From: a virus
Virus record (IMG/VR): IMGVR_UViG_3300035701_009376
Location: 1 to 63,986 of that record
Reading direction: 5' to 3' (one strand)
Length of the DNA: 63,986 nt
Shown here: positions 1 to 63,986 of the stretch, one piece after another
How the letters are laid out: each line of letters opens with the position of its first letter
Position numbering within the stretch: position 1 is the first letter of the stretch
Made by a program: the position numbers and the translations under genes
The notes under the pieces: model-generated
Told to the model about the DNA's origin: nothing
Databases searched by the model: none
The model's input: the letters and a program-made list of their open reading frames with translations, nothing else

Positions 1-513
1 ATGACGTACCCTGCGAACTACAGCTTGAACCAGCATATTCGCCGGGTGCTGTACGCGCTCAAGCGGCAGTATGGCGGCGCAGTCGTGGTCTATCAGAACG
101 GTGCGGTGACTACGGATACGAAGACCGGCGAAGTGACCCGGACGAAGACGGCGACCCGCATCCGGCGGGCCATCGTCCTGCCAGTGACGATCAACCGCGA
201 GGTCAAGCAGTCGATCTCCCTGATCTCCGCGAACAAGCAGATGGTCACGGGCGGCGGCTTCGAGTCGGGCAAGCGGACGTTCATCATCGAGCGCCGCGAT
301 TGCCCGAGCCTCGTGCTGCACAAGACGGACTGGTTGGCCTACGATGGCCGCCGGTACGCCATCGAGAACTACGAAGAGTACGAGTTCGAGACGGCGTACA
401 TCATCACGGGCAAGGAAATGCTCGGCGAGGCCCTGGGCGTCGAAGGATCAATCGTCGCTCTTGCGGCGGAGAACACCCTGGCCTTGAACGCCGAAGCCGG
501 AAGGGAGGCATAG
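1..513 (+). CDS. Probable head-tail connector (neck) protein
   Basis: A 170-residue protein whose ATG is the first base of the window. It sits immediately upstream of a tail-terminator-like gene and the tail tube gene, which is where siphoviruses keep connector or head-completion proteins. I see no catalytic motif; the role is inferred from position. Three bases separate it from the next start, so the two are translationally coupled. Odd feature: the last 25 residues (LAAENTLALNAEAG) closely match the 20-residue repeat of the large protein at 11010-14084. Alternatives: minor capsid or tail completion protein. Confidence 0.5.
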   Translation: MTYPANYSLNQHIRRVLYALKRQYGGAVVVYQNGAVTTDTKTGEVTRTKTATRIRRAIVLPVTINREVKQSISLISANKQMVTGGGFESGKRTFIIERRDCPSLVLHKTDWLAYDGRRYAIENYEEYEFETAYIITGKEMLGEALGVEGSIVALAAENTLALNAEAGREA

Positions 514-515
514 CC

Positions 516-1013
516 ATGTCCGCCAATCCCAACTGGGCACGCTGGGTGTTCGCATCCGTAGCCACCTACCTCAAGGAAGTCGCTCAACAGGAGCACCTTC
601 CTGTTCTGGTCGAAGGTCTGGACGACAGGACCACCGAGTTCATGGAGGCTACGGATCGGTGCGAGGTCCGCATCACAGGGCCGTTCACGAAGGAGCTAAG
701 CCACAACTACTTCCAGATCGAAGTCGTGGTGAACGTGCTGTTCTTGAGCCGTTACGAAGAGCAGAAGAACCAATACGCCATCCTGCAAAAGATCGGCGTA
801 TTCCACGAGGCAATGGACGGAGCTATCGCTGTCTACAAGTACGGAAAGGAACCCGGAGACGACGAGCACGCGCTTGTCGGCTGCCTTTCGCCGGTCCAAG
901 GCCGCCATGATGCCATCCGCGTCATGCACTTTGGGCAGGTCACTCCGACCGACCGGATCAAGCAGTCGATGGTGGATGCTCGCTACCGGATGGAATTGTC
1001 CACCAACCAGTAA
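516..1013 (+). CDS. Tail terminator/tail completion-like protein
   Basis: 165 residues, starting at an ATG two bases after the upstream stop, preceded by GGGAGG. It lies between a connector-like gene and the tail tube gene, the usual place for a tail terminator (lambda gpU-like) that caps the tail and joins it to the head. The centre (LSHNYFQIEVVVNVL) has the alternating hydrophobic strand pattern of these small alpha/beta proteins. No definite family motif is visible, so the call is by synteny. A longer reading frame continues upstream but is a shadow of gene 1. Confidence 0.5.
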   Translation: MSANPNWARWVFASVATYLKEVAQQEHLPVLVEGLDDRTTEFMEATDRCEVRITGPFTKELSHNYFQIEVVVNVLFLSRYEEQKNQYAILQKIGVFHEAMDGAIAVYKYGKEPGDDEHALVGCLSPVQGRHDAIRVMHFGQVTPTDRIKQSMVDARYRMELSTNQ

Positions 1014-1029
1014 ACAGGAGAACCCGAAC

Positions 1030-1818
1030 ATGGCACGCATCGAACTTCGCGACTGCACCGTGCGGATCAAGGATGGCCTGGGGGCACACCCCACGACCTA
1101 TCCGTGCGTGGCAGAGGCCAACAAGACCCTCACGCCCAGCAAGACGGCGGTAGAGGAAGACGACACCAGTTGCAAGGTGACGGGCATCAGCATCCCTACG
1201 GCGGTCGGCGGGCACACGGAGAAAATCCCCGTCGGCGCGCGTTTCACCATCGTGGGTGAGACGGTCAGCCAGATTCACGTCGTCACGGCCCGCACCCAGG
1301 ACGGGACCGACGAGCACCTGACGACCGACATCACCTTCTCGCCGGCGCTCGGGGCCGGCACCTACGGCACAGACGCCGAGATTACGTTCCTGCCGCAGCA
1401 ACTCGAAGTGAAGATCGGTGAAGGGAACATCACCTACACCGAGCACAACGAGTACAACTACCTGCTCGACAGAGACAATCTGGACACGGTAAAGCAGGGC
1501 AAGGAAGTCCCGATGGACGTGAAGTGGGACAGCGTGTACGAGCACATCACCACCGGCACCAGCGAGAACATCAGCCCGATGGACGCGCTGAAGGGCATTG
1601 GGGCCGCCTCCGAGTGGATTACCTACGCCGAAGACCCGTGCGAACCCTATTCCGTGGCTATCGAGGTCGAGCACGTCCCGCCTTGCGGCACGAGCCAGGG
1701 CGAAACCACGCTCTTCCCCGATTTCCGCTCGGAGACGCGGGAGGTGAACTACAAGGATGCCACAATCTCGGTCACGGGCAAGTGCAACGTCACGGAACCC
1801 GTCGTGACCCGAGCGTAA
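1030..1818 (+). CDS. Probable major tail tube protein
   Basis: 262 residues with an AGGAG ribosome site ahead of the ATG at 1030. It is rich in beta-strand-like segments and acidic residues, has no enzyme motif, and lies just before the tail chaperone pair and tape measure, the standard place of the major tail protein that polymerises into the tail tube. Two hairpins, one a strong terminator, follow the stop codon, as expected when an abundant structural protein must be expressed above its downstream neighbours. Identity is from gene order and size; a tail-sheath identity is unlikely because no contractile genes are present. Confidence 0.6.
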   Translation: MARIELRDCTVRIKDGLGAHPTTYPCVAEANKTLTPSKTAVEEDDTSCKVTGISIPTAVGGHTEKIPVGARFTIVGETVSQIHVVTARTQDGTDEHLTTDITFSPALGAGTYGTDAEITFLPQQLEVKIGEGNITYTEHNEYNYLLDRDNLDTVKQGKEVPMDVKWDSVYEHITTGTSENISPMDALKGIGAASEWITYAEDPCEPYSVAIEVEHVPPCGTSQGETTLFPDFRSETREVNYKDATISVTGKCNVTEPVVTRA

Positions 1819-1827
1819 GACGACTCC

Positions 1828-1844
1828 CCGGCCCTTGAGGCCGG
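1828..1844 (+). terminator. Short GC hairpin after the tail tube gene
   Basis: CCGGCC, loop CTTGA, GGCCGG: a perfect 6-bp stem 9 bases after the tail tube stop codon. It has no T-run and probably protects the 3' end or works with the larger palindrome that follows. Confidence 0.4.
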
Positions 1845-1871
1845 TTGGGCTGGCCTACATCGACCAGTCAA

Positions 1872-1899
1872 GCGGTGCCGGCACCGGTGCCGGCACCGC
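1872..1899 (+). terminator. 28-base perfectly self-complementary hairpin with T-rich tail
   Basis: The 28 bases read the same on both strands and are made of two copies of GGTGCCGGCACC. They are followed by CTCTTTCTCTTTTCTTTT. The stem plus pyrimidine tail fits an intrinsic terminator that lowers transcription past the tail tube gene into the chaperone gene. As a perfect palindrome it could also form a dimer-binding site. Confidence 0.7.
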
Positions 1900-1931
1900 C
1901 TCTTTCTCTTTTCTTTTCGCGAGGGAACAAC

Positions 1932-2459
1932 ATGAAGATTGCCGGCATTGATCCGAAATCTCTCTCCAACGAGGTGCTCCTCGTTCTGCCGCGCGGTGAC
2001 AAGGAGATCATCTTCCGCGCCAAGGGCCTGCCCGACATGAGCGAGTTCGAGGCCCTGTGTCCGTACCCCAAGCCGCCGGGGAAACTCACCAAGGATGGCT
2101 GGGTTCCCAACCTCACCGACCCCACCTACCAGCAAGTGCTCAACGAGTGGGCCAAGAAGCGGCTGGGCTACATGGTCTTGAAGTCGCTGGCCCCGTCCGA
2201 GATTGAGTGGGATATGGTCAGGGAGAATGACCCCCGGACCTGGGCGAAGTGGGAAGACGACCTGAAAAGTGGCGGCCTGACGCAGATCGAGTGCAACCGC
2301 GTGCTGGCCCTGGTTTTGGAGGCGAACGCCCTGGACGAGGCCAAGCTGCAAAAGGCCCGCGAGGTTTTTCTTGCTGGTCAAGCTCCAATGCCGCCCGAAT
2401 TCTCTGGCCCAGCTATCGAACCGCCGAGTACGCCGTCTGGCACGCCTGCGAACGGCTAG
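1932..2459 (+). CDS. Tail assembly chaperone, short (G-like) product
   Basis: 175 residues beginning MKIAGIDPKSLSNEVL, with GAGGG ahead of the ATG. Placed between the tail tube and tape measure genes, it matches the G protein of the lambda-type G/GT pair that coats the tape measure before tube assembly. The last 30 residues are proline-rich and overlap a second, protein-like reading frame in the -1 frame (see 1932-2635). Function is assigned from gene order plus the overlapping -1 frame, not from a motif. Confidence 0.65.
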   Translation: MKIAGIDPKSLSNEVLLVLPRGDKEIIFRAKGLPDMSEFEALCPYPKPPGKLTKDGWVPNLTDPTYQQVLNEWAKKRLGYMVLKSLAPSEIEWDMVRENDPRTWAKWEDDLKSGGLTQIECNRVLALVLEANALDEAKLQKAREVFLAGQAPMPPEFSGPAIEPPSTPSGTPANG

Positions 2460-2635
2460 GTATTCGCCCGCCGGGCGTCAAGCCTTTTTGGGACGAGTGC
2501 GGTGTCGAGACCCAGGCTTTGATCGTTGCCTTCGACCAACTGCGAAGTCACGACGAAGCGGAGCGGGAGGCTCAATTGGCCGGGGCAAGGATGCCGTTCG
2601 GGTGTTCTGTGCGGGGGGTAGATGATAAGCAGTGA
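1932..2635 (+). CDS. Tail assembly chaperone, frameshifted (GT-like) product
   Basis: The -1 frame stays open from before 2249 to a stop at 2633-2635. Its 3' part, from about 2410, is protein-like (YRTAEYAVWHACERLGI onward). A -1 slip near the T5 run at 2365-2369 would join about 146 residues of the short product to about 88 residues of this frame, giving roughly 234 residues. This copies the conserved G/GT arrangement of siphoviruses. The -1 segment has no good start of its own. The exact slip site is inferred. Confidence 0.6.
2361..2372 (+). promoter_or_regulatory. Candidate -1 ribosomal frameshift site
   Basis: Zero-frame codons GAG GTT TTT CTT include five consecutive T (2365-2369). A tRNA-Phe on TTT can re-pair perfectly one base back. 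The heptamer GGTTTTT is not the classical XXXYYYZ, because the preceding Val codon would mispair, so slippage may be from the P site. No other comparable run lies in the overlap before the zero-frame stop at 2459. Confidence 0.45.
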
Positions 2636-3554
2636 CGCGAGCTTGACCGAACATGACTCACTGCACCGCTGCGCTGTTTGCGGCACGCAAAAGCGGGCAC
2701 ATGCCTTTCACAAAGCGCAGCTTGGAAGGAAGAGCCGTCGTCCGTGGTACAAGGATTGTTGCCGCGATTACCAGCTTCGGAAGAAGTTTGGCCTCAATCG
2801 GGCTGGCTACGACACCATGTTGCGGCAGCAAGGAGGCCGGTGCGCGATTTGTGGGAGTCTTGATCCCGGCACCAATGCGAAGGGCTGGTTCTGCATCGAC
2901 CACGACCACAAGACAGGTGCAGTGCGCGGCCTCTTGTGTAATCGGTGCGACACGGGCTTGGGAGACTTCAAGGACGATCCCCAGACGTTGCGCAGGGCGG
3001 CGGCTTACGCGGAGGGCACCATGAAGTTCACGGCCAAGTTCGCCCTTCCGCGCATCGATGTGGCCGGCTACCGCACGGCCTTGGACAAGCACATGAGCGA
3101 GATGAGCGCGCAGGGCCTCATGGTGTGGTTGGAGGCGGTCTTGGCGGAGATTCCGGTGTGGAGCGGCGCATCGCGGGCGACGTTCGTGAAGCTGGCCCAG
3201 GAGATCGGCTTCAATCTGCCAGTTGCCCCGGCCGCCGTGGAATCGGCCCACGGCCTGTTCACGAGCCGGATCGACCGCACGGCGATGGGGCGGGCCGCCA
3301 GTGACGGGAAGCTGACGGCCAACAAGGAGACGGGCGAGTACACGTTCACCTACGGCACGACGCTGCCGTGGCTGATTTGGAATGAGTACCACAACGCCAA
3401 CGTCGATCCCGACCCGACCTTGTTCTACCGCCTGCTCAATCCCGGTCCCTACAACTTTCAGATCGTCGGTGCCAGGGCCTTCCTCGATTTCGCCAGCAAG
3501 GTGAATCTGCCGCCGGTGAAATCTCACGTCCGTTCGGTTCCTGTCAAGTTCTAA
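2622..3554 (+). CDS. Endonuclease VII-type HNH protein fused in frame to a tail protein
   Basis: 310 residues. Residues 1-133 form a recombination-endonuclease-VII-like HNH nuclease: CAVC, CAIC, catalytic DHDH, then CNRC, giving the zinc-binding cysteines. Without a stop the frame continues into a 177-residue tail protein beginning MKFTAKFALPRIDV at 3021, which has its own GGAGG five bases upstream of its ATG. The first ATG overlaps the end of the chaperone -1 frame by 14 bases. The natural reading is a homing endonuclease inserted between the chaperone and the next tail gene, happening to be in frame. Both the fusion and the free tail protein may be made. Confidence 0.75.
   Translation: MISSDASLTEHDSLHRCAVCGTQKRAHAFHKAQLGRKSRRPWYKDCCRDYQLRKKFGLNRAGYDTMLRQQGGRCAICGSLDPGTNAKGWFCIDHDHKTGAVRGLLCNRCDTGLGDFKDDPQTLRRAAAYAEGTMKFTAKFALPRIDVAGYRTALDKHMSEMSAQGLMVWLEAVLAEIPVWSGASRATFVKLAQEIGFNLPVAPAAVESAHGLFTSRIDRTAMGRAASDGKLTANKETGEYTFTYGTTLPWLIWNEYHNANVDPDPTLFYRLLNPGPYNFQIVGARAFLDFASKVNLPPVKSHVRSVPVKF
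3021..3554 (+). CDS. Tail protein (internal start of the HNH fusion)
   Basis: 177 residues from ATG 3021, preceded by GGAGG at 3011-3015. It directly precedes the tape measure gene. This is probably the original tail gene before the nuclease insertion, and the strong ribosome site argues that it is still translated on its own. The sequence is an ordinary alpha/beta minor tail protein with a conserved-looking tail (FLDFASKVNLPPVKSH); no enzymatic motif. Its exact role in the tail is unknown. Confidence 0.6.
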   Translation: MKFTAKFALPRIDVAGYRTALDKHMSEMSAQGLMVWLEAVLAEIPVWSGASRATFVKLAQEIGFNLPVAPAAVESAHGLFTSRIDRTAMGRAASDGKLTANKETGEYTFTYGTTLPWLIWNEYHNANVDPDPTLFYRLLNPGPYNFQIVGARAFLDFASKVNLPPVKSHVRSVPVKF

Positions 3555-3563
3555 GGTGTCGCA

Positions 3564-6500
3564 ATGGCCGACGAAATCGTCAATAAGCTCGGCTTCAGTG
3601 TCGAAGACGCCCTGCGCGAGCTTCGACGCTTGGACGATGCGCTGGCGAATTCCGGTCTGGCAATGCGGACCTTCGGCGGCGAGTTGGACGCCTGGAACGA
3701 TCAGGCAGCGGCCATCGTTACGAAGATGAAGGCAATGGCGACGGCTGCCACCCAGGTGGTCGAAGCCATGAAGGCGGGCGGCGGAATGGCGGCCCCGGCG
3801 GCTCCGGCCGCGCCGGCTGGTGCGTCGGCGTCGGGCCTGTGGCTGCCGCCCGGCGTGGCCGACGAGACGAAGAAGCTGACGACGGCGCTGCAAGGCGCGG
3901 GGGCAGCCGGAGCGGCGGCTGGCAATCAGATCAAGTCCGGCATGGGCGAGGCCGGCAACGAGACCGAAAAAACGGGGAAAAGTGCCGACCACCTGCGTGT
4001 CACGTTCGGCACGATGGGCCGGATCATCGTTACCCAAATGATTGTCCGGGCCATGAGCCAGATTCGCGACGCCCTACGCGACGCCGTGACGGAATCCATC
4101 GAGTTCCAGCGGCGGATCGCCGAAATCGAGACGGTCGCGCCGCGGGTCGGCGGCAGCTTCGCCTCCCTGACCAGCGAGGCGGCCGAGTTTGCCAAGCAGT
4201 TCAACATCCCTCTGGCCCAGGCAGCCGAGGGTCTGTATCAGACGATCTCGGACCAGTTCTCCAGCGTGTCGGAACGGACCAACATCATGTCGGCGGCCAT
4301 GAAGCTGGCGAAGGTCGGCGTCATGGACTTCCAGGACGCCACCACGCTGCTGACCGGTACGCTCAATGCCTTCGGCATGACGAGTGAGCAGGCCGATGTT
4401 GTGGCCGCGAAGTTCTTTACCACGATCAAGTTGGGGCATGTCCGTGGCAAGGAACTGGCGGACACGCTGGGGCAGGTCATTCCTATCGCCGCCGAGTTGG
4501 GCGTGAGCCTGGATGAAGTCAACGCTGCGATGGTCGCTTTGACCATCGGCGGCCTGGACGCCCACAAATCGACGACGGCCTTGCGCGGGGCCATGACTGG
4601 CTTCTTGAAGCCCTCGGAAGACATGAAGAAAGTCCTCCGGGAGTTGGGCTACACGTCGGCCGAACAGTTGATCCAGGCCAAGGGCCTCCAAGGTGCCCTG
4701 CAAGCGGTGGCGGACGCCTCGGACAACATGGCGTCCAGCATCGCCAAGTCGTTCCGCAACGTCCGCGCCTTGACGGCCGAATTGCGGTTGACGGGGAGCG
4801 GGGCCAAACAAGTCGAAGACGCCATGAAGGAAATGGCGACCTCGACGCCCGACATGCTGAACAGAATCTACGAGCAGTTCACCAGCACGGATGCGGAGAA
4901 GCTGACCCGCGAGATCAACCGCCTCAAGATTACGTTGACGCAAGACTTCGGTGCCGGGCTGACCGGCGCGTTGGCGACCGTCATGCAGTTTGTCGGCGGG
5001 GCCGACCGGCTGGCGTCGGCGATTCAAGCCATCGCGGCGGCCTGCGTCCCTGCGGGCTTGGCCCTGATCGGGTTGGCGGCCAAGGGTGCCATCGCCGCCC
5101 TGGCGCTGGGGCCGATTGGCTGGACGATCCTGGGCATCACCGCCGCCTTGTCGCTCTTCGTCGGCGGGGTGGTCTACACGACGGCGCAGTCCATCGCCGA
5201 GACCCGCCGGCTCGCCACCGAGCAGCGGCAGGCCACGATGGAATACTTGAAGAGCAAGGAGGAAGAGCTACGCAAGCTGCGTGAGGTGGAAGCGAAGAAG
5301 TTGCAGGAAGAGAACCGGTCGTGGGAAGAACGCGCGGCGAAGATGCGCCGATCCTACTTCAAAGCCCTGGACGAACTGCGCGACAAGAACCGTGACATCA
5401 TCGACAGCGACCGGCAGACGATGCAGTCGATGATTAGCTCGCAAGAGCGTGTCGTGGCGGCGTACCGCAATGCGGCGCAGGCCGCGGCGCGCATGGTTCA
5501 GGAGTCGCAGAACCGGCGTGTCACCTTGGAGGGTCAGTACGCCGATCTCTTGTTCAAGGAACGGATCGAGACGCAACTGCGGCTCGACGACCAGCAGAAA
5601 GCCAGTGCGATTCTGCGTCGAAGCTGGGAGTTGGAAGCCCAGGCCAACAAGATGCTGGTCAACGCGCAGACGGAAGCCGACGTGCAGCGGGCACAGGCCG
5701 TCTCGCAGCGGGCCGAGACGTACTTGAAGGAAGGCACAGCCCTCGCCAAGGAAGTGGGCGATAGCTGGCTGGTGTACCAGGCCGAGCGGAGCATCCGCAC
5801 GAACCTGGAAGGGCGGCTTGCGGCCGAGATGAAGTTGGAGGAATTGCAGGCGGCCCGCGCCCAGCGTTTGGCGGACGAAGCTGCCAAGGAGCAGGGCCGG
5901 CTCGACAAGATGAAAGTCCTGATGAAGGACATCTTGGCCGATCTGCAAGCCTTTGACAAGCAAGGTGCCAAGACGCCACAGGCGCTTGCGGAACAACAGG
6001 CCCGGCTCACGGCGAACATCGCACAGTTCCAAGACCTATGGATGGGTGGAAAGAAAGTCGATGTCGCGGACCTGTTGGCCTTCGATCAGCTTCAGCGCCG
6101 CGTGACCCTGGCCTTGGAAGGCGGCGTGTCGGAGGCAGAGGTCAGCAAACTCTATGCGGCTCCCGCGACGTTCGCCAAGTTCCGTTCGGAGATTGAGCAG
6201 GGTGTGGGGCCAGTGCGCCTGATGATCGAGTGGGGCGGGCTATCCAGCCCTCGCTTGAAGGAAGCCACGAAGGGCATGACGGCCGAAGAGACGATGGCGC
6301 AGTACAGCCAGCAGTTGGAGCGATCCAAGGAGATCATCGACCGCTTTGAGGGCATGAGGGGCGCGTTGACGGTCGCCAATGAGGGGTTGGCCCGGAGCCA
6401 ACAGGACATCAAGGCTGCGTTGGATCGCTGGGCAAACGTCGGCTGGGTCAACGACCTGAAGCGCTTTGGCGGGTTGGCCGCGATTGCGGCGAACAAGAAC

Positions 6501-7331
6501 AGTTTGTTCCCTGGCCGGTTCCAGCCGATTCGGGACGCGATCATCGCCCTGGAAGAGGCCATCAACAAGTTCAATGCCCCCGGTGCGAAACCCGGCACCG
6601 AAGACCTGGAGAAACTCCAAGCTGCCTACAAGCTGTACTTGGAGGCCGTCCGGCCGAAAGCCGCCAGCAAGGCCGCCTTGGACGAGTTTATGAAACTCGC
6701 CGAAGGGGCGGTCGCGGCGGCCCAAAGGGTGGACGCCATGCAGAAGGGCGTCAAGGAGATGGCGAAACCGGCGGCCGAGGCCACGGAGGATCGGGCGGCC
6801 ATCCAGGAAGCCTTGCGGGCGGTGGAAGAAGGCGCACGCCGGGTGCAGGGCAGCGCGGAAGGGGTGAAGACCGAGACCAAGGGTGCGCACCAAGCGCTCA
6901 CGGAAGTGTCGCAGCTCAATCTCGGCGGCCTGATCGGTCAGGCCGAGGCGTTGGCCGACGCCATGTGGAGCGCGGCAATGGCTTCGCAGAGCGTAGCCGC
7001 CCCGACCCCGGCACCCGTTTTGACGGCTGCCCACGGAGGCATCGCATGGAAGTTTCTCGCCAGCGGAGGGCCGGCGGGCACGGACGTGATCCCGGCAATG
7101 CTTTCGCCGGGCGAGGTGGTGATTAACGCCGCCTCGGCGCGGAAGTTCGCCGCGCAACTGACCGCCATCAATGCCGGCGTACAGCCGGTCTATCGTAGCG
7201 AAGGCGGCAGCGTCACCAACATTGGTGACATCAACGTGACTGTGAACGACGGCGGAACCAGCCGCCAGACGGCTAGGTCCATCGCCGCTGAGTTGCGAAG
7301 GGAACTGCGGCGTGGCACGGCAACCTTGTAA
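3564..7331 (+). CDS. Tail tape measure protein
   Basis: 1255 residues, the longest gene here. The N-terminal part has a TP901-type tape measure core (about residues 150-450, with AAEGLYQTISDQFSSV and ALTIGGLDAHKSTTALRGAM). Hydrophobic segments follow at about 495-540, then a long charged helical/coiled-coil stretch, and a C-terminal Gly-rich segment (AHGGIAW, SPGEVVINAAS) typical of these proteins. It sets tail length and is thought to form or open a channel during DNA entry. At the usual 1.5 angstrom per residue the tail would be near 190 nm if the protein is not cut. It follows the chaperone pair as expected. Confidence 0.93.
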   Translation: MADEIVNKLGFSVEDALRELRRLDDALANSGLAMRTFGGELDAWNDQAAAIVTKMKAMATAATQVVEAMKAGGGMAAPAAPAAPAGASASGLWLPPGVADETKKLTTALQGAGAAGAAAGNQIKSGMGEAGNETEKTGKSADHLRVTFGTMGRIIVTQMIVRAMSQIRDALRDAVTESIEFQRRIAEIETVAPRVGGSFASLTSEAAEFAKQFNIPLAQAAEGLYQTISDQFSSVSERTNIMSAAMKLAKVGVMDFQDATTLLTGTLNAFGMTSEQADVVAAKFFTTIKLGHVRGKELADTLGQVIPIAAELGVSLDEVNAAMVALTIGGLDAHKSTTALRGAMTGFLKPSEDMKKVLRELGYTSAEQLIQAKGLQGALQAVADASDNMASSIAKSFRNVRALTAELRLTGSGAKQVEDAMKEMATSTPDMLNRIYEQFTSTDAEKLTREINRLKITLTQDFGAGLTGALATVMQFVGGADRLASAIQAIAAACVPAGLALIGLAAKGAIAALALGPIGWTILGITAALSLFVGGVVYTTAQSIAETRRLATEQRQATMEYLKSKEEELRKLREVEAKKLQEENRSWEERAAKMRRSYFKALDELRDKNRDIIDSDRQTMQSMISSQERVVAAYRNAAQAAARMVQESQNRRVTLEGQYADLLFKERIETQLRLDDQQKASAILRRSWELEAQANKMLVNAQTEADVQRAQAVSQRAETYLKEGTALAKEVGDSWLVYQAERSIRTNLEGRLAAEMKLEELQAARAQRLADEAAKEQGRLDKMKVLMKDILADLQAFDKQGAKTPQALAEQQARLTANIAQFQDLWMGGKKVDVADLLAFDQLQRRVTLALEGGVSEAEVSKLYAAPATFAKFRSEIEQGVGPVRLMIEWGGLSSPRLKEATKGMTAEETMAQYSQQLERSKEIIDRFEGMRGALTVANEGLARSQQDIKAALDRWANVGWVNDLKRFGGLAAIAANKNSLFPGRFQPIRDAIIALEEAINKFNAPGAKPGTEDLEKLQAAYKLYLEAVRPKAASKAALDEFMKLAEGAVAAAQRVDAMQKGVKEMAKPAAEATEDRAAIQEALRAVEEGARRVQGSAEGVKTETKGAHQALTEVSQLNLGGLIGQAEALADAMWSAAMASQSVAAPTPAPVLTAAHGGIAWKFLASGGPAGTDVIPAMLSPGEVVINAASARKFAAQLTAINAGVQPVYRSEGGSVTNIGDINVTVNDGGTSRQTARSIAAELRRELRRGTATL

Positions 7332-7355
7332 CCCTTTTCATCGAGAGGAAAACCC

Positions 7356-7961
7356 ATGAGCGTCAATCAGTTGAACGTGAATCAGAAGGCGGGTTGCAGC
7401 GTGGTCCGCGCCCGCAAGGTCGGCGACCAACTGGAACCGCGCGGCCGGTTCGTGGTCGAGCACTTCCGCAAGGGCGTGAAGATCGGCGAGTACGAATTCC
7501 CCAACGGGATCACCAACGAGGGGAAGAACAAGCTGTTGGGAGTGATGTTCCACGGCGTCTCGGCCATCACGACCTGGTGGATCGGCATGATCGACAACAC
7601 GGGCTACACCGCGTTGGCCGCCGGGGACACCTACGCTCAGATCAACGGGAGCAACGGCTGGGACGAGTTCACCGACTACACCGACCCGGCCAACAGCGAC
7701 AGCGGAACCACCCGGCCCGAGTGGACCGAGGGCGCGGCTGCCAGCCAGGCTATCACCAACGCCAGCCCGGTGGTCTTCGACATCACCGACAGCGGCACGG
7801 TCAAGGGCCTGTTCCTGGTCGGCGGGGCCGCCAACGCCCAGAACAAGGACGACCACGAAGCGGCCGGGGCCGTGCTCTGGGCCACCGCGCTGTTCAACAC
7901 CGGCGATGTGGCCGTCAATGCCGACGACCAATTGAAGGTGACGTACACCGTCTCGGCGTAA
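7356..7961 (+). CDS. Structural (tail-associated) protein
   Basis: 201 residues; the ATG at 7356 is preceded by GAGAGGAAAA. Motifs such as FPNGITNEGKNKLLGVMF and TTWWIGMIDNTGY recur, to my knowledge, in phage virion proteins encoded just after the tape measure. The beta-rich composition fits a tail-tip or adhesion subunit. A strong terminator follows immediately, which suggests a high-copy product. No enzymatic residues are seen; the function is otherwise unknown. Confidence 0.55.
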   Translation: MSVNQLNVNQKAGCSVVRARKVGDQLEPRGRFVVEHFRKGVKIGEYEFPNGITNEGKNKLLGVMFHGVSAITTWWIGMIDNTGYTALAAGDTYAQINGSNGWDEFTDYTDPANSDSGTTRPEWTEGAAASQAITNASPVVFDITDSGTVKGLFLVGGAANAQNKDDHEAAGAVLWATALFNTGDVAVNADDQLKVTYTVSA

Positions 7962-7978
7962 CGACACTCCCTCGCCAC

Positions 7979-8016
7979 GAGTCGGGCGGGGTTTCGCAAG
8001 AAGCCCCGCTCGGCTC
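7979..8016 (+). terminator. Intrinsic terminator
   Basis: Stem GAGTCGGGCGGGG (7979-7991) pairs with CCCCGCTCGGCTC (8004-8016) over 13 positions with two G:T wobbles and a 12-base loop. It is followed by TTCTTTCGCCTCTTCTC. It lies between the structural gene and the fibre paralogue cluster. Confidence 0.75.
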
Positions 8017-8047
8017 TTCTTTCGCCTCTTCTCTGTGAGGAATCACG

Positions 8048-9025
8048 ATGGCCTACGAACGATTTGCAAACGGCGGACTTTCTTCGCTGGATGCGGGGAT
8101 CGACAACGACGATCTCAGCCTGACGGTGAAGTCGGCTGTCGGATTCCCCACTGGCGGCAACTTCCGCATCATCATCGACAGCGAGATCATGCTGGTCACG
8201 AATGTTCAGGGCAAGACCTTCACGGTCTCGCGGGCGCAGGAGGGGACCAGCGCTGCCAGCCACGACGCCGATGCCGCTGTCTTCCACATCCTGACGGCCG
8301 GGAGCCTGGCCCAGCGGGACATCGACCAATTTGCCACCGGCGCGATGGCCGACCGTGATACGGCCGGGCAGGCGGGTCGGCTCTATCTGCCGAACGAGGG
8401 CCTGGTGGCCCAGGACAACGGCTCCCTGTGGGACATGCTGCCCCTGAACCGCCTGACGCCCCCGGCCAGCGCCGACTTTAGCTGGGTCAACCAGGGTGGC
8501 GCGACGGTCGCCGATACCAAGGGGACGATGGTCTTGACCACGCCGAGCACGGCGGGGACCGACAGCCTGCGCTGCCTGGTCAAGAGCGCCCCGGCCACGC
8601 CTTACGAAATCACGGTCGCCATGCTGGCCCAGAATCCACCTTACAACGGTTCCAGCGTCGTCCCGCAGTACGGCATTTGTTGGCGCGAGAGTGCCTCCGG
8701 CAAGCTGTTGACCTATGGCTGGGGCGGCACCAACTATCCGGGGTACTTCACCTATGCCCAATGGACGAACCCCACGACGCTCTCCGGCGGCCAGTTCCAG
8801 TACGGCGCGCCGATGATTGCACCGTTCTGGGTCCGCTTCTCGGACGATGGCACCAACCGCTACGTCAAGATTTCCAGCGACGGATTCAACTTCGCGCCCG
8901 TCCAACCAGGGCAGGGGCGCACCGTGTTTCTTACGGCCGATCAAGTCGGCGTGTTCGCCAACAGTTGGAAAGCCGCCAACGGCATCCAGCGCGTTGTTTC
9001 CTTCCTGCATTGGAGGCAAGCATAA
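8048..9025 (+). CDS. Fibre-like virion protein, paralogue 1 of 3
   Basis: 325 residues. First of three adjacent genes with the same plan: an N-terminal 90-residue domain with the motif GGNFRIIIDSEIMLV followed by REGTS-like and ILTAGSL segments, a linker with RLYLPNEGL, and a C-terminal beta-sandwich-like domain starting near SWVNQGGA and ending VVSFLHWRQA. The C-terminal part resembles lectin/glucanase-like jelly rolls in pattern, fitting carbohydrate binding at the tail tip, but this is inference. Its stop overlaps the next ATG (TAATG), so the cluster is coupled. Confidence 0.55.
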   Translation: MAYERFANGGLSSLDAGIDNDDLSLTVKSAVGFPTGGNFRIIIDSEIMLVTNVQGKTFTVSRAQEGTSAASHDADAAVFHILTAGSLAQRDIDQFATGAMADRDTAGQAGRLYLPNEGLVAQDNGSLWDMLPLNRLTPPASADFSWVNQGGATVADTKGTMVLTTPSTAGTDSLRCLVKSAPATPYEITVAMLAQNPPYNGSSVVPQYGICWRESASGKLLTYGWGGTNYPGYFTYAQWTNPTTLSGGQFQYGAPMIAPFWVRFSDDGTNRYVKISSDGFNFAPVQPGQGRTVFLTADQVGVFANSWKAANGIQRVVSFLHWRQA

Positions 9026-10014
9026 TGGCCGAGCTATTCAAGAACCTCGCCAGCACCACGCTTAATGGCGACATCGACGACAGCACTACGTCGGTGGTCG
9101 TCAACAGTGCGATGGGCTTCACCGGCGGCAACTTCCGCATCCTCGTGGACAGCGAGATTATGAAGGTCACGGGCGTCAGCGGCACCACGCTGACGGTCGT
9201 GCGCCAGCAGGAAGGAACGTCGGCGTCGGCGCACAGCAACGGTGCGGCCGTCAAGCACGTCTTGACGGCCGGGGCGCTGGACGCCCACGACCAGAACGAC
9301 CTGGCGGCGTATGACACGTTCGCCAACCGGCCCGCCGCCGGCACACCGGGACGCATCTTCCTGCCCAGCGACGGGTTGTTCATCGAGCGCGACAACGGCG
9401 CGACGTGGGAGAAGTTCGGCCCGATCTGGCCCATGACTCCTCCGGTGGCGTCCGATTTCCCGACCTGGGTGAACCAAGGCTCAGCCACCATCACGGACAA
9501 CAAAGGGGCCATCTGGCTGTACTCGCCCTACTCCAGCACGGAGAATCTGCGCATCCGGGTGAAGTCCTATCCGGCCACGCCGTTCACGGTGGAGATGGTC
9601 CTGTTGCCGAACGTCTGGATGTACACAGGCAACATCGCGATGGGGCTTTGCCTCCGCGACTCCGTGAGCCAAAAGCTGGTCTGCGTCGGACTCGGCGGTG
9701 GCACCTCCGACATGCAGATCAAGGGCGGCAATTGGACCAGCCACACTTCGTACAGTGGCGGCATCACGGGTTGGCCGAGCAATATGCACCACTCGGAGTC
9801 GCCCTTGATCTTCCTCAAGTATTACGACGACGGCTCCGCGAACCGCGTCTGGTCGGTCTCGGTGGACGGTACTACCTGGACGCAACTGGTCAGCATCAGC
9901 CGCACCGATTTCCTCACGCCCAACCAGATTGGGATTTTCGTCAACTCGGGCTGCGGCTACAACTCGCCGTATGCCGACATTGGCATGACGGTTCTCAGTT
10001 GGAGGCAATACTAA
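9025..10014 (+). CDS. Fibre-like virion protein, paralogue 2 of 3
   Basis: 329 residues, the same architecture as its two neighbours: N-terminal GGNFRILVDSEIMKV block, QQEGTSASAH, HVLTAGAL, linker RIFLPSDGLFIERD, and a C-terminal jelly-roll-like domain beginning near WVNQGSATI and closing MTVLSWRQY. The C-terminal domains differ far more than the N-terminal ones, as expected when the N-terminus anchors to the tail and the C-terminus binds different receptors. Start and stop overlap the flanking genes (TAATG at both ends). Confidence 0.55.
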   Translation: MAELFKNLASTTLNGDIDDSTTSVVVNSAMGFTGGNFRILVDSEIMKVTGVSGTTLTVVRQQEGTSASAHSNGAAVKHVLTAGALDAHDQNDLAAYDTFANRPAAGTPGRIFLPSDGLFIERDNGATWEKFGPIWPMTPPVASDFPTWVNQGSATITDNKGAIWLYSPYSSTENLRIRVKSYPATPFTVEMVLLPNVWMYTGNIAMGLCLRDSVSQKLVCVGLGGGTSDMQIKGGNWTSHTSYSGGITGWPSNMHHSESPLIFLKYYDDGSANRVWSVSVDGTTWTQLVSISRTDFLTPNQIGIFVNSGCGYNSPYADIGMTVLSWRQY

Positions 10015-11006
10015 TGACTGAGAAGTTTTCCAACAAGGCCGCCACCACGCTGTCGGCCGCGATCACCACGGTCACGGCCACCAGTTGCACGGTGACGGAT
10101 GCCACGGCGTTTCCGGCGAGCGGAAACTTCCGCATCAAGATCGACGGCGAAATCCTCATTGTCACGGCGGTCGCCGGCGCGACGTTCACTGTCACGCGCG
10201 GGGCCGAGGGAACCACGGCGGCCACGCACGCCAGCGGGTCCGACGTGATTCACCTGCTTACCAAGGGCAGCCTGGAGGCGCGGATCGCCAACCGGTTCAT
10301 CTCGGACCTTTACGCGAACAAGCCGGCGGCCGGGGTGCGGGGGCGGCTGTTCCTTCCTTCGGACGGGCTGTTTCTCGAATACGACGACGGGGCGGCATGG
10401 CGGCAGTACGGACCCTATCGGCGGCTCAAAGCCCCGCCGCAGACCGGCTGGTCGTGGGTGAACCAGGGCAACGCCACGGCGACCTTCACTGGTAGCGCCT
10501 TGCTGCTGGAAGACCCCGATCTGGACGCCAACAGCCCACAGCTTCGCCTCTATGTCCGGGGATTGGCCGCTGCTTCAACCAATGTCGTGGCTGCGTTCGC
10601 CTACCACGGGGCGGCTTCCATGACGGGTCCGAAGGCCGGCTTCTGTGCTCGGTGCGCGGGCGGCACGGACGACGGCAACCTGACGACGATGGGGATACGG
10701 GAGACGGCGAGCAGTTCGTACCCGCTCCTCGAATACGTCCATTACACGTCTCCGACCGCCGTGGAGGCTACGCCCTCGGGCGACGGCCGGGTGCTCTGGC
10801 CGAGTTGGCGCGTGTACTGGGTCAAGTTCTCTTGGGAAGGCAACTACAAGCGCTGGTATTACTCGAACGACGGCGTGAATTGGATCAGGTGGTTCGAGGA
10901 CACCTATACCGGCTACAACACGCCCAGCCAGTTCGGCCTCTTCATCGACCCGCTTAACAACGTGCAGAAAATCTCCCTCTCGCTGATCCACTGGGAAGAG
11001 AGCTAA
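10014..11006 (+). CDS. Fibre-like virion protein, paralogue 3 of 3
   Basis: 330 residues. It again shows the N-terminal block (GNFRIKIDGEILIV, RGAEGTTAATH, HLLTKGSL), the linker RLFLPSDGLFLEYDDG, and a diverged C-terminal domain starting SWVNQGNATA and ending ISLSLIHWEES. It is coupled to paralogue 2 by a TAATG overlap and lies three bases before the repeat-protein gene. Likely a tail-tip or adhesin subunit; whether the three form a hetero-complex or are alternative receptor binders cannot be told from sequence. Confidence 0.55.
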   Translation: MTEKFSNKAATTLSAAITTVTATSCTVTDATAFPASGNFRIKIDGEILIVTAVAGATFTVTRGAEGTTAATHASGSDVIHLLTKGSLEARIANRFISDLYANKPAAGVRGRLFLPSDGLFLEYDDGAAWRQYGPYRRLKAPPQTGWSWVNQGNATATFTGSALLLEDPDLDANSPQLRLYVRGLAAASTNVVAAFAYHGAASMTGPKAGFCARCAGGTDDGNLTTMGIRETASSSYPLLEYVHYTSPTAVEATPSGDGRVLWPSWRVYWVKFSWEGNYKRWYYSNDGVNWIRWFEDTYTGYNTPSQFGLFIDPLNNVQKISLSLIHWEES

Positions 11007-11009
11007 GCG

Positions 11010-14000
11010 ATGGCGCAGACCGGCCAGCTAGGCACTGTTGACTCCCTGCTGGCGAACGTCCAACTGGCGTTCACGGCCGCCAACCCTGCGCCGCCCTCGA
11101 TTGCGACCGAGAGCGGCATGTTGGGCGGGCAATTGGGAGACGTGATGCTCGCCCTTGGCGGGGAGGTTGGTCCCTTGACCTTCAACCTCTCGGCCGAGAG
11201 CGTGCTGGCGCTTGCGCAGACGGCGGACCCGGCCCCGACCTTCGTGGCCCACCCCTCGCCGCACTGGGCCTTGGGCGGCCACGACTCCCAACTGGGGGCG
11301 ACGGAGCCGGCCTTCACGGGCGAGGCCCCTGCCGATCCGACGATTACCACCCAGACTGGCCGGCTCGGCTGGCAACTGGGCGAGACCGCCCCTGGACTGA
11401 CCGGGGTGGTCGGGCCGCACGTCATTTGCATGACGGCCGAGAGCGTGCTGGCGATCGCGCAAGCGGCCGATCCGGCACCGACCTTCGTGGCCCACGTCAG
11501 CCCGCGTTGGGCCTTGGGCGGGCGGGATTCCGGCCTGGGCGGCGTGGAACTGGCCTTCAGCGGCGCACCCATCTCCCGGCCGCTTACGGGCAGCCAGACC
11601 GGTAAGCTGGGTACGGTCGATTCGCTCTTGGGCGGGATGCGGCTGGCCCTCGGCCTGCAAGAGGGCGATGTCAGTAGCATCGAGGTGTCGGCCGAGAGCG
11701 CCTTGTCGCTGACAAGCGCTGCGTCGGCGGGCATCGCGCGGGAGCGTGCCGCTTCCAGCACGCTCGTCTTGACGGCCACGGCTGCGCGCAACAATTTGCT
11801 CACTGGCAGCAGTGAATCGGTCCTCGCTCTGACGAGTGCGGCGGATTGTGCGGCCGTGCGAACGGTCGCCGCCGAGAATACCCTGGAATTGACCGGTGCG
11901 GCCGGGCGCAACAATCCGGCGAGCGTCAGCGCTGAGTCGGCGATCAATGCCGAGGAATCGGCGGATTGTGCGGCCGTGCGGCCATTGACGGCCGAGAACA
12001 CGCTGGAGTTGACCAGCGAAGCGGCTGGGGTCGCCGTCCATCTGGTCTCGGCGGAATCCGTGGTGAGCCTGGATGCCGCTGGGTCGGTCGTGTCGGTGCG
12101 GACCCTCGCGGCCGGGAATACTCTGTCGCTGGCGACCGAGGCCGACCGGAACAATCTGCCGAACCGCTCGGCCGAATCGGTTCTCAGTCTGGACTCGGAA
12201 AGCGACGTTGCGGCCGTGCGCTTGGTGTCGGCCGAGAGTGCCCTGGACCTGTCGGTTGCGGCCGGTCGCAACAATCGGTTGTCGGCCGCCGCCGAGTCCG
12301 CGATCAGTGCCTCCGCAGCAGCCGGCTTCACGGCCGTGCGGACACTGGCCGCCGCCAGCACGTTGGGGCTGACGAGCAAGGCCGAGTTCGGTACGCGGAC
12401 GGTCTTTGCGGAGTCCTCGCTAAGCCTGGAAGCGACGGCCGAGTGTGCGGTCGTGCGGGTGATCTCGGCCAAGAATACCCTGGACCTGACGGCCACGGTC
12501 GGGCGCAACAATCTTCTCACGGCCGGTGCCGAGTCCACGCTGGTCCTGTCGGCGGCGGCCGGGCGCAATAATCTGCTCTCTGGCATCGGCGAATCCATCC
12601 TTTCCTTGGACACCGCTGCGGAAGCGGCGGCCATGCGGTCGTTGTCGGCCGAGAGCGTCCTTGCTCTGGACGCGGGGGCCGGGCGCAACAGCCTCTTGGA
12701 GGCGAGTGCCGAATCCACGCTCAGCCTGGTGACGACGGCCGGCGGCATGACCGTGCGGCCGGCGTCGGCCGAGACCACGCTGGAGTTGACCGGCGAAGCC
12801 GAAGGTGTCGTGGTTCGTTCGTCGTCCGCCGAATCCACCTTGACCCTGGAATCGGCGGCCGATGTCCAGGCCACGTTGTTCGTGTCGGCGGCGTCGGCCT
12901 TGAGCCTGACGACGGCCGCCACGCACAATAACCGATTTGTCGTTTCGGCCGGGTCCACGCTTAGTCTCACGTCGGCGGCAGCGGTCGGCCGACCGCTGCA
13001 AGCAGAGGCAGCCAGCGAACTGGAATTGACGGACGAGGCGGCCTGCACGCATAAGGTCGGGCATCGCCGCGAGTGCTGGGATTTCCTTCCGGTGTGGCAT
13101 GAGGCGTCCGTGTCCGTGGTGCGGGCCTTGGCCGCAGAGAGCGCCATCGCGTTGGTGCATACCGAGCACACGGCCCGGCCGTGGTACGTCTCGGCTGAGA
13201 CGCCGGTGCAGATTTCCACGCCGGAATATGACCCGGAGGTGGACGATATTGTCTGGCGGCTGGAAGGCTTGCAGGACGTGGCGAGTGCGGCCCGGCCGCT
13301 GACGGCCGCCGCCCAACACTCGATCCCTTTGCATCAAACCGCCTCGGCGGTGCGCGTCAAGCCGACAGCCATCGACGTGTCGGCGGAAAGCGTCCTGGAA
13401 CTTCTGGGCGAGGTCTGCACCAATCAGACCGGCAAGGCCGGGGATTGGCTGGTCCTGCGGCAGGAGGCGGCCGTGGACCGGTGCAAGCTGGTCAAATCGG
13501 CCCTGAATCTGTCGCAAGAAGCGGCCGTGATTGTGAGCGTCCCGCGCGGGGCGGCCTCGGCACTTCGCCTGCGCCAGGCCGCCACCTACAGCATCGTTTC
13601 GCGCGGCGTTCTGCAACGGTACAAGCCGTTCGTCGGCGAAGGACCGGAGGGTGCCCCGACGCCGCCTTCGGTCACGATTGGACCGCCCGAGCACGTCGCC
13701 TTGCCGTTCCAGTTGTTCTACCCGGCCGAGGCCGTCGTGACCGATTTCGTGCAACTGCGGGCACCGAACCTCGGCAATAAGGATCGTCTGGGCTTCAACC
13801 GCATCCTGCGGGAGACCCGTGGCGGCACGCTGATCGTCTTCGCCGACCCGATCTGGCCGAAGATTCAGACCCTCGTGCTCACGTTCTCCGGCCTGCGGAG
13901 CGTCCAGACCCAGCAGTTGCTCACCTTCCTGGAAACGCACTTGGGCGAGGAAATCGGACTGATCGACTGGGAAGGGCGGGCCTGGAAGGGCATCGTCACC

Positions 14001-14084
14001 AGCCCGACCGAGCCGGTGGTCCAGGACGGCAAGGATAGCTTCTCGGCGAGTCTGGAATTCGAGGGCGAGTTGGTGCCGGCTTAG
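11010..14084 (+). CDS. Repeat-built tail protein with a C-terminal distal-tail-like domain
   Basis: 1024 residues. Residues 1-226 contain two or three diverged copies of a unit with QTGQLG, GGQLGD and ESVLALAQ. Residues 227-685 are about 23 tandem 20-residue repeats with consensus SAESTLSLTSAAGRNNLLTG. Further looser copies occur to about 860. The last 150 residues (RLGFNRILRETRGGTL, GLIDWEGRAWKGIVTSP) resemble the small tail protein encoded next, so this end probably docks to the tail. The repeat length and alternating small/hydrophobic residues suggest a beta-solenoid or fibrous shaft, by inference. A 738-codon reading frame opposite the repeats is a shadow. Confidence 0.65.
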   Translation: MAQTGQLGTVDSLLANVQLAFTAANPAPPSIATESGMLGGQLGDVMLALGGEVGPLTFNLSAESVLALAQTADPAPTFVAHPSPHWALGGHDSQLGATEPAFTGEAPADPTITTQTGRLGWQLGETAPGLTGVVGPHVICMTAESVLAIAQAADPAPTFVAHVSPRWALGGRDSGLGGVELAFSGAPISRPLTGSQTGKLGTVDSLLGGMRLALGLQEGDVSSIEVSAESALSLTSAASAGIARERAASSTLVLTATAARNNLLTGSSESVLALTSAADCAAVRTVAAENTLELTGAAGRNNPASVSAESAINAEESADCAAVRPLTAENTLELTSEAAGVAVHLVSAESVVSLDAAGSVVSVRTLAAGNTLSLATEADRNNLPNRSAESVLSLDSESDVAAVRLVSAESALDLSVAAGRNNRLSAAAESAISASAAAGFTAVRTLAAASTLGLTSKAEFGTRTVFAESSLSLEATAECAVVRVISAKNTLDLTATVGRNNLLTAGAESTLVLSAAAGRNNLLSGIGESILSLDTAAEAAAMRSLSAESVLALDAGAGRNSLLEASAESTLSLVTTAGGMTVRPASAETTLELTGEAEGVVVRSSSAESTLTLESAADVQATLFVSAASALSLTTAATHNNRFVVSAGSTLSLTSAAAVGRPLQAEAASELELTDEAACTHKVGHRRECWDFLPVWHEASVSVVRALAAESAIALVHTEHTARPWYVSAETPVQISTPEYDPEVDDIVWRLEGLQDVASAARPLTAAAQHSIPLHQTASAVRVKPTAIDVSAESVLELLGEVCTNQTGKAGDWLVLRQEAAVDRCKLVKSALNLSQEAAVIVSVPRGAASALRLRQAATYSIVSRGVLQRYKPFVGEGPEGAPTPPSVTIGPPEHVALPFQLFYPAEAVVTDFVQLRAPNLGNKDRLGFNRILRETRGGTLIVFADPIWPKIQTLVLTFSGLRSVQTQQLLTFLETHLGEEIGLIDWEGRAWKGIVTSPTEPVVQDGKDSFSASLEFEGELVPA
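11688..13050 (+). repeat. About 23 tandem 60-bp coding repeats
   Basis: Units of 60 bp encode the 20-residue motif; for example SAESALSLTSAASAGIARER is followed by AASSTLVLTATAARNNLLTG. Bases GCGGCCGAG..C and GGGCGCAACAAT recur at fixed phase. Two unit lengths are 19 or 21 residues, which indicates old slips. Repeats diverge at third positions, so this is not a fresh expansion. Confidence 0.85.
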
Positions 14085-14115
14085 TGCCTTCTTGGTGCCT
14101 GGCGAGGAGAGTCCT

Positions 14116-14514
14116 ATGTTCACGTTGCAGGCCCCTTATCCGATGTTGCAGACCACCACGCTGCTGCCTAACCCGCAGCTTAGCGACCAGGAGGGTCTAA
14201 CCGCGACGCTCACGCGCAAGACGGCGATGGATGGCACGCGCTACACCTACGTCAAGCGGAAGGGGGACCGCCGCAAGTTGAAGTGGACCTTCCGCATGAT
14301 GCGCAACAAGGGCCTCGAATTGCGGGCTTTCCTCTTCACCTATTTCGCTTCGACGATCAAGGTCATCGACCACAACGGGCGAGTCTGGATCGGCAACTTC
14401 ACGAACAATCCGTTCGAGTTTGACACGCCGCAAAAGGCCGGGCCGGCGATCGCGCCGTGGCCGGTCGGCGAGGCGCAGATGATCGACTTGGAGTTTGAGG
14501 GAGTGGAGCAGTGA
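14116..14514 (+). CDS. Small tail-tip protein (distal-tail-like)
   Basis: 132 residues from ATG 14116, preceded by GAGGAGAG. It contains a pattern (KWTFRMMRNKGLELRAFLFTY, IDHNGRVWIGNFTNNPFEF, AQMIDLEFEGVEQ) that parallels the C-terminal domain of the preceding 1024-residue protein, suggesting a shared fold and a ring or adaptor role at the distal tail. Its stop TGA overlaps the GTG start of the next gene. Role inferred from position and this internal similarity. Confidence 0.5.
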   Translation: MFTLQAPYPMLQTTTLLPNPQLSDQEGLTATLTRKTAMDGTRYTYVKRKGDRRKLKWTFRMMRNKGLELRAFLFTYFASTIKVIDHNGRVWIGNFTNNPFEFDTPQKAGPAIAPWPVGEAQMIDLEFEGVEQ

Positions 14515-17423
14515 GAAACATATCCCCTGCCGGACTAACGAAGCTGGCCACGCGCTGCGGCAACGAGCCAATCACCATCATCGAGGTGGATTGGGTCGCT
14601 GGCTCCACGTCCATCTACGCGGATCGCGCCGTAGGCGCGATCCCCGGCCGGATCATCGAGGTCGGGGACTTGGATAATGTCGTCAACGTGAGCAATAACA
14701 GCGGGTCGCAGGAGCTTGCGGTCACGCTGGACGACACGGACGGCACGATCAAGGCCATCATGGATGCGCACGACGTTCACAAGCGGACGGCACGGGTTTA
14801 CCAGTATTTCACCGGCTTGGACTTGTCCGACCGGTTCCTGCTCTTCAGCGGCAAGGTCAGTTCGCCCATCACCTGGAGCGAGCGGGATCGCACCGTCAAG
14901 TTCACGATCCTCTCGCAACTGGAGGACAAGGAAATCGGCTTCAGTGCCGAAGAGGGCCAGTTTCCCTACCTGCCGGCAGACATGGTGGGCAAAGCCTGGC
15001 CGATGCTCTTTGGCAAGGTGATGAACTGCCCCACGTTGCAGGTCAACAAGGCGGTGACGGGGACGACGCTGACAGGTTGCGGCATTATCAGCGGCTTGCA
15101 GTTGTGGAACGTCCTTTCGGACGGCGCGGACGAGTCGCAGTACACGCTCAGCCTCTTGCAGATAATGATTCAGATTAACCATCTGAAGAAAGTCAAGGAG
15201 TGCTGGGCACCGGCGTTTCATACGCCGGTGGACGCCGCGAAGGCGGCGGACCTTCAGAAGCAGATCGACTCGCTGCAAGCCCAGATGCAGGAGGCCGTGG
15301 CCCGTCGCGGGAAGCAACGGGCCTGCGCGCTGGCCCGCCGGCAGCAGCAGATCGACGAGGCGATTGCCAAGGGCGCGGGCACGAACCCCATTCGCATCCT
15401 CGGCGGGGAAGACTTCCCGCAAGGGAAGAACATCACCCTGAACATCAACGGCGGCCTGTTCGTGGGCTACTTTGAGGGCGACCAGTTCCACGTCCAGAGC
15501 AGCAGCCATCCGGTGAACGAGTCGGCCGCCCAGTCGGCGTACAACGAGAAGACGCAGGAGCCGGCGGTCTGCTTGGAGCCGACACAGGTGAGCTACTACC
15601 GCTACGAGTCGGAGGTTCCCAACGGCTGCGGCGACGGGTTCCCCAAGGGCAACAAGATCGTGGACATGGGCGTCACGATCACCAATACGAACGCCACGGT
15701 CAGCCAGACGGACACCGAGCCGGTGGCCCAGCAGTTCTGGGCGGACCCCGGCACGACCGTCAAGATCGCCAGCGACGAGCCGATTACCTACATCGCCTCC
15801 ATCGTGCCGGGCACGGTCTTGGCCGTGAAAGCGTACAAGCAGCTTACCGGCGAGCGGCGACTGGTGGACGTGCCGACCGACCTGTACACGGTCAACACCC
15901 AGACCTACGGGACCGTGACAGCGGTGCAGATCGTCGTCAACAAGCCGCTGAGCACCATTACCGACCAGGGCTGGAGCGACGATCTCTACATCACCTTCCA
16001 GTCGAGCGTCGGCCCGAACGTGGTGGACATCCTCAAGTACCTGATCGCCAACTACACGGACCTGACGTGGGACCACACCTCCTTCAACCACGTCCATGCC
16101 AAGCTGGCGGCCTTCCCGGCGAACTTCCCTTTGCTGGAACGGCGGAACGCCATCGAGGTCTTGGAAAACATCGCCTTCCAATCCCGCTGTGCCATCTGGA
16201 TCAGCAACGGGGTGTTCTATCTGAAGTACCTGCCCGAGCAGCCGACCCCGGCCGACACGATCACGGTCAGCGACATCGACGCCGAGACCGGCATCGAGGT
16301 CGAGTTGACGCCCACGGAAGACATCGTGACGAAAATGAAGATCAAGTGGCGGCTGAGTTGGGCGGACATCTCGGACCAGGCGAAGGACAAGGCCGAGAAG
16401 ACGATCATCCTGCGGCACAACGTCTCCAAGTATGGCACCCAGGAGCGGGAATACGACTTCTACATCTACAACCAGCCGGACATCGCCTACAAGTGTGCGA
16501 CGTTCTGGCTGATCCGCAAGTCGAACACCTGGAAGCGGATCAAGTTCAAGACCTTCTTGAACAAGCTGAATCTGGAGACCTTCGACGCCCTGACGTTGGA
16601 CTTCGCCAGCCCTTACGTGGCGAACGGCCCGGTGCTGGCAATCGTCGAGCAGGCTAACTACAACTCGGCGGACAACTGCGTGGACTTCGAGTGCCTGGTG
16701 CCGGTGCTGGCGGGTACGATGGAGCAGTACCATTTCTTCTGGCCGGCGGCGTTGCCGGAATCGGACACCTGGCCGCCGGCCAACGAGATCGCGGCGGGCC
16801 AGGCGGGTGGTGACGGGATCGGCTCCGGGGCGACGGGCAGTTTGCCGGTGGGCGACACGGGGACGATTCCCGAGGGCAGCATCATCTTTGTGGGCGGTCC
16901 CAACGTTGTCTTCAAGTCCCAGAGCGATTGGGGCGACCGCACGCCCACGGACGCCGGCTTCGCGGCGCAGCCGGTGGTGAACCCGGCCACCTACATCAAT
17001 CTCTCGCCGGGATCGAGGCCGCGATTGAATCTGCGGACGTACCCCCGGCGCAGCCCGCCGGCTATCACGCCGAGTGCCACTTCATCGAGTCAGATCACGG
17101 TCGATCTGCACAAGACGAAGATTCTCGACACGTCCGGCGCGGAAACGAAGTACGCCTACCTGTCGTCGATCATCGCGGGGATCATCGCGGATGGCGACAA
17201 CAACAAACTGGCGCTGAGCCGCGAGGCTCAAGTCGCCGACTCGGCGCATCTGGATAGCCCCCGCCCGCTCACGGATGTCTTGAAGTTCGGGGACGAGTAT
17301 CTGGGTATCCGCACGGACGTTGCGTTCGTGGACACCGAGGATGGTGAGCACGAGTTCGATTTCAAGTACGACGAGGATGGAGGGAAGTTCGGGGCAGGGA
17401 CGGCGTTCTTGCAAGACGAGTGA
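14511..17423 (+). CDS. Tail tip / central hub protein
   Basis: 970 residues from GTG 14511, overlapping the preceding stop. The N-terminal 200 residues (PGRIIEVGDLDNVVNVSNN, VTLDDTDGTIKAIMD, FSGKVSSPITWSERD) and the middle (ERRNAIEVLENIAFQSRCAIW, YLKYLPEQP) have the look of phage hub proteins in the gpJ/tail-tip group. Residues about 245-285 form a short coiled coil (LQKQIDSLQAQMQEAVARR). It probably forms the central tip through which DNA leaves, with the fibre proteins attached. No cell-wall hydrolase motif is visible. Confidence 0.6.
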   Translation: MRNISPAGLTKLATRCGNEPITIIEVDWVAGSTSIYADRAVGAIPGRIIEVGDLDNVVNVSNNSGSQELAVTLDDTDGTIKAIMDAHDVHKRTARVYQYFTGLDLSDRFLLFSGKVSSPITWSERDRTVKFTILSQLEDKEIGFSAEEGQFPYLPADMVGKAWPMLFGKVMNCPTLQVNKAVTGTTLTGCGIISGLQLWNVLSDGADESQYTLSLLQIMIQINHLKKVKECWAPAFHTPVDAAKAADLQKQIDSLQAQMQEAVARRGKQRACALARRQQQIDEAIAKGAGTNPIRILGGEDFPQGKNITLNINGGLFVGYFEGDQFHVQSSSHPVNESAAQSAYNEKTQEPAVCLEPTQVSYYRYESEVPNGCGDGFPKGNKIVDMGVTITNTNATVSQTDTEPVAQQFWADPGTTVKIASDEPITYIASIVPGTVLAVKAYKQLTGERRLVDVPTDLYTVNTQTYGTVTAVQIVVNKPLSTITDQGWSDDLYITFQSSVGPNVVDILKYLIANYTDLTWDHTSFNHVHAKLAAFPANFPLLERRNAIEVLENIAFQSRCAIWISNGVFYLKYLPEQPTPADTITVSDIDAETGIEVELTPTEDIVTKMKIKWRLSWADISDQAKDKAEKTIILRHNVSKYGTQEREYDFYIYNQPDIAYKCATFWLIRKSNTWKRIKFKTFLNKLNLETFDALTLDFASPYVANGPVLAIVEQANYNSADNCVDFECLVPVLAGTMEQYHFFWPAALPESDTWPPANEIAAGQAGGDGIGSGATGSLPVGDTGTIPEGSIIFVGGPNVVFKSQSDWGDRTPTDAGFAAQPVVNPATYINLSPGSRPRLNLRTYPRRSPPAITPSATSSSQITVDLHKTKILDTSGAETKYAYLSSIIAGIIADGDNNKLALSREAQVADSAHLDSPRPLTDVLKFGDEYLGIRTDVAFVDTEDGEHEFDFKYDEDGGKFGAGTAFLQDE

Positions 17424-17451
17424 TCTCACACCTTTCGAGGAGAACCTAGCA

Positions 17452-17640
17452 ATGGCAAAGAAGTGGATTCAGAGCGCGATCAAGCACCCCGGTGCCTTGA
17501 CGGCAAAGGCGAAGGCGGCGGGCATGTCGGTCTCGGCCTACATGGCGCGTCCGCCCAAGGGAATCTCAGCGACCACCAAGCGCGAGATCAACCTGGCGAA
17601 GACGCTGGCTTCGCTCCACAAGCGCGGGCGCAGCAAGTAA
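17452..17640 (+). CDS. Small basic virion-associated-like protein
   Basis: 62 residues, pI clearly basic, starting MAKKWIQSAIKHPGALTAKA after CGAGGAGAAC. This WIQ.AIK.PGAL pattern recurs in short phage proteins of unknown function encoded next to structural genes. It may bind DNA or another virion protein. A second short basic protein of similar style is at 33604-33777. Confidence 0.6.
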   Translation: MAKKWIQSAIKHPGALTAKAKAAGMSVSAYMARPPKGISATTKREINLAKTLASLHKRGRSK

Positions 17641-17667
17641 CGTATTGACTTGGCGAGGGATTGAATC

Positions 17668-18651
17668 ATGGCGGCCACCCGCGTATGGACGAGGGCGGAT
17701 TGGAATGACCTGATCGGCCGAATCAATGGATTGGCCGATCAAGGATGTTTCATTGCCGAGGAACTGGAAGAGGTGCCGGAGGGTCATATCTGGTCGGTCC
17801 AGGACATCACCGATGCCCACAACAAGTTGGCCGAGGTATGCAGCAATGCCCCGGCGTTCTCAGCCGAGACGGTGAAGTGGACGCAGGCAATCATCGACGA
17901 GCTAAATGACGCCATCGAGAATTGCGAGTGTGGTGGCTGTCCGGTTGCTTACGTGTATATGCCGGACGAGACACGCCCATTCACCCTGACGACCTTCGGG
18001 ACAGCGGAGGAGATGTGGAACAACGAGCACGCTCCGCTGGTCAATGAGACGGAAGGTACGGAGGCTTCCGACGCCGCCACCGAGGAGTGGACCACTCTGA
18101 ACGGCCTCTTGAACATGAATCCTTCGCAAGAAGCGGTGGACGATCAGGTAGATGCGCTCAACTCGGCGGCTGGTATTGCCTGGAGCTACATTAGTGGTGC
18201 CAATACGGCCAGGCATAACTATGAACCGCTGCATCAGTGGCTCGATCTCGGTCAAATCCATACGTCGGTCCCCACGGCGCACTACATGGAGTTTGGCGGC
18301 GTTCGGTATCGGCAGTGGAGGATGTGTCAAACAAGGGCCACCATCAGGATTGAAGACTACGGCTGTTGGGGCGATCCACCGAACATTTACATGCCGTATT
18401 CGTATGAGTATTACTTCACAGGATCGCCCGATGGCACGTTCTTTCTTTCGGGAACATCCTACGTCGGATACGGTGAGCCACAACTATTTGGTCGAAACGC
18501 GGACAGGGGTTGTGCTGCAAACTTTGTGGGTGATGGGGACTGTCCTTCTGTACAAAGGTGCATAAGTTACCTGAATGGGGAAGGTGTCCGTCATACCGTC
18601 AAAGTCACTTACGAGACGACCGAATTGTGGTCGGTGGCCTGGCCGGTGTAA
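17668..18651 (+). CDS. Uncharacterised virion-region protein
   Basis: 327 residues, last gene of the structural transcription unit. The first 90 residues are helical with RADWNDLIGRINGLADQ and HNKLAEVC; then a cysteine cluster (CECGGCP); the second half is aromatic-rich and beta-like (YMEFGGVRYRQWRMC, YMPYSYEYYFTGSPDGTF). I do not recognise the family. Position after the tail hub and before a strong terminator suggests a tail fibre or tail-tip accessory protein. Base use looks slightly less GC-rich than its neighbours, hinting at more recent acquisition. Confidence 0.5.
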   Translation: MAATRVWTRADWNDLIGRINGLADQGCFIAEELEEVPEGHIWSVQDITDAHNKLAEVCSNAPAFSAETVKWTQAIIDELNDAIENCECGGCPVAYVYMPDETRPFTLTTFGTAEEMWNNEHAPLVNETEGTEASDAATEEWTTLNGLLNMNPSQEAVDDQVDALNSAAGIAWSYISGANTARHNYEPLHQWLDLGQIHTSVPTAHYMEFGGVRYRQWRMCQTRATIRIEDYGCWGDPPNIYMPYSYEYYFTGSPDGTFFLSGTSYVGYGEPQLFGRNADRGCAANFVGDGDCPSVQRCISYLNGEGVRHTVKVTYETTELWSVAWPV

Positions 18652-18686
18652 CATCAGCGACTACGGCAAGTGCGGCCGGTGTCAAC

Positions 18687-18722
18687 GCAAATGCCCAGGT
18701 GGGAAACCACCTGGGCATTTGC
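18687..18722. terminator. Bidirectional terminator between convergent operons
   Basis: GCAAATGCCCAGGTGG (18687-18702), loop GAAA, then its exact complement (18707-18722): a perfect 16-bp stem with a tetraloop. It sits between the end of the rightward tail operon and the end of the leftward replication operon, and can stop both. The AT-rich stem ends give short A/T stretches on either side in each direction. Confidence 0.85.
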
Positions 18723-18746
18723 TTGGGTTGATCTCGACCACACCCG

Positions 18747-19142
18747 TCAGGTGGACGGTCGGCGGGCGGGGCAATTCTGGCATTGGTCCGGCGCGGCCTC
18801 TTGACCGAATTGCCCTGCCTCTGGGTGGCCGCAGATGCCGGTGATCTGCAAGGTCTTGTCAATGACTTGGACCCGCAGAATCCGCTGCAAGCAGAAGGGC
18901 CATACGGGATAGAGCCGCCGGCCTTCGGTTCGATAACCGGGCAAAGTCGGCGGCGATTCGGGAAACTCCAGCGAGCCGTCCGAGTAGATGATTGGCCGTC
19001 CGTGGATCAGTTCCACGTCGGGGATGGCTTGCTCCACGAGTCGGTAGAGGCTGCTGGGAAGGCTGCCGGTGCCGACAACGTAGTTGCAGCCGCCCGTAGG
19101 CAGGGGCCGGCTCGGTTGGTCTTCGGGACAGTTGCAGGGCAT
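18747..19142 (-). CDS. Uncharacterised cysteine-containing protein
   Basis: 131 residues from the ATG at 19142 (MPCNCPEDQPSR). It is the last gene of the leftward operon. Cysteine pairs at the N-terminus (CNC), near the middle, and at the C-terminus (CGHPE..., CQNCPAR) suggest a metal-binding or disulfide-stabilised protein. The frame is open well upstream, but the part before 19142 overlaps the neighbouring gene and has no ribosome site. No family recognised. Confidence 0.55.
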   Translation of the reverse strand: MPCNCPEDQPSRPLPTGGCNYVVGTGSLPSSLYRLVEQAIPDVELIHGRPIIYSDGSLEFPESPPTLPGYRTEGRRLYPVWPFCLQRILRVQVIDKTLQITGICGHPEAGQFGQEAAPDQCQNCPARRPST

Positions 19143-19146
19143 AGTC

Positions 19147-19650
19147 TTACCACAGGTCTCGGGGGCAGTGTTCAGTTTCCATCTTGATCTTGTTGAGCAC
19201 GGCATAGCCGCTTTCGGCGACTCGACAGCCACACCCACGGCAGATTTCCTTTTCTGGGTCGTACCATTTGCAGGGCTTGCAAAGCTGGTTGAATATCCGC
19301 TCAACCTCTTTGTCCAGGCGCTCGGGCCGTCCGGCTGCCGTCCATTGGGCCAATGCTTCGGCGTAGGAGAAGACGCGCTTAACCAGACCAGGCGGATCAG
19401 GCGGTGTGTCACTGCTCTCGGCTGAGGTGTTCGGGGTGGGGTGTCTCCTCGTTGGCAGTTTCCTGGTCGGTTGAAGTATTGCCGGTCTTTCAGGATACGG
19501 CAGGCCGGTAAGGCATCGTTCACATTGGACCGGTTCGACGAAGCAACTACAGTGGATGGAGGCGGGATTGTTGCACCTTGCGCGGAGGCCGTTGGCATTG
19601 CCAACCAGGCGAAAGTCGCACGGTGGATAGATTGCTTGTTCGCTGCTCAC
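19147..19650 (-). CDS. Zinc-ribbon-like phage protein
   Basis: 167 residues from GTG 19650, chosen because GAGGAGG lies 6 bases upstream. It has cysteine-rich N- and C-terminal parts separated by a proline-rich linker. The C-terminal block CKPCKWYDPEKEICRGCGC followed by MKTEHCP-like MetGluThrGluHisCysPro is a motif I know from many small phage proteins and probably binds zinc. Role unknown; could be a DNA- or protein-binding accessory of the replication operon. Confidence 0.6.
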   Translation of the reverse strand: MSSEQAIYPPCDFRLVGNANGLRARCNNPASIHCSCFVEPVQCERCLTGLPYPERPAILQPTRKLPTRRHPTPNTSAESSDTPPDPPGLVKRVFSYAEALAQWTAAGRPERLDKEVERIFNQLCKPCKWYDPEKEICRGCGCRVAESGYAVLNKIKMETEHCPRDLW

Positions 19651-19661
19651 GACTGGCCTCC

Positions 19662-20282
19662 TCAGAACGTCCGCAGCAAAGCGTGGTACACTTCCGCCTC
19701 GGCAATGCAATCCGCCAGGGCGTCGTGGGGATTCGTGTTGACGATCCCCAGCTTGGCACACATCGCGCCCAGGCTGACTCGTGGGAACGGCTGCGGCTCG
19801 CCCGCGAAGGCGGCCTTGTCGTTCAAGGCCACGGCGTAGAGCATCCCGTCGCGGGCGTGGCTGTGGAAGATCAAGTCGGTCTGCTCGACGCCCAGCCATG
19901 CCTTCAAGAAGCTGGACTCGAAGGCCCAATTGTGGGCCAATGGGATCAGGCACTTCTTAAACGGCAACTTCAGACCCTCGTACCACTCGAAGAGCCAATC
20001 GGCCACGCGGTCGGCCTCGGGGGCGTGCAGCAGCAGTTGGTCCATCGGAATCTTGTGCTTCTGCTTGGCGGCCTCGCTCTCCCGCTCCGGGTGCTTCGGC
20101 TTGACGTGCGTGTAGAAGGGGCGCACGCCCTCCAAGACCTTGAAGTCGGAATCCAGCGGCACGACGGCGATCTGGATGATCTCGTGCCAGCCGGGACGGG
20201 TGCCGGTGGTCTCCAAGTCCACGGCCGCCATCAGGCAGCCGTTGAGATGGACCAGGCCGGGGTAGATGATCGAATCAGCCAC
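19662..20282 (-). CDS. DnaQ-like DEDDh 3'-5' exonuclease
   Basis: 206 residues. Exo I motif AAVDLETTG near residue 20 supplies D and E; Exo II AHNWAFESSFL supplies the third acidic position (with Glu in place of the usual Asp in FD); Exo III NPHDALADCIAEAEVY supplies H and D. The fold is that of proofreading and RNase T/oligoribonuclease-type exonucleases. It overlaps the upstream gene by 8 bases. It may proofread or trim DNA ends for the phage replisome, or process RNA. Confidence 0.82.
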   Translation of the reverse strand: MADSIIYPGLVHLNGCLMAAVDLETTGTRPGWHEIIQIAVVPLDSDFKVLEGVRPFYTHVKPKHPERESEAAKQKHKIPMDQLLLHAPEADRVADWLFEWYEGLKLPFKKCLIPLAHNWAFESSFLKAWLGVEQTDLIFHSHARDGMLYAVALNDKAAFAGEPQPFPRVSLGAMCAKLGIVNTNPHDALADCIAEAEVYHALLRTF

Positions 20283-20751
20283 GGCGGGTTTTCCTCCCCG
20301 GCTTGCGGGTCTTCTTGTAGAGAGGATTCTTCACTTCCTTGGTGCCCTTGCGCATCTTGCGGACTTTCACGCGGCTTGCGCCAATCGCCTGGTAGTTCGG
20401 CATGTCGTTGAGTTCGGCGGGCAACAGGCCACGCTCGATCATCTCCTCGTAATGGATCAGGGCCATTGCGTTGAACATGATCGCAGCCAGGTGATCTTCG
20501 TCCCGCTTGCCCTGCTGGAACTTCATCACATGCCGCTTGAGCGAGGCGACACACCGCGAGAACGGCATCCCACGCTCCCAGTTGCGCTCGGCGTACTTGG
20601 CGGCCCCCATGCGGAGCCAATGCCCCTGACGCTCCTCGGCAAATGGGGAGATCAGATCGGGGCGGGGCTTGTCGTCTGCCGTGTCGCGGATCGCCATGCC
20701 CTTGCCGAAGGATTGCCGCTTGCCACTGTCCGTCATGCCGTACTTGCTCAT
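20275..20751 (-). CDS. dATP/dGTP diphosphohydrolase-like protein (DUF5664 type)
   Basis: 158 residues. The block RPDLISPFAEERQGHWLRMG, KYAERNWERGMPFSRCV and DEDHLAAIMFNAMAL matches the family named dATP/dGTP diphosphohydrolase N-terminal (DUF5664), an all-helical MazG-like fold. Members are common in phages and are linked in some to removal of standard purine dNTPs. The C-terminal 35 residues are Lys/Arg-rich, perhaps for nucleic acid binding. The ATGA overlap with the upstream gene shows coupling. There is no PurZ or DatZ here, so a Z-base genome is not indicated. Confidence 0.65.
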   Translation of the reverse strand: MSKYGMTDSGKRQSFGKGMAIRDTADDKPRPDLISPFAEERQGHWLRMGAAKYAERNWERGMPFSRCVASLKRHVMKFQQGKRDEDHLAAIMFNAMALIHYEEMIERGLLPAELNDMPNYQAIGASRVKVRKMRKGTKEVKNPLYKKTRKPGRKTRRG

Positions 20752-20921
20752 TGATCTTCTCCGGGGTTCACAGGTGCTTCTTCGATGATGTCGCCGCCGT
20801 GGTCGTCCGCGAAGGCCGCCTCATCCTCGGGCCACTCGTCGGTCTCGACTTCGGCGACTAGCTCGGCCCGCAACACGGAGCGCGAGAAGAAACCGGCGGA
20901 GCGGTAGACGCAGAGCATCAT
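20748..20921 (-). CDS. Small acidic protein of the replication operon
   Basis: 57 residues, starting MMLCVYRSAGFFSR after AAGGAGG, with a very acidic second half. It overlaps the primase-helicase stop (ATGA) and the next start (TCAT on the plus strand), so it is tightly embedded in the operon. No motif; may be an inhibitor, DNA mimic or accessory factor, all speculative. Confidence 0.6.
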   Translation of the reverse strand: MMLCVYRSAGFFSRSVLRAELVAEVETDEWPEDEAAFADDHGGDIIEEAPVNPGEDQ

Positions 20922-23587
20922 TGCTTGCCTCCTTCCGCCGTTTTGAGGGTCAGGTTGGAAATGTAGGTCTTGTGATAGTTCCCGTGGAACTTCTGGTGCC
21001 GGACAGGCAATTCCTTGCCGACACGAACCTTCGTCCAGAATCCCTTTTCGTCTGCATGGTCGTCGGACTTGCCGAGCCAGTTTTGGAAGGCGGCGAAAAA
21101 CTCCGAAAAGAGCGTGTGCTTTTCCGGCGTTCGCTCGCACCGTTCCGCGATGAATCGTTCCAAGGCGCTTTGATTGTCGTCTTCAGCGGATAGTTTGCTT
21201 CCTGTCGTCACTACTGGCAGCCGCAATCGACCAAGGATAGGCGGCAGGTCCATGTGCATGATCGTATGGAGGAAGTGTGGGGCTTCCTGATCGAGGAAGA
21301 CTTCCATCTTCGGCTTGGCGATCTTCTGTCCCTCCAGCAAGTCGCTGACGTAGATCGCCGTGATGCGGGTATCGCCGGGGAAGACGGGACAGTTTCCGCG
21401 ACTATTGGCCGTCTGGACCCAATGGGTTGCATTGGGTTGCTCGAAACTGTCGCACCGCATCCTGCGAATCAGGATGGTTCGACCCGTGCTGTACTCCTTC
21501 AATTTCGCGTGGGCACCCGGCGACTTGGTGAGGTCTACCTCCTCCACCGCGCAGACGATCGCGCCGGATAGCTCGTTGTTGAATTCACTGGTCAGGGAAC
21601 GCTTGGCTAGAGCGACGCCCTTCGTCACCAGCCGTTGCAAGGATTCATAGAAGATGCTCTTGCCGCTATCCTCGGGACCAAAGAAGAACAGGTACGGGGT
21701 CGGTTGGAACGGATCGCGGAAGGCACAGGCCACCCAGGCGCGGAGATAGTCGGCCCCTGTGCGGATGTTCGCGTCGATGGCCCAGGGCAACTCTCGCAGG
21801 ACCGGCGTGAGTTCGTGGCCGATATGCTCGAAGATCATGTCCCAGTGAGGGTGGTAGGGAACTTCATCATCGGTCAACTCGGCGGGCTTGAACTTGAATT
21901 GAGCGGCATCGAGGTTCCACTGCCGGCCGCCGGGGTACTCTTCGCGGAAGGGCAGGTTGACCAATCGCCAGCCTCGGGTGACGGCGGCACCCATGATGGC
22001 CTCGGCCTCGTTCTTCGCGTGCCCGAGGTGTTGCAACACCATTTTGATATTGGAGCCAGGTTGCCGGACCCATTCCTTGTCTTTCTTCATCACCCATCCT
22101 GCGTGTTCGACGGCGGCCGTCTCTACGGCGCGGATGATGCCGTCAAACTCGTTGAAGTCGAGTTGGTCGTCCTCCTTGGCATCCGTCTGGACCTTGAAAA
22201 TCTTGACAGCCTTTCCCTTCTTGTCGTCCCAGCCTTCGAGCCTGGAATCATCCGGCTTTCGTTCGATCTCAACGATCAGCCGGCCATCCTTATGGGCTTT
22301 GAGCGTTATCTTTCGATCGCCGCTGTCTGGCAGCTTGAGGTCTTCGCCCAGGGCCTTGGCCGCCTCGGTGGCCGCCTCCCGTGAAGCAAAGACATAACCA
22401 CCTTGTTCTCGCTCAATACCGCCGAAGAGCGTACATGCGGTCGCCAAGTCCGGGTAACGATTGAAGTAGCACGTCGTCCACCCCTGACCGTCTTGGGTCC
22501 AGGTATCGGCCTCGGTAATGCCGGGGGAGAAGCGGTAGACCCGCCAGGCTCCGTTGGGCAATGGAAAGAGAAAGCAGTTAGGCGTTCCTTTGTCTCGGCC
22601 CTCGGAGATCGTCTTGAAGATGCCGACCAACTTGAGGGCTTTGCTTTCGGTCGGGTCGTTCAAGAGATCGCGCAGTGCTACGGTGTGGGTTTGCAGCAAG
22701 TGGTGGTCAGCGACCCAGAGGGTGGTCGCGCCGGAGCGCATCAGGGCCTCGATCTGGGCCTTGTGTGAATCGTCCAAGGGGACCATCTTCCGGCTGGACG
22801 CCAGCTTCTCGAAGGGGTCTTGATCGTCTTCGGCGATCTCGTTGACCCTAATCTTGGCCCGCTGGCCCTTGACCACTTCAATATGGTCCCGCCAATTGGC
22901 CGGCAGGTCGCTTACGCCTAACCGCTTTGTGGCCGGCTTGATGATTTCCAGGCCACGATTCTCGGCCGACATCTTGCGGTGCCAAATCCACATCACGTGG
23001 CCGCAGGCGTCGATCGCGCTGGCAAAGTCGAATCCGACCTCGGCGGACATCATCCCCAGGATGCAGCGGGCCAGGGCGGCGTGCTCGGTGTGGTTGTCAG
23101 TCGGTACACCGGCCTCGTCGATGTAGACATAGAGGTGGATGCCGCCGCCACCGGTGCTGCGGCGGACTTCGACGTAAGGCAGCGCACAAGCCGCTTGCTT
23201 GACCTTCTCCAATTCCTTCTCTTCGATGCCGATGCCCTGGGCATGGCCGGTCAGGGCGTCGAAGTCATAGCCGAAGTGCCGGGAGCGGCGGGCCTGCCAA
23301 TCCCAGCCGGTCATGCCGATGCCCTCGGCATAGAGGTCGAAGGGATAGCCGATCTGGTAATCTTCCCACGTCGGGTCCGTGGCGGCATTCTTCGGAATGC
23401 GGATGGAGTGCCAGGTGTCGCTTCCGTTGGACCAGGTTGATTTCTTCCCGGCCACTGGCTCGCCGTCAGCAGCCATCACGTTCACCTGCGTCTCCATCGC
23501 AACGGACCACCGAGCCACGAGATCGGCATTGGCCGGCGTCTTGCGGGCCTGTAGGAAATTGCGCAGGGCTTCACTGGCTAGGGGCAT
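20918..23587 (-). CDS. Primase-helicase (AEP-like primase fused to SF3-type helicase)
   Basis: 889 residues from ATG 23587; a longer frame would begin at TTG 23692 inside the palindrome and is less likely. The N-terminus looks like an archaeo-eukaryotic-type primase: RHFGYDFDALTGH, then STGGGGIHLYVYID near residues 142-155. The C-terminal part is a P-loop helicase: Walker A GPEDSGKS at residues 637-644, Walker B VCAVEEVDL near 680, and a sensor-like ThrHisTrpValGlnThrAlaAsn segment. It would open and prime the phage origin. First gene of the leftward operon, reading away from the 80-bp palindrome. Confidence 0.8.
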   Translation of the reverse strand: MPLASEALRNFLQARKTPANADLVARWSVAMETQVNVMAADGEPVAGKKSTWSNGSDTWHSIRIPKNAATDPTWEDYQIGYPFDLYAEGIGMTGWDWQARRSRHFGYDFDALTGHAQGIGIEEKELEKVKQAACALPYVEVRRSTGGGGIHLYVYIDEAGVPTDNHTEHAALARCILGMMSAEVGFDFASAIDACGHVMWIWHRKMSAENRGLEIIKPATKRLGVSDLPANWRDHIEVVKGQRAKIRVNEIAEDDQDPFEKLASSRKMVPLDDSHKAQIEALMRSGATTLWVADHHLLQTHTVALRDLLNDPTESKALKLVGIFKTISEGRDKGTPNCFLFPLPNGAWRVYRFSPGITEADTWTQDGQGWTTCYFNRYPDLATACTLFGGIEREQGGYVFASREAATEAAKALGEDLKLPDSGDRKITLKAHKDGRLIVEIERKPDDSRLEGWDDKKGKAVKIFKVQTDAKEDDQLDFNEFDGIIRAVETAAVEHAGWVMKKDKEWVRQPGSNIKMVLQHLGHAKNEAEAIMGAAVTRGWRLVNLPFREEYPGGRQWNLDAAQFKFKPAELTDDEVPYHPHWDMIFEHIGHELTPVLRELPWAIDANIRTGADYLRAWVACAFRDPFQPTPYLFFFGPEDSGKSIFYESLQRLVTKGVALAKRSLTSEFNNELSGAIVCAVEEVDLTKSPGAHAKLKEYSTGRTILIRRMRCDSFEQPNATHWVQTANSRGNCPVFPGDTRITAIYVSDLLEGQKIAKPKMEVFLDQEAPHFLHTIMHMDLPPILGRLRLPVVTTGSKLSAEDDNQSALERFIAERCERTPEKHTLFSEFFAAFQNWLGKSDDHADEKGFWTKVRVGKELPVRHQKFHGNYHKTYISNLTLKTAEGGKQ

Positions 23588-23673
23588 TGCTATCTCTCTA
23601 AGGCCGCGTCGTTGATCCTCGTCGAGCGTATAAACGCGCTCGGCGCAGACTCTCGAAACTGGTCCGCGTAGAT

Positions 23674-23753
23674 ACCTATAAAAGACCCCCAAATCCCTTT
23701 GATTTCCCAGAAATGCTTGGGAAAAAAGGGGGATTTGGGGGTCTTTTATAGGT
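23674..23753. promoter_or_regulatory. 80-bp palindrome between divergent operons
   Basis: Arms ACCTATAAAAGACCCCCAAA+TCCC (23674-23697) and the exact complement (23730-23753), 24 bp each with no mismatch. Inside is a second hairpin, TTTCCCA (23703-23709) with TGGGAAA (23718-23724). Each outer arm carries a TATAAAAG/CTTTTATA box facing outward, ideal for twin divergent -10 elements. It separates the primase-helicase operon from the ParB operon. It may be a shared promoter-operator, a replication origin, or a ParB-type site. Confidence 0.75.
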
Positions 23754-24741
23754 GTCTAAGTTCGACGCGGATGCACCGATGCCCGAGAAACCAGCCGACG
23801 AGTTCCGTCCGATCCCCTTGGCCGAGATCATCGAGCCGTGGGTAATCCTGCGGATCGTCAATCGGGAATCCGTGGACTACCTGGAACTGCGCGACTCCAT
23901 CGCTCACCAGGGCCTCCTCAATTCCATCTGCGTGCGACCGTCGCTGCGAAGGCCGGGCTACTACGAAGTGGTGGATGGCCTCTATCGGTACACGGCCGCA
24001 GTGGAATTACGGTTGCCGGCCGTGCCCTGCATCGTCAAGCACAATCTCTCGGATGAAGACGTGTTGGCGATCCAGATTCAGGCCAATGCGCTGCGGCCCG
24101 AGACGACAGTGATCGAGTACGCCCGGCAGATCAAGCGGATCGTGGATGCCATTGCAGCCCGCGCGGGAAGGGATGCCACGTTGGCTGAGGTAAGCAACCT
24201 GATCCATAAGAACCCAGACTGGATTCGCCGGCAACTCGATCTGTTGAGCCTGCGGGCGGACATCCAGAAGGCCGTCGAGCGTGGTGAGATACCGCTGAAG
24301 TCAGCCTACGTGCTTGCCAAGCTGCCGCGCGTCCGTCAGGTCGAGTTCATCGCCCTGGCGAAGACGACCCCGGCGCGAGACTTCGCCCCGCTGGCGGCCC
24401 GACTGGTCCGGCAGATTCAAGAGGATGCCCGGCGAGGAAAGTTGCACGACTACTGCCGGGACTTCGAGCCGGTGCCGTACTTGCGGCCCTTGAAGGAGGT
24501 GCTCACTGAGTACCGCGAGCATCACCTGGGCGGTTTGACGGTGGTGAAGGGAGAGAGCAAGACGCCAGTGGACGGCTGGTACTTGGCCCTGCAATGGGCC
24601 TTGCATCTGGACGAGGAAAGCATCCGCGAACAACGAGAGAAAGCCTTAGCGCGAATTCAAGCCGCTGCATTGGAACGGAGGGCAGAGCCATGTGATGAAA
24701 TCGAGACGAGCACCGAGGACCTGAACGACAACGACGAGTAA
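23752..24741 (+). CDS. ParB-like nuclease/partition-domain protein
   Basis: 329 residues from GTG 23752; ATG 23779 (MPEKPADEF) is a likely alternative because 23752 lies in the palindrome arm. The N-terminal ParB fold is seen in IPLAEIIEPW, LRDSIAHQGLLNSICVRPS and VVDGLYRYTAAVEL (the GxxR box here reads GLYR). A KorB-like HTH region follows (ATLAEVSNLIHKNPDWIRRQL, then LLSLRADIQKAVERGEI). First gene rightward of the palindrome. No ParA is present, so regulation or DNA binding is more likely than classical partition. Confidence 0.8.
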   Translation: MSKFDADAPMPEKPADEFRPIPLAEIIEPWVILRIVNRESVDYLELRDSIAHQGLLNSICVRPSLRRPGYYEVVDGLYRYTAAVELRLPAVPCIVKHNLSDEDVLAIQIQANALRPETTVIEYARQIKRIVDAIAARAGRDATLAEVSNLIHKNPDWIRRQLDLLSLRADIQKAVERGEIPLKSAYVLAKLPRVRQVEFIALAKTTPARDFAPLAARLVRQIQEDARRGKLHDYCRDFEPVPYLRPLKEVLTEYREHHLGGLTVVKGESKTPVDGWYLALQWALHLDEESIREQREKALARIQAAALERRAEPCDEIETSTEDLNDNDE

Positions 24742-24787
24742 CGCACCTTCTTGATCCTTTCAACCCTGGAACAGAGAGACAACAACA

Positions 24788-25528
24788 ATGTCCGACACCA
24801 CTGCGATGATCCCCGTCAATCTCGACCAGCTTCCGTCCACCCAACTCGGCACCGACGACCAGTTCGCCGAACTGGCGAAGGGTGGCGACTACATCGGCCG
24901 GATGCAGCTCTATACGAAGTCGAAGGCCAACATGAAGGGGCTGATCCCCTCGGGCCACTACGGCATCCCCGAGAGCGACGAAGAGATCATCGACCTGGGG
25001 CCTTCCGTGGACCTGCTGCCGCTGGCCCGCCGGCCGAAGGCCATCGACATGACCGACATGGAGGCCCTGGTCATTTCCTACGACATGGAATCGGAAGAGT
25101 TCAAGCGGATCGCCACCAAGTCCGCCGAGTCCGATTCCCACTGCCAGTACGGTCCCAGCTTCCTCGTCTACGAGCGGAGCACCGGCCGCTTCCTGGAGTT
25201 CTTCTGCGGCAACAAGAGCAGCCGTATTGAGGCGAAGAAGCTCTTTCCGTTCCTTCCGCTCACCCAGGCCGACATCGACGCCAAGGCGGCGGCCGGCAAC
25301 GACGTGGGCGATCTCAAGCCGCACGGCCCGATGCCGGTGACGCTGAAGACGAAGGTGGCCGAGAACCGCAAGGGCACCTGGCACGTTCCCGTTGTGGTCC
25401 TTTGCACGTCGCCGTTCACGAAGCTGCCTTCGGGCGAAGTGATCTGCCGTGAGATTACCAAGTTTCTCACGATCAAAGACAACGGCGTCGAGAAGGTCCA
25501 GGACAGCAAGCCGGGCCGCGCTCGGTAG
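24788..25528 (+). CDS. Conserved-type phage protein of unknown function
   Basis: 246 residues, preceded by AACAGAGAGACAACAACA. Motifs include LIPSGHYGIPESDEEI, LARRPKAIDM, YDMESEEFKRIATKSAESD, CQYGPSFLVYERSTG and WHVPVVVLCTSPF. I recall similar proteins beside phage recombination and replication genes, without a known activity. Single-strand binding is possible but unproven: there is no OB-fold signature or acidic C-terminal tail. A terminator hairpin follows at 25671. Confidence 0.55.
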   Translation: MSDTTAMIPVNLDQLPSTQLGTDDQFAELAKGGDYIGRMQLYTKSKANMKGLIPSGHYGIPESDEEIIDLGPSVDLLPLARRPKAIDMTDMEALVISYDMESEEFKRIATKSAESDSHCQYGPSFLVYERSTGRFLEFFCGNKSSRIEAKKLFPFLPLTQADIDAKAAAGNDVGDLKPHGPMPVTLKTKVAENRKGTWHVPVVVLCTSPFTKLPSGEVICREITKFLTIKDNGVEKVQDSKPGRAR

Positions 25529-25670
25529 TCAACCGCCAGTAAACCGGCTGGGCCTCTGACGCAAGCCCACTCCAGTCGGCATTTGCTCCCGGACGGACTT
25601 GCCGCGCCTCTTATCGGCCCCATCCGGGTCATGTTCACCGGCCTGTCAACGGCTTGCACGCTGACAGGTA

Positions 25671-25703
25671 AGCCGAGGGCGGCAATGGCGACCGCCCTCG
25701 GCT
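25671..25703 (+). terminator. Hairpin terminator
   Basis: AGCCGAGGGCGG (25671-25682), 9-base loop, CCGCCCTCGGCT (25692-25703): a perfect 12-bp stem followed by CTCTTCCATTTCC. A weaker stem CCTGTCA/TGACAGG lies just upstream (25643-25669). These fill the 286-base gap between the genes ending at 25528 and starting at 25815; I see no coding sequence in the rest of it. Confidence 0.7.
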
Positions 25704-25814
25704 CTCTTCCATTTCCGCTTGGCCTCGGCCTGATCGTGGAAAGCTGGAACAGGTGTGCCACGGCCTGGAGCCGGAATGTCGGTGAGGGGGATTCCAGCCA
25801 GCGGAGCATCGAGC

Positions 25815-26339
25815 ATGAATCCAGACGCAGTATTGATCCAAGTCCCGAGCATCGACTTCCGCACCTTCATCGGTCTCGGCCATAGGGTGCTGGGCCGCAG
25901 TCCAGCCGCTACGTCGGATGCCTGTCGTCGGGAACTATCGGACGCCGAGCGGTTCCTAAGCTGCCTGGCCGCGATGCGGGATGAGAAGGCACCCGTGGGA
26001 CTCTCACCCCATCTGCTGAAGCACGTCTCGTTCAGCGCGTTCATTGGGGCGGACGAACGGGACATGCTGGAAATCCTGCAACTGGCGAGTATGCCGTTTG
26101 TAGTGGTCGAGACGATTATGCGGGGAGTACAGGCGGCGGTCGTCACCGGCACTCTTGAACAATGGCGGGCCGCCGTCATCTCCGGTTGCGCCAGGGGCGC
26201 GCCGACCCCGGTACGGCATTGCTTCAACAAACTGCACGGCCTCTTCACGGCCGCCGGCCTCAATGTCTGGGGTGACTACACCCCTCGAACTAGCCCCGAC
26301 CAGACCTATCTGCTCTTGGAAGACAAAAGAGGCCGGTAG
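25815..26339 (+). CDS. Uncharacterised protein, faint ThyX-like pattern
   Basis: 174 residues from ATG 25815, GGAG 8 bases upstream. The stretch LLKHVSFSAFIGADERDM and VVTGTLEQWRAAVISG, then PTPVRHCFNKLHGLF, vaguely follows the order of flavin-dependent thymidylate synthase helices (LEHxxFTF, NLREWxHF, EIR). The defining RHRxxS motif is missing, so it would not be an active ThyX. It may be a degenerate homologue or an unrelated helical protein. Ends just before promoter-like element A. Confidence 0.45.
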   Translation: MNPDAVLIQVPSIDFRTFIGLGHRVLGRSPAATSDACRRELSDAERFLSCLAAMRDEKAPVGLSPHLLKHVSFSAFIGADERDMLEILQLASMPFVVVETIMRGVQAAVVTGTLEQWRAAVISGCARGAPTPVRHCFNKLHGLFTAAGLNVWGDYTPRTSPDQTYLLLEDKRGR

Positions 26340-26342
26340 GCG

Positions 26343-26370
26343 CTCTCGTTTTGCCAAGTTTTCGCGTTGT
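26343..26370 (+). promoter_or_regulatory. Bipartite promoter-like element A (CTCTCG-N16-CGTTGT)
   Basis: CTCTCG at 26343-26348, exactly 16 bases, CGTTGT at 26365-26370, then TACCTATAGG. It lies 62 bases before the methyltransferase start and just after the preceding stop. The same element with the same spacing occurs at 36217, 41925, 57122 and 60715. Spacing fits -35/-10 recognition by an alternative sigma factor. Confidence 0.75.
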
Positions 26371-26432
26371 TACCTATAGGACTATCACGTCTTTCATCCT
26401 GAATCTATTACAGGTCCGCCGCAACGTCCGCT

Positions 26433-28052
26433 ATGCAACCCTATTTCACGCAAGACAAGCTGACCCTCTACTGCGGCGATTTGCGGCAAGTGCTGCCGAC
26501 CCTGCCAGAGAACAGCGTGGACTTTGTGGCGACGGACCCACCCTATGGTTTCAGCTTCATGGAGAAGGATTGGGACCACGAGGTTCCCGGCCCCGAGTTC
26601 TGGCGTGTCATCGGTCGCGTGTGCAAGCCCGGTGCGCTGCTGTTGGCTTTCGGCGGCACGCGGACCTATCACCGGTTGGTCTGCGCGATCGAGGATGCCG
26701 GGTGGGAGATTCGGGACTGCCTGATGTGGCTTCAGGGCCAGGGTTTCCCGAAAGCCGCCGACGTAGGCAAGATGATCGACAAGGCGAAGGGAGCCAAGCG
26801 CGAAGTCGTGGGCACGAAGGTCGGCTTGCCCGGCTACTCGCTGGCCGACAACGGCCGCACCAACGACATCTACGGCGATCTCCATAATCCCGAGGCCGAG
26901 TGCGCCATCACGGTTCCGGCTACGCCCGAGGCCGCCAAATGGACCGGCTGGGCCAACGCTCTGAAGCCCTGCTGGGAGCCCATAACCCTGGCGATGAAGC
27001 CGATGGACGGCACGATTGCTCACAACGCCCTGACCTGGGGCGTGGCGGGCATGAACATCGACGCTTGCCGCATCGGTGACAACCCCGGCTACAAGTACAA
27101 CGCCGACCGTAACGGCACGACCTTCCACGGCAAGCAGGGCGAGCGGATCAAGCAATCGGCCGAGAAGAAGGGCACTCAGTACATCGAGTCTACGAAGGGC
27201 CGTTGGCCGGGGAACCTGCTGCTGGACGAAGAGGCTGCCCAGCTTCTCGATGCCCAGACCGGGACGCTGAAAAGCGGCACCGGAGTCGTGCGGACGAAAG
27301 CCGGGGACGGCTACCACGGCGGCATGGGCAAGGCCGGCGATGCCCAAGTGGCCTATGGCGACTCCGGCGGTGCCAGTCGGTTTTTCTACACGGCTAAAGC
27401 GACCACAAGAGAACGCAATGACGGCTGTGAGAAGGTGGTGACATGGGAAGGCGTGGACCTAAGCCGCGAGACGGAAGATACGCTCCGACACGCAAGGGCT
27501 ATATCCGCTATCGGCATGGACTGTCTGGCCGCTATCGAATGGAACACGATCTTGTGTGGGAGCAGCACCGGGGGCCAATCCCGGACGGATATTGTGTTCA
27601 TCATGTCAACTTTGACAAGACTGATAACCGAATTGAGAACCTTCAACTTCTCACCTTCCTCGAACACAAACGCCTCCATTCTGGCTGCTACAAAGACGCT
27701 GTTGGCGACTGGATCAAACCTTGCCGCCGCTGCGGACGACATCGACCGATTTCGGAGTTCTACAAGCGTCGAAACGGCGTCTCTCCTTGGTGCCCTCAGT
27801 GCTGTGTTGCGAGTGCTGTTGCAAATAAGCGCAAGAGGACATCGCGGCAATCTACATCCATGCGTTAAACCCGTGAAGCTGATGGAGTATCTGCTGACGC
27901 TGCTCTCCACACCGGACGGCGGGGTGATTCTCGATCCTTTCGCCGGAAGCGGCTCGACCCTCCTGGCAGCCCAACGCCTCGACCGGCGCTGCATCGGTGT
28001 GGAGTTGATCGAACACAACTGCGAGATCATCAAGGCCCGTCTTCAGGGCTGA
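26433..28052 (+). CDS. DNA methyltransferase (N4/N6 type) with an HNH gene inserted
   Basis: 539 residues. Catalytic motif DPPYGF at residues 34-39; SAM motif DPFAGSGSTLLAAQRL near residue 500, preceded by NLHPCVKPVKLMEYL. This order (DPPY first, FxGxG last) is that of beta-class N4-cytosine or N6-adenine enzymes. Between RNDGCE and NLHPC, where relatives run straight on, about 420 bases encode low-quality sequence in this frame and a clear HNH endonuclease in another (27443-27868). The frame is nevertheless stop-free, so an enlarged methyltransferase could be made. First gene after promoter-like element A. Confidence 0.85.
   Translation: MQPYFTQDKLTLYCGDLRQVLPTLPENSVDFVATDPPYGFSFMEKDWDHEVPGPEFWRVIGRVCKPGALLLAFGGTRTYHRLVCAIEDAGWEIRDCLMWLQGQGFPKAADVGKMIDKAKGAKREVVGTKVGLPGYSLADNGRTNDIYGDLHNPEAECAITVPATPEAAKWTGWANALKPCWEPITLAMKPMDGTIAHNALTWGVAGMNIDACRIGDNPGYKYNADRNGTTFHGKQGERIKQSAEKKGTQYIESTKGRWPGNLLLDEEAAQLLDAQTGTLKSGTGVVRTKAGDGYHGGMGKAGDAQVAYGDSGGASRFFYTAKATTRERNDGCEKVVTWEGVDLSRETEDTLRHARAISAIGMDCLAAIEWNTILCGSSTGGQSRTDIVFIMSTLTRLITELRTFNFSPSSNTNASILAATKTLLATGSNLAAAADDIDRFRSSTSVETASLLGALSAVLRVLLQISARGHRGNLHPCVKPVKLMEYLLTLLSTPDGGVILDPFAGSGSTLLAAQRLDRRCIGVELIEHNCEIIKARLQG
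27443..27868 (+). CDS. HNH homing endonuclease overprinted in the methyltransferase gene
   Basis: 141 residues in a different frame from the methyltransferase. HNH signature: RYRMEHDLVWEQHRGPIPDG, YCVHHVNFDKTDNRIENLQL, then HKRLHSG; a C-terminal CRRCGRHRP...CPQC zinc finger follows. ATG 27443 has AAGGTGG upstream. The stop TAA (27866-27868) lies in the codons for the methyltransferase Cys-Val-Lys, so the last residues overlap conserved enzyme sequence. This is a free-standing type homing gene placed so that the host frame survives. Confidence 0.85.
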   Translation: MGRRGPKPRDGRYAPTRKGYIRYRHGLSGRYRMEHDLVWEQHRGPIPDGYCVHHVNFDKTDNRIENLQLLTFLEHKRLHSGCYKDAVGDWIKPCRRCGRHRPISEFYKRRNGVSPWCPQCCVASAVANKRKRTSRQSTSMR

Positions 28053-28062
28053 GGGAGTTTGA

Positions 28063-30099
28063 ATGTCGGTTGAAGCAGTCAAAGTCGAAGCCACCACGTC
28101 CAGTGGGACGCGAATCCGCGTGCCGGTGCTGCTGGAAAGAAAGGAAGGCCGCATCTACTTCTGGGACGGCAAGGTGGGCACGAAGACCCGCTACGGCTTG
28201 TCGTCGGAAGTCAAGGCCATGCGCGGCTCGCACTTCCACGGCTACGACGACGAGGGCGAGTACGCCAAGAAAATGGTGTGGTCGGTGGACGATTGCCAGC
28301 GCAACCGGTTCCAGATCGGCTATCTCTGCGGTCAAGACGTTTATGCCTGGTTCGACCGCTCGCTGATGCGCCACGAGTATCGGCCGCTGATGCGCGGCGG
28401 GGTGCCGCAGACGTTCATGCCGCACCAGGCGGACCTGGCCGACGCCGGCCTGACGTACCACTACCAGATATTCGGGGCCGAAATGGGCACGGGCAAGACC
28501 CTGGCTGCCCAGATGGTGATTGAGAAGTCGGGCGTCAACCTGGTGTGGTGGGCGGGGCCGAAGACCAGCATCCCGAACATCAAGCGCGAGTTCAAGCTGT
28601 GGGGTTTCCCCTTCAATCGTATCCAGGTCGCGTTCTTTACCTACGAAGGTCTCGTCCGCGTGATGGATGAATGGGACGGCTCGCAACCGCTGCCGCAATT
28701 CTTCGTGGCTGACGAATCGAGCCGGTGCAAGAACGACACGTCCCAGCGCTCCAAAGCCTGTCAGAAACTTGCCGACCTGATTCGCGACAAGTACGGCCTG
28801 GATGGCTACGTGATCCTCATGTCCGGCACGCCGTCGCCGAAGACGCCTTGTGACTGGTGGAGTCAGTGCGAGATCGCTTGGCCGGGCTTCTTGAAGGAAG
28901 GCAGCCGCCGGGCGATGGAAGAGCGGCTGGCCTTCATGGTCGAGCAGCAGTTCGATGCCGGCAAGTTCAAGAAGCGCATCGGTTGGAAGGACAACGAATG
29001 CAAGTGCGCCAAGTGCGGCGACACCTTCGAGGAAGGACCGCACGAGTTGGACGGGGTTACAGACCCGGAAGACTACCACAAATTCGAGGCCAGCAAGAAC
29101 GAAGTCGCCTACCTCTACGAACGACTCAAAGGGCTGGTGGTCGTCAAGCATAAGAAGGACTGCTTGCACCTGCCCGAGAAGCGATACCGCAAGGTCGTCT
29201 GCAAGCCTACGGCCAGCGTCCTGCGCGTGGCGGAATCCATCGTCCGCGCGGCCCCCAACGCGGTCACCGGCATGACGCTGCTGCGGGAACTAAGCGACGG
29301 ATTCCAGTACCGCGAAGTCCAGGACGGCATGACGAAATGCACGCATTGCACGGATGGCACGGTCGCCGAGTGGATGGACCCGGAAGACCCCGAGGCCCGC
29401 TACCAGGCCATCGACATGCTGGACCCGGACCTGTTGGCCCGTCTTGTCAAGGAGACCGTTCCCTGCCCGTTGTGCAACGGCAAGCGGGAAGTCCCCAAGA
29501 TGGCGCGCATCACTCGGGAAGTGCCCTGCCCGAAGGAAGCCGCCCTCAAAATGCTGCTGGACGAGAACGAAGAGGTCGGTCGGCTGGTGGTCTTCGCCGG
29601 CTTCACCGGTTCCGTGGATCGCATCGTCAAGCTGTGCCTGAAGGAGAAGTGGGACGTAGTGCGCTGCGATCAGGGCAACTTCCAAGTCTTCGCGTCCAAG
29701 AGCGACAGCCCGGATGGCGCTGTCGTGGCCGGCGAGGAGCCACTGGATTACTGGGCCAACTTGGAGGGGCACGGCAAGGTCGTCTTCGTCGCCAATCCCG
29801 AGTCGGGCGGCATGAGCCTGACGTTGGTAGAGGCTCGCATGGCGGTCTACTGGTCCAACAGTTGGAAACCGGAGTACCGCGTGCAAAGCGAGGATCGCAT
29901 CCACCGCAAGGGCATGGACGAGAACCTGGGCTGCATGATCGTGGACCTGATTCACCTGCCCAGTGACGACCGTGTACTCGACGTGATTCGCGCCAACCGG
30001 AAGTTGGAGCTGATGACGATGGGTGAAATCCTCCAGGGCGTTGACTGGCAGGATGCCGGCGAAGAAGGCGAGATGTCCGTGGAGGAGTTGACGCCGTGA
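28063..30099 (+). CDS. SNF2/SWI2-type DNA helicase (DEAD-like ATPase)
   Basis: 678 residues. Motif I GAEMGTGKTLAAQ near residue 142, motif II VADESSRCKND (DES in place of DEAH), motif III LMSGTPSPK, and motif VI SEDRIHRKGMDENL near 618. A zinc-ribbon-like insertion (CKCAKCGD ... CTHC ... CPLC) interrupts the C-terminal lobe. Proteins of this group remodel protein-DNA complexes or migrate branches using ATP. In phages they sit, as here, in the replication/recombination region. The gene follows the methyltransferase by 10 bases with GAGGGAG. Confidence 0.88.
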   Translation: MSVEAVKVEATTSSGTRIRVPVLLERKEGRIYFWDGKVGTKTRYGLSSEVKAMRGSHFHGYDDEGEYAKKMVWSVDDCQRNRFQIGYLCGQDVYAWFDRSLMRHEYRPLMRGGVPQTFMPHQADLADAGLTYHYQIFGAEMGTGKTLAAQMVIEKSGVNLVWWAGPKTSIPNIKREFKLWGFPFNRIQVAFFTYEGLVRVMDEWDGSQPLPQFFVADESSRCKNDTSQRSKACQKLADLIRDKYGLDGYVILMSGTPSPKTPCDWWSQCEIAWPGFLKEGSRRAMEERLAFMVEQQFDAGKFKKRIGWKDNECKCAKCGDTFEEGPHELDGVTDPEDYHKFEASKNEVAYLYERLKGLVVVKHKKDCLHLPEKRYRKVVCKPTASVLRVAESIVRAAPNAVTGMTLLRELSDGFQYREVQDGMTKCTHCTDGTVAEWMDPEDPEARYQAIDMLDPDLLARLVKETVPCPLCNGKREVPKMARITREVPCPKEAALKMLLDENEEVGRLVVFAGFTGSVDRIVKLCLKEKWDVVRCDQGNFQVFASKSDSPDGAVVAGEEPLDYWANLEGHGKVVFVANPESGGMSLTLVEARMAVYWSNSWKPEYRVQSEDRIHRKGMDENLGCMIVDLIHLPSDDRVLDVIRANRKLELMTMGEILQGVDWQDAGEEGEMSVEELTP

Positions 30100-30371
30100 C
30101 CAACGTCTTCTGCGAAATCGCGTTGTCCAAGGGCCGCTGGGGCTATCCACCCTCCCGCTCGCGGGCGCGAAGAAACCTGCGGTGGACCTTCGGAAGCCGC
30201 TTGCTGGACGTGACCTTCCACGACCCTGGCGACAACGCGATTGAAATGGACATCCGCGTGGCTGGCGACGAAGACAACTGCGAAGAAATCAGGGATGCAA
30301 TCTTCCGTGCCTTCCTGGAATGGAAACCCGAGTATGAGAGCATGATCGACGTTTCTGTAGCTGTTGACTGA
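30096..30371 (+). CDS. Small uncharacterised protein
   Basis: 91 residues from GTG 30096, overlapping the helicase stop (GTGA). The N-terminal 30 residues are Arg-rich (RSRARRNLRWTFGSR), the rest acidic with WKPEYESMIDV. No family recognised. Coupled translation suggests it works with the helicase. Confidence 0.6.
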   Translation: MTNVFCEIALSKGRWGYPPSRSRARRNLRWTFGSRLLDVTFHDPGDNAIEMDIRVAGDEDNCEEIRDAIFRAFLEWKPEYESMIDVSVAVD

Positions 30372-30396
30372 CACCTCTACCCTTGGAGTTGCAACG

Positions 30397-31359
30397 ATGA
30401 AGTACGTGCTGTTGGCCCTGACCCTGCTTGCCTTGACCGTCGCCCCGGCGGTCGCCAGCGTCCCCGATGATTTGCAGCGTGTGAGCGTCACCATCAAAGC
30501 CGGGAGCGCCCAAGGCTCCGGCACCCTCGTCACCCGGAAGATTGGCGAAGACACCGTGACCTTCGTGTGGACAGCGGCCCACGTTGTCGATGGTCTGCGC
30601 ACCACGCGCACCGTCGTCACGCCGCAAGGGACGCCCCGTATCCTCGTCGAGTATCGGGATGCCGAGATCGTCCAGGAGCGCCAGCAGGACGGCCGCCGCG
30701 TGGGCGAAGTCAAGTACGACTGCAAGGTCGTCAAGGTCAGTGACGCCGACTACGGGGAAGATTTGGCTTTGCTGATGGTCCGCTGCAAGGGCGCTTACCC
30801 CTTGAACATCTGCGCGAAGTTCCACCAAGACACAAACTACATCCCGCCCATTGGCATCGAGTTGAGCCACTGCGGCAGTCTGCTCGGGCAGTTCGGGGCC
30901 AACAGCTACACCACGGGCGTCCTGAGCCAAACCGGCCGGACCCTCGCCATGAAAGGCGCGAACACCAAGGTGTTCGACCAGGTGACGGCTGTGGCTTTTC
31001 CCGGCTCGTCCGGCGGCGGCATGTTCCTCAAGGAGAACGGCGAGTACATCGGGATGCTCACCCAAGGCGTGATGAAACTGCAAGGTTTCAACTTCATCGT
31101 GCCGGTGCGGCGCATTCATAGCTGGGCGAAAGACGCAAAGATCGAATGGGCCATGAATCCCGATGTGTCCATGCCCACGCTGAAGGAGATCGACGCGATC
31201 CCCGTGGAAGACGCCGGTCAATCGCCGGGCGGCTATCCGCAGCGCAATCCGGCCGGTGGGCCGCCGGATGAAGGCGCGGCTTCTGCCAACCCACCTTTCG
31301 ACTTCAACGACGCCATCAACTGGGTCTCGAAGTTCGTTCGTTCGCTCCGAAGGGGCTAG
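30397..31359 (+). CDS. Secreted trypsin-like serine protease
   Basis: 320 residues. A signal peptide (MKYVLLALTLLALTVAPAVA, cut expected after Ala20) precedes a trypsin-fold domain with all triad residues: H62 in TAAHVV, D122 in GEDLALL, S205 in GSSGGG. The C-terminal 60 residues are proline- and glycine-rich and end with a short amphipathic segment. ATG 30397 is chosen over the upstream TTG because it begins the signal peptide and follows TTGGAG. An exported protease is unusual for a phage early region; it could act on surface proteins or as a lysogenic-conversion factor. A terminator follows. Confidence 0.85.
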   Translation: MKYVLLALTLLALTVAPAVASVPDDLQRVSVTIKAGSAQGSGTLVTRKIGEDTVTFVWTAAHVVDGLRTTRTVVTPQGTPRILVEYRDAEIVQERQQDGRRVGEVKYDCKVVKVSDADYGEDLALLMVRCKGAYPLNICAKFHQDTNYIPPIGIELSHCGSLLGQFGANSYTTGVLSQTGRTLAMKGANTKVFDQVTAVAFPGSSGGGMFLKENGEYIGMLTQGVMKLQGFNFIVPVRRIHSWAKDAKIEWAMNPDVSMPTLKEIDAIPVEDAGQSPGGYPQRNPAGGPPDEGAASANPPFDFNDAINWVSKFVRSLRRG

Positions 31360-31400
31360 TCAGTCGCTTTCTTCCTGCCTCTGTGACTGACAGCACATGA

Positions 31401-31431
31401 GCCGGGTGGCGATGGGGCAGCGCCGCCCGGC
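31401..31431 (+). terminator. Hairpin terminator
   Basis: GCCGGGTGGCG (31401-31411), 9-base loop, CGCCGCCCGGC (31421-31431): 11-bp stem with one G:T wobble, following the protease gene. A weaker GTCAGTC/GACTGAC pair lies upstream. It closes the transcription unit begun at element A or attenuates it. Confidence 0.65.
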
Positions 31432-31473
31432 CTCTCTCGAACCCCCGCAACCTTCTCAGCTAGCAATATCTAC

Positions 31474-31947
31474 ATGGCGTTCTTCAAGACCAAGTTCGAG
31501 TCGCACAAGCAGGAGTGGGAGACACCCACTGGCCTGTTCGACCGGCTGAACCGTGAATTCGGTTTCACGCTGGACCTGGCGGCGGATGCCACGAATGCGA
31601 AGTGTTCGACCTACTACACGTCGGAGAACGATGCCTTAAGGCTCCCCTGGCACGGTGTCTGTTGGCTCAATCCGCCCTACGGCGCGAAGCAACACAGGCT
31701 CTCGGACTGGGTGCAGAAAGCGTTTCGGGAAGCCCAGACCAAGGCAGGCTGCAAGGTCGTCATGCTGATCCCCGCACGTACCAACACCCGCTGGTGGCAC
31801 GACTACTGCATGAGGGCCGCCGAAATCCGCTTCATCAACGGGCGACCAAAATTCGGCGATGCCAAGCACGGGCTGCCACAGCCCTTGGCCTTGGTTGTCT
31901 TCCAACCGCACGACGGCCCGACCGTTCTCTCCTCCTTCGAGGCATGA
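31474..31947 (+). CDS. Phage N6-adenine DNA methyltransferase (Dam-like)
   Basis: 157 residues. EWETPTGLFDRLNREFGFTL, LAADATNAKCSTYYT and WLNPPYG are the hallmarks of the compact phage DNA N-6-adenine-methyltransferase family; NPPY is the catalytic motif. These small enzymes modify phage DNA at GATC or relaxed sites and protect against restriction. No cognate nuclease is nearby. Confidence 0.88.
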   Translation: MAFFKTKFESHKQEWETPTGLFDRLNREFGFTLDLAADATNAKCSTYYTSENDALRLPWHGVCWLNPPYGAKQHRLSDWVQKAFREAQTKAGCKVVMLIPARTNTRWWHDYCMRAAEIRFINGRPKFGDAKHGLPQPLALVVFQPHDGPTVLSSFEA

Positions 31948-31971
31948 AGGAAGCAACAAAGGACAGCATCA

Positions 31972-33288
31972 ATGAAGTTGACAAAGAAGAAGGTCGAGAA
32001 AATCAAGCAGGCCATCACGGATGGCACAAGGCAGCCGGAAATCGCCAAGCGGTTCAAGGTGAGCCGCAGCATCGTCTCCGACATCGCCACTGGCCGGGTC
32101 CACAAAGACGTGCAATGGCCCAATGGCGAGCCGCCCGCGCCCAAGCGGGCCGGCGGTCAACACCAGGCCGTCCCGGACTACGACCCCACGGACAAGCGTG
32201 TCCTGGAGTTGGAGGCCGAGATCGTCCACCTGACGGACGAGCGGAACCGCGAGCGGCAAAAGGTCAAGGCCAGCGCCAAAATTGCTGGCCTGTTCAAGGC
32301 CGTCGTGGCGGAAATGGAACAGCGGATCAAGCCGTTTCCGGCCTTGCCCTCGCAACTCGAATACCGCCGCAAGGCCCAGATCGTTGAGCATTGCGTGATG
32401 CACCTTTCGGACGGCCACCACGATCAGGTCGTGCGGCCAGAGGAAGTCGGCGGGCTGGAAGAATACAGCTTTCCCATCTCGTGTTGCCGGGCCGAGCGTT
32501 ACGTCAACACGGTCGTCGAATGGACGCAAGACACCTTGGCACCGAAGTTCTACTTCCCGGTGTTATGGGTGTTGGCCTACGGCGACTTCACCAGCGGCGA
32601 AATCCACAAGGCGTGCGAGCGGTCCTATTACCGCAATCAGTTCAAGAATTGCCTGGCCATCGGCCAGTTGCACGCGCTGATGTACCGCGACCTGGCAAGC
32701 CATTTCGAGGAGGTTCACGTCCTGTATCTGGCCGGCAATCACGGCCGGCGGACGCCGAAGAAGGATTACCTCGGCGCGCACGACAACTGGGACTACCTCT
32801 GCGGTGAGGTGGCCCGCTTGCATTGCCGCGATCTGGGGAACGTCCATTTCACGATCCCCGATGCGTGGAGCGCCAACATCAACATCAATGGCGTGGGCTT
32901 CAACGTCTCGCACGGCGACGACGTGCGGAGCAACCTGGGAATCCCGTGGTACGGGATGGTCCGCCGGCAAAAGGGCCTGATCGCTCTGGGCGCGGCGGCC
33001 GGTGCCCAGCGTTGCCGGTACTTCTGCGTCGGCCACCATCACGCCGCCAGCATCCTGTCCGACGTGGACGGCGAACTGCTGGTCAACGGCTCGTGGGTGG
33101 GCACCGATGCCTTCGCCTACAACTCGCTGTCTGGCTACCGGGAGCCATCCCAGTGGCTTCACGGCGTCAACCCCAAGCATGGCATCACCTGGCGAATGAA
33201 CTGCAAGCTGCGCCATGAGAACGAGAAGAACGGCCCGAAGCGCTACCTGATCGACGGTGGCCGCGACGTGGGGCCGCTCAAGTCTTAA
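31972..33288 (+). CDS. HTH-containing calcineurin-like metallophosphoesterase
   Basis: 438 residues. Residues 1-45 form a resolvase-like helix-turn-helix (RQPEIAKRFKVSRSIVSDI). Residues 70-110 are a predicted coiled coil. From about 140 the metal-binding motifs of metallophosphoesterases appear: LSDGHHD, AYGDFTSGE, LAGNHGR, NVSHGDD and VGHHHAA. The family includes nucleases and phosphatases; the DNA-binding domain argues for a DNA substrate. It lies 24 bases after the methyltransferase. Confidence 0.75.
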   Translation: MKLTKKKVEKIKQAITDGTRQPEIAKRFKVSRSIVSDIATGRVHKDVQWPNGEPPAPKRAGGQHQAVPDYDPTDKRVLELEAEIVHLTDERNRERQKVKASAKIAGLFKAVVAEMEQRIKPFPALPSQLEYRRKAQIVEHCVMHLSDGHHDQVVRPEEVGGLEEYSFPISCCRAERYVNTVVEWTQDTLAPKFYFPVLWVLAYGDFTSGEIHKACERSYYRNQFKNCLAIGQLHALMYRDLASHFEEVHVLYLAGNHGRRTPKKDYLGAHDNWDYLCGEVARLHCRDLGNVHFTIPDAWSANININGVGFNVSHGDDVRSNLGIPWYGMVRRQKGLIALGAAAGAQRCRYFCVGHHHAASILSDVDGELLVNGSWVGTDAFAYNSLSGYREPSQWLHGVNPKHGITWRMNCKLRHENEKNGPKRYLIDGGRDVGPLKS

Positions 33289-33301
33289 CCCCCGAGAATC
33301 C

Positions 33302-33595
33302 ATGAAGGCGAAAACATCTGCGGTCCTGGCCGTGCTTTGTGCATCGGCCGTTGGCGTCATCGGGTTGTTCCTGGCCGCCATTCTGGCCCGTGGCTTCGTG
33401 CTCACGGTCCTGTGGGGATGGTTCGCCGCCCCCGTCTTCGGTCTGCCGGCCTTGGGCATCGCGCCGGCACTCGGCTTGACCGTGCTGCTCAACTACCTGC
33501 TCAACCACAAGAAGGAAGGCCAGTCGCTTCCCGGCATTTTCGGCGGCGCTCTGGCGGCCCTTGGCGTTGGCTGGGTGATTCACCTTTTCGTCTGA
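33302..33595 (+). CDS. Small membrane protein
   Basis: 97 residues with about three hydrophobic segments (residues 7-29, 32-65, 75-96), the last two separated by NHKKEGQ. ATG 33302 comes 13 bases after the preceding stop. A holin is one possibility by size and topology, but it is not beside any endolysin and I see no dual start. Function unknown. Confidence 0.6.
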   Translation: MKAKTSAVLAVLCASAVGVIGLFLAAILARGFVLTVLWGWFAAPVFGLPALGIAPALGLTVLLNYLLNHKKEGQSLPGIFGGALAALGVGWVIHLFV

Positions 33596-33603
33596 GGTCA
33601 ACC

Positions 33604-33777
33604 ATGCCCATTCATCGCACCACCAAGAACGGTAAGCCGGCATTGCAGTACGGCAGCCGCGGTGCCAAGTACGCCTACACGCCGGGTAACAAGCGGAGCC
33701 GCGAGGCCGCCAAGAAGAAGTGCATCAAACAGGCACTCGCCATCGAGCGGCGTAGCGGTGTGCCCGCCGACCTGTGA
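33604..33777 (+). CDS. Small basic protein
   Basis: 57 residues (MPIHRTTKNGKPALQYGSRG), strongly basic, with GAGG upstream. Similar short proteins with KYAYTPGNKRSREAAKKKC occur in phages and look like DNA-binding or ribosomal-protein-like peptides. Belongs to a string of six short genes (33302-34612). Confidence 0.6.
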   Translation: MPIHRTTKNGKPALQYGSRGAKYAYTPGNKRSREAAKKKCIKQALAIERRSGVPADL

Positions 33778-33789
33778 AAGGAGCCGCCC

Positions 33790-33981
33790 GTGGCCAAGAA
33801 ACGAACGTCAACCAAATCGGCCCGGACGCCGGTTGCCCCGCCTCCGGTCCTAGAGCGGTTGCAGAACAGCGGCATGATGCGCTTCGGAGAGGGGCAGCCG
33901 CAGGTTCCGAGTGTTGGGGCGGCCAGGATGCAGAAGCCTACCGGCCGCAAGCCAGCCGGCAAGAAGGGCCGCCGTAAGTAG
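33790..33981 (+). CDS. Small Lys/Arg-rich protein
   Basis: 63 residues from GTG 33790 with AGGAG upstream. Basic at both ends (MAKKRTSTKSAR and GRKPAGKKGRRK), proline-rich in the middle, probably disordered. May bind nucleic acid; no family recognised. Confidence 0.5.
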   Translation: MAKKRTSTKSARTPVAPPPVLERLQNSGMMRFGEGQPQVPSVGAARMQKPTGRKPAGKKGRRK

Positions 33982-34011
33982 CAGCCTGCGCCTAGCGCGA
34001 AGGAGCCAGTG

Positions 34012-34221
34012 ATGCCCAAGCGAGTCGGTCGCCGGACCATCGAGCATTGGCGCGACGGCGAGTGCATCGCCCGAATCGAAGTCACCGACGACATGATTCA
34101 GCGCAACGCCGATGGCACGGCACGGGTCGTGTTCCCGCCGGGAAACATCGTTCTGGCGACGGGGGACGAGCTGCATTTCGACGTGGACGGACTCATTGAG
34201 CGACTGAAGGGAGGCAAATGA
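34012..34221 (+). CDS. Small uncharacterised protein
   Basis: 69 residues (MPKRVGRRTIEHWRDGECIA), chosen at ATG 34012 because AGGAG lies 7 bases upstream; GTG 34009 is an alternative. Short beta-rich protein with VFPPGNIVLATGDELHF. Its stop overlaps the next start (ATGA). Confidence 0.6.
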   Translation: MPKRVGRRTIEHWRDGECIARIEVTDDMIQRNADGTARVVFPPGNIVLATGDELHFDVDGLIERLKGGK

Positions 34222-34412
34222 TGCCGGAGACGAAGCTGCGGCTCAACCTCCTCCACTTGCGGAAGGGCGAGCAGCCGGAGGCGGTCGAGACCTACTACGT
34301 GCTCGGCCACCGACCTGCGGGCGGCATGATCGCCCGAGTCATCATCGGAGAAGACCTGGAACTGTGGAAGCATGACACCTTGATCTTCGACTTCAGCAAC
34401 GAACAAGCATGA
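34218..34412 (+). CDS. Small uncharacterised protein
   Basis: 64 residues with tandem ATG codons at 34218 and 34221; the second has the better distance from GGGAGG. Sequence MPETKLRLNLLHLRKGEQPE with a central VLGHRPAGGMIARV. Translationally coupled on both sides. No function visible. Confidence 0.55.
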   Translation: MMPETKLRLNLLHLRKGEQPEAVETYYVLGHRPAGGMIARVIIGEDLELWKHDTLIFDFSNEQA

Positions 34413-34612
34413 GATTCCGAGCACTCTTCATCGGCGGCCCGGTGGATGGCCAAGAGCGAGTCCTGAACGCCTGCCCGCCCACCATCGACTGCACGACGGC
34501 GCGCTACTCGCGCCTTCATGTCATAGGAGCGACGGCGATCTACTCGTTGCTCAGTCTCGAAGAGACCTTGAACCGTGTCTGGAATCGCTACGCGGGAGAA
34601 AGCGATGCGTGA
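34409..34612 (+). CDS. Small uncharacterised protein
   Basis: 67 residues starting MRFRALFIGGPVDGQERVL. The FIGGPxDGxxR opening is typical of short phage proteins of unknown function that are often next to each other in such strings. ATGA overlap with the previous gene. Confidence 0.6.
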   Translation: MRFRALFIGGPVDGQERVLNACPPTIDCTTARYSRLHVIGATAIYSLLSLEETLNRVWNRYAGESDA

Positions 34613-34641
34613 GCTACAGCTTGCACCTTGGAGAGACATCT

Positions 34642-35430
34642 ATGCCGACCTACTGCGTAAGTGACCTGCATCTGTGCGACCGCGGCCCGCGCGACAACTT
34701 CTGTTACGGGGACCGGGAAGAGCGATTTTACCGCTTCTTGGACTTGGTGGAGAGCAATCACGGTCGGCTGCTGATCCTCGGCGACCTGTTCGATTGGTGG
34801 CAAGTCCCCGTGGGCGCGGTGATCGTGGCCTACCGCCCGCTCTTGGATCGGCTAGCCGGCATGGGGGCAACGTGGATCGTCGGCAATCACGACAACGCCT
34901 TGGCACCCCTGATCGGCACTGAATTGATGCCCGATCATCCCTTGCTCAGGACGGCCTGCCACCCGTTCGAGGAAATCATCGGCGGCCGAAGGATCGCCTA
35001 CCTCCACGGCCACGAGGCCGACCCCTACTGCTGTGACCTGAATCCCGGCACCGGAGAGATCACGGCGATCATCAGCGGGATGCTGGAGGACCGCAACAAG
35101 GGGCCGTTCCACAATCACCATGCCGTGGAAGACGAGTTCGTCGGCACGTTGGAAGGGGCCTTGACTCTCTGGCGGAGACTGACGTTCCAGCACGGCCGCC
35201 AGGAGGAGATGGTCGCTGGCGTCGAGAAGTACCGCCAGAAGCAGAGGGCCGCTGTGGTGGTCTACGGCCACACGCACGAGCCGGGCCACATCGGCGATTA
35301 CCACTTCAACACCGGTTGCTGGGCGCGGCGGCACGACACGTTCGTCTCCATCAGCGACGGCGGCCAGGGTTCCGTGTGGGAATGGCTGCCGGACCAGGGG
35401 CCGGTCCCCTTTGACGTGAAATTGAGATGA
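34642..35430 (+). CDS. Metallophosphoesterase, UDP-diacylglucosamine hydrolase-like
   Basis: 262 residues from ATG 34642 (GGAGAG 6 bases upstream). Motifs in order: SDLHL, LGDLFDWWQ, VGNHDN, LHGHEAD and YGHTHEPG, all with the metal ligands of calcineurin-like phosphoesterases. SDLHLCD and GDLFDWW are closest to LpxH-like enzymes of lipid A synthesis. In a phage it might act on a host lipid or nucleotide intermediate; substrate cannot be told. Overlaps the following ParB-like gene by ATGA. Confidence 0.75.
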   Translation: MPTYCVSDLHLCDRGPRDNFCYGDREERFYRFLDLVESNHGRLLILGDLFDWWQVPVGAVIVAYRPLLDRLAGMGATWIVGNHDNALAPLIGTELMPDHPLLRTACHPFEEIIGGRRIAYLHGHEADPYCCDLNPGTGEITAIISGMLEDRNKGPFHNHHAVEDEFVGTLEGALTLWRRLTFQHGRQEEMVAGVEKYRQKQRAAVVVYGHTHEPGHIGDYHFNTGCWARRHDTFVSISDGGQGSVWEWLPDQGPVPFDVKLR

Positions 35431-36290
35431 ACCTGCCGGAGTTGGAACAGTACAAGGCGTACTCGATTCCGGTCACGGCCATCTATTATGACGCCGCCTT
35501 CAACTGCCGGGGTGAGTTCACGCTGCAATCCGTCAAGGAACTGGCCGACAGCATCGCCCAGGCGGGCCGGCTGATCTGTCCGGTCGCTGTCCAGCCGTGG
35601 GCCGAGGCCAAGGGTTTCGAGTACCGGCTGATCGTTGGGCACCGCCGCTTCAAGGCCGTGACCACCTTCCTGAAATGGACGGCGATACCTGCCTATATCT
35701 GCGAGGGCCTAAGTGACCACAAGGCCCGCATGTTGAACTTCGTGGAGAACTTGCAGCGGAAGAGCCTGAATGTCTTGGAAGAGGCTCGTGCCATCCAGAA
35801 CCTTTATCCCGATGGTGCGCCTTTGCGACAGGCAGCCGAGGAACTGAAGCAGCCGACACGATGGGTCCATATCCGTGTGCGCCTGCTGAAGATGCCGGAG
35901 GCAATCCAGCAAAAGGCTGCCGCCGGTGTACTGTCTCAAGCGAATCTGGAAACGCTTGCGGGCATTGAGAAGCCCGACGAACAGATCAAGGCCGCCGAGG
36001 AGATTGCCGAAGCACGGCAGCGCGGCCGAGGCAAGTTCCTGCCCGGCTTGGACAGAACGTATAAACGCCGCCGGGGCGTCCGTCCCCGCGAGGAAATCAA
36101 CCGCATGATCGAGCGGATGCTCGGGGCCGGAATCGGCGGATTGCCGCCTCGGGTTGCGGCCTGGTGTGCGGGCCAGATCGCCGACGAGGAATTGTTGAAA
36201 GAAATCGAAGAAGTCACTCTCGAAACCGCCGGAGAATGCGTTGTCTCTGATAGGGAGAGATTTGATGGACACACCAGCCGCTCCAGTTGA
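35427..36290 (+). CDS. Second ParB-like protein
   Basis: 287 residues. ParB fold: SVKELADSIAQAGRLICPVAVQ, then YRLIVGHRRFKAV (the GxRR-type nucleotide-binding box reads GHRR), followed by ENLQRKSLNVLEEARAI and an HTH around APLRQAAEELKQPTRWVHIRV. It is more canonical than the 23752 protein, keeping GHRR. With no ParA, it may act as a CTP-dependent clamp, nuclease or regulator. The 3' end of this gene contains promoter-like element E. Confidence 0.82.
   Translation: MNLPELEQYKAYSIPVTAIYYDAAFNCRGEFTLQSVKELADSIAQAGRLICPVAVQPWAEAKGFEYRLIVGHRRFKAVTTFLKWTAIPAYICEGLSDHKARMLNFVENLQRKSLNVLEEARAIQNLYPDGAPLRQAAEELKQPTRWVHIRVRLLKMPEAIQQKAAAGVLSQANLETLAGIEKPDEQIKAAEEIAEARQRGRGKFLPGLDRTYKRRRGVRPREEINRMIERMLGAGIGGLPPRVAAWCAGQIADEELLKEIEEVTLETAGECVVSDRERFDGHTSRSS
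36217..36244 (+). promoter_or_regulatory. Bipartite promoter-like element E (CTCTCG-N16-CGTTGT)
   Basis: CTCTCG at 36217-36222 and CGTTGT at 36239-36244, exactly 16 bases apart, inside the 3' end of the ParB-like gene. The next ATG is at 36265 with AGGGAGAGA between, so a start site about 7 bases after CGTTGT would give a short leader. It would drive the DNA polymerase group. Confidence 0.7.
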
Positions 36291-36663
36291 ACCGGGAATC
36301 GACGTTCGGAAGCTGAAGCCAGAGACGGTGATTCTCTTGGAGGCGGAACCCTACCTCTATGAGATTCGCGTCATGTACCCGGCACACGGCATCGTGGAGA
36401 TCAGTTCCAGCGACCCGAATCTCCGCGTTGCGACCGTGGGCCAATTGCTTCAGAGCGTCCGCTGGTCGAGTCCCGGTGCGCCGATCCCCGCCTGGATCGG
36501 CAGAGGTCTCGCCCTGGAAATCCGGTTTCGCAATGGTGTCTATCGCACTCAACCGGTGACGGCAGCCAGCGTCACTGGGAAACGCGACGACGGCAGCCAT
36601 TGGTCTTACGACGTTTTCGAGACTTCCGGCGTGCGCGCGGAATACCCGGCGCTGAACCCATAA
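36265..36663 (+). CDS. Uncharacterised protein before DNA polymerase
   Basis: 132 residues (MDTPAAPVEPGIDVRKLKPE) from ATG 36265. Beta-rich pattern with LEIRFRNGVYRTQPVTAASV. First gene after promoter-like element E. No family recognised. Confidence 0.55.
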   Translation: MDTPAAPVEPGIDVRKLKPETVILLEAEPYLYEIRVMYPAHGIVEISSSDPNLRVATVGQLLQSVRWSSPGAPIPAWIGRGLALEIRFRNGVYRTQPVTAASVTGKRDDGSHWSYDVFETSGVRAEYPALNP

Positions 36664-36742
36664 CCGCATGGCTGGTGACTGGGATCGGTAAAGCCTGACC
36701 GGTAATGGTATCTGCCGCCGTGGCTGGCGGGGAACCATGCGG
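36664..36742 (+). other. Structured leader before the polymerase gene
   Basis: CCGCATGG (36664-36671) pairs with CCATGCGG (36735-36742); inside, CCGCC (36715-36719) pairs with GGCGG (36726-36730). The 113-base gap has no gene. The fold could be a regulated leader, weak terminator or simply chance; no ligand class is recognised. Confidence 0.35.
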
Positions 36743-36776
36743 AAGCCGGAAGTCCCGTTCAAGGTGGAATCACGCT

Positions 36777-39437
36777 ATGCCCGACAAGCCGCCGAAACTC
36801 TACCTCGATACCGAGACTTGTGGGCTGCATAGCATGATGGTGCTGTTGCAGTATGCCGTGGAAGACGGCCCCATTGCTCTGTACGAGGTCTGGCGGCGGC
36901 CGATCCGTGAGACGCTGGCGCTGATCGAGTGGATATGCCAGCACACAGTCGTCGGCTTCAACTTGTCCTTCGACTGGTTCCATGTTGTCAAGGTTTACAC
37001 CATCTTTCGCCTCTGCGACCCGGACTGGATTCCCGAAGAGCATATCGACGAGATCGCCATGCTGGAACCGCAGGGGCAAGATGGCCCGTGCGTCAAGCCG
37101 GCGGCGGTCCTGGACCTGATGCTCCACAGCCGCAAAGGCCCCTACCAATCGCTGATGGCCCGCGAGGATGTCAGGATCAAGCGGGTTCCCACGGCTCTTG
37201 CCTACGCCCTGGCCCGCGAGTTAGAGGCCAGAGTCCAATTCGACAACATCTACTTCGCCAAGTCGGCCGACCCGGAAGCGCCCAAGTGGCAGGTCTTCGA
37301 CCGTCACGACTCCTTCGGCGATCTGGATACCGAGTTCAAGGATGTTGTCTTGAAGTTCAATCCGGCGGGCGGGTTGAAGTTCCTTGCCGAGCACGCTCTG
37401 AAGCTCAAGCCCAAGTATCACTACGCCGATGTAGAGCCGCCCCCAGTGTGGCGGCCCTGCGAGTTGGGCTATGCACCCACGGCCTTGGCCGTGTCAAGTC
37501 CTGACAAGGGCTGGGCGATTGAGACGGACGACGGCGAAGGCAACGGGAAGAAGGTCACGAAGTACGCTTGGCCCGGCGTGATTCGCAAGTTCATCGACCA
37601 TTGGGCAACCCGCCAGGACGCCCGCGACTACGCCAATGACGACATCGTTTATACGCGGGCGCTGGACAAGCATTTTGGATGCCCGGAGCCGGGTGACAAT
37701 GACTCTACGCTGACCTGCATGGTGGCGGCCGTCCGTTGGCACGGGTTCACAATTAACCGTGAAGGCATCAGCGGCCTGCGGGCGAAGGCCCAGGCTGTCA
37801 TGGCGGCCAGCCCAGTCAACATCCACAAGCCGAGTGAGGTTCGGGCCTACATTACTGCCGTGATGAACGACACGGAGAAACTGATCCTTGAAGAGTCCAC
37901 GAAGAAGGCCAACCTTGAAGCGATCAGCAAGTGGGGCATCGGTAAGATGTGCCCGACGTGCAAGGGCAAGGGCTACCTTGGGGAAGAGAAGACGAATATC
38001 TGCCCTGATTGCAAAGGCGTCTGCTTTGCTGGTGAACCGGAACCGTGCGGTGAGTGCGAGGGGACTGTTCCGTCGCAGACGCTTACGGCTTTCGGACTGG
38101 ATCGTGGGGCTAGTGTTGACACGGTCCACGCCACCTATCGGCATCTGGCGAAGACGCATCATCCCGACCACGGCGGAAATGCTGAAGAGTTCAAGCGGGT
38201 CCAGGAAGCCTACGAGGCAATGATAAACCGGCCGCAGTGTCATCGCTGCGGTGGTACGGGTTTCCTGAAGGTCGGCTGGCATCCGGCGGCCGTTCGCGCG
38301 AAGGAAATCCTTGCCGTCAAGTTTGCTGCCAAGGAAATCGAGCTATACGACAAACTGCTGTTGTCCGGCAAGTTCCACGCCAGCTTCGTCGTGATTGGTG
38401 CCCTCTCGTCCCGCATGGCTGGGGCAGACGGCCTCAATGCCCAAGGCATCAAGCACACGAAAGAAGTCCGCCAGATGTTCCCCTTGGCCTGGGAAGGGTA
38501 TCTGCTCTGCGGCGGCGACTTCAGTTCCTTCGAGGTGACAATTGCCGATGCCGTGTGCAACGACGAAGCCCTGCGCGCTGAACTGATTGCGGGCCGGAAG
38601 ATTCATGCCCTGTTTGGCATGGCGATCTTCCCCGGCACGACCTATGAGGAGGTCAAGTCGAGCGACGGCAGTACGACCAACGATATGTACACCAAGGGCA
38701 AGCAAGGGTTCTTCGGCACGATGCTCTACGGCGGCGACCACAGCACCCTGGTCAACCGCCTGGGGATCAGCGAAGAGGTCGCCAAGACGGCTATCGAGAA
38801 CTTCGGCAGCCGGTTCGTGGGCGTCAAGCGGTGGCGCAAGCGGGTTGCTGACTCGTTCTGTTCCATGACCCAACCGGCCGGCATCGGCACGAAGGTGGTC
38901 TGGAAAGAGCCGGCCGACTATGCCGAAACGATGCTGGGCTTCCGCCGCTACTTCACCCTGGAAAACCGCATCGCCCGCGCGATCTTCGACTTGGCCCGCA
39001 ACACTCCGAAGCACTGGAAGGACTGCAAGGTCAAGGTGGTCCGCCGCGACCGAGTGCAGACAGCCGGCGGTGCCGTCTCGTCAGCTCTCTATGGGGCGGC
39101 CTTCTCGATGCAGGCAGCCAACATGCGGGCGGCGGCGAACCATGAAATCCAGTCGCCGGGGGCCGAAATCACTAAGCACGTCCAGCGAAAGATTTGGGAC
39201 TTGCAGCCTGTCGGCGTGAACGAATGGCACGTCGCCCCCATGAACATCCACGACGAGATCATGTGCGTCACCCGGCCCGATGCGGTTCAGAGCGTGGCAC
39301 AGGTGGTCCGGGATTCCGTGGAGCACTTCCGCCCTTACGTGCCGCTGATCGGCATGGACTGGAACGAGGAAATGGCGAACTGGGCCGAGAAGAAGAGCGG
39401 CACGATCAAGATCAGAGCACCAGAGATGATGAAGTGA
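36777..39437 (+). CDS. polA: Family A DNA polymerase with inserted DnaJ-like module
   Basis: 886 residues from ATG 36777 (AAGGTGG upstream). 3'-5' exonuclease: D11 and E13 in LYLDTET, VGFNLSFDW, and DYANDDIVYT. Polymerase: motif A GGDFSSFE with D581, motif B KGKQGFFGTMLYGG (residues 640-653), motif C NIHDEIM with D826. Between the thumb segment ending near residue 390 and the segment HPAAVRAKEILAVK lies a DnaJ-like insert: zinc half-sites at C392/C395, C409/C412, C424/C427 and C488/C491 and a J domain (about 436-482) with HPD at 462-464. The insert could recruit an Hsp70. It replicates phage DNA; overlaps the next gene by GTGA. Confidence 0.92.
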   Translation: MPDKPPKLYLDTETCGLHSMMVLLQYAVEDGPIALYEVWRRPIRETLALIEWICQHTVVGFNLSFDWFHVVKVYTIFRLCDPDWIPEEHIDEIAMLEPQGQDGPCVKPAAVLDLMLHSRKGPYQSLMAREDVRIKRVPTALAYALARELEARVQFDNIYFAKSADPEAPKWQVFDRHDSFGDLDTEFKDVVLKFNPAGGLKFLAEHALKLKPKYHYADVEPPPVWRPCELGYAPTALAVSSPDKGWAIETDDGEGNGKKVTKYAWPGVIRKFIDHWATRQDARDYANDDIVYTRALDKHFGCPEPGDNDSTLTCMVAAVRWHGFTINREGISGLRAKAQAVMAASPVNIHKPSEVRAYITAVMNDTEKLILEESTKKANLEAISKWGIGKMCPTCKGKGYLGEEKTNICPDCKGVCFAGEPEPCGECEGTVPSQTLTAFGLDRGASVDTVHATYRHLAKTHHPDHGGNAEEFKRVQEAYEAMINRPQCHRCGGTGFLKVGWHPAAVRAKEILAVKFAAKEIELYDKLLLSGKFHASFVVIGALSSRMAGADGLNAQGIKHTKEVRQMFPLAWEGYLLCGGDFSSFEVTIADAVCNDEALRAELIAGRKIHALFGMAIFPGTTYEEVKSSDGSTTNDMYTKGKQGFFGTMLYGGDHSTLVNRLGISEEVAKTAIENFGSRFVGVKRWRKRVADSFCSMTQPAGIGTKVVWKEPADYAETMLGFRRYFTLENRIARAIFDLARNTPKHWKDCKVKVVRRDRVQTAGGAVSSALYGAAFSMQAANMRAAANHEIQSPGAEITKHVQRKIWDLQPVGVNEWHVAPMNIHDEIMCVTRPDAVQSVAQVVRDSVEHFRPYVPLIGMDWNEEMANWAEKKSGTIKIRAPEMMK

Positions 39438-39742
39438 AGTACATCGACCACTACGAGATTCAGTACAGGCGTCACGGCGGCGGCTGGGAATACGTCGGGA
39501 ACGTCTACCCTCGCTATGAGTGGAGGACCGTGCGCCCCTGGTTCTTCTTCGGTCTGATTTCCTGGCCGAAGATGGTGAATGCTGCGGCGGCTGCGCTCCG
39601 GGCATATTGCCAAGCGACCGACGTTGCCCTGGCACTAATCGGCGGCGACGCACGGGACCACTGTCGCATCTGGCGATGGGAGCGCAGAGGCCGGAGGCTC
39701 ACGAAACAGATCGACGGCCAGTTCGACGGACACTTGATCTGA
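39434..39742 (+). CDS. Small uncharacterised protein
   Basis: 102 residues from GTG 39434 overlapping the polymerase stop. Aromatic and Arg-rich (WEYVGNVYPRYEWRTVRPWF, then WRWERRGRRLTKQID). No motif known to me. Overlaps the VRR-NUC gene by TGATG, so it is part of the polymerase transcription unit. Confidence 0.6.
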   Translation: MKYIDHYEIQYRRHGGGWEYVGNVYPRYEWRTVRPWFFFGLISWPKMVNAAAAALRAYCQATDVALALIGGDARDHCRIWRWERRGRRLTKQIDGQFDGHLI

Positions 39743-40137
39743 TGGGCAGAATCCGCCGACCAGCGCACGGCCCCGAGTGGCACATCCAGCAGGACTTGAT
39801 TGCGTTCCTGAGAGCACGATGCTGGCACGTCGAGCACACGCACGGCAACTTGTACCAGACCGGCTTCCCCGACTTGTATGTGATGCACGAGAAGTGGGGC
39901 ACGCGATGGATCGACTGCAAGCAGCCGAAGAACTACACGTTCACGAAAGCCCAGCGGCGCAAGTGGCCGCTGTGGGACGCCAAGGGCACTGGCATCTGGA
40001 TACTCACTGCGGCCACGCAGGAAGAGTACGACAAGCTGTTCAGGCCGCCCAACTGGCGTGACTACTGGAAGGAGTCGTGGGGTCAGGTTCCTGACATCGA
40101 CGCCCTTCTCGACGAGCTAGACCGCGAAGGCTGGTAG
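39742..40137 (+). CDS. VRR-NUC-type PD-(D/E)xK nuclease
   Basis: 131 residues. The core HGNLYQTGFPDLYVMH followed by WGTRWIDCKQPKN carries the catalytic D and DxK of the VRR-NUC family, which includes phage Holliday-junction resolvases and structure-specific nucleases. Placed with the polymerase, it probably resolves replication or recombination branches. ATG 39742 overlaps the upstream TGA. Confidence 0.78.
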   Translation: MGRIRRPAHGPEWHIQQDLIAFLRARCWHVEHTHGNLYQTGFPDLYVMHEKWGTRWIDCKQPKNYTFTKAQRRKWPLWDAKGTGIWILTAATQEEYDKLFRPPNWRDYWKESWGQVPDIDALLDELDREGW

Positions 40138-40190
40138 CTCGCTTCTCGCAACCCGCTAAGAAACGCCGACTGCGGAAAAACCCTGCGCCT

Positions 40191-40691
40191 ATGGAACTGC
40201 AACATCGACCCGAACCGTGGATGTGTACGCCCCTGGCCTTCGCGATGGCCTTGGACATGCCCGTCGCTGATCTGCTCGCGGCCATCGGCCACGACGGCAG
40301 CGAGATTGTCTTCCCGACGCTTCCCGAGCCCCTGTGCCGGCGGTGCTTCCACATCCAAGAGCTGATCCAGGTTGCCTTGGCGCGCGGCATGGCCGTCACG
40401 CCGGTCGAGTTGTTCCCCGTGCTGCAACCGGCCGAAGTGGGACCGTTCCACAAGACAGTGCTCTACGCGGACAACAACTGGCGGCGGTTCGAGACCACGA
40501 TCCAGAGCAGCCGGGGCGTCATTGACGGCACCGGCGCACGTCTTCGCCACATGGTCGCTTACGACCACGGCCGCATCTACGACCCGCGCGGGCCGGTCTA
40601 CGACTACAGCCGCCTCGCCTGTGAAGCCCACCACTTCTACACCCGCTGCGCCTGGCGGATCGACCCGATGGGAGGAAGCAGCCATGAGTAA
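40191..40691 (+). CDS. Papain-fold (C39-like) cysteine peptidase-like protein
   Basis: 166 residues. MCTPLAFAMALDMPVADLLA near residue 11 gives a Cys before a helix, and HMVAYDHGRIYDPRG near residue 120 gives the His strand, the arrangement of C39-like papain-fold proteins found in phages. It might cleave a peptide or act as an accessory to virion entry; activity is unproven. Overlaps the sigma factor gene start. Confidence 0.55.
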   Translation: MELQHRPEPWMCTPLAFAMALDMPVADLLAAIGHDGSEIVFPTLPEPLCRRCFHIQELIQVALARGMAVTPVELFPVLQPAEVGPFHKTVLYADNNWRRFETTIQSSRGVIDGTGARLRHMVAYDHGRIYDPRGPVYDYSRLACEAHHFYTRCAWRIDPMGGSSHE

Positions 40692-41364
40692 TCAGTACAA
40701 CGAGGCCCTGGTTGCTGCCATCTACTATGCAACCAACGGCGAGTCGCTGGACGCCGAAAAGAACGCCGCTCTCTACAAACGGGTGGCGGCCGGCGATACC
40801 GCTGCCCGCGAGGAAATGATCGTCGGCAACATGCCGCTGGCCGTTACGAACGTCGAGAGTTTTGTGGCTCGGTTTCCGGGAATGGCCCACCTGCGCGACG
40901 ACTTGACGAGTGCCGCCTTCATCGGTCTGACGAAAGCCGTGAACAAAATGGCGGCCGGTGAAGGGCCGCGCAGCACCGATCTCTCGGCCCCGGTCGAGTT
41001 CATGGGCATGTGGATCAACCGGGAATTGTATCGGTTGCTTGAACCGGAAGGCATTGCGCCGCCACATACGTCAAAGAATCGGGCGCGTGCCCAAGGCAAG
41101 GAACTGACCATGCCGACGATTCACAACGTCATTCCCGAGCGATTCGAGGTTCCTTCTTACCAGAAAGAGCTGGAGACGCGCGATCTGATCGAATCCTGTT
41201 GCACCTGTGACGAGGAGCGAACCTTTGTGGCAATGCGTGAAGCGGGATACACCCTCGTCGAGATTGCAGTCGCCCTCCAGAGATCGCGGATGTTCACCCA
41301 GAGGATGGGCATAAAGCTGGATGCCCGCGTCCAGAACAAGATCGAGGCCATCCGCAACGAATGA
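40684..41364 (+). CDS. Phage sigma-70-family transcription factor
   Basis: 226 residues from ATG 40684 (GGAGG upstream). Region 2 is visible as REEMIVGNMPLAVTNVESFV and DDLTSAAFIGLTKAVNKM, equivalent to the NLRLAV/DLIQEGNIGL core. Region 4 HTH is GYTLVEIAVALQRSRMFTQ near the C-terminus. Size and domain set suggest a minimal sigma that redirects host RNA polymerase. Five copies of a bipartite promoter-like element in this window are candidate targets. Overlaps neighbours at both ends (ATGA with the nucleotidase gene). Confidence 0.82.
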   Translation: MSNQYNEALVAAIYYATNGESLDAEKNAALYKRVAAGDTAAREEMIVGNMPLAVTNVESFVARFPGMAHLRDDLTSAAFIGLTKAVNKMAAGEGPRSTDLSAPVEFMGMWINRELYRLLEPEGIAPPHTSKNRARAQGKELTMPTIHNVIPERFEVPSYQKELETRDLIESCCTCDEERTFVAMREAGYTLVEIAVALQRSRMFTQRMGIKLDARVQNKIEAIRNE

Positions 41365-41942
41365 TCCGACGCATCTTCCTAGACCTGGACGACGTGTGCA
41401 ACACGCTGGCACCTTTCGTGTTGCACTGGGTCGGCTGCGGCATCGCTCCGACTGACTATGCGAGCTACCCACGCCAGTTTGGCTACCGCATTTCCGACGT
41501 GGCCAATTTCCTGCTGGGGGAATCTCGCTATACGCCGGCCACGCTCTGGGCGTCCATTCCACGTTCGATCTGGGTCAACGTTCCCGAGTCGCCGTTCTTC
41601 GCCTGGCTCTTGGAGACATGCGCCAAGGCGGTCGGCCGCGAGAACGTCTGCATCGCCACGAGTCCCACGAAATGCCCTGAGAGCCTGGCCGGCAAGCTGG
41701 AGTGGATTCACGACCACTTCCCGGCGTGGATGCACCGGCAATACGCCATCACACCCCGTAAGCATCTTCTCGCCCGGTCGGATTCCCTCCTGATCGACGA
41801 CTATGCGGAGAACACCGCCCGTTTTCAAGCCCTCGGCGGCCAGGTAATCCTCGTGCCGAGGCCCTGGAATGACAACTGGGCGGCCGATCCCCGGACCTAT
41901 TTGGAAGAAAAACTTGCGGCGGCGCTCTCGAAATCGGCCTGA
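41361..41942 (+). CDS. 5'(3')-deoxyribonucleotidase-like HAD phosphatase
   Basis: 193 residues. HAD motif I IFLDLDDVCNTL at the N-terminus, motif II CIATSPTKCPES, motif III/IV DSLLIDDYAENTARF. The order and spacing fit the NT5C deoxyribonucleotidase group, which removes phosphate from dNMPs. With DeoC and a deoxyribosyltransferase-like protein downstream it may form a nucleotide-breakdown set. Coupled to the sigma gene; its 3' end holds promoter-like element B. Confidence 0.8.
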   Translation: MIRRIFLDLDDVCNTLAPFVLHWVGCGIAPTDYASYPRQFGYRISDVANFLLGESRYTPATLWASIPRSIWVNVPESPFFAWLLETCAKAVGRENVCIATSPTKCPESLAGKLEWIHDHFPAWMHRQYAITPRKHLLARSDSLLIDDYAENTARFQALGGQVILVPRPWNDNWAADPRTYLEEKLAAALSKSA

Positions 41943-41952
41943 AATACGTTGT
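41925..41952 (+). promoter_or_regulatory. Bipartite promoter-like element B (CTCTCG-N16-CGTTGT)
   Basis: CTCTCG at 41925-41930, 16 bases, CGTTGT at 41947-41952, followed by TCTTTATAGAG. It straddles the nucleotidase stop codon and would serve the ligase-methyltransferase-radical SAM group. Confidence 0.7.
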
Positions 41953-41995
41953 TCTTTATAGAGACACTTGCAGACCTTTTAAGCTGGCTCTAATC

Positions 41996-42163
41996 ATGCA
42001 CACCGTCGAATTCATCCCTGCCAACTGGTTGGAGCGGGCGGCATGGTGGCCTGGCCTGACGGTCTACAGCCGACCGGTCCAGATCGAGCGGCGAACGGTC
42101 GTTCGCCGGGCGTGCGACCGGGTGGAAGACCTGCTCCGATCCCTGCTTTCCGCACAGGCATAA
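41996..42163 (+). CDS. Small uncharacterised protein (55 residues)
   Basis: Begins MHTVEFIPANWLERAAWW and ends in a helical RRACDRVEDLLRSLLSAQ. It sits between promoter-like element B and the ligase gene, three bases before it. ATG 41996 is 44 bases after CGTTGT. No clear ribosome site (GGCTCTAATC). Shorter than most gene-finder cutoffs; coding status is moderate. Confidence 0.5.
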   Translation: MHTVEFIPANWLERAAWWPGLTVYSRPVQIERRTVVRRACDRVEDLLRSLLSAQA

Positions 42164-42166
42164 CCG

Positions 42167-43309
42167 ATGGCAAAGCGCGAATTCCTGCAACTGGCCGACC
42201 ATTACGACCGCCACAAACATGAAGTGGCGGGGTGGTTCGTCTCGGAGAAGCTGGATGGCACACGCTGCTTCTGGGACGGCGGCATCACTCGCGGCCTGCC
42301 CACCGAGACGGTGCCCTGGGCCAGCATCATCGACCCCAAGACGGGCCAGAAGAAAGCGAAGATCAAGCCTGTGGCGACCGGCCTGTGGAGCCGCTACGGC
42401 AACCCGATCATGGCCCCGGACTGGTGGCTCAATCAGCTTCCCTGCTGTCCCTTGGATGGCGAACTGTGGGCCGGGCGGGGCAGATTTCAGCTCTGCCGGT
42501 CGATCTGCGGCGGCGACACGCCGGACGAGCGCTTCGACAAGATCGTCTTCGCCGTCTACTCCACCCCGCCGCTCGGCGCGATCTTCAGCACGGGGCAGAT
42601 CAAGAACGCCAACATGGTCTGCAACGTCGAGTACCTCGCCATTGAGGCATGGATCAGGCAACGGCTCAATGCCAGGGGCGAGCGATTCGAGGGCGTTCCC
42701 CAGCCAAAGCGCTGTCTGGGCGACGACTTCCGGTTCCTGCACCCCGGCCAGCCTTTCGGCAAGGAACTGGCGGTGTTGAACACGGCCTTGGAGAACACCG
42801 ACGCCTCAGTCTGTTACCTGCATCCGCAGATGAAGCTGATCGACGTTCCCGACGCCGCTAATGACCAGGTGGAAGAGTATCTGCAACGAGTGCTGGACCA
42901 GGGTGGCGAGGGCGTGGTGATCCGCAATCCTGACGCCGTTTGGACGCCGAAACGGCACCACAGCATTCTGAAGTACAAGCCATTCTCCGACGCCGAGGCC
43001 CGCCTGGTGGGCTTCACCAGCGGCCGGGAAACCGCCAAGGGCAGCCGGCTGCTGGGCAAGATCGGTGCCCTGATCGTGGACTTCCAGGGCAAGCGCCTGG
43101 AATTGTCGGGCCTGACTGACGCCGAGCGAGAGTTTCTCAATCCCGACATGGCCCGCACAGCGGCCGAGAAGCCGGGGCAGGACATGCCCGCCTTCTTTCA
43201 GGGCCAGTCATTCAAGGTCGGACAGACCGTCACGTTCAAGTACCGCGAACTGTCCGATGACGGCATTCCAAGAGAGGCGAGGTACTGGCGGCGGAGGGAC
43301 GTGGAATGA
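42167..43309 (+). CDS. ATP-dependent DNA ligase
   Basis: 380 residues. Nucleotidyl motif I SEKLDGTRCFW with the adenylated Lys at 28, motif III PLDGELWAGRG, motif IV GGEGVVIRNP, motif V LKYKPFSDAEARLVGF, and an OB-fold C-terminal part. Length fits small viral ligases that seal nicks during replication. Its stop overlaps the next methyltransferase start. Confidence 0.9.
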   Translation: MAKREFLQLADHYDRHKHEVAGWFVSEKLDGTRCFWDGGITRGLPTETVPWASIIDPKTGQKKAKIKPVATGLWSRYGNPIMAPDWWLNQLPCCPLDGELWAGRGRFQLCRSICGGDTPDERFDKIVFAVYSTPPLGAIFSTGQIKNANMVCNVEYLAIEAWIRQRLNARGERFEGVPQPKRCLGDDFRFLHPGQPFGKELAVLNTALENTDASVCYLHPQMKLIDVPDAANDQVEEYLQRVLDQGGEGVVIRNPDAVWTPKRHHSILKYKPFSDAEARLVGFTSGRETAKGSRLLGKIGALIVDFQGKRLELSGLTDAEREFLNPDMARTAAEKPGQDMPAFFQGQSFKVGQTVTFKYRELSDDGIPREARYWRRRDVE

Positions 43310-44283
43310 TCGACGTTTCCTCGATCCGTCTCTATTGCGGGGACGCACGGAGCCACTACGACCTGTGGGACGCGCCAACGCTCATCATCTCCGACGGGCC
43401 TTACGGACTGAACGGCTACGATGGCGACCTCAAACGGCCGGATCAACTCCCCGCGTGGTACGAGCCGCACATTGCGGCATGGACCCGCCGCGCTACCGCG
43501 TCTACGACGTTGTGGTTCTGGAACACGGAAGTCGGCTGGGCGGAAGTCCATCCCCTTCTGCGGGAAGCGGAGTGGCTTTATCGGGCGTGCTGCATCTGGG
43601 ACAAGGGCCTCGCCCATGTGGCGGGCAATACCAACACTCGGACCCTGCGGAAGTTCCCTGTGGTCACCGAGGTGTGCGTCCACTACGTCCGCGAGCCTCA
43701 GTTTCGATTGACCACCGACGCTCCAGCGCTCTCTGCCCAGGATTGGCTTAGGGCGGAGTGGCGGCGGACGCGGCTGCCCTTTGCCAAAGCGAACGAGGCG
43801 TGCGGCGTGAAAAACGCGGCCACTCGCAAGTACCTCACTGGCGATCACCTGTGGTATTTCCCACCGCCAGACGTGTTCCGCAGGTTGGTAGAGTTTGCCA
43901 ATGTGAACGGCGACCCTTTGGGGCGTCCGTACTTCTCGCTTGACGGCAAGACGAGCCTCCTGCCCTCGCAGTGGGAGCAACTTCGCGGGAAGTTCTGCTG
44001 CGACGCCGGAATAACCAACGTGTGGCAAGTCCCAGCGGTGCGCGGCAAGGAACGGATCAAGGTCCAGGGCAACGTGGTCCATCCGAACCAGAAACCGCTC
44101 GCTCTCATGCGACGGCTGGTAAGAAGCTGCTCAGACCCCGGCGATGTCGTCTGGGAGCCTTTTGGCGGGCTTTGCACTGCCTCGCTCGCAGCGGCGGAAA
44201 CCGGGCGAAAAGCGTTCGCCGCCGAGATCACACCAGCCATCTACGAACAAGCACTCCAACGAATTAGGCAAGCCGCTGTATGA
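43306..44283 (+). CDS. DNA methyltransferase (N4/N6, beta-type)
   Basis: 325 residues. IISDGPYGLNGYDGD carries the catalytic motif (DGPY, as in enzymes with D/S/N-G/P-P-Y); the C-terminus has HPNQKPLALMRRLV and VVWEPFGGLCTASLAA as the SAM-binding motif. Likely an orphan enzyme. ATGA overlap with the ligase and with the following Dam gene. Confidence 0.82.
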   Translation: MIDVSSIRLYCGDARSHYDLWDAPTLIISDGPYGLNGYDGDLKRPDQLPAWYEPHIAAWTRRATASTTLWFWNTEVGWAEVHPLLREAEWLYRACCIWDKGLAHVAGNTNTRTLRKFPVVTEVCVHYVREPQFRLTTDAPALSAQDWLRAEWRRTRLPFAKANEACGVKNAATRKYLTGDHLWYFPPPDVFRRLVEFANVNGDPLGRPYFSLDGKTSLLPSQWEQLRGKFCCDAGITNVWQVPAVRGKERIKVQGNVVHPNQKPLALMRRLVRSCSDPGDVVWEPFGGLCTASLAAAETGRKAFAAEITPAIYEQALQRIRQAAV

Positions 44284-45044
44284 GTGAGACGCCCAAGATT
44301 ACGTATCGCCAGTACGGCGGCAAGGCGTCCATCGCCAAGTGGATTGTGTCCCACTTCCCCGAGCACCAGGTCTACATGGAGCCGTGCTGTGCCTCTGCCG
44401 CGGTGCTGCTGGCCAAGCCGCGATCGTTCGTCGAGATCATCAACGATCTGGACGACGTGGTCATGGGCATGTGGCGGGCCATAAAGTCGCAACCCGAGCG
44501 ACTTGCCGCCTTGCTTTGGGCCACGCCGTACACGGCCGCCAACTGGCGGGAACAGCCCGTGGGCGACATCGACCAGGCCGTGCTGCTGATGGCACAGGGC
44601 GCGCAGTTCTACTGCGGTAATGGCAACTCGTCCACCTGGTCGCTGGATAAGTGCCCCGCCCCGCACAAGCCAAAGCCCGAGGTTTGGGCGGATTGGTTCC
44701 GGCGGGTGCTGCCCGCCGCGAACCGGATGCGAGGCGTCGAGCTTTTGCACGAAGACGCCCTGGTCGCCATCCAGCGGGTCTACCGTGATCCCGAAGCCCT
44801 GATCTACGTCGATCCGCCTTACTACGGCCACGAAGACGAGTACCGCTACCGCATCGACTACCCGGCAATGGTCGAACTGCTGAACTCGGCCAGCGCCAAG
44901 GTTGTGGTTTCCGAATACCCGGACGCCGCCGAGTTCTACCGGCACTGGAACCGTATCGACCGCGTGACCGCCAGCCGGGCCGGGACGGGGCGGCACAACT
45001 ACCGCGGCAAGACGAAGACCGAAGTCCTGTTCACCAACTTTTGA
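44280..45044 (+). CDS. D12-class N6-adenine DNA methyltransferase (Dam-like)
   Basis: 254 residues. Motif I YGGKASIAKWIVSHFPEH with YMEPCCASAAVLLAK (the usual PF.GxG region is here PCCASA), EIINDLDDVV, and catalytic DPPYYGHEDEY. These features define the D12/Dam class. The replaced glycines in motif I are unusual. Coupled to the preceding methyltransferase. Confidence 0.85.
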   Translation: MSETPKITYRQYGGKASIAKWIVSHFPEHQVYMEPCCASAAVLLAKPRSFVEIINDLDDVVMGMWRAIKSQPERLAALLWATPYTAANWREQPVGDIDQAVLLMAQGAQFYCGNGNSSTWSLDKCPAPHKPKPEVWADWFRRVLPAANRMRGVELLHEDALVAIQRVYRDPEALIYVDPPYYGHEDEYRYRIDYPAMVELLNSASAKVVVSEYPDAAEFYRHWNRIDRVTASRAGTGRHNYRGKTKTEVLFTNF

Positions 45045-45073
45045 GCCATTGATCGACCATTGAGGTTCGCACC

Positions 45074-46099
45074 GTGAGTCAAACCGCAGAACTATCGCGT
45101 GTTCAAGCCAACATCGGCGAGCTGGTGGAGCGTTTCGTGTTGGACCGCTGGCAGGCCGGACAGCCGCGCTTCCACATCCAGGACTTGCACGACTACATCG
45201 CCACCCGGACACAGATTGCCCCTGCGTCGCCCGATCGCATCCTCCGGCAACTTCGGTTGGAGGGCAAGTTCGATTACAAGGTGGTCAGCCGCTCGGACTC
45301 CTGCTACGAGATCACCGCGATCAACCCCGGCCCGAGAGGCAAGCCGGCAAGAACTGTGGCGACCAAGCGCAACCCGAAGCAAGAGGGCACCAGCTACTTT
45401 GATTGCATTCCGCAAGCCGGCCCATGCCCCATCGGCTGCAACCAATGCTTCTTCAACCGGCCGGGGGCGTACTACGTTCCTATGGACCAATTGCCCCTGG
45501 TGCCCACGCCGAAAGAGGTCGGCGACGGCATTGTGCGGATGAACTGCGGGAATGACAGCAACAATCAGCGGGACCTGGTGATCGACACCGCCAAGCAGTA
45601 TCAGCGGTACTTCTTCAACACGTCGATCCCCCGCTTCGATTTCCCAGGTCCGGTCGTGCTCACGGCCAATCCCACGGAAGAGGATGAATCCCGCTATGCC
45701 TGGCCGATCTGGCACGGCGATAACTGGTACTCGCCGGCTGCCAACCTGATGTTCGTGCGGCTCCGCACCTCGGCCACGAACCTGGGCCTGGTGGACAAGG
45801 CCGTGGCCGCCTGGACCGCCGCGCAGGTGCCGGTGGTGATTACCTTCATGGCCTACTACGACCACGAGCCGCACGTGCCGGCGGACCTGATCTTCAAGGG
45901 TCCGTGCTACGAGTGGCGCGTGCGGCACATCAACCCCTACTGGTGCCCGACCAAAGACTTTGTGCGCTGGGTCATGTCCCGCTACGCACAGAACCGGCTG
46001 GTGAGCATGTGCAGCAGCGTCAGTTCGGCTTACTGCCGCGACTGCCGCAACTGCGAAACCCACTACCTGCAAACGATGAAGCGACTACGGGGTGAATAG
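45074..46099 (+). CDS. Radical-SAM-like protein
   Basis: 341 residues from GTG 45074. Residues 1-90 look like a winged helix (ILRQLRLEGKFDYKVVSRS). Then FDCIPQAGPCPIGCNQCFFN provides a Cys-x3-Cys-x2-Cys cluster, the classical ligand set for a radical-SAM [4Fe-4S] centre. The C-terminus has CSSVSSAYCRDCRNCETHY, room for a second cluster. The domain order (DNA-binding-like, radical SAM) next to methyltransferases and ligases hints at nucleic acid modification or repair, but the substrate is unknown. Confidence 0.65.
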   Translation: MSQTAELSRVQANIGELVERFVLDRWQAGQPRFHIQDLHDYIATRTQIAPASPDRILRQLRLEGKFDYKVVSRSDSCYEITAINPGPRGKPARTVATKRNPKQEGTSYFDCIPQAGPCPIGCNQCFFNRPGAYYVPMDQLPLVPTPKEVGDGIVRMNCGNDSNNQRDLVIDTAKQYQRYFFNTSIPRFDFPGPVVLTANPTEEDESRYAWPIWHGDNWYSPAANLMFVRLRTSATNLGLVDKAVAAWTAAQVPVVITFMAYYDHEPHVPADLIFKGPCYEWRVRHINPYWCPTKDFVRWVMSRYAQNRLVSMCSSVSSAYCRDCRNCETHYLQTMKRLRGE

Positions 46100-46130
46100 T
46101 CGCTGCATCCCAACTCCGAAGGAGGATTCC

Positions 46131-46277
46131 GTGACCCCACTCGTGACCCTCGTGATTTCGCTGCTGGCCGGCGTCATTGTCGTCACCATGACGTGCCCGC
46201 CGCTGGTGGCCATTGTCACCGTCGTCGGCATCTGTTTCATCGGGGCGATCATTGCCAAGGCGATGGGGAGAATCTGA
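46131..46277 (+). CDS. Small two-helix membrane peptide
   Basis: 48 residues from GTG 46131 with GGAGG 6 bases upstream: MTPLVTLVISLLAGVIVVTM and then a second hydrophobic run to the end. No charged motif beyond KAMGR. Function unknown; could be a small holin-like or membrane-binding peptide. Confidence 0.55.
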   Translation: MTPLVTLVISLLAGVIVVTMTCPPLVAIVTVVGICFIGAIIAKAMGRI

Positions 46278-46301
46278 TCCGTCCTACGGCTACGTGAAAG
46301 A

Positions 46302-46427
46302 ATGACCTGTCCGCTCCTCGCCCTCGGTCCAGTGGCAAGTGCCTCCTGGCCGGGCATCGGCATGGAGCATCGGCGATTCCGCCGTCAGGTCGCGCATCTG
46401 CTCGACGCCGAGCAGCGCGGCCAATAG
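46302..46427 (+). CDS. Possible 41-residue peptide
   Basis: ATG 46302 to TAG 46425-46427, in the 199-base gap before the RNA ligase gene. The C-terminal half MEHRRFRRQVAHLLDAEQRG looks helical and basic. The ribosome site is weak (AAAGA). It may be chance; nothing else was seen in this gap. Confidence 0.25.
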   Translation: MTCPLLALGPVASASWPGIGMEHRRFRRQVAHLLDAEQRGQ

Positions 46428-46476
46428 AGCCTGCTCATCCCGTTAGCAACCGTCAACTGTCTCGCACTACGCGCCC

Positions 46477-47613
46477 ATGTCGGAAGTCAACATCACCGTC
46501 GAACGCATCGAGGCCGTCGAGCGACATCCCAACGCCGAGAAGTTGGAGATCGCCAAGGTCGCCGGCACGCAGACCGCCATCGTCAAAGGCCAATTCCAGG
46601 CCGGCGATCTGTGCGTCTATTTCCCGCCTGACATCTTGATCCCTGGTGACGTGTCCGAGGCCCTGGGCGTGGCGAAGTACCTCAAGACGGCCCTTTACGG
46701 TGGGCTGCGGGGGCCTTGCCGCGTGGCGGCCTGCCGGCTGCGGGGCACGCCGAGCTACGGTTTCGCCCAACCGCTGAGCGCGCTTGGCACGGTGAAGCTG
46801 TCGGCCATCACGCCCGGCCTGGACGTGACCGAGACCTTTCGCGGGTTGAAGTACGAGCCACCGGCGCGGGTTTACCGTGGCTATGGCGGCGGCACAGGAG
46901 AGGTGTGGGGCGGCCTGGCCCGCGAACCAGTCAACTTCCACCGCTACACCGACATTCAGCACTATCGCAAGTACCGGCACCTTCTTCCAGCCGGACTCCC
47001 GGTGCGAATCACCGAGAAGATCCACGGCACCAACAGCCGTGTCGGGCTGCTGAAAGTCGATGGCGAATGGCAATTCTACGCCGGCTCCCACAAGACGGCC
47101 CGCAAGCAGATCGACCCGGAGTGCCGCGAGTCGGTGTATTGGTATCCGTTGCAGCAAGAAGGTGTGCTGAACCTGCTCACCCACGTCTGCAACAACTGGA
47201 GCGACGACGGCGAGCCGACCAACGACGTGATTATCTTCGGCGAGTTATTCGGCCCCGGCGTCCAGGACTTGGACTACGGCGTGCCGGCCGGCGAAATCGG
47301 CTGGCGGGTCTTCGACATCTCCGTCAGCGGCACCTATCTGGATTGGGCACTCGTCAAGGCGCTCTGCGAGCGCTATGGCGTCCCCACCGTGCCCGTGCTC
47401 TACGAAGGCCCCTTCTCGCCGGAACTGGTCGAGCGGTTGACCTACGGCGACACGACCGTGGCTCGGGCGGTCAAGTCGAAGTTCAAGGGCCGTGAAGGGA
47501 TCGTCATTACTCCGCTCGTCGAGCAGCAGTGCTCGATGGGTCGCCTCGTTCTGAAATCTGTTTCAGCGGACTATCTGGACCGGAAGGGTGCGCAAGATGA
47601 AGCCGAGTTTTAG
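46477..47613 (+). CDS. RNA ligase, Deinococcus Rnl5-like
   Basis: 378 residues. The N-terminal 130 residues resemble an OB/EMAP-like domain (ERHPNAEKLEIAKVAGTQT, FQAGDLCVYFPPD). The nucleotidyltransferase core has RITEKIHGTNSRVG with the nucleotidyl Lys at 181, then IFGELFGPGVQD, EGIVITPL and RLVLKSVSADYL. The N-terminal domain placed before the ligase core is the layout of DraRnl (DRB0094) ligases, which seal 3'-OH/5'-P nicks in duplexes with RNA. It may repair tRNA cut by host defences. Its end overlaps the lipoprotein gene. Confidence 0.82.
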   Translation: MSEVNITVERIEAVERHPNAEKLEIAKVAGTQTAIVKGQFQAGDLCVYFPPDILIPGDVSEALGVAKYLKTALYGGLRGPCRVAACRLRGTPSYGFAQPLSALGTVKLSAITPGLDVTETFRGLKYEPPARVYRGYGGGTGEVWGGLAREPVNFHRYTDIQHYRKYRHLLPAGLPVRITEKIHGTNSRVGLLKVDGEWQFYAGSHKTARKQIDPECRESVYWYPLQQEGVLNLLTHVCNNWSDDGEPTNDVIIFGELFGPGVQDLDYGVPAGEIGWRVFDISVSGTYLDWALVKALCERYGVPTVPVLYEGPFSPELVERLTYGDTTVARAVKSKFKGREGIVITPLVEQQCSMGRLVLKSVSADYLDRKGAQDEAEF

Positions 47614-48190
47614 GCTCCTCCGGTATCTGCGCACCGTCGGGCTTGGCCTGGTGTTGGGCGCGTGCGCGCCGGCCTACATCGGCGGCTTGTACTACGGCTT
47701 GTGCGGCGACCATGCCTACGAGCAAGCGTGGCTCGACCGGGCCATCGACCATCTGAGGGCGATGCGGGAGTCGTGCGACGCCCCGGACCTGCGCGACCTC
47801 CTGGACTACACGATCCGGCGCTACAGCCGTGCCGGCGCATGGGATGTCATGGTGGCACCGTGCGTCGGGGTCTACCCCGACGGGAAGACGGTCGGCGTCA
47901 ACGTCCCGTACTGCCCCGGCATCACGATTGACCCCGAAGTGCTGTCGTGGCCGCCAGAGGATGGAGCGCTGATCGTGGTCCATGAAGCCCTGCACGATTA
48001 CTGGCCCTTCTTCGGCCACGGCCATATCAACGCCCGCGAACAGAAGCTTTGCGAGTTGTCCTGTGCTATCCGACGCCTTCATCGAAGTGACGTGCGACAG
48101 CAAGCGATCGAACTGACCCACCCCGAGGTTCTGACCCGCCGGCTCCATGAGGAAGCGATGATCCTGCGCCGGAGGTTACTGCACCGATGA
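47597..48190 (+). CDS. Putative lipoprotein with HExxH metalloprotease motif
   Basis: 197 residues from ATG 47597 (GTG 47588 is an alternative). The N-terminus [18 protein letters not shown] fits a lipoprotein signal with lipobox L-G-A-C. Residues near 130 contain HEALHDYW followed by [15 protein letters not shown], giving HExxH and a downstream Glu, as in zinc metallopeptidases. If exported it would sit in the cell envelope, perhaps for exclusion or lysis. I do not recognise a named family. Confidence 0.55.
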
Positions 48191-48206
48191 TCTCTCGAAA
48201 TCCTGT

Positions 48207-48857
48207 ATGACTGTTCCTATTGACCTAGTTCTCAGCGCCCATGTCGGCCAGAACGCGCATGTCTTCGCCGACATCCTGCGTCTGCACGTGCCGCGCGGTT
48301 CCAAGGTCGCGGACGTGACCTACGGCAGAGGGGCCTTCTGGAAGGAAGTCGATCCGACCCTCTATACGTTGCTGGCCACCGACCTGAAGACCGGCGTGGA
48401 TTGCCGGAGACTGCCCTATGAGGATGCCTCCATTGACGCCGTTGTGCTTGACCCGCCGTACATGGAGGGGTTCTTCCGCCAAACCGCGGAACAACTTGCG
48501 GGGTCCGGGTCTCATGCGTCCTTTCGTGAGCACTACGCTTCTTCAGCCACGACTACAAGCGGCCCGCGGTATCACGCTGCCGTCCTGTCGCTGTACGTCG
48601 AGGCCGCTATCGAGGCCCGTCGAGTGCTGCGCAATCGGGGCATCCTCATTGTCAAGTGCCAAGACGAAGTGAGCGCCAACCAGCAGCATTTGACCCACGT
48701 TGAGATCGTCAACGAGTACGCCGCGATTGGATTTCACGCCAAGGATTTGTTTGTGCTCGTGCGGACGAATCGGCCTGGAGTGAGTCGGCTGAAGAAGCAG
48801 GTCCACGCCAGAAAGAATCACTCGTACTTCCTTGTGTTCGTCAAGACAAACCCATGA
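48207..48857 (+). CDS. DNA methyltransferase-like protein
   Basis: 216 residues. [19 protein letters not shown] is a SAM-binding motif I, followed by [18 protein letters not shown], catalytic LDPPYMEGF, and [17 protein letters not shown]. The motif order I then IV fits gamma- or alpha-type N6-adenine enzymes. It overlaps the next methyltransferase by ATGA. Specificity unknown. Confidence 0.78.
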
Positions 48858-49423
48858 GCCCGTCGCCTCGACACGAAAGCACAGGCGCGGAAAAGACTGT
48901 GGTTTACCGCACCATTGTCGCCGACCCGCCGTGGACGCCCGTCCTGGGTGCCACGTGGAAGACCCGCTTCACCGATAAGGCGCGGCCCCAGAAGCACTAC
49001 CGAACCATGAGCGTCGATGCGATCTGCGGCCTGAAAGTGCCGGCGGCGAAGCAGGCCCATTTGTGGCTCTGGGTGCTCAACCAGCACATCGACTGGGGCT
49101 ACGCCGTGGTACGGGCCTGGGGCTTCCAGCCCTGGACGATGTTGACGTGGTGCAAGCCCGGTCGCGGCGTCGGCCGCTTCCAGTGCAACACCGAGCACGT
49201 CCTGCTCTGCCGTAAAGGGGCACGCCACGGCAATCCCTTCGGCCCGACCGGCGGAACCTGGTTCACCTGGCCGCGAGGTCGGCACAGTGCCAAACCGGAC
49301 GAGTTTTACCGGCTGGTCGAAAGCGTTTCGCCCGGCCTTTACTTGGAAATGTTCGCCCGCGAGCGCCGCCCAGGTTGGGACGCCTTCGGTGACGAAGTGG
49401 AAGGTTCGATAGCCCTCGTGTGA
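48854..49423 (+). CDS. MT-A70-family adenine methyltransferase
   Basis: 189 residues. [13 protein letters not shown] supplies DPPW, and the downstream blocks [36 protein letters not shown] and [14 protein letters not shown] are standard for phage MT-A70-like enzymes that methylate adenine N6. Part of a three-methyltransferase run (48207-50032). Confidence 0.85.
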
Positions 49424-49432
49424 TCGACCGAT

Positions 49433-50032
49433 ATGCCTAGCCCGCTGACCGTCAAACGCAACGACTACCACGCCCGCCCGAAGCGGAGCGACGTTTATAC
49501 GCCGCCCGGCGTGGCCCGGTTCCTTTTTGACGTACTGGGCGGCTGTAACCGTTGGGATACGATCCTGGACCCGGCCATTGGCACCGGCCAGTTGACGGAC
49601 CCCTGGTACGACGACGCCTGCCGCATCATCGGCATCGACATCGTTGACCGGAAGCCGGCTTGCCAGCGGTTCATCCACGGCCGTTTCGAGGATCAAGAGA
49701 GCATCCGACCGTTGCCCGATCTGGTGCTCTGCAATCCACCCTTCAACGGTGCGGCTGGCAAGCAACTTTATCCCGAGGTGTTCCTGCGGCACGCCTTGAA
49801 GCTGTTTGGCGAGACGATGCCCGTAGTGCTCTTCACCCCGATGGGCTTTCGCCTGAACCAGCGGCGGAAAAGCACCCGCTGGCGTTGGCTGCGTGACAGC
49901 CGGGCCGACCTGACCAGCATCGTGTCCCTGCCGCTCGACACCTTCCCCGGCGTCGAGTTCCACGCCGAAATCCTGATCTTCAACGTCAAGGGCATCCGCC
50001 CGCACTACTTTCTCCCGGAGGCCGCACTGTGA
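49433..50032 (+). CDS. N6-adenine-type DNA methyltransferase
   Basis: 199 residues. DVYTPPGVARFLFDVLGG, ILDPAIGTGQLTDP (motif I) and VLCNPPFNGAAG (catalytic NPPF) are the pattern of type I/IIG-like N6 methyltransferases, here without a target-recognition domain, so it may be minimal or partner-dependent. Its TGA overlaps the deoC start (GTGA). Confidence 0.82.
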   Translation: MPSPLTVKRNDYHARPKRSDVYTPPGVARFLFDVLGGCNRWDTILDPAIGTGQLTDPWYDDACRIIGIDIVDRKPACQRFIHGRFEDQESIRPLPDLVLCNPPFNGAAGKQLYPEVFLRHALKLFGETMPVVLFTPMGFRLNQRRKSTRWRWLRDSRADLTSIVSLPLDTFPGVEFHAEILIFNVKGIRPHYFLPEAAL

Positions 50033-50679
50033 GCTACACCCGAAAGCAGATTGCCGAGGCCCTGGACCTGGCCGTTCTGAGGCCGACCGCCACGCACGCC
50101 GACATCGTTCGGGCGGCGCACAAAGTCAAGACTGAGAGCATTCGCTCGCTCTGTGTGGCCCCGGTCAACGTCGGCATAGCGCGCCTGTACGCCGAAGACA
50201 TCGCGGCCGTCGTCGGCTTCCCGCACGGCAACACCCTGCCGGCCGTCAAGGTGCTGGAAGCCAGCCTGGCCGTCAGCCACGGGGCGACCGAGCTGGACGT
50301 AGTGGTCAACTATGGCCACTTTCTGGCCGGCAAGCCGCAGACGGTCAAGGAGGAGTTGACCCTGTTGGTCAACCTCTTCCGGCCCATGCCCGTCGTCGTC
50401 AAGGCCATTCTGGAAACGTCCTACTACAACCCGGACCAGATTCGCGATGCCTGCAAGCTGTGCGTCGATTGCGGCGTGGGGTTCGTGAAGACTTCCACCG
50501 GGTTCGGCTCCGGTGGGGCGACGGAGGAAGCGGTCAGAATCATGGTCGCTGCCGTGCGCGGCAGCGGCGTGGGAGTGAAGGCCAGCGGTGGCATCAAGAC
50601 CTATGCCGACGCCGCCCGCTACCTGGACCTGGGCTGCACCCGTCTTGGCTCGTCCGTCTTCGAGGAGTTGCTGCCATGA
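50029..50679 (+). CDS. deoC: Deoxyribose-phosphate aldolase
   Basis: 216 residues, full length for DeoC. Schiff-base Lys154 in GFVKTSTGFG, Lys184 in VKASGGIKTYADA and Asp90 in ELDVVVNYG correspond to the catalytic set. It splits 2-deoxyribose-5-phosphate to acetaldehyde and glyceraldehyde-3-phosphate, feeding nucleoside carbon into glycolysis. In a phage this would drain or recycle deoxyribose from host DNA. Coupled to the flanking genes by GTGA and ATGA overlaps. Confidence 0.92.
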   Translation: MSYTRKQIAEALDLAVLRPTATHADIVRAAHKVKTESIRSLCVAPVNVGIARLYAEDIAAVVGFPHGNTLPAVKVLEASLAVSHGATELDVVVNYGHFLAGKPQTVKEELTLLVNLFRPMPVVVKAILETSYYNPDQIRDACKLCVDCGVGFVKTSTGFGSGGATEEAVRIMVAAVRGSGVGVKASGGIKTYADAARYLDLGCTRLGSSVFEELLP

Positions 50680-51719
50680 ATCGCCTCTTCTACAACCGCG
50701 TCTACTTATCTGGCCCCATCGACAATGCCAAGGACTTTGGCGTCGGCTGGCGGCAAATGGTCCGCGAGCGCCTGGCCGATTTGGACTTGATCTTCCTGGA
50801 CCCATGCAAGAAGCCGTTGCAACTGGGGTTCGCCTGTGAAGACTTGGAGAACCACAGACGCCGCTTAGCCTTGAAACGCATCGGCGACTTCGAGACGATT
50901 TCCCGCGAGATGCGACTGATTCGTTGCATCGACCTTAGACTGGCAGACCTCTGCGACTTTGCCATCACGCATCTCGATCTCAACATCTACTCCACGGGGA
51001 CGCATGAGGAAGTCACCACCCTGAACCGGCGGAAGGTGCCGATCCTCGTTCATGTCGAGCAAGGCAAGGAGAACCTGCCGGACTGGTATTTAGGTGCGTT
51101 GCCGCATCAACACGTCTTTGGCGAGTGGGACGATCTTTTCGCTTACGTCCGGCACGTCGCCCACGATCCGCCACCCATCGACACCTTCAACCGCTGGCGT
51201 TTTCTGGACTACGGACTGCTTTATGGGATGAATACGATCCCGTTGACACAAGGAAAGTGTGCGACCATCAGCCCGGAAGACTACCGCCACCTGATGCAAT
51301 GGAGTTGGCACGCCGCCAAGAAGGGCCGGCAGACCATCACGTACTACGCAGAGCGTGGCGTGAACGGCAAGGCTGGGCGTCAGCACGTTGGGATGCACCA
51401 GCAGGTCGTCAAGCGTATGGGGATGGCCGTGCCGCCTGGTTACACCATCGACCATATCAACAGTGACCCGCTCGACAATCGCCGCGAGAACCTGCGCATC
51501 GTGACGGAAAGCCAGAACCAATGGAACCGGCGGCGAGGCGGTGACAACCGCACCGGAGTCAAAGGTGTGTGCTACGACGAGGCCAACAAAACCTACAAAG
51601 CGGCTGTCTGGAAGGGCAACAAGCCGGTGTGGCAGAAGCACTTCAAGACCCTCAGTGCCGCGACAAAGGCCATTGAAAAGGCCCGCAAAGAGTTGCACGG
51701 GGACTGCGCTCGCAACTAG
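50676..51719 (+). CDS. Deoxyribosyltransferase-like domain fused to HNH-AP2 endonuclease
   Basis: 347 residues. Residues 1-178: nucleoside 2-deoxyribosyltransferase-like fold (FYNRVYLSGPIDNAKD, STGTHEEVTTLNRRKVPILV), which would move deoxyribose between bases. Residues 179-347 start at an internal Met (MNTIPLTQGKCATIS) and form an HNH nuclease (YTIDHINSDPLDNRRENLRI) followed by an AP2 DNA-binding domain (TGVKGVCYDEANKTYKAAVW). The nuclease has joined the 3' end of the enzyme gene in frame, removing its stop. Overlaps deoC by ATGA, so the enzyme part belongs to the deoxyribose pathway. Confidence 0.75.
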   Translation: MNRLFYNRVYLSGPIDNAKDFGVGWRQMVRERLADLDLIFLDPCKKPLQLGFACEDLENHRRRLALKRIGDFETISREMRLIRCIDLRLADLCDFAITHLDLNIYSTGTHEEVTTLNRRKVPILVHVEQGKENLPDWYLGALPHQHVFGEWDDLFAYVRHVAHDPPPIDTFNRWRFLDYGLLYGMNTIPLTQGKCATISPEDYRHLMQWSWHAAKKGRQTITYYAERGVNGKAGRQHVGMHQQVVKRMGMAVPPGYTIDHINSDPLDNRRENLRIVTESQNQWNRRRGGDNRTGVKGVCYDEANKTYKAAVWKGNKPVWQKHFKTLSAATKAIEKARKELHGDCARN

Positions 51720-51729
51720 GGGACTAGCC

Positions 51730-51945
51730 ATGAAACCGGACCCCAGCACACCCAAACGATCCATTGCCAAGGCTGTGAGTTGGGAAAGCCTCTCGAATCT
51801 TGTGTGCTTCGCCCTGGCGTTCGCCATGTTCGGCAACCTGGGCGGGTGCGTTGTTTTCACGCTGATCTGCTTCATTGTGAAGCTGGTGCTTTTCTATTAC
51901 CACGAGCGCGTCTGGCATCAGATTCCGTATGGCAAGCAAGTCTGA
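51730..51945 (+). CDS. DUF2061-like small membrane protein
   Basis: 71 residues. RSIAKAVSWESLSNLVCFAL, a second hydrophobic helix, then FYYHERVWHQIPYGK matches the DUF2061 pattern (two TM helices ending in YxHERxW). Found in bacteria and some phages; function unknown. Confidence 0.7.
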   Translation: MKPDPSTPKRSIAKAVSWESLSNLVCFALAFAMFGNLGGCVVFTLICFIVKLVLFYYHERVWHQIPYGKQV

Positions 51946-52079
51946 GCCGGGGAGGGAGGCCAGCAAGATTTCGGTAGTAGCTGGCCGTGGGTGGCGATCA
52001 AGGGCGCGTGGAGTACGGGCGATTATACCGGCGACACGGAAACGCGCAGTACCCGGCTTCGGACATTCTGGAGAACGAC

Positions 52080-52265
52080 ATGGAACCCTACCGGAAAGAA
52101 AAGCTGCCCGGCCGCAACGACAAGTGCCCGTGCGGCAGCGGCAAGAAGGCCAAGAAGTGCTGCTTGGGGAAGATCGAAGCCTTCGCCGCCCTGCCGCCAC
52201 ACGTGCGCGAACAAGTCGTGGTGGCCAAGATTCTTGGCCATCCGGCAACGGAGCCAGCGACGTGA
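52080..52265 (+). CDS. SEC-C zinc-binding motif protein
   Basis: 61 residues from ATG 52080 (GGAG upstream). [18 protein letters not shown] is the SEC-C motif, a zinc hook known from the SecA C-terminus that binds SecB or ribosomes. The rest is a short helix. As a free-standing copy it may bind a host partner. Its TGA overlaps the GTG of the next gene. The 134 bases before it hold no gene I trust. Confidence 0.7.
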
Positions 52266-52738
52266 GACGCATTCCGTTGACGAAGGGCAAGGAGGCGTTG
52301 GTAGACGACCAGGACTACGACTACCTCATACAGTGGAAATGGTTTGTCTCCGGCGGCTACGCCAAGCGTAGCACATATCCCTACGGTCGCGGTCGTCCGG
52401 TCCAGGTAGCCATGCACAACGAAGTGGCACGGCGAAACGGCTTACGATGCAAAGAAGTGGACCACATAGATCGCAACGGGCTGAACAACACACGCGGTAA
52501 CCTACGACCGGCGACACGCCGGCAACAGGCAATGAACCGTGGTCTCCGTAAGGACAACACGTCTGGATACAAGGGCGTCTGTTGGCACAAGAAGACCGGC
52601 AAGTGGGCTGCCTCGATCATGCACAACGGTCGCCGGGAGCACATCGCGCTTTTCGTTGACCCGAAGCGTGCGGCTACGGCCTACAACGAACGGGCACTGA
52701 AGTATTTCGGCGAATTCGCACAACTCAACAAGGTGTAG
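52262..52738 (+). CDS. Free-standing HNH-AP2 homing endonuclease
   Basis: 158 residues from GTG 52262. It begins [20 protein letters not shown], as does the HNH part at 51212 (MNTIPLTQGK), showing they are relatives. HNH core: [21 protein letters not shown]2 domain: [20 protein letters not shown]. Such genes spread by cutting allelic sites. It is the only homing gene here that is not joined to another gene in frame. Confidence 0.88.
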
Positions 52739-52740
52739 CC

Positions 52741-53742
52741 ATGCAGATTCCGCGATCCCTCAGCTACTCGTCTCTATGCCTGTTCGAGAAGGATGCGGAC
52801 GAGTTTTTTGTCCGTTATCTGGCGGACCATCGGGCTCCTCGGCTGCCGCAAGAGCAGCCGGCCGCAGCCGGGTCCGCCTTTGATGCGTATGTCAAGTCGA
52901 TGCTCAACTGGCACCTCTACGGCCGGGCGATGTCGCCGCAATTCGAGTTCCCGGCCATCTTCGAGTCACAGGTCGAGCCGCACAACCGGGACTTCGCCCT
53001 GAAGGCCGGCAAGCACGTCTTCAAGGCGTACAAGCTGTGCGGGGCCTACGACGACCTGCTCAAGCTGCTGCGGCAATCCGTCGAACCGCCGCGATTCGAG
53101 TTCAAGGTGGACGGCCTGATCGAGGGTGTGCCCTTCACCGGCAAGCCCGATTGCCGCTTCGTCCTGGACCTGGGACAAGGCCGCATCCCGTGCATCTTCG
53201 ATTGGAAGGTCCGGGGCTACTGTTCCAAATACGGTGCTTCCCCATCGAAGGGATACGCCGTCTGTTTGGACGGCTTCGTCGGCAAGGCCAGCCGCAGCCA
53301 GGGCAAGGAGCACGCCATGTACAAGGCGATGGACTTCCGCGGCTTGACGATCAACAGCGGCTACACGGAGTTCTGCTGCGATGAGTATGCCGACCAGCTT
53401 TGCCTCTACGGCTGGCTGCTTGGCGAGCAGATCGGCGACGAGAACTTGATCTGCGGGATTGAAGAGTTGTGCGCGAAGTTCATGGGCGAGGGCAACCCGC
53501 CGACGCTTCGCTATGCCCGGCATCGCGGCCGGGTCAAGGCCGACTACCAACAGAAGCTCGCCGAGCGGGTCAAGACCTGCTGGCAAGCCATCACCAGCGG
53601 CCACGTCTTCTCCAGTCTCAGCCGTGAAGAGAGCGATTCCCGCTGCCAAGTCCTGGAGCAGATGGCCGTGGGGCTTGCGTCCAACGGCACAGCCCTGGAC
53701 GACTGGTTTGCCGATGTCACCCGTCCAAAGTTCTTCCATTAA
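52741..53742 (+). CDS. PD-(D/E)xK exonuclease (RecB/Cas4-like)
   Basis: 333 residues. VPFTGKPDCRFVLD and IFDWKVRGYC give the catalytic D...DxK of RecB-family nucleases; flanking features (RSLSYSSLCLFEKDADEFF at the start, and YADQLCLYGWLLGE with the QxxxY element) complete the fold. Likely processes DNA ends for recombination or packaging. Starts two bases after the HNH stop. Confidence 0.82.
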   Translation: MQIPRSLSYSSLCLFEKDADEFFVRYLADHRAPRLPQEQPAAAGSAFDAYVKSMLNWHLYGRAMSPQFEFPAIFESQVEPHNRDFALKAGKHVFKAYKLCGAYDDLLKLLRQSVEPPRFEFKVDGLIEGVPFTGKPDCRFVLDLGQGRIPCIFDWKVRGYCSKYGASPSKGYAVCLDGFVGKASRSQGKEHAMYKAMDFRGLTINSGYTEFCCDEYADQLCLYGWLLGEQIGDENLICGIEELCAKFMGEGNPPTLRYARHRGRVKADYQQKLAERVKTCWQAITSGHVFSSLSREESDSRCQVLEQMAVGLASNGTALDDWFADVTRPKFFH

Positions 53743-53759
53743 GCCATGAGCATCAAGCC

Positions 53760-54059
53760 ATGCCCGTCCCACTGTTCATCCTCGAACGCATCAAGAGTGC
53801 CCCCGTCAACGGCCAGCACATGGCGGACGTGTTCACCAAGCTGGCCTACGTCCTCGACCGCACCGAACAGGACGAAGGAGCCATCAACATCGCCTACGAC
53901 GCCCAGACCGACCAGCTACAGCCCGGCGACCTGGTTCCAACTGTCACCTTCTCTCTGCAAAGACAAAAGACGGCGACGGTCGTGGTAGACCCGGACAAGG
54001 TAATCGACGTGCCATTCAGGCCGGCGGAAGCGGCGACGGACGAGGAGATCGAGACGTGA
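53760..54059 (+). CDS. Small uncharacterised protein
   Basis: 99 residues from ATG 53760, MPVPLFILERIKSAPVNGQH. Contains a beta-rich middle (YDAQTDQLQPGDLVPTVTF) and an acidic tail. Its stop overlaps the GTG of the next gene. No known motif. Confidence 0.6.
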   Translation: MPVPLFILERIKSAPVNGQHMADVFTKLAYVLDRTEQDEGAINIAYDAQTDQLQPGDLVPTVTFSLQRQKTATVVVDPDKVIDVPFRPAEAATDEEIET

Positions 54060-54340
54060 ACCTGGCCCTTTTCATGCTGGCGGTCGTTGGCCTGACGCAC
54101 ATCATCGTGGACGCCGAGATCAGCGAACCGGTTCACAGATGGATCGAGCCGCGCGTCCCGATCGTCGCCCGAATCATGGATTGCTACCAATGCTCCGGTT
54201 TTTGGTGCGGTCTCGCCCTCGGCCCGCTGGTCGGCCCGAATCCGCTGGTCTGGGCCGTCTGCGGCTGTGCCGGCAGCTTCCTTGCCCAACTGGGATGGCT
54301 CGTGCTCGACAGCCTGGAAAAGTATGCGAAGGGAAAGTGA
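54056..54340 (+). CDS. DUF1360-like small membrane protein
   Basis: 94 residues from GTG 54056. Two or three hydrophobic segments around CYQCSGFWCGLALGPL and WAVCGCAGSFLAQLGWLVL, matching the DUF1360 pattern of short membrane proteins with CxxCxGFW. Seen in phages and spore formers; role unknown. One base separates it from the next gene. Confidence 0.65.
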   Translation: MNLALFMLAVVGLTHIIVDAEISEPVHRWIEPRVPIVARIMDCYQCSGFWCGLALGPLVGPNPLVWAVCGCAGSFLAQLGWLVLDSLEKYAKGK

Positions 54341-54341
54341 C

Positions 54342-54614
54342 ATGCCGTGGCTCGTGGTCGTGACATTTGCCTTCCTGTGCGGCTTCCTCATGGACATCGT
54401 GTGGACGCTCTGCGTCGATGCCGTGACCTGCAAGCGGCCACTGCTGGCAGCCAACTTCAGCGCCTTGCTCTACCTTTGCACCATCGTCTCCACGGTGCTG
54501 ATCGTGGAGAAGTGCTTTACAGCCGTGGCCGCCTACATCATCGGCGGCTGGCTGGGAACTTATCTCGTCGTCGCCCGCCGTCGTGACGGCGGCAGCAAGC
54601 CGTATCGGCAATGA
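54342..54614 (+). CDS. Small membrane protein
   Basis: 90 residues with three hydrophobic segments (about residues 3-25, 36-56, 61-80) and a basic C-terminus (RRRDGGSKPYRQ). ATG 54342 directly follows the preceding TGA. The pattern VWTLCVDAVTCKRPLLAANF suits small phage or bacterial membrane proteins of unknown role. Confidence 0.6.
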   Translation: MPWLVVVTFAFLCGFLMDIVWTLCVDAVTCKRPLLAANFSALLYLCTIVSTVLIVEKCFTAVAAYIIGGWLGTYLVVARRRDGGSKPYRQ

Positions 54615-54671
54615 CAACCATCAACATCCTCGTCTACCACGGCAAGCACGGCGGCAAGCGACTGATCCAAC

Positions 54672-55370
54672 ATGACGACCACGCAAGTCAAGCAACGTCG
54701 AACACCCGTCCGCCGGACGATCTCGCAGCGATCCGAACTAATCAACGATTTCCATACCTGGGGCGTGAACCCGGACACGCGCGAGATCGTGCTAATGAGC
54801 AGCCCGGACAACATCGAAGACGGCATCGACTGGACGTGCGCTAACACGTTCATCAAGAACCTGCTGCTCTTGAACATGATGAACCACACGCCGATCCTCG
54901 TGCATCAATGCACCTGTGGCGGCGAGTGGAACTATGGCATCGCCATCTATGATGCCATCCTCGCCAGCCCCTCGCCGGTCGTTCTGGTCGCCCACGCCCA
55001 CGCGCGAAGCATGTCGAGCATCATTCCGCAAGCGGCGAAACGTCGGGTCATTATGCCCAACGCCGACTTCATGGTCCACTTCGGCATGGCTGGCTACGAA
55101 GGTGATTCTCGCAGTTTCGTTGCGGAAGGCAAGCAGACGGATGTGATGGACGGCCGGATGCTGGACATCTACACGGCGAAATGCGTCCGGGGCAACTTCT
55201 TCCGCCGCAACAAATACACCAGGGATCGCGTGCGGGAGTACCTGCGCCAGCGGATGAACGAGATACGCGAATGGTACATGCCGGCCGCCGAGGCGGTGGA
55301 CAAGGGATTCATGGACGGCGTATTCGGGACGCCTCGCTTCAAGAGCTACGACGAGATACGGCAACTATGA
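54672..55370 (+). CDS. clpP: ClpP-like serine protease
   Basis: 232 residues. ClpP/crotonase fold features: MNHTPILVHQCTCGGEWNYG (the oxyanion-loop region, usual GG), catalytic Ser in HARSMSSIIPQAA, catalytic His in MVHFGMAGYEG, and a C-terminal handle helix ending in DKGFMDGVFG, like the KGLVD...I of ClpP. ClpP-like proteins in phages mature the head, but this one lies in the early region beside nucleases, so an inhibitory or host-targeting role is possible. It overlaps the next gene by ATGA. Confidence 0.8.
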   Translation: MTTTQVKQRRTPVRRTISQRSELINDFHTWGVNPDTREIVLMSSPDNIEDGIDWTCANTFIKNLLLLNMMNHTPILVHQCTCGGEWNYGIAIYDAILASPSPVVLVAHAHARSMSSIIPQAAKRRVIMPNADFMVHFGMAGYEGDSRSFVAEGKQTDVMDGRMLDIYTAKCVRGNFFRRNKYTRDRVREYLRQRMNEIREWYMPAAEAVDKGFMDGVFGTPRFKSYDEIRQL

Positions 55371-56638
55371 CGCACATTCTGGTGAACGCCGACTGCCTCG
55401 ATTACCTCAACACGTCGCAGCAGTGGACCACACTGTTCGCCGACCCGCCGGACAACATCGGCCTGGGCTACCAGACCTACAAGGATAAGTTGCCCGACGA
55501 GAAGTACATCGACATGCTCCAGACCTGGTTGCACTTGTTCATCTACCGCGCGAAGACGGTCTGGTTCAGCTACAACGCGCGATGGACTTTCGAGGTCGGC
55601 CGCATCGTCTCCGGGATGCTTAGCCGGATTCGCGGCCTGGAAGCGAAGCCTTGCGTCCAGACCTTCACGTTCGGTCAGCATTGCCACCACGATCTGGGCA
55701 ACAACCACCGGCCGCTCTTGCGATTGCGCTGGCACGACGCCCCATTGAGGCCCGACGCAATCCGCGTTGCGTCATGGCGGCAGGAGAACGGCGATAAGCG
55801 TGCGGACCCGCGCGGCCGGGTGCCCGGCGACGTGGCTCAGTGTGAGCGGTACGAACGAGACACATTACCCCTACCAAACTGGACCGCCGACGATATTGAG
55901 CGGTTTCTGTCCAAGATCAACCGTGCCGGCGAGACGGACTGTTGGGAATGGACAGCAGGAAAACGCAGCGGATACGGACGCTTCCGCATTGGCGACAACC
56001 TTTACGTCGCCACACGACTCATGTGGCGACTGACGCACGGAACCGACCCGATCGGTCAACTGGTGTTGCACACCTGTGACAACCCCGGATGCTGCAACCC
56101 TGCGCACTTGTTTATCGGCTCCGATGCCGATAATGGCCGTGACAAGGAGGCAAAGGGCCGCGGCAAACATCCCATCGGCGAGCACAACGGATTAGCAAAG
56201 CTGAGCGATGAAGATGTAATCCGAATCTTCCAATCCACGGACACCAATGTCGCTTTAGCCCGGCAGTTTGGCGTTAGCGACGTAGCGATTAGCTCGATTC
56301 GCAACGGCTGTACCTGGCAGCACGTCACCAGCCGGATCGGACTCAGCGATGTCTTCAACTACCCTCGCGTGACCGGCAATAGCAAGCAGCGCCGCTCCTG
56401 GCATCCCACTCAGCTCAACGAGGGGCTGGTCGAGCGCTGCATCAAGTTCACGACGCCTGAAGGCGAGACAGTTCTGGACCCATTCGGCGGCACAGGAACG
56501 ACGCTTCGCGTCTGCCGCCGCCTGGGCTACCCTTGCACCCTCATCGAGATCGACGCCAGCTATTGCGCCGAGATCGCCAGGGAACACGGGATGAGGCGGT
56601 CGGAGTACATTCACCGCGCCTTATGGGAGATCGAATGA
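55367..56638 (+). CDS. DNA methyltransferase with in-frame HNH insertion
   Basis: 423 residues. Catalytic motif FADPPDNIGLGY near residue 25 (DPPD rather than DPPY), then SAM motif LDPFGGTGTTLRVCRRLG near 375 with SWHPTQLNEGLVERCI before it: a beta-type N4/N6 enzyme. Residues about 160-327 are a foreign HNH nuclease (CWEWTAGKRSGYGRFRIG, VLHTCDNPGCCNPAHLFIG, ending in HTH LARQFGVSDVAISSI). Removing it would rejoin RVPGDV to VFNYPRVTGN, where relatives are continuous. Whether the chimera methylates is open. Confidence 0.85.
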   Translation: MTHILVNADCLDYLNTSQQWTTLFADPPDNIGLGYQTYKDKLPDEKYIDMLQTWLHLFIYRAKTVWFSYNARWTFEVGRIVSGMLSRIRGLEAKPCVQTFTFGQHCHHDLGNNHRPLLRLRWHDAPLRPDAIRVASWRQENGDKRADPRGRVPGDVAQCERYERDTLPLPNWTADDIERFLSKINRAGETDCWEWTAGKRSGYGRFRIGDNLYVATRLMWRLTHGTDPIGQLVLHTCDNPGCCNPAHLFIGSDADNGRDKEAKGRGKHPIGEHNGLAKLSDEDVIRIFQSTDTNVALARQFGVSDVAISSIRNGCTWQHVTSRIGLSDVFNYPRVTGNSKQRRSWHPTQLNEGLVERCIKFTTPEGETVLDPFGGTGTTLRVCRRLGYPCTLIEIDASYCAEIAREHGMRRSEYIHRALWEIE

Positions 56639-56868
56639 CCTGGCTCATTTCACACGACGCAAGCGGCTACCGAATCATCGACGCCGAAGGCAGGGAGCGC
56701 GGACGCTACCGCGGTGCTAATGAACTTGCCACCCACCTGGCCCTGGCGATCGGCGAACTGGATAGGCTGCGCCATCAAATCGCCACCGATCACTCCTTCG
56801 CCCACCTGGAGCGAGCCCCGGCGGAAGTGGCGACCTGGCCAGCGTGGAAGCGAAGGTTGCCTGGATGA
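56635..56868 (+). CDS. Small uncharacterised protein
   Basis: 77 residues (MTWLISHDASGYRIIDAEGR) coupled to the methyltransferase by an ATGA overlap. Contains ELATHLALAIGELDRLRHQI, likely helical. No motif recognised. Confidence 0.6.
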   Translation: MTWLISHDASGYRIIDAEGRERGRYRGANELATHLALAIGELDRLRHQIATDHSFAHLERAPAEVATWPAWKRRLPG

Positions 56869-56877
56869 TCTGTAACG

Positions 56878-57240
56878 ATGCTGATCGTCAAGATCGAACT
56901 TCATTCGGCCGTCAGCGGCGAGATAAAGACCGTCGCCACCGGCAAAATCGTCAACACCGGGACCGGCAGCCCCACGCAGGGCAACTACCGCATCGAATTG
57001 CGGGACGCCGCCGGCCGGCTCTGGAAGACCGGCCATATCGAGGGCTTCCCCCGCAAGCGTTTGCTCGCGTGGGATTTGCTGTACCGCGTCTTGAAGAAAC
57101 TTATCGGCGACCGAGATTCTACTCTCGTTTTGTCTCCGTTTCGCGTTGTTCCTAATGGAGAGCAACATGAACCATCAAACAAGGAACAACGCCATGATCG
57201 CCCAACTGTTGAATCTGAACGCCATCCTGAAGCGCCATGA
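56878..57240 (+). CDS. Small uncharacterised protein
   Basis: 120 residues starting MLIVKIELHSAVSGEIKTVA. The first 80 residues look coherent (GKIVNTGTGSPTQGNYRIEL, AAGRLWKTGHIEGFPRKR); the last 40 run through promoter-like element C and the start of the next gene and appear as low-quality sequence, so the natural end may have drifted. Short phage proteins with this pattern are common; role unknown. Confidence 0.55.
   Translation: MLIVKIELHSAVSGEIKTVATGKIVNTGTGSPTQGNYRIELRDAAGRLWKTGHIEGFPRKRLLAWDLLYRVLKKLIGDRDSTLVLSPFRVVPNGEQHEPSNKEQRHDRPTVESERHPEAP
57122..57149 (+). promoter_or_regulatory. Bipartite promoter-like element C (CTCTCG-N16-CGTTGT)
   Basis: CTCTCG at 57122-57127 and CGTTGT at 57144-57149 with 16 bases between (TTTTGTCTCCGTTTCG). 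A start about 7 bases further would leave GGAG and then ATG 57167. The spacer is almost the same as in elements A and D. Confidence 0.78.
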
Positions 57241-57523
57241 GATTCACCGGAAGTTCTGGCCGGAGATTCGCGCCCTCGTCGAAGACGGCCAGCGACCCAG
57301 CAGGGAGCTGCGGACCCGCCTGAACCACGTCAGCAACTACAAGGCGGCCGTGGCCGAGATCATCCACGAGTTGTCCAAGGGACTCGACCACCAGTTTCCG
57401 CCGCCGGAGTACCGCACGCCGGCCAACTACCAACTGTACGAAGAACCGTTGACGCCCGAGTCGTTGACGCCCGAAGACGTTGTGCTTGCGACTTCGGCGG
57501 GTGCGCCGTCCGTAGCCCGTTAA
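57167..57523 (+). CDS. Uncharacterised protein after element C
   Basis: 118 residues from ATG 57167 (GGAG 6 bases upstream). Helical N-terminal half (AMIAQLLNLNAILKRHEIHR, LRTRLNHVSNYKAAVAEII) and a proline-rich tail. ATG 57194 is an alternative. Expressed directly from promoter-like element C. Family not known. Confidence 0.6.
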   Translation: MNHQTRNNAMIAQLLNLNAILKRHEIHRKFWPEIRALVEDGQRPSRELRTRLNHVSNYKAAVAEIIHELSKGLDHQFPPPEYRTPANYQLYEEPLTPESLTPEDVVLATSAGAPSVAR

Positions 57524-57642
57524 ACAACCAGACCCGCCGCCTCCTGAAACCTGGGTTGGCATTGGCTCCCGGTGCCAGAGCGCGTTGATCGACGGCTGGC
57601 ACTATCCCTCTTCTCTCACCGCAAGAAAGGATCGAACGCGAC

Positions 57643-57867
57643 ATGAACCCGACCGACTTCTTGGGCCGCGAAATCCGCCCTGGCGACCTGATCGTCTACC
57701 CGTGGCGGCGTGGCGCGCAGATGGGCCTGAACAAGCTGAATGTCCAGATGGTCACGCCCGAGGCCATCAGCGGCTTCAGCAACACCGGCCGCCCCGTAAA
57801 GATCACCAACCTGAAGAACGTGGTGGTCGTGGAGCACCCGCAAGTCAGCCAATCGGAGACCGTCTGA
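57643..57867 (+). CDS. Small uncharacterised protein
   Basis: 74 residues (MNPTDFLGREIRPGDLIVYP), AAAGGA upstream. SH3-like beta pattern (GDLIVYPWRRG, VKITNLKNVVVVEHP). Common type of short phage protein, unknown role. A 119-base gap before it shows no other feature. Confidence 0.6.
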   Translation: MNPTDFLGREIRPGDLIVYPWRRGAQMGLNKLNVQMVTPEAISGFSNTGRPVKITNLKNVVVVEHPQVSQSETV

Positions 57868-57868
57868 C

Positions 57869-58078
57869 ATGCCGTTGTACGACTTGGAGTGCAGCGCGTG
57901 CGGCGCGACGTTCGAGGAGTTCCAGGCCATGAACCAGCCTCAGCCCACGCGCTGCGAGAAGTGTGGCAAGAAGAAGGTCCGCCGGGTGCTGCTGAAGCCG
58001 CCAGCAACCTACAACAGCTACTCGCCGATGCACCCGCGCAAGAATCGCGGCAGCGGCATCGGTCGGAAAGGGGTCTGA
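57869..58078 (+). CDS. FmdB-type zinc-ribbon protein
   Basis: 69 residues. MPLYDLECSACGATFEEFQA and CEKCGKKKVRRVL form the two CxxC knuckles of the FmdB/putative regulatory zinc ribbon. Likely a small DNA- or protein-binding regulator. Stop overlaps the next ATG (TGATG). Confidence 0.8.
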   Translation: MPLYDLECSACGATFEEFQAMNQPQPTRCEKCGKKKVRRVLLKPPATYNSYSPMHPRKNRGSGIGRKGV

Positions 58079-58884
58079 TGGAGTTCGTCCGCAAACGGAA
58101 ACGGGGCCAGAACAAGAAGGTCCGCAAAACCTGGTTCTCGCAAGACGGCTACCGGATTGTCTGGCGCAAGGAGGTTTGGGGCGTCCGCGTGCCGGCTCGA
58201 TTCCAGGTTTGTGTGCGAACGCTAATCCCGTACAGCGACGGACAAACCCGGCAGATGTGGGAGTTCGTCAACCACAAACGCCGCCTAATCAAGACTCTGC
58301 GAGCCGCACAGGACGAGTGCGAGAAACACAAGCGCCTCTGGACGAAGGCGTGCGAGACCCAAGGCGTCCGGGGCTTAAAGGAACTATTCGGCGGCAAGCT
58401 GCCGAGCGGGATGCCCCTGTGGGCGCGAAAGAACATGGACCGCCGGCTGTACGCCATCTTGGTGGACAGCCGGCCAACGAAGTGCCGCGAAGACGAGGAA
58501 GACGAGACATGCACCGAGAGTTCGCAACCGGCTTCCGACGCATCCGGCCCCGGCGGTCCTACAAGAACTTCGGACACTTCTGCCTCGCCCACGGAGCCAG
58601 TTTCGGGAACCCCTACCCCTGCCTCGCCTGCCGAGGGCAAGGGACGGTCTACGACCCGAACGACCCGCCGTGCTCGGTCGAAGGCAACAAGTACCGACGC
58701 ACCATCGCCTGCACCGCCTGCGGAAGCTCCGGCAAAGGGACGAAAGAAGCCTGCCGCCAGGCGTACCAACAAGTCGTCGAAGCGTACCGGCAAGAGAAGG
58801 TCGAGTACGACCGCCTTGTCCAACTCCGGCACGAGGCGCTCAAGAGGCTCACGAAAGACGAAATCGCTGCCCTCCGGGAACTAG
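58078..58884 (+). CDS. Basic protein with a disordered tail overlapping the next gene
   Basis: 268 residues. The first 145 are ordered-looking (KTWFSQDGYRIVWRKEVWG, WEFVNHKRRLIKTLRAAQDE). From residue about 145 to the end the sequence is rich in Ser, Thr, Pro, Arg and Lys and lies in another frame of the gene 58509-58892 for 376 bases. Either the native stop was lost or a disordered basic tail is overprinted on its neighbour. No family recognised. Confidence 0.6.
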   Translation: MEFVRKRKRGQNKKVRKTWFSQDGYRIVWRKEVWGVRVPARFQVCVRTLIPYSDGQTRQMWEFVNHKRRLIKTLRAAQDECEKHKRLWTKACETQGVRGLKELFGGKLPSGMPLWARKNMDRRLYAILVDSRPTKCREDEEDETCTESSQPASDASGPGGPTRTSDTSASPTEPVSGTPTPASPAEGKGRSTTRTTRRARSKATSTDAPSPAPPAEAPAKGRKKPAARRTNKSSKRTGKRRSSTTALSNSGTRRSRGSRKTKSLPSGN

Positions 58885-58892
58885 GGATATGA
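58509..58892 (+). CDS. DnaJ-type zinc-finger protein
   Basis: 127 residues from ATG 58509 (MHREFATGFRRIRPRR). Two half-sites, CLACRGQGTVYDP and CTACGSSGKGTKE, follow the CxxCxGxG rule of DnaJ zinc fingers and are followed by a helical tail (YQQVVEAYRQEKVEYDRLV). No J domain. It overlaps the basic protein in another frame and the next gene by ATGA. May be related to the zinc part of the DNA polymerase insert. Confidence 0.7.
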   Translation: MHREFATGFRRIRPRRSYKNFGHFCLAHGASFGNPYPCLACRGQGTVYDPNDPPCSVEGNKYRRTIACTACGSSGKGTKEACRQAYQQVVEAYRQEKVEYDRLVQLRHEALKRLTKDEIAALRELGI

Positions 58893-59410
58893 GTGAGTTC
58901 TGTCCTCGCTGCACGGCACCGGTGGAGACCGGCCGAGACGACGACCGCTTGTGCGAGGTCTGCGGCTGGTTCGGCGACCGGCAGGAAGTCTTGCTGGCCC
59001 CGCCGCAAGACGACGTGTTCAATCCCGTGCTGGCCGCCGCGCAGACCCTTGAGTTGTACCGCGACGTGTGCCGCAAGGAACTGATCGCCGAGCAGATTTA
59101 CGATGCTGGCAGCGCCACGGAAGTGGACTTGTTCAAGGTAAAGATCGCCCGGCGGCACGCCGCTCACGCGATCGTCGAAATGTTCGTTGCCCTCCGCAAT
59201 CGCGTGGCGAAACAACAACTGAAGCGTATGAACGGCCGGGTCCCCTGGCCATCGAACTGGACCGACCGGCACTACAACGCCACCAACGATCCGTGCGACT
59301 TCCTGGTTGGGCCGTGCTCCTGCGGCGCTTGGCACCAGGAGCAGGAAGACTGGGTGCAAGCCATGCTCTTCAAGCACAACGCCGAGATCATCGACGGAGA
59401 CCCCTCGTGA
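58889..59410 (+). CDS. Zinc-ribbon protein of unknown function
   Basis: 173 residues. N-terminal ribbon CPRCTAPVETGRDD ... CEVCGWFGDR, then a helical middle (VLAAAQTLELYRDVCRKEL) and a C-terminal block ending in CDFLVGPCSCGAWHQEQED. Coupled to both neighbours by overlaps. The paired ribbons resemble those at the start of the next gene. Confidence 0.65.
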   Translation: MSEFCPRCTAPVETGRDDDRLCEVCGWFGDRQEVLLAPPQDDVFNPVLAAAQTLELYRDVCRKELIAEQIYDAGSATEVDLFKVKIARRHAAHAIVEMFVALRNRVAKQQLKRMNGRVPWPSNWTDRHYNATNDPCDFLVGPCSCGAWHQEQEDWVQAMLFKHNAEIIDGDPS

Positions 59411-60315
59411 GAAAACTCTGCCCGAAGTGTGAAGAACTGCTGAAGGTTGCCGACGACGGCACGGCCCATTGCAACGGCTGCGGCTGGTCCGGCCCGGCTT
59501 CCACGGCCCGCCGTGAGCCGAGCCTGCCGGCCACGCCACCAAAGATGCCTTACGTCTCCATCGACATCGAGACCACGGGCCTGAATCACGAGACCTGCCA
59601 GACGCTTGAAGTCGGGGCCGTGATTGACGATTGGAAGACGCCCATCGACCAACTTCCGCGCTTCCGGCGGGTACTGGTCTACGATACCGTCTCCGGTAAT
59701 CCTTACGCGATGGCCTTGAACGCGGCGCTGCTGAAGTTCATGGCGAACGCCCCGAAAGACCCGCCGCAGCCGGCACATGAGGCCGTGGCAACGTGGGCCG
59801 AGAAGTGCGCCATCACCCGGCCGCTCGATTCCGCCGTGCTCACGTTGGCAATCGACAACCAGCCGATCAACTGGTGGAACATCCCGAACAAGCTGCTTGT
59901 CGGCGGCCTTCAGCCGGCAATTCGAGAGAGCCTGATCGACTTGGCGGCCAATCCGCCGGGCACGAGTTGCTTCTGTCAGCCATGCGAGTTGGCCTTCCTG
60001 TTCCGGTCGTGGATCGTGATGAATGGCCTTGACCCCCTTAGCCTGCAAGCGGCTGGCAAGAACTTCGCCAGCTTCGACATGCAGTTTCTCTATTGGCTGC
60101 CGAACTTCACGGAAGCCGTGAGGTTCCGGCATCGCGTCTTGGACCCCGCCATCCTCTTCTGGCGTCCGCTGGAAGACGATCGCTTGCCCGACAGCAAGAC
60201 CTGCTACGAGCGGGCAGGGATCGGCAGCAAGGTCGCCCACACGGCGGTCGAAGATGCCCTGGCCGTCGTGCGGCTCGTTCGCATGGGTGTCAAACGCCTG
60301 GAAGGAATGAACTGA
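59407..60315 (+). CDS. Zinc-ribbon plus DEDDh exonuclease
   Basis: 302 residues from GTG 59407. The N-terminus is a zinc ribbon (LCPKCEELLKVADD ... CNGCGWSG). The exonuclease has Exo I YVSIDIETTGLNHE, Exo II GKNFASFDMQFL, Exo III HTAVEDALAVVRL. It resembles oligoribonuclease/RNase T-type enzymes. With the exonuclease at 19662 it gives the phage two stand-alone DEDDh enzymes besides the polymerase domain. Last gene before a hairpin and the tRNA. Confidence 0.8.
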   Translation: MRKLCPKCEELLKVADDGTAHCNGCGWSGPASTARREPSLPATPPKMPYVSIDIETTGLNHETCQTLEVGAVIDDWKTPIDQLPRFRRVLVYDTVSGNPYAMALNAALLKFMANAPKDPPQPAHEAVATWAEKCAITRPLDSAVLTLAIDNQPINWWNIPNKLLVGGLQPAIRESLIDLAANPPGTSCFCQPCELAFLFRSWIVMNGLDPLSLQAAGKNFASFDMQFLYWLPNFTEAVRFRHRVLDPAILFWRPLEDDRLPDSKTCYERAGIGSKVAHTAVEDALAVVRLVRMGVKRLEGMN

Positions 60316-60348
60316 TACTGAGTGCGTGGTGTGATTCCTTTCGGTTCC

Positions 60349-60381
60349 GCTGGCCCGCCCGATGGTCACGGGCGGGCCAGC
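60349..60381 (+). terminator. Perfect 12-bp hairpin before the tRNA
   Basis: GCTGGCCCGCCC (60349-60360), 9-base loop, GGGCGGGCCAGC (60370-60381). There is no T-run after it, so it may be a terminator for the exonuclease operon or a processing signal for the tRNA four bases downstream. Confidence 0.6.
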
Positions 60382-60384
60382 CTT

Positions 60385-60459
60385 GGCCCCGTCATTTCTA
60401 ACCGGTGAGGATACAGGCCCTTCAAGCCTGGGATGCGGGTTCGAGTCCCGCCGGGGCTA
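60385..60459 (+). tRNA. tRNA-Glu (anticodon TTC), atypical
   Basis: Acceptor GGCCCCG (60385-60391) pairs with CGGGGCT (60452-60458), first pair G:T. Positions 8-9 are TC as in tRNA-Glu. Anticodon stem CAGGC/GCCTG with 7-base loop CCTTCAA; T arm GCGGG-TTCGAGT-CCCGC. The base before the anticodon is C instead of the near-universal T33. CCA is not encoded. It could serve GAA codons, replace host tRNA cut by defences, or be a relic. Confidence 0.75.
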
Positions 60460-60472
60460 TTTGGAGAACTTT

Positions 60473-60643
60473 ATGCCCAGTACCGACATCGACGGCACCG
60501 TGATTGTGATTCTCAGTGCGGCCGAGGCCCGCCGGGTTTATGAACACCTCCGCGCCATTGCCGGCGGCCCCGGTCTGGATGCCTTGGAGCACAGACTTGC
60601 CGATAAGATCGCCCGTGACCTGAACCTGCCAACCCTGGATTAG
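60473..60643 (+). CDS. Small uncharacterised protein
   Basis: 56 residues (MPSTDIDGTVIVILSAAEAR) from ATG 60473, GGAG 6 bases upstream. Two helices predicted; no motif. Starts 14 bases after the tRNA. Confidence 0.6.
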   Translation: MPSTDIDGTVIVILSAAEARRVYEHLRAIAGGPGLDALEHRLADKIARDLNLPTLD

Positions 60644-60714
60644 CCGCGCGTCGGGCAAAGCCTGCGAAGGCTCCCGGAACCTATCGGAAATCTCTCTGCC
60701 TCGCTGATTTTCTA

Positions 60715-60742
60715 CTCTCGTTTTGTCTGGTTTTCGCGTTGT
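60715..60742 (+). promoter_or_regulatory. Bipartite promoter-like element D (CTCTCG-N16-CGTTGT)
   Basis: CTCTCG at 60715-60720, spacer TTTTGTCTGGTTTTCG, CGTTGT at 60737-60742, in a true intergenic gap. ATG 60761 is 18 bases further with TAGAGG between. Best match to element C: both read TACTCTCGTTTTGTCT at the 5' end. Confidence 0.8.
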
Positions 60743-60760
60743 CCTTTGTAGAGGCATCCC

Positions 60761-61168
60761 ATGAACAAGACCGCCAAAGCAACCGTGGAGTTGACAAAAA
60801 ACGACGAAGGCACCTGGCTGAACGTCGAGGTCGGCGGCCGGAAGGCCACCCTGTCGCTCAACAATAGCAACCACGGTCCATTGGTCAAAGACATCCTCGT
60901 CGAATGGGCTGAACGCCAATTCCATCCCACGGGAATCGGCAAGAAGGCCCTGGTGCTGGTCGGCGAGTGCCTGCTGGCGGGGCTAATGACCCTGCTGCTG
61001 GTCGGGATCATCGGCGGTGCCCTCTACCTTTGCTACGCCCACGCCGGCAGCATGGCCGAAGGGTTCGGCCTTGCCATCGGTGCGGGCCTGCTGGGCGGGG
61101 TAGTCCGCTACTTCAAGACCACCCGCCGGATGCTCAGCAAACTGACGGCCGGCAAGCTGTTTCAGTAG
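60761..61168 (+). CDS. Membrane protein after element D
   Basis: 135 residues. Soluble N-terminus (60 residues) followed by two hydrophobic helices near 65-90 and 99-116 and a basic end (RRMLSKLTAGKLFQ). First gene transcribed from promoter-like element D. Function unknown; superinfection exclusion or holin-like roles are guesses. Confidence 0.6.
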   Translation: MNKTAKATVELTKNDEGTWLNVEVGGRKATLSLNNSNHGPLVKDILVEWAERQFHPTGIGKKALVLVGECLLAGLMTLLLVGIIGGALYLCYAHAGSMAEGFGLAIGAGLLGGVVRYFKTTRRMLSKLTAGKLFQ

Positions 61169-61176
61169 GAACCATC

Positions 61177-61497
61177 ATGGCCACTACGCAGAAAATCAAG
61201 ATCGTTGACGAGAACGAGTACAACCGCGCCATGAACACGGGCGTCAGCTACCACCTGCGCCACGCCATCAGCGGGCGCTGGTATGCCGGCCGAGGCCGAT
61301 ACTCCGATGGCGAGCGGCGTGTGACGTTCCGCGGCCGACGCGAGGCGCGGCGCGCCATAGGGGCGTACTTCCGCAAGACCGAGAGCGTCTTCCTGGAACT
61401 GGTGCCCTTCTGCCTGGTGCCGCCCCGCCAAGGCCACGAGGCCGAGGCCGCGCGGCTGTTGGAAGTGGGACCGGAGCCGCTGGTCCCGAAGAAGTAA
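61177..61497 (+). CDS. Small basic uncharacterised protein
   Basis: 106 residues, MATTQKIKIVDENEYNRAMN, Arg-rich middle (RYSDGERRVTFRGRREARRA). May bind nucleic acid. Nine bases after the membrane protein gene. No family known. Confidence 0.6.
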   Translation: MATTQKIKIVDENEYNRAMNTGVSYHLRHAISGRWYAGRGRYSDGERRVTFRGRREARRAIGAYFRKTESVFLELVPFCLVPPRQGHEAEAARLLEVGPEPLVPKK

Positions 61498-61532
61498 TCC
61501 CCGATCCCACTACCCGTGAGAGGCACCGCGAC

Positions 61533-61916
61533 ATGAAACTGGACCTGCTGAATCGCGTGATTACTGCCGCCGCCCTGGTCGCGTTAGCGATTACCTTGGG
61601 CGTCTGGTTGACCCGTTCCCCGCTGACCGCCGCACCGGCCGCCACGCCGGCCGTGGCCCCATTCCTGCCGCCGGCCAAACCTGTTCCGCCCGCGAAGGCC
61701 ATGCCCGAGCCGACGCTGGCCCCTCTGCCTCTCCCAGCCCCCGCCATCCCCACGACGGTCACGACCGAGGTGGAGATCGAGTTCGAGATCGCCCCTTTGC
61801 CAAGCCCGCCCACCCCAGTCGTGGCCGACCCGCCTCGCACCGAGCCGGCCGAGAATCCGCAGACGCCAGCCAATTGCCGGCAATACTTCCGCCGAGGCTG
61901 GTTCCGCCGCCGATGA
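61533..61916 (+). CDS. Proline-rich single-pass membrane protein
   Basis: 127 residues: one N-terminal hydrophobic helix (residues 9-27) then a long Pro/Ala stretch with PPAKPVPPAKAMPEP, ending in a basic FRRGWFRRR. The TonB- or spanin-like layout suggests a periplasm-spanning protein. No lysis gene is recognised beside it, so this is a tentative idea. ATGA overlap with the next gene. Confidence 0.55.
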   Translation: MKLDLLNRVITAAALVALAITLGVWLTRSPLTAAPAATPAVAPFLPPAKPVPPAKAMPEPTLAPLPLPAPAIPTTVTTEVEIEFEIAPLPSPPTPVVADPPRTEPAENPQTPANCRQYFRRGWFRRR

Positions 61917-62269
61917 ACGCCGCGATCAAGCAACTCTTCGACGAGTACCTTCTCGACGCCAAAGACCCGGTGGCCGCCGCCGTGCTCGCTTTGGCAGACG
62001 TTCTCTGTCGGCCGACACCGGAGCCCATCGTCATTGAACCCGACGACAAGGGTACTTTGTCCGTGAAAGAAGCAGCGAGCAGGTTGAACATCAGCAGCAA
62101 GAAGGTCTATCAGATGTGCCTGGCGGGCCAACTGCGCTGCACCCGCATCGGCGGGCGCGTCCGCATCCCTTTGGATGAGATCGAGCGTTACCAAGCCGCC
62201 CGGTGTCACGAGCGGACTTCACTGCCCCCTCCTTCTTCAGGCCACCGCGTACCACCATATAACCCTTAG
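61913..62269 (+). CDS. Excisionase-family HTH protein
   Basis: 118 residues. LSVKEAASRLNISSKKVYQM and RIGGRVRIPLDEIERYQ form the MerR-like HTH_17 domain used by phage excisionases. Residues 1-45 are a helical extension. Proximity to the integrase supports a role as recombination directionality factor or repressor. Confidence 0.75.
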   Translation: MNAAIKQLFDEYLLDAKDPVAAAVLALADVLCRPTPEPIVIEPDDKGTLSVKEAASRLNISSKKVYQMCLAGQLRCTRIGGRVRIPLDEIERYQAARCHERTSLPPPSSGHRVPPYNP

Positions 62270-62275
62270 AAGCCA

Positions 62276-62305
62276 TTGGACTCCTCCTCACAAGTATGGT
62301 AAGAT
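62276..62305 (+). promoter_or_regulatory. Sigma-70-like promoter before the integrase operon
   Basis: TTGGAC (62276-62281), 18-base spacer, TAAGAT (62300-62305), with TGG just ahead of the -10 giving an extended -10. The next ATG is at 62330. Unlike elements A-E it resembles the host housekeeping consensus, fitting expression in a lysogen. Confidence 0.6.
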
Positions 62306-62329
62306 GGAGTTTAGCAGAGGTCTGAAGCC

Positions 62330-62761
62330 ATGACAGTCGATCTGGTCCGAACCATCATTCTTCGCAAGATGGACGAGTGCGACGCGGCTGCTGACCGCCC
62401 CGATCTACCGTGTCCTGATCCAGAGCCAAATGCCCGCCGAGGGTCGGAGATCGTGCAGGACGTTGGCAATCGCATGGCCCGGCTTGGCTTTGCTGAACTC
62501 TATGCGTTGAGCCGGGAGTATGTCCCATTCGCTCACCCGGATGAGGCCAAGGGGTATCTCTCCCAATGCTTGGCCGCCCTGCCGGAACCGCCCGCCATCG
62601 AGTCTCCCTACCTGGATTCCGGGAAGGCCGCGGCATACCTCGGCATCGACGTGAAACAGCTTTACCGGCAGGTCGAGTTGGGCAAGCTCAAGCCTCTCCG
62701 CGGTCCTCGAAACTCGTACCGCTTCACGCAAACGATGTTGGACGACTACCTTGGCAAGTGA
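62330..62761 (+). CDS. HTH_17-type regulator/excisionase 2
   Basis: 143 residues (MTVDLVRTIILRKMDECDAA). C-terminal HTH: YLDSGKAAAYLGIDVKQLY with KLKPLRGPRNSYRFTQ, as in excisionase-like proteins. AGAGG lies upstream. The TTG start of the integrase overlaps its 3' end by 11 bases, so both are co-translated; it probably controls integration direction. Confidence 0.75.
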   Translation: MTVDLVRTIILRKMDECDAAADRPDLPCPDPEPNARRGSEIVQDVGNRMARLGFAELYALSREYVPFAHPDEAKGYLSQCLAALPEPPAIESPYLDSGKAAAYLGIDVKQLYRQVELGKLKPLRGPRNSYRFTQTMLDDYLGK

Positions 62762-63986
62762 AATCTGTGAACTATTCGACGGCCGTCGCATCCGCTTCTC
62801 TCTGAATAAGCGGGACGGTCGTCCCGCATACTTCGTCTACTTCCGTCTGCCAGACGGACGGCGAGCGGAGACATCGACGAAGGAAACGAATCGGCGAAGG
62901 GCGCAGGATGCGGCGATCGCCATCATTCAGGAAGCCTACGCTCCGCCGCCTGCCCCGCCACCCGAACCGGATTCAACGGATTCGGTCCCGTGGGATGATG
63001 CCCTGAAACTCGCGCTTCGGCACATGCGGGCGAACAATTTGCGGGCGACCACGATTCAGCAATACGAATTAGCTGTCAAGACGCTCCGCAAGGTGGTCCC
63101 GGACTCCAAGGGGCCGGACGACATTACGCCTGCGTTGGCCGAGCACTTCAAGTTGGTGCGTTTGGAGAAGGGCCGGAAACCCCGAACCGTCGAGAACGAC
63201 ATCAACAACCTGAGCATCGTCTACGGCCATTGGTTTCGCGACACCCTGAAGATCATCGACAGTAACCCGTTCGCCGACGTGGAACCGCCCAGATACGATA
63301 AAGCGCCCGCGCGCTACATCGCGGAGGATGAACAGCAAGCGTTGTTCAATTGGCTGAAGGAGCGATGGCAGTGGCGATTGCCCCTAGTTTTTCTCGAAGT
63401 GAAGGCCGCCATTGGCTGCCGGATTGGCGAGCTGTCATCGGCGTTGACCGTGAACCTGCGCGAGGGCCGGCTCTATTTCCCCGCCGACGCCACCAAGGGA
63501 AGAGAGGAGCGGGCTTGCCTCCTCCCGAAAACTCTGTACGACGAGTTGCGGGCGAAGGCTGGGCCGACCTACGTCTTCGAGCGGTTCAGCGAAGAGCTAC
63601 GGGAAGTCCATCGACGCAAAGGGAACCATCAACCGGCAAACGCCGTGCGAACCTTCACCCCCGCCCGGCTGAAACGATGGATGCAGGATGAGGCTAAGAA
63701 CTACTTCGACAGGACCAATGCCCGCAAGTTCAAGCTTCACAACTTCCGGGGGACGGCCATGAGCAAGGCCCGCGTCGCGGGCGTCTCTACCGACGATGCG
63801 GCCATCGCCTTCGATTGCACCGTCGCCACGATGCAGCAGCACTACCTGGCGTTCGACAAAGCCCGCGTAGCGGATGATGTCTTCTCGCGGATTCAGAACG
63901 GCCGTGTTGGGCGTGCCCACCAGAATGGCGAAGGCGATGGGCGCGCCCAACAGGACAACCAACGTGCTCAGCGAGCCCAACTCTAG
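62751..63986 (+). CDS. int: Tyrosine-type site-specific recombinase (integrase)
   Basis: 411 residues from TTG 62751 to the last base of the window. An N-terminal Arm/SAM-like part (FVYFRLPDGRRAETSTKETN, LRATTIQQYELAVKTLRKVV) precedes the catalytic domain: R224 in GCRIGELSS, K249, H330 and R333 in HNFRGTAMSKARVAG, nucleophile Y365 in QQHYLAF. The second conserved His/Trp before the Tyr appears replaced (AFDCTVATM). It would insert the phage into the host chromosome; the attachment site must lie just past the window. No ATG is available near the start. Confidence 0.9.
   Translation: MASEICELFDGRRIRFSLNKRDGRPAYFVYFRLPDGRRAETSTKETNRRRAQDAAIAIIQEAYAPPPAPPPEPDSTDSVPWDDALKLALRHMRANNLRATTIQQYELAVKTLRKVVPDSKGPDDITPALAEHFKLVRLEKGRKPRTVENDINNLSIVYGHWFRDTLKIIDSNPFADVEPPRYDKAPARYIAEDEQQALFNWLKERWQWRLPLVFLEVKAAIGCRIGELSSALTVNLREGRLYFPADATKGREERACLLPKTLYDELRAKAGPTYVFERFSEELREVHRRKGNHQPANAVRTFTPARLKRWMQDEAKNYFDRTNARKFKLHNFRGTAMSKARVAGVSTDDAAIAFDCTVATMQQHYLAFDKARVADDVFSRIQNGRVGRAHQNGEGDGRAQQDNQRAQRAQL

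Follow-up and report, generated by a model that had tools for sequence, protein, structure and literature searches.

The family A DNA polymerase of a temperate phage contains a genuine J domain (residues 428-487), confirmed by sequence profiles and a predicted structure, which splits a zinc ribbon in what is presumably the thumb region. The window, i.e. the whole stretch of 63,986 nucleotides analysed here, encodes this polymerase. Four further polymerases with such a domain were found among 98 non-redundant relatives, and we propose that the domain is an optional cassette whose probable partner is the host chaperone DnaK. In the following, J+ and J- denote polymerases with and without the insert.

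In a Pfam search, DNA_pol_A (PF00476) matched residues 530-850 of the window polymerase with an E-value of 1.2e-20 and 74.3 bits against a cut-off of 34.3. Motifs A (D581), B (K642) and C (HDE 825-827) are present and conserved in invariant alignment columns, which together with the Pfam match places the protein in family A. Since the exonuclease acids D11, E13, D66 and D289 are also in place, the enzyme should be catalytically competent, judging from its sequence. AlphaFold2 modelled the whole 886-residue protein with a pLDDT of 89.9 and a pTM of 0.85, using an input alignment of 73 sequences in which five rows were J+, and a structure search of the whole polymerase returned PolA structures as the top PDB matches. 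By sequence anchors, the insert follows an STKKANLEAIS motif and precedes a long helix, which presumably corresponds to thumb helix I of Klenow; the ribbon and the J insert would then sit at the tip of the thumb.

Table 1 Features of the polymerase gene. Residue n of the polymerase begins at window position 36777+3(n-1).
Feature	Residues	Window position	Strand	Basis
Family A DNA polymerase	886 aa	36777..39437	+	Open frame, PF00476, invariant columns, AlphaFold2
Zinc half-site 1, CPTC (ribbon 1)	392-395	37950..37961	+	CxxC aligned in ~20 close relatives
Zinc half-site 2, CPDC (ribbon 1)	409-412	38001..38012	+	Alignment of relatives
Zinc half-site 3, CGEC (ribbon 2, first knuckle)	424-427	38046..38057	+	C424 and C427 at least 90% conserved
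J-domain insert	428-487	38058..38237	+	Pfam, J HMM, AlphaFold2, Foldseek, alignment
HPD motif	462-464	38160..38168	+	Kept in 5/5 J+ polymerases; AlphaFold2 loop
Zinc half-site 4, CHRC (ribbon 2, second knuckle)	488-491	38238..38249	+	C488 and C491 at least 90% conserved
Long helix 3' of the insert	503-530	38283..38366	+	AlphaFold2

The J domain was recognised by several approaches. Pfam DnaJ (PF00226) matched residues 440-483 with an E-value of 8.9e-8, scoring 32.6 bits against a cut-off of 27.8, and the four other J+ polymerases scored 35-45 bits. We also built a J-domain HMM from 61 phage and host J domains only and searched it against the 98 polymerases, where it found the five J+ members at E-values of 1e-17 to 3e-20 and gave no match among the other 93 (best E 0.33). 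In the AlphaFold2 model, residues 433-439, 447-461 and 469-483 form J helices I-III, the HPD motif makes up the loop joining helices II and III, and pLDDT is ~90 across residues 451-480; helix IV was not seen in the predicted structure of the window insert. The module folded alone was less certain than in the whole-protein model (pLDDT 76.7), and its Foldseek search against the PDB ranked J domains first, including 5nro_B, a J domain bound to DnaK. Many of these matches had an rmsd of 1.4-2.2 Å over ~50 residues with probabilities mostly of 0.99-1.0, and their E-values were weak (0.02-0.3) because a J domain is small. Two marks of a J protein are found, a PF00226 match above the cut-off with HPD and a J fold in the predicted structure. 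An earlier note, made from the sequence alone, had read a J domain with HPD here and suggested both a structure prediction of the 886-residue protein and a search for other PolA proteins with an internal J domain; the prediction returned helices I-III with the HPD loop, and the search added L002, L078, L079 and L094. Pfam found no further DnaJ domain in the window polymerase. A chance match or artefact was ruled out, as the five J+ polymerases lie on six contigs from several metagenomes (the L078 polymerase is also present on L116) and carry the domain in frame at an identical site.

The four half-sites C392/395, C409/412, C424/427 and C488/491 were located exactly where the earlier note had put them. 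Across the 98 polymerases, the number of CxxC half-sites at the ribbon site ranges from 0 to 6 (none in 6, two in 58 and four in 20); J- relatives usually have either a single ribbon with two CxxC or a pair of ribbons with four. Half-sites 3 and 4 belong to the same ribbon, and since most relatives possess this ribbon by itself, the J domain is an insertion into a loop of a zinc ribbon. In place of the insert, J- relatives carry a short stretch of ~2-7 residues, for example CGKCQGNDPQCARCGG in L006 versus CGEC-(J)-CHRCGG in the window. The alignment thereby upholds the claimed position of the J domain between half-sites 3 and 4, unlike the order in DnaJ. The description of the whole as a DnaJ-like module holds for the J domain, which exceeds its Pfam cut-off, but less well for the zinc part: PF00684 (DnaJ_CXXCXGXG) gave an E-value of 0.17 and 12.6 bits against a cut-off of 32.7, with a best score of 23.0 bits in J+ relatives, still below that cut-off, and the zinc part of the window polymerase resembles DnaJ only weakly in sequence.

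Several other features of the relatives were observed. A second zinc module, CXXCXGXG-like, follows motif A (window residue 604) in 30 of the 98 polymerases, including L078, L079, L094, L018, L025, L096, L101, L112 and L141; L025 has this module and lacks the thumb-site ribbon, and Pfam DnaJ_CXXCXGXG matches the module in L079 (E 2.5e-4) and L094 (E 1e-4). The L094 polymerase (5001-7133) lacks ~200 residues in frame (window 617-817), including motif B, so that either the enzyme is dead or the assembly is faulty. Only some relatives (L009, L015, L022 and L024) carry a 46-aa insert after window residue 751, between motifs B and C, and the polymerase relative in L128 (5001-7475) has one in-frame stop within the matched stretch.

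The J domain is missing from 93 of the 98 polymerases, among them the nearest relative of the window polymerase outside the insert (J- L006, 94% identical), and is therefore accessory and dispensable. Where present, its position is constant, between both knuckles of the last ribbon in 5/5. The earlier note had named loss of HPD in close relatives as evidence against its reading; every J+ relative keeps the motif, whereas in most close relatives the domain is missing altogether. On a polymerase tree built without the insert, the J+ members are scattered, requiring five changes, at least three of them forced by well-supported branches, and this tree does not separate gain of the J domain from its loss. 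Because the MAFFT alignment of the polymerases misplaces the J inserts of L078 and L079, setting them beside the J columns of the window, J identities and J trees were made on separate J alignments. In the resulting tree the five J domains group in a single clade against the 61 phage and host J domains (support 99/96, although a 62-column tree is weak), which leaves separate recent captures from host DnaJ unsupported. One clade of J domains scattered over the polymerase tree indicates an optional cassette; common origin with repeated loss and cassette exchange by recombination both fit. Sliding identity revealed no shared recombination tract around the insert, the whole region being variable.

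Once present, the cassette appears to be maintained. The J cores of the five polymerases share 44-65% pairwise identity, and 14 of ~52 core positions are invariant, including H, P and D; on this basis the chance that three given positions are all invariant is ~0.017. The dN/dS of the J region is 0.17-0.5, values that are rough because dS is near saturation but lie below 1, and this points to purifying selection on the cassette when present. Between L078 and L079, however, dN is 0.50 in the J part and 0.08 in the backbone, and this faster evolution means that part of the insert may be under weak constraint. The equivalent of Y25 is kept in all five inserts. Among the DnaK-contact residues, the equivalent of K26 is R in all five, that of R27 is R in three and H in two, and that of K48 is K throughout. 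Position 22 is H, G or N, compared with K/R in 57/61 control J domains, and position 51 is Q or H, being variable in the controls too. Of the basic contacts in the DnaJ-DnaK structure (R22, K26, R27, K48 and K51; PMC8215388), two of five, R22 and K51, are thus K/R in no J insert. Such a pattern would be expected if contact with Hsp70 were specialised or weaker, and no recognisable client-binding domain was found in any J insert.

It is conceivable that the J domain merely elaborates a tolerant zinc-ribbon loop, in a structural or DNA-binding role and without any Hsp70 function. The site does tolerate 0-6 half-sites, basic R22 is gone in every insert, and divergence is faster in the J part than in the backbone. 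We nevertheless regard this explanation as distinctly unlikely, as HPD, Y25, a basic residue at 26 and K48 are all kept at an identity of only 44-65%. HPD is not known to serve a structural need, and J-like domains that have no Hsp70 partner have lost it.

Recruitment of DnaK is favoured because HPD is kept in 5/5, dN/dS is below 1, a J fold is predicted, Y25, R26 and K48 are retained and no other J gene is at hand: 46 related virus records, J+ ones included, contain no J gene apart from the insert in the polymerase, nor does the window carry a second J domain elsewhere. The loss of R22 and K51, the lack of a client-binding domain and the replication of close relatives without a J domain speak against docking. 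On balance, and from sequence and predicted fold, the cassette probably binds DnaK. A free J protein that might replace the cassette in J- phages was sought in 41 J- virus records, many of them fragments, and none was found. Elsewhere in viral contigs (L155-L230), the best 80 J-domain matches lie in ORFs of 189-357 aa that are not polymerases.

We favour, at slightly less than an even chance, a mechanism in which the optional thumb cassette docks DnaK at the polymerase for local remodelling at the replisome. The J cassette, carried on its zinc ribbon, would project from the thumb near the duplex behind the primer end. Host DnaK-ATP would dock on it via HPD, hydrolysis would be triggered, and DnaK would thereby be loaded beside the replisome, where it could open or disassemble a nearby protein such as an initiator, a helicase-loader, a repressor or a stalled complex. 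There are precedents: DnaK disassembles the lambda O-P-DnaB complex and plasmid initiators (PMC8215388), the phage J protein Rki of RB43 binds DnaK (PMC3486835), and through Mdj1 Hsp70 becomes concentrated at mitochondrial nucleoids (PMC3750215). That polymerase-bound DnaK remodels replication complexes, after the example of DnaK and DnaJ with lambda O-P-DnaB, we advance only tentatively.

DnaK might instead be recruited for folding or activity of the polymerase in cis, or for folding nearby phage proteins, with no part in the replisome. The sequence features that point to a functional J domain apply here as well; Hsp70 and a J protein together serve protein folding in general, and a tethered J domain would raise the local DnaK concentration. 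But polymerases at least 90% identical lack the J domain, and a thumb site adjoining DNA is unnecessary for folding help, so we consider this unlikely. We rate as very unlikely a third use of DnaK, in which the polymerase-borne domain diverts the chaperone, as Rki does in stabilising sigma-32 (PMC3486835), or counters a DnaK-dependent host defence, with patchiness reflecting host differences. A patchy, fast-diverging cassette fits host-varying selection and Rki offers a precedent, yet a free small protein would be simpler, and the constant site inside the thumb suggests a local role. Returning to docking at the fork, the cassette would toggle at one thumb point, so that the replisomes of near-identical phages would be DnaK-coupled or DnaK-free and the polymerase itself would command host Hsp70; this broader picture is possible but doubtful. 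Natural J+/J- pairs of ~94% identical polymerases make the effect of the cassette on the DnaK dependence of replication directly testable.

The window is a contig of a tailed temperate phage, with tape-measure, integrase, ParB-like and ligase genes and many methyltransferases. Its ParB-like genes lie at 23752-24738 and 35427-36287, DNA methyltransferase genes at 26433-28049, 31474-31944, 43306-45041 and 48207-48854, and the ligase-like genes are of ATP-dependent DNA and RNA types. One ORF at 55181-56635 joins an HNH homing-endonuclease-like part to a DNA methylase end, perhaps through insertion of an HNH gene into a methyltransferase. In genome collections, related polymerases occur in metagenome bins of Planctomycetota (four), Chloroflexi and Patescibacteria, all of which encode their own J proteins. 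The host may accordingly be a planctomycete, although the binned contigs may be misbinned phages. A tblastn search found no J+ relative among named phages or plasmids, and the viral structure search found distant PolA only.

A true J domain in a DNA polymerase appears to be new, as we found none in the published literature, of which our coverage included few subscription papers; zinc inserts in phage PolA are already known. Kang 2013 reportedly described an HMO-2011-type DNA polymerase with a 'partial DnaJ central domain'. This term denotes a zinc insert in HMO-2011-type PolA (PMC9038755, PMC6918029, PMC8528129), which shares with the window polymerase CXXCXGXG-type knuckles between the exonuclease and polymerase domains. 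The HMO-2011 polymerase has the zinc part only, with no PF00226 match, whereas the window ribbon holds a true J domain. By sequence anchors, its ribbon precedes STSKTNLELL while that of the window follows the equivalent STKKANLEAIS, i.e. a neighbouring loop, although hhalign pairs the cysteines of both. With HMO-2011 also absent from the phage matches at E 1e-5, the window polymerase does not belong to the HMO-2011 type.

Class A DnaJ likewise has a J domain with HPD and CxxCxGxG-like knuckles. In the window the order is reversed, the J domain splits the ribbon and the carrier is a polymerase; both a G/F region and C-terminal substrate-binding domains are lacking, no helix IV is seen, and neither the class A order (J, G/F, zinc, two CTDs) nor a PF00684 match above the cut-off was found.

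The thioredoxin-binding loop of T7 gp5 is a thumb-region insert that recruits a host protein, as the window insert may do, and the zinc ribbons at the window site may touch DNA, so DnaK could be imagined as a similar processivity or DNA-clamping partner. However, judging by sequence anchors, the insert seems to occupy another thumb loop, with another probable partner and another fold. The contact of a J domain with Hsp70 is brief and sets off hydrolysis, whereas thioredoxin forms a tight complex with T7 polymerase. The absence of the domain from 93/98 relatives, including the nearest, shows that it is not essential and leaves a general processivity partner for this polymerase family unsupported; we consider a processivity role, one of two that the earlier note had suggested, very unlikely.

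Polyomavirus large T antigen, a viral helicase with a J domain, is comparable as a viral replication protein carrying a J domain in cis, but there the J domain is N-terminal and the virus infects animals, whereas the window has a phage polymerase with an internal one. RB43 Rki (gene 057w) is a phage-encoded J domain acting on host DnaK, but as a separate protein and not as part of a polymerase. Hsp70 action in phage replication is known through separate J proteins, as in lambda with DnaJ, and in animal viruses the J domain is on the helicase; with a working J domain of its own, a polymerase would bring Hsp70 action to the primer-template. The presence of the domain at one constant site in a few related viruses, and its absence from most, hints that some phages couple a host chaperone directly to their replication machinery.
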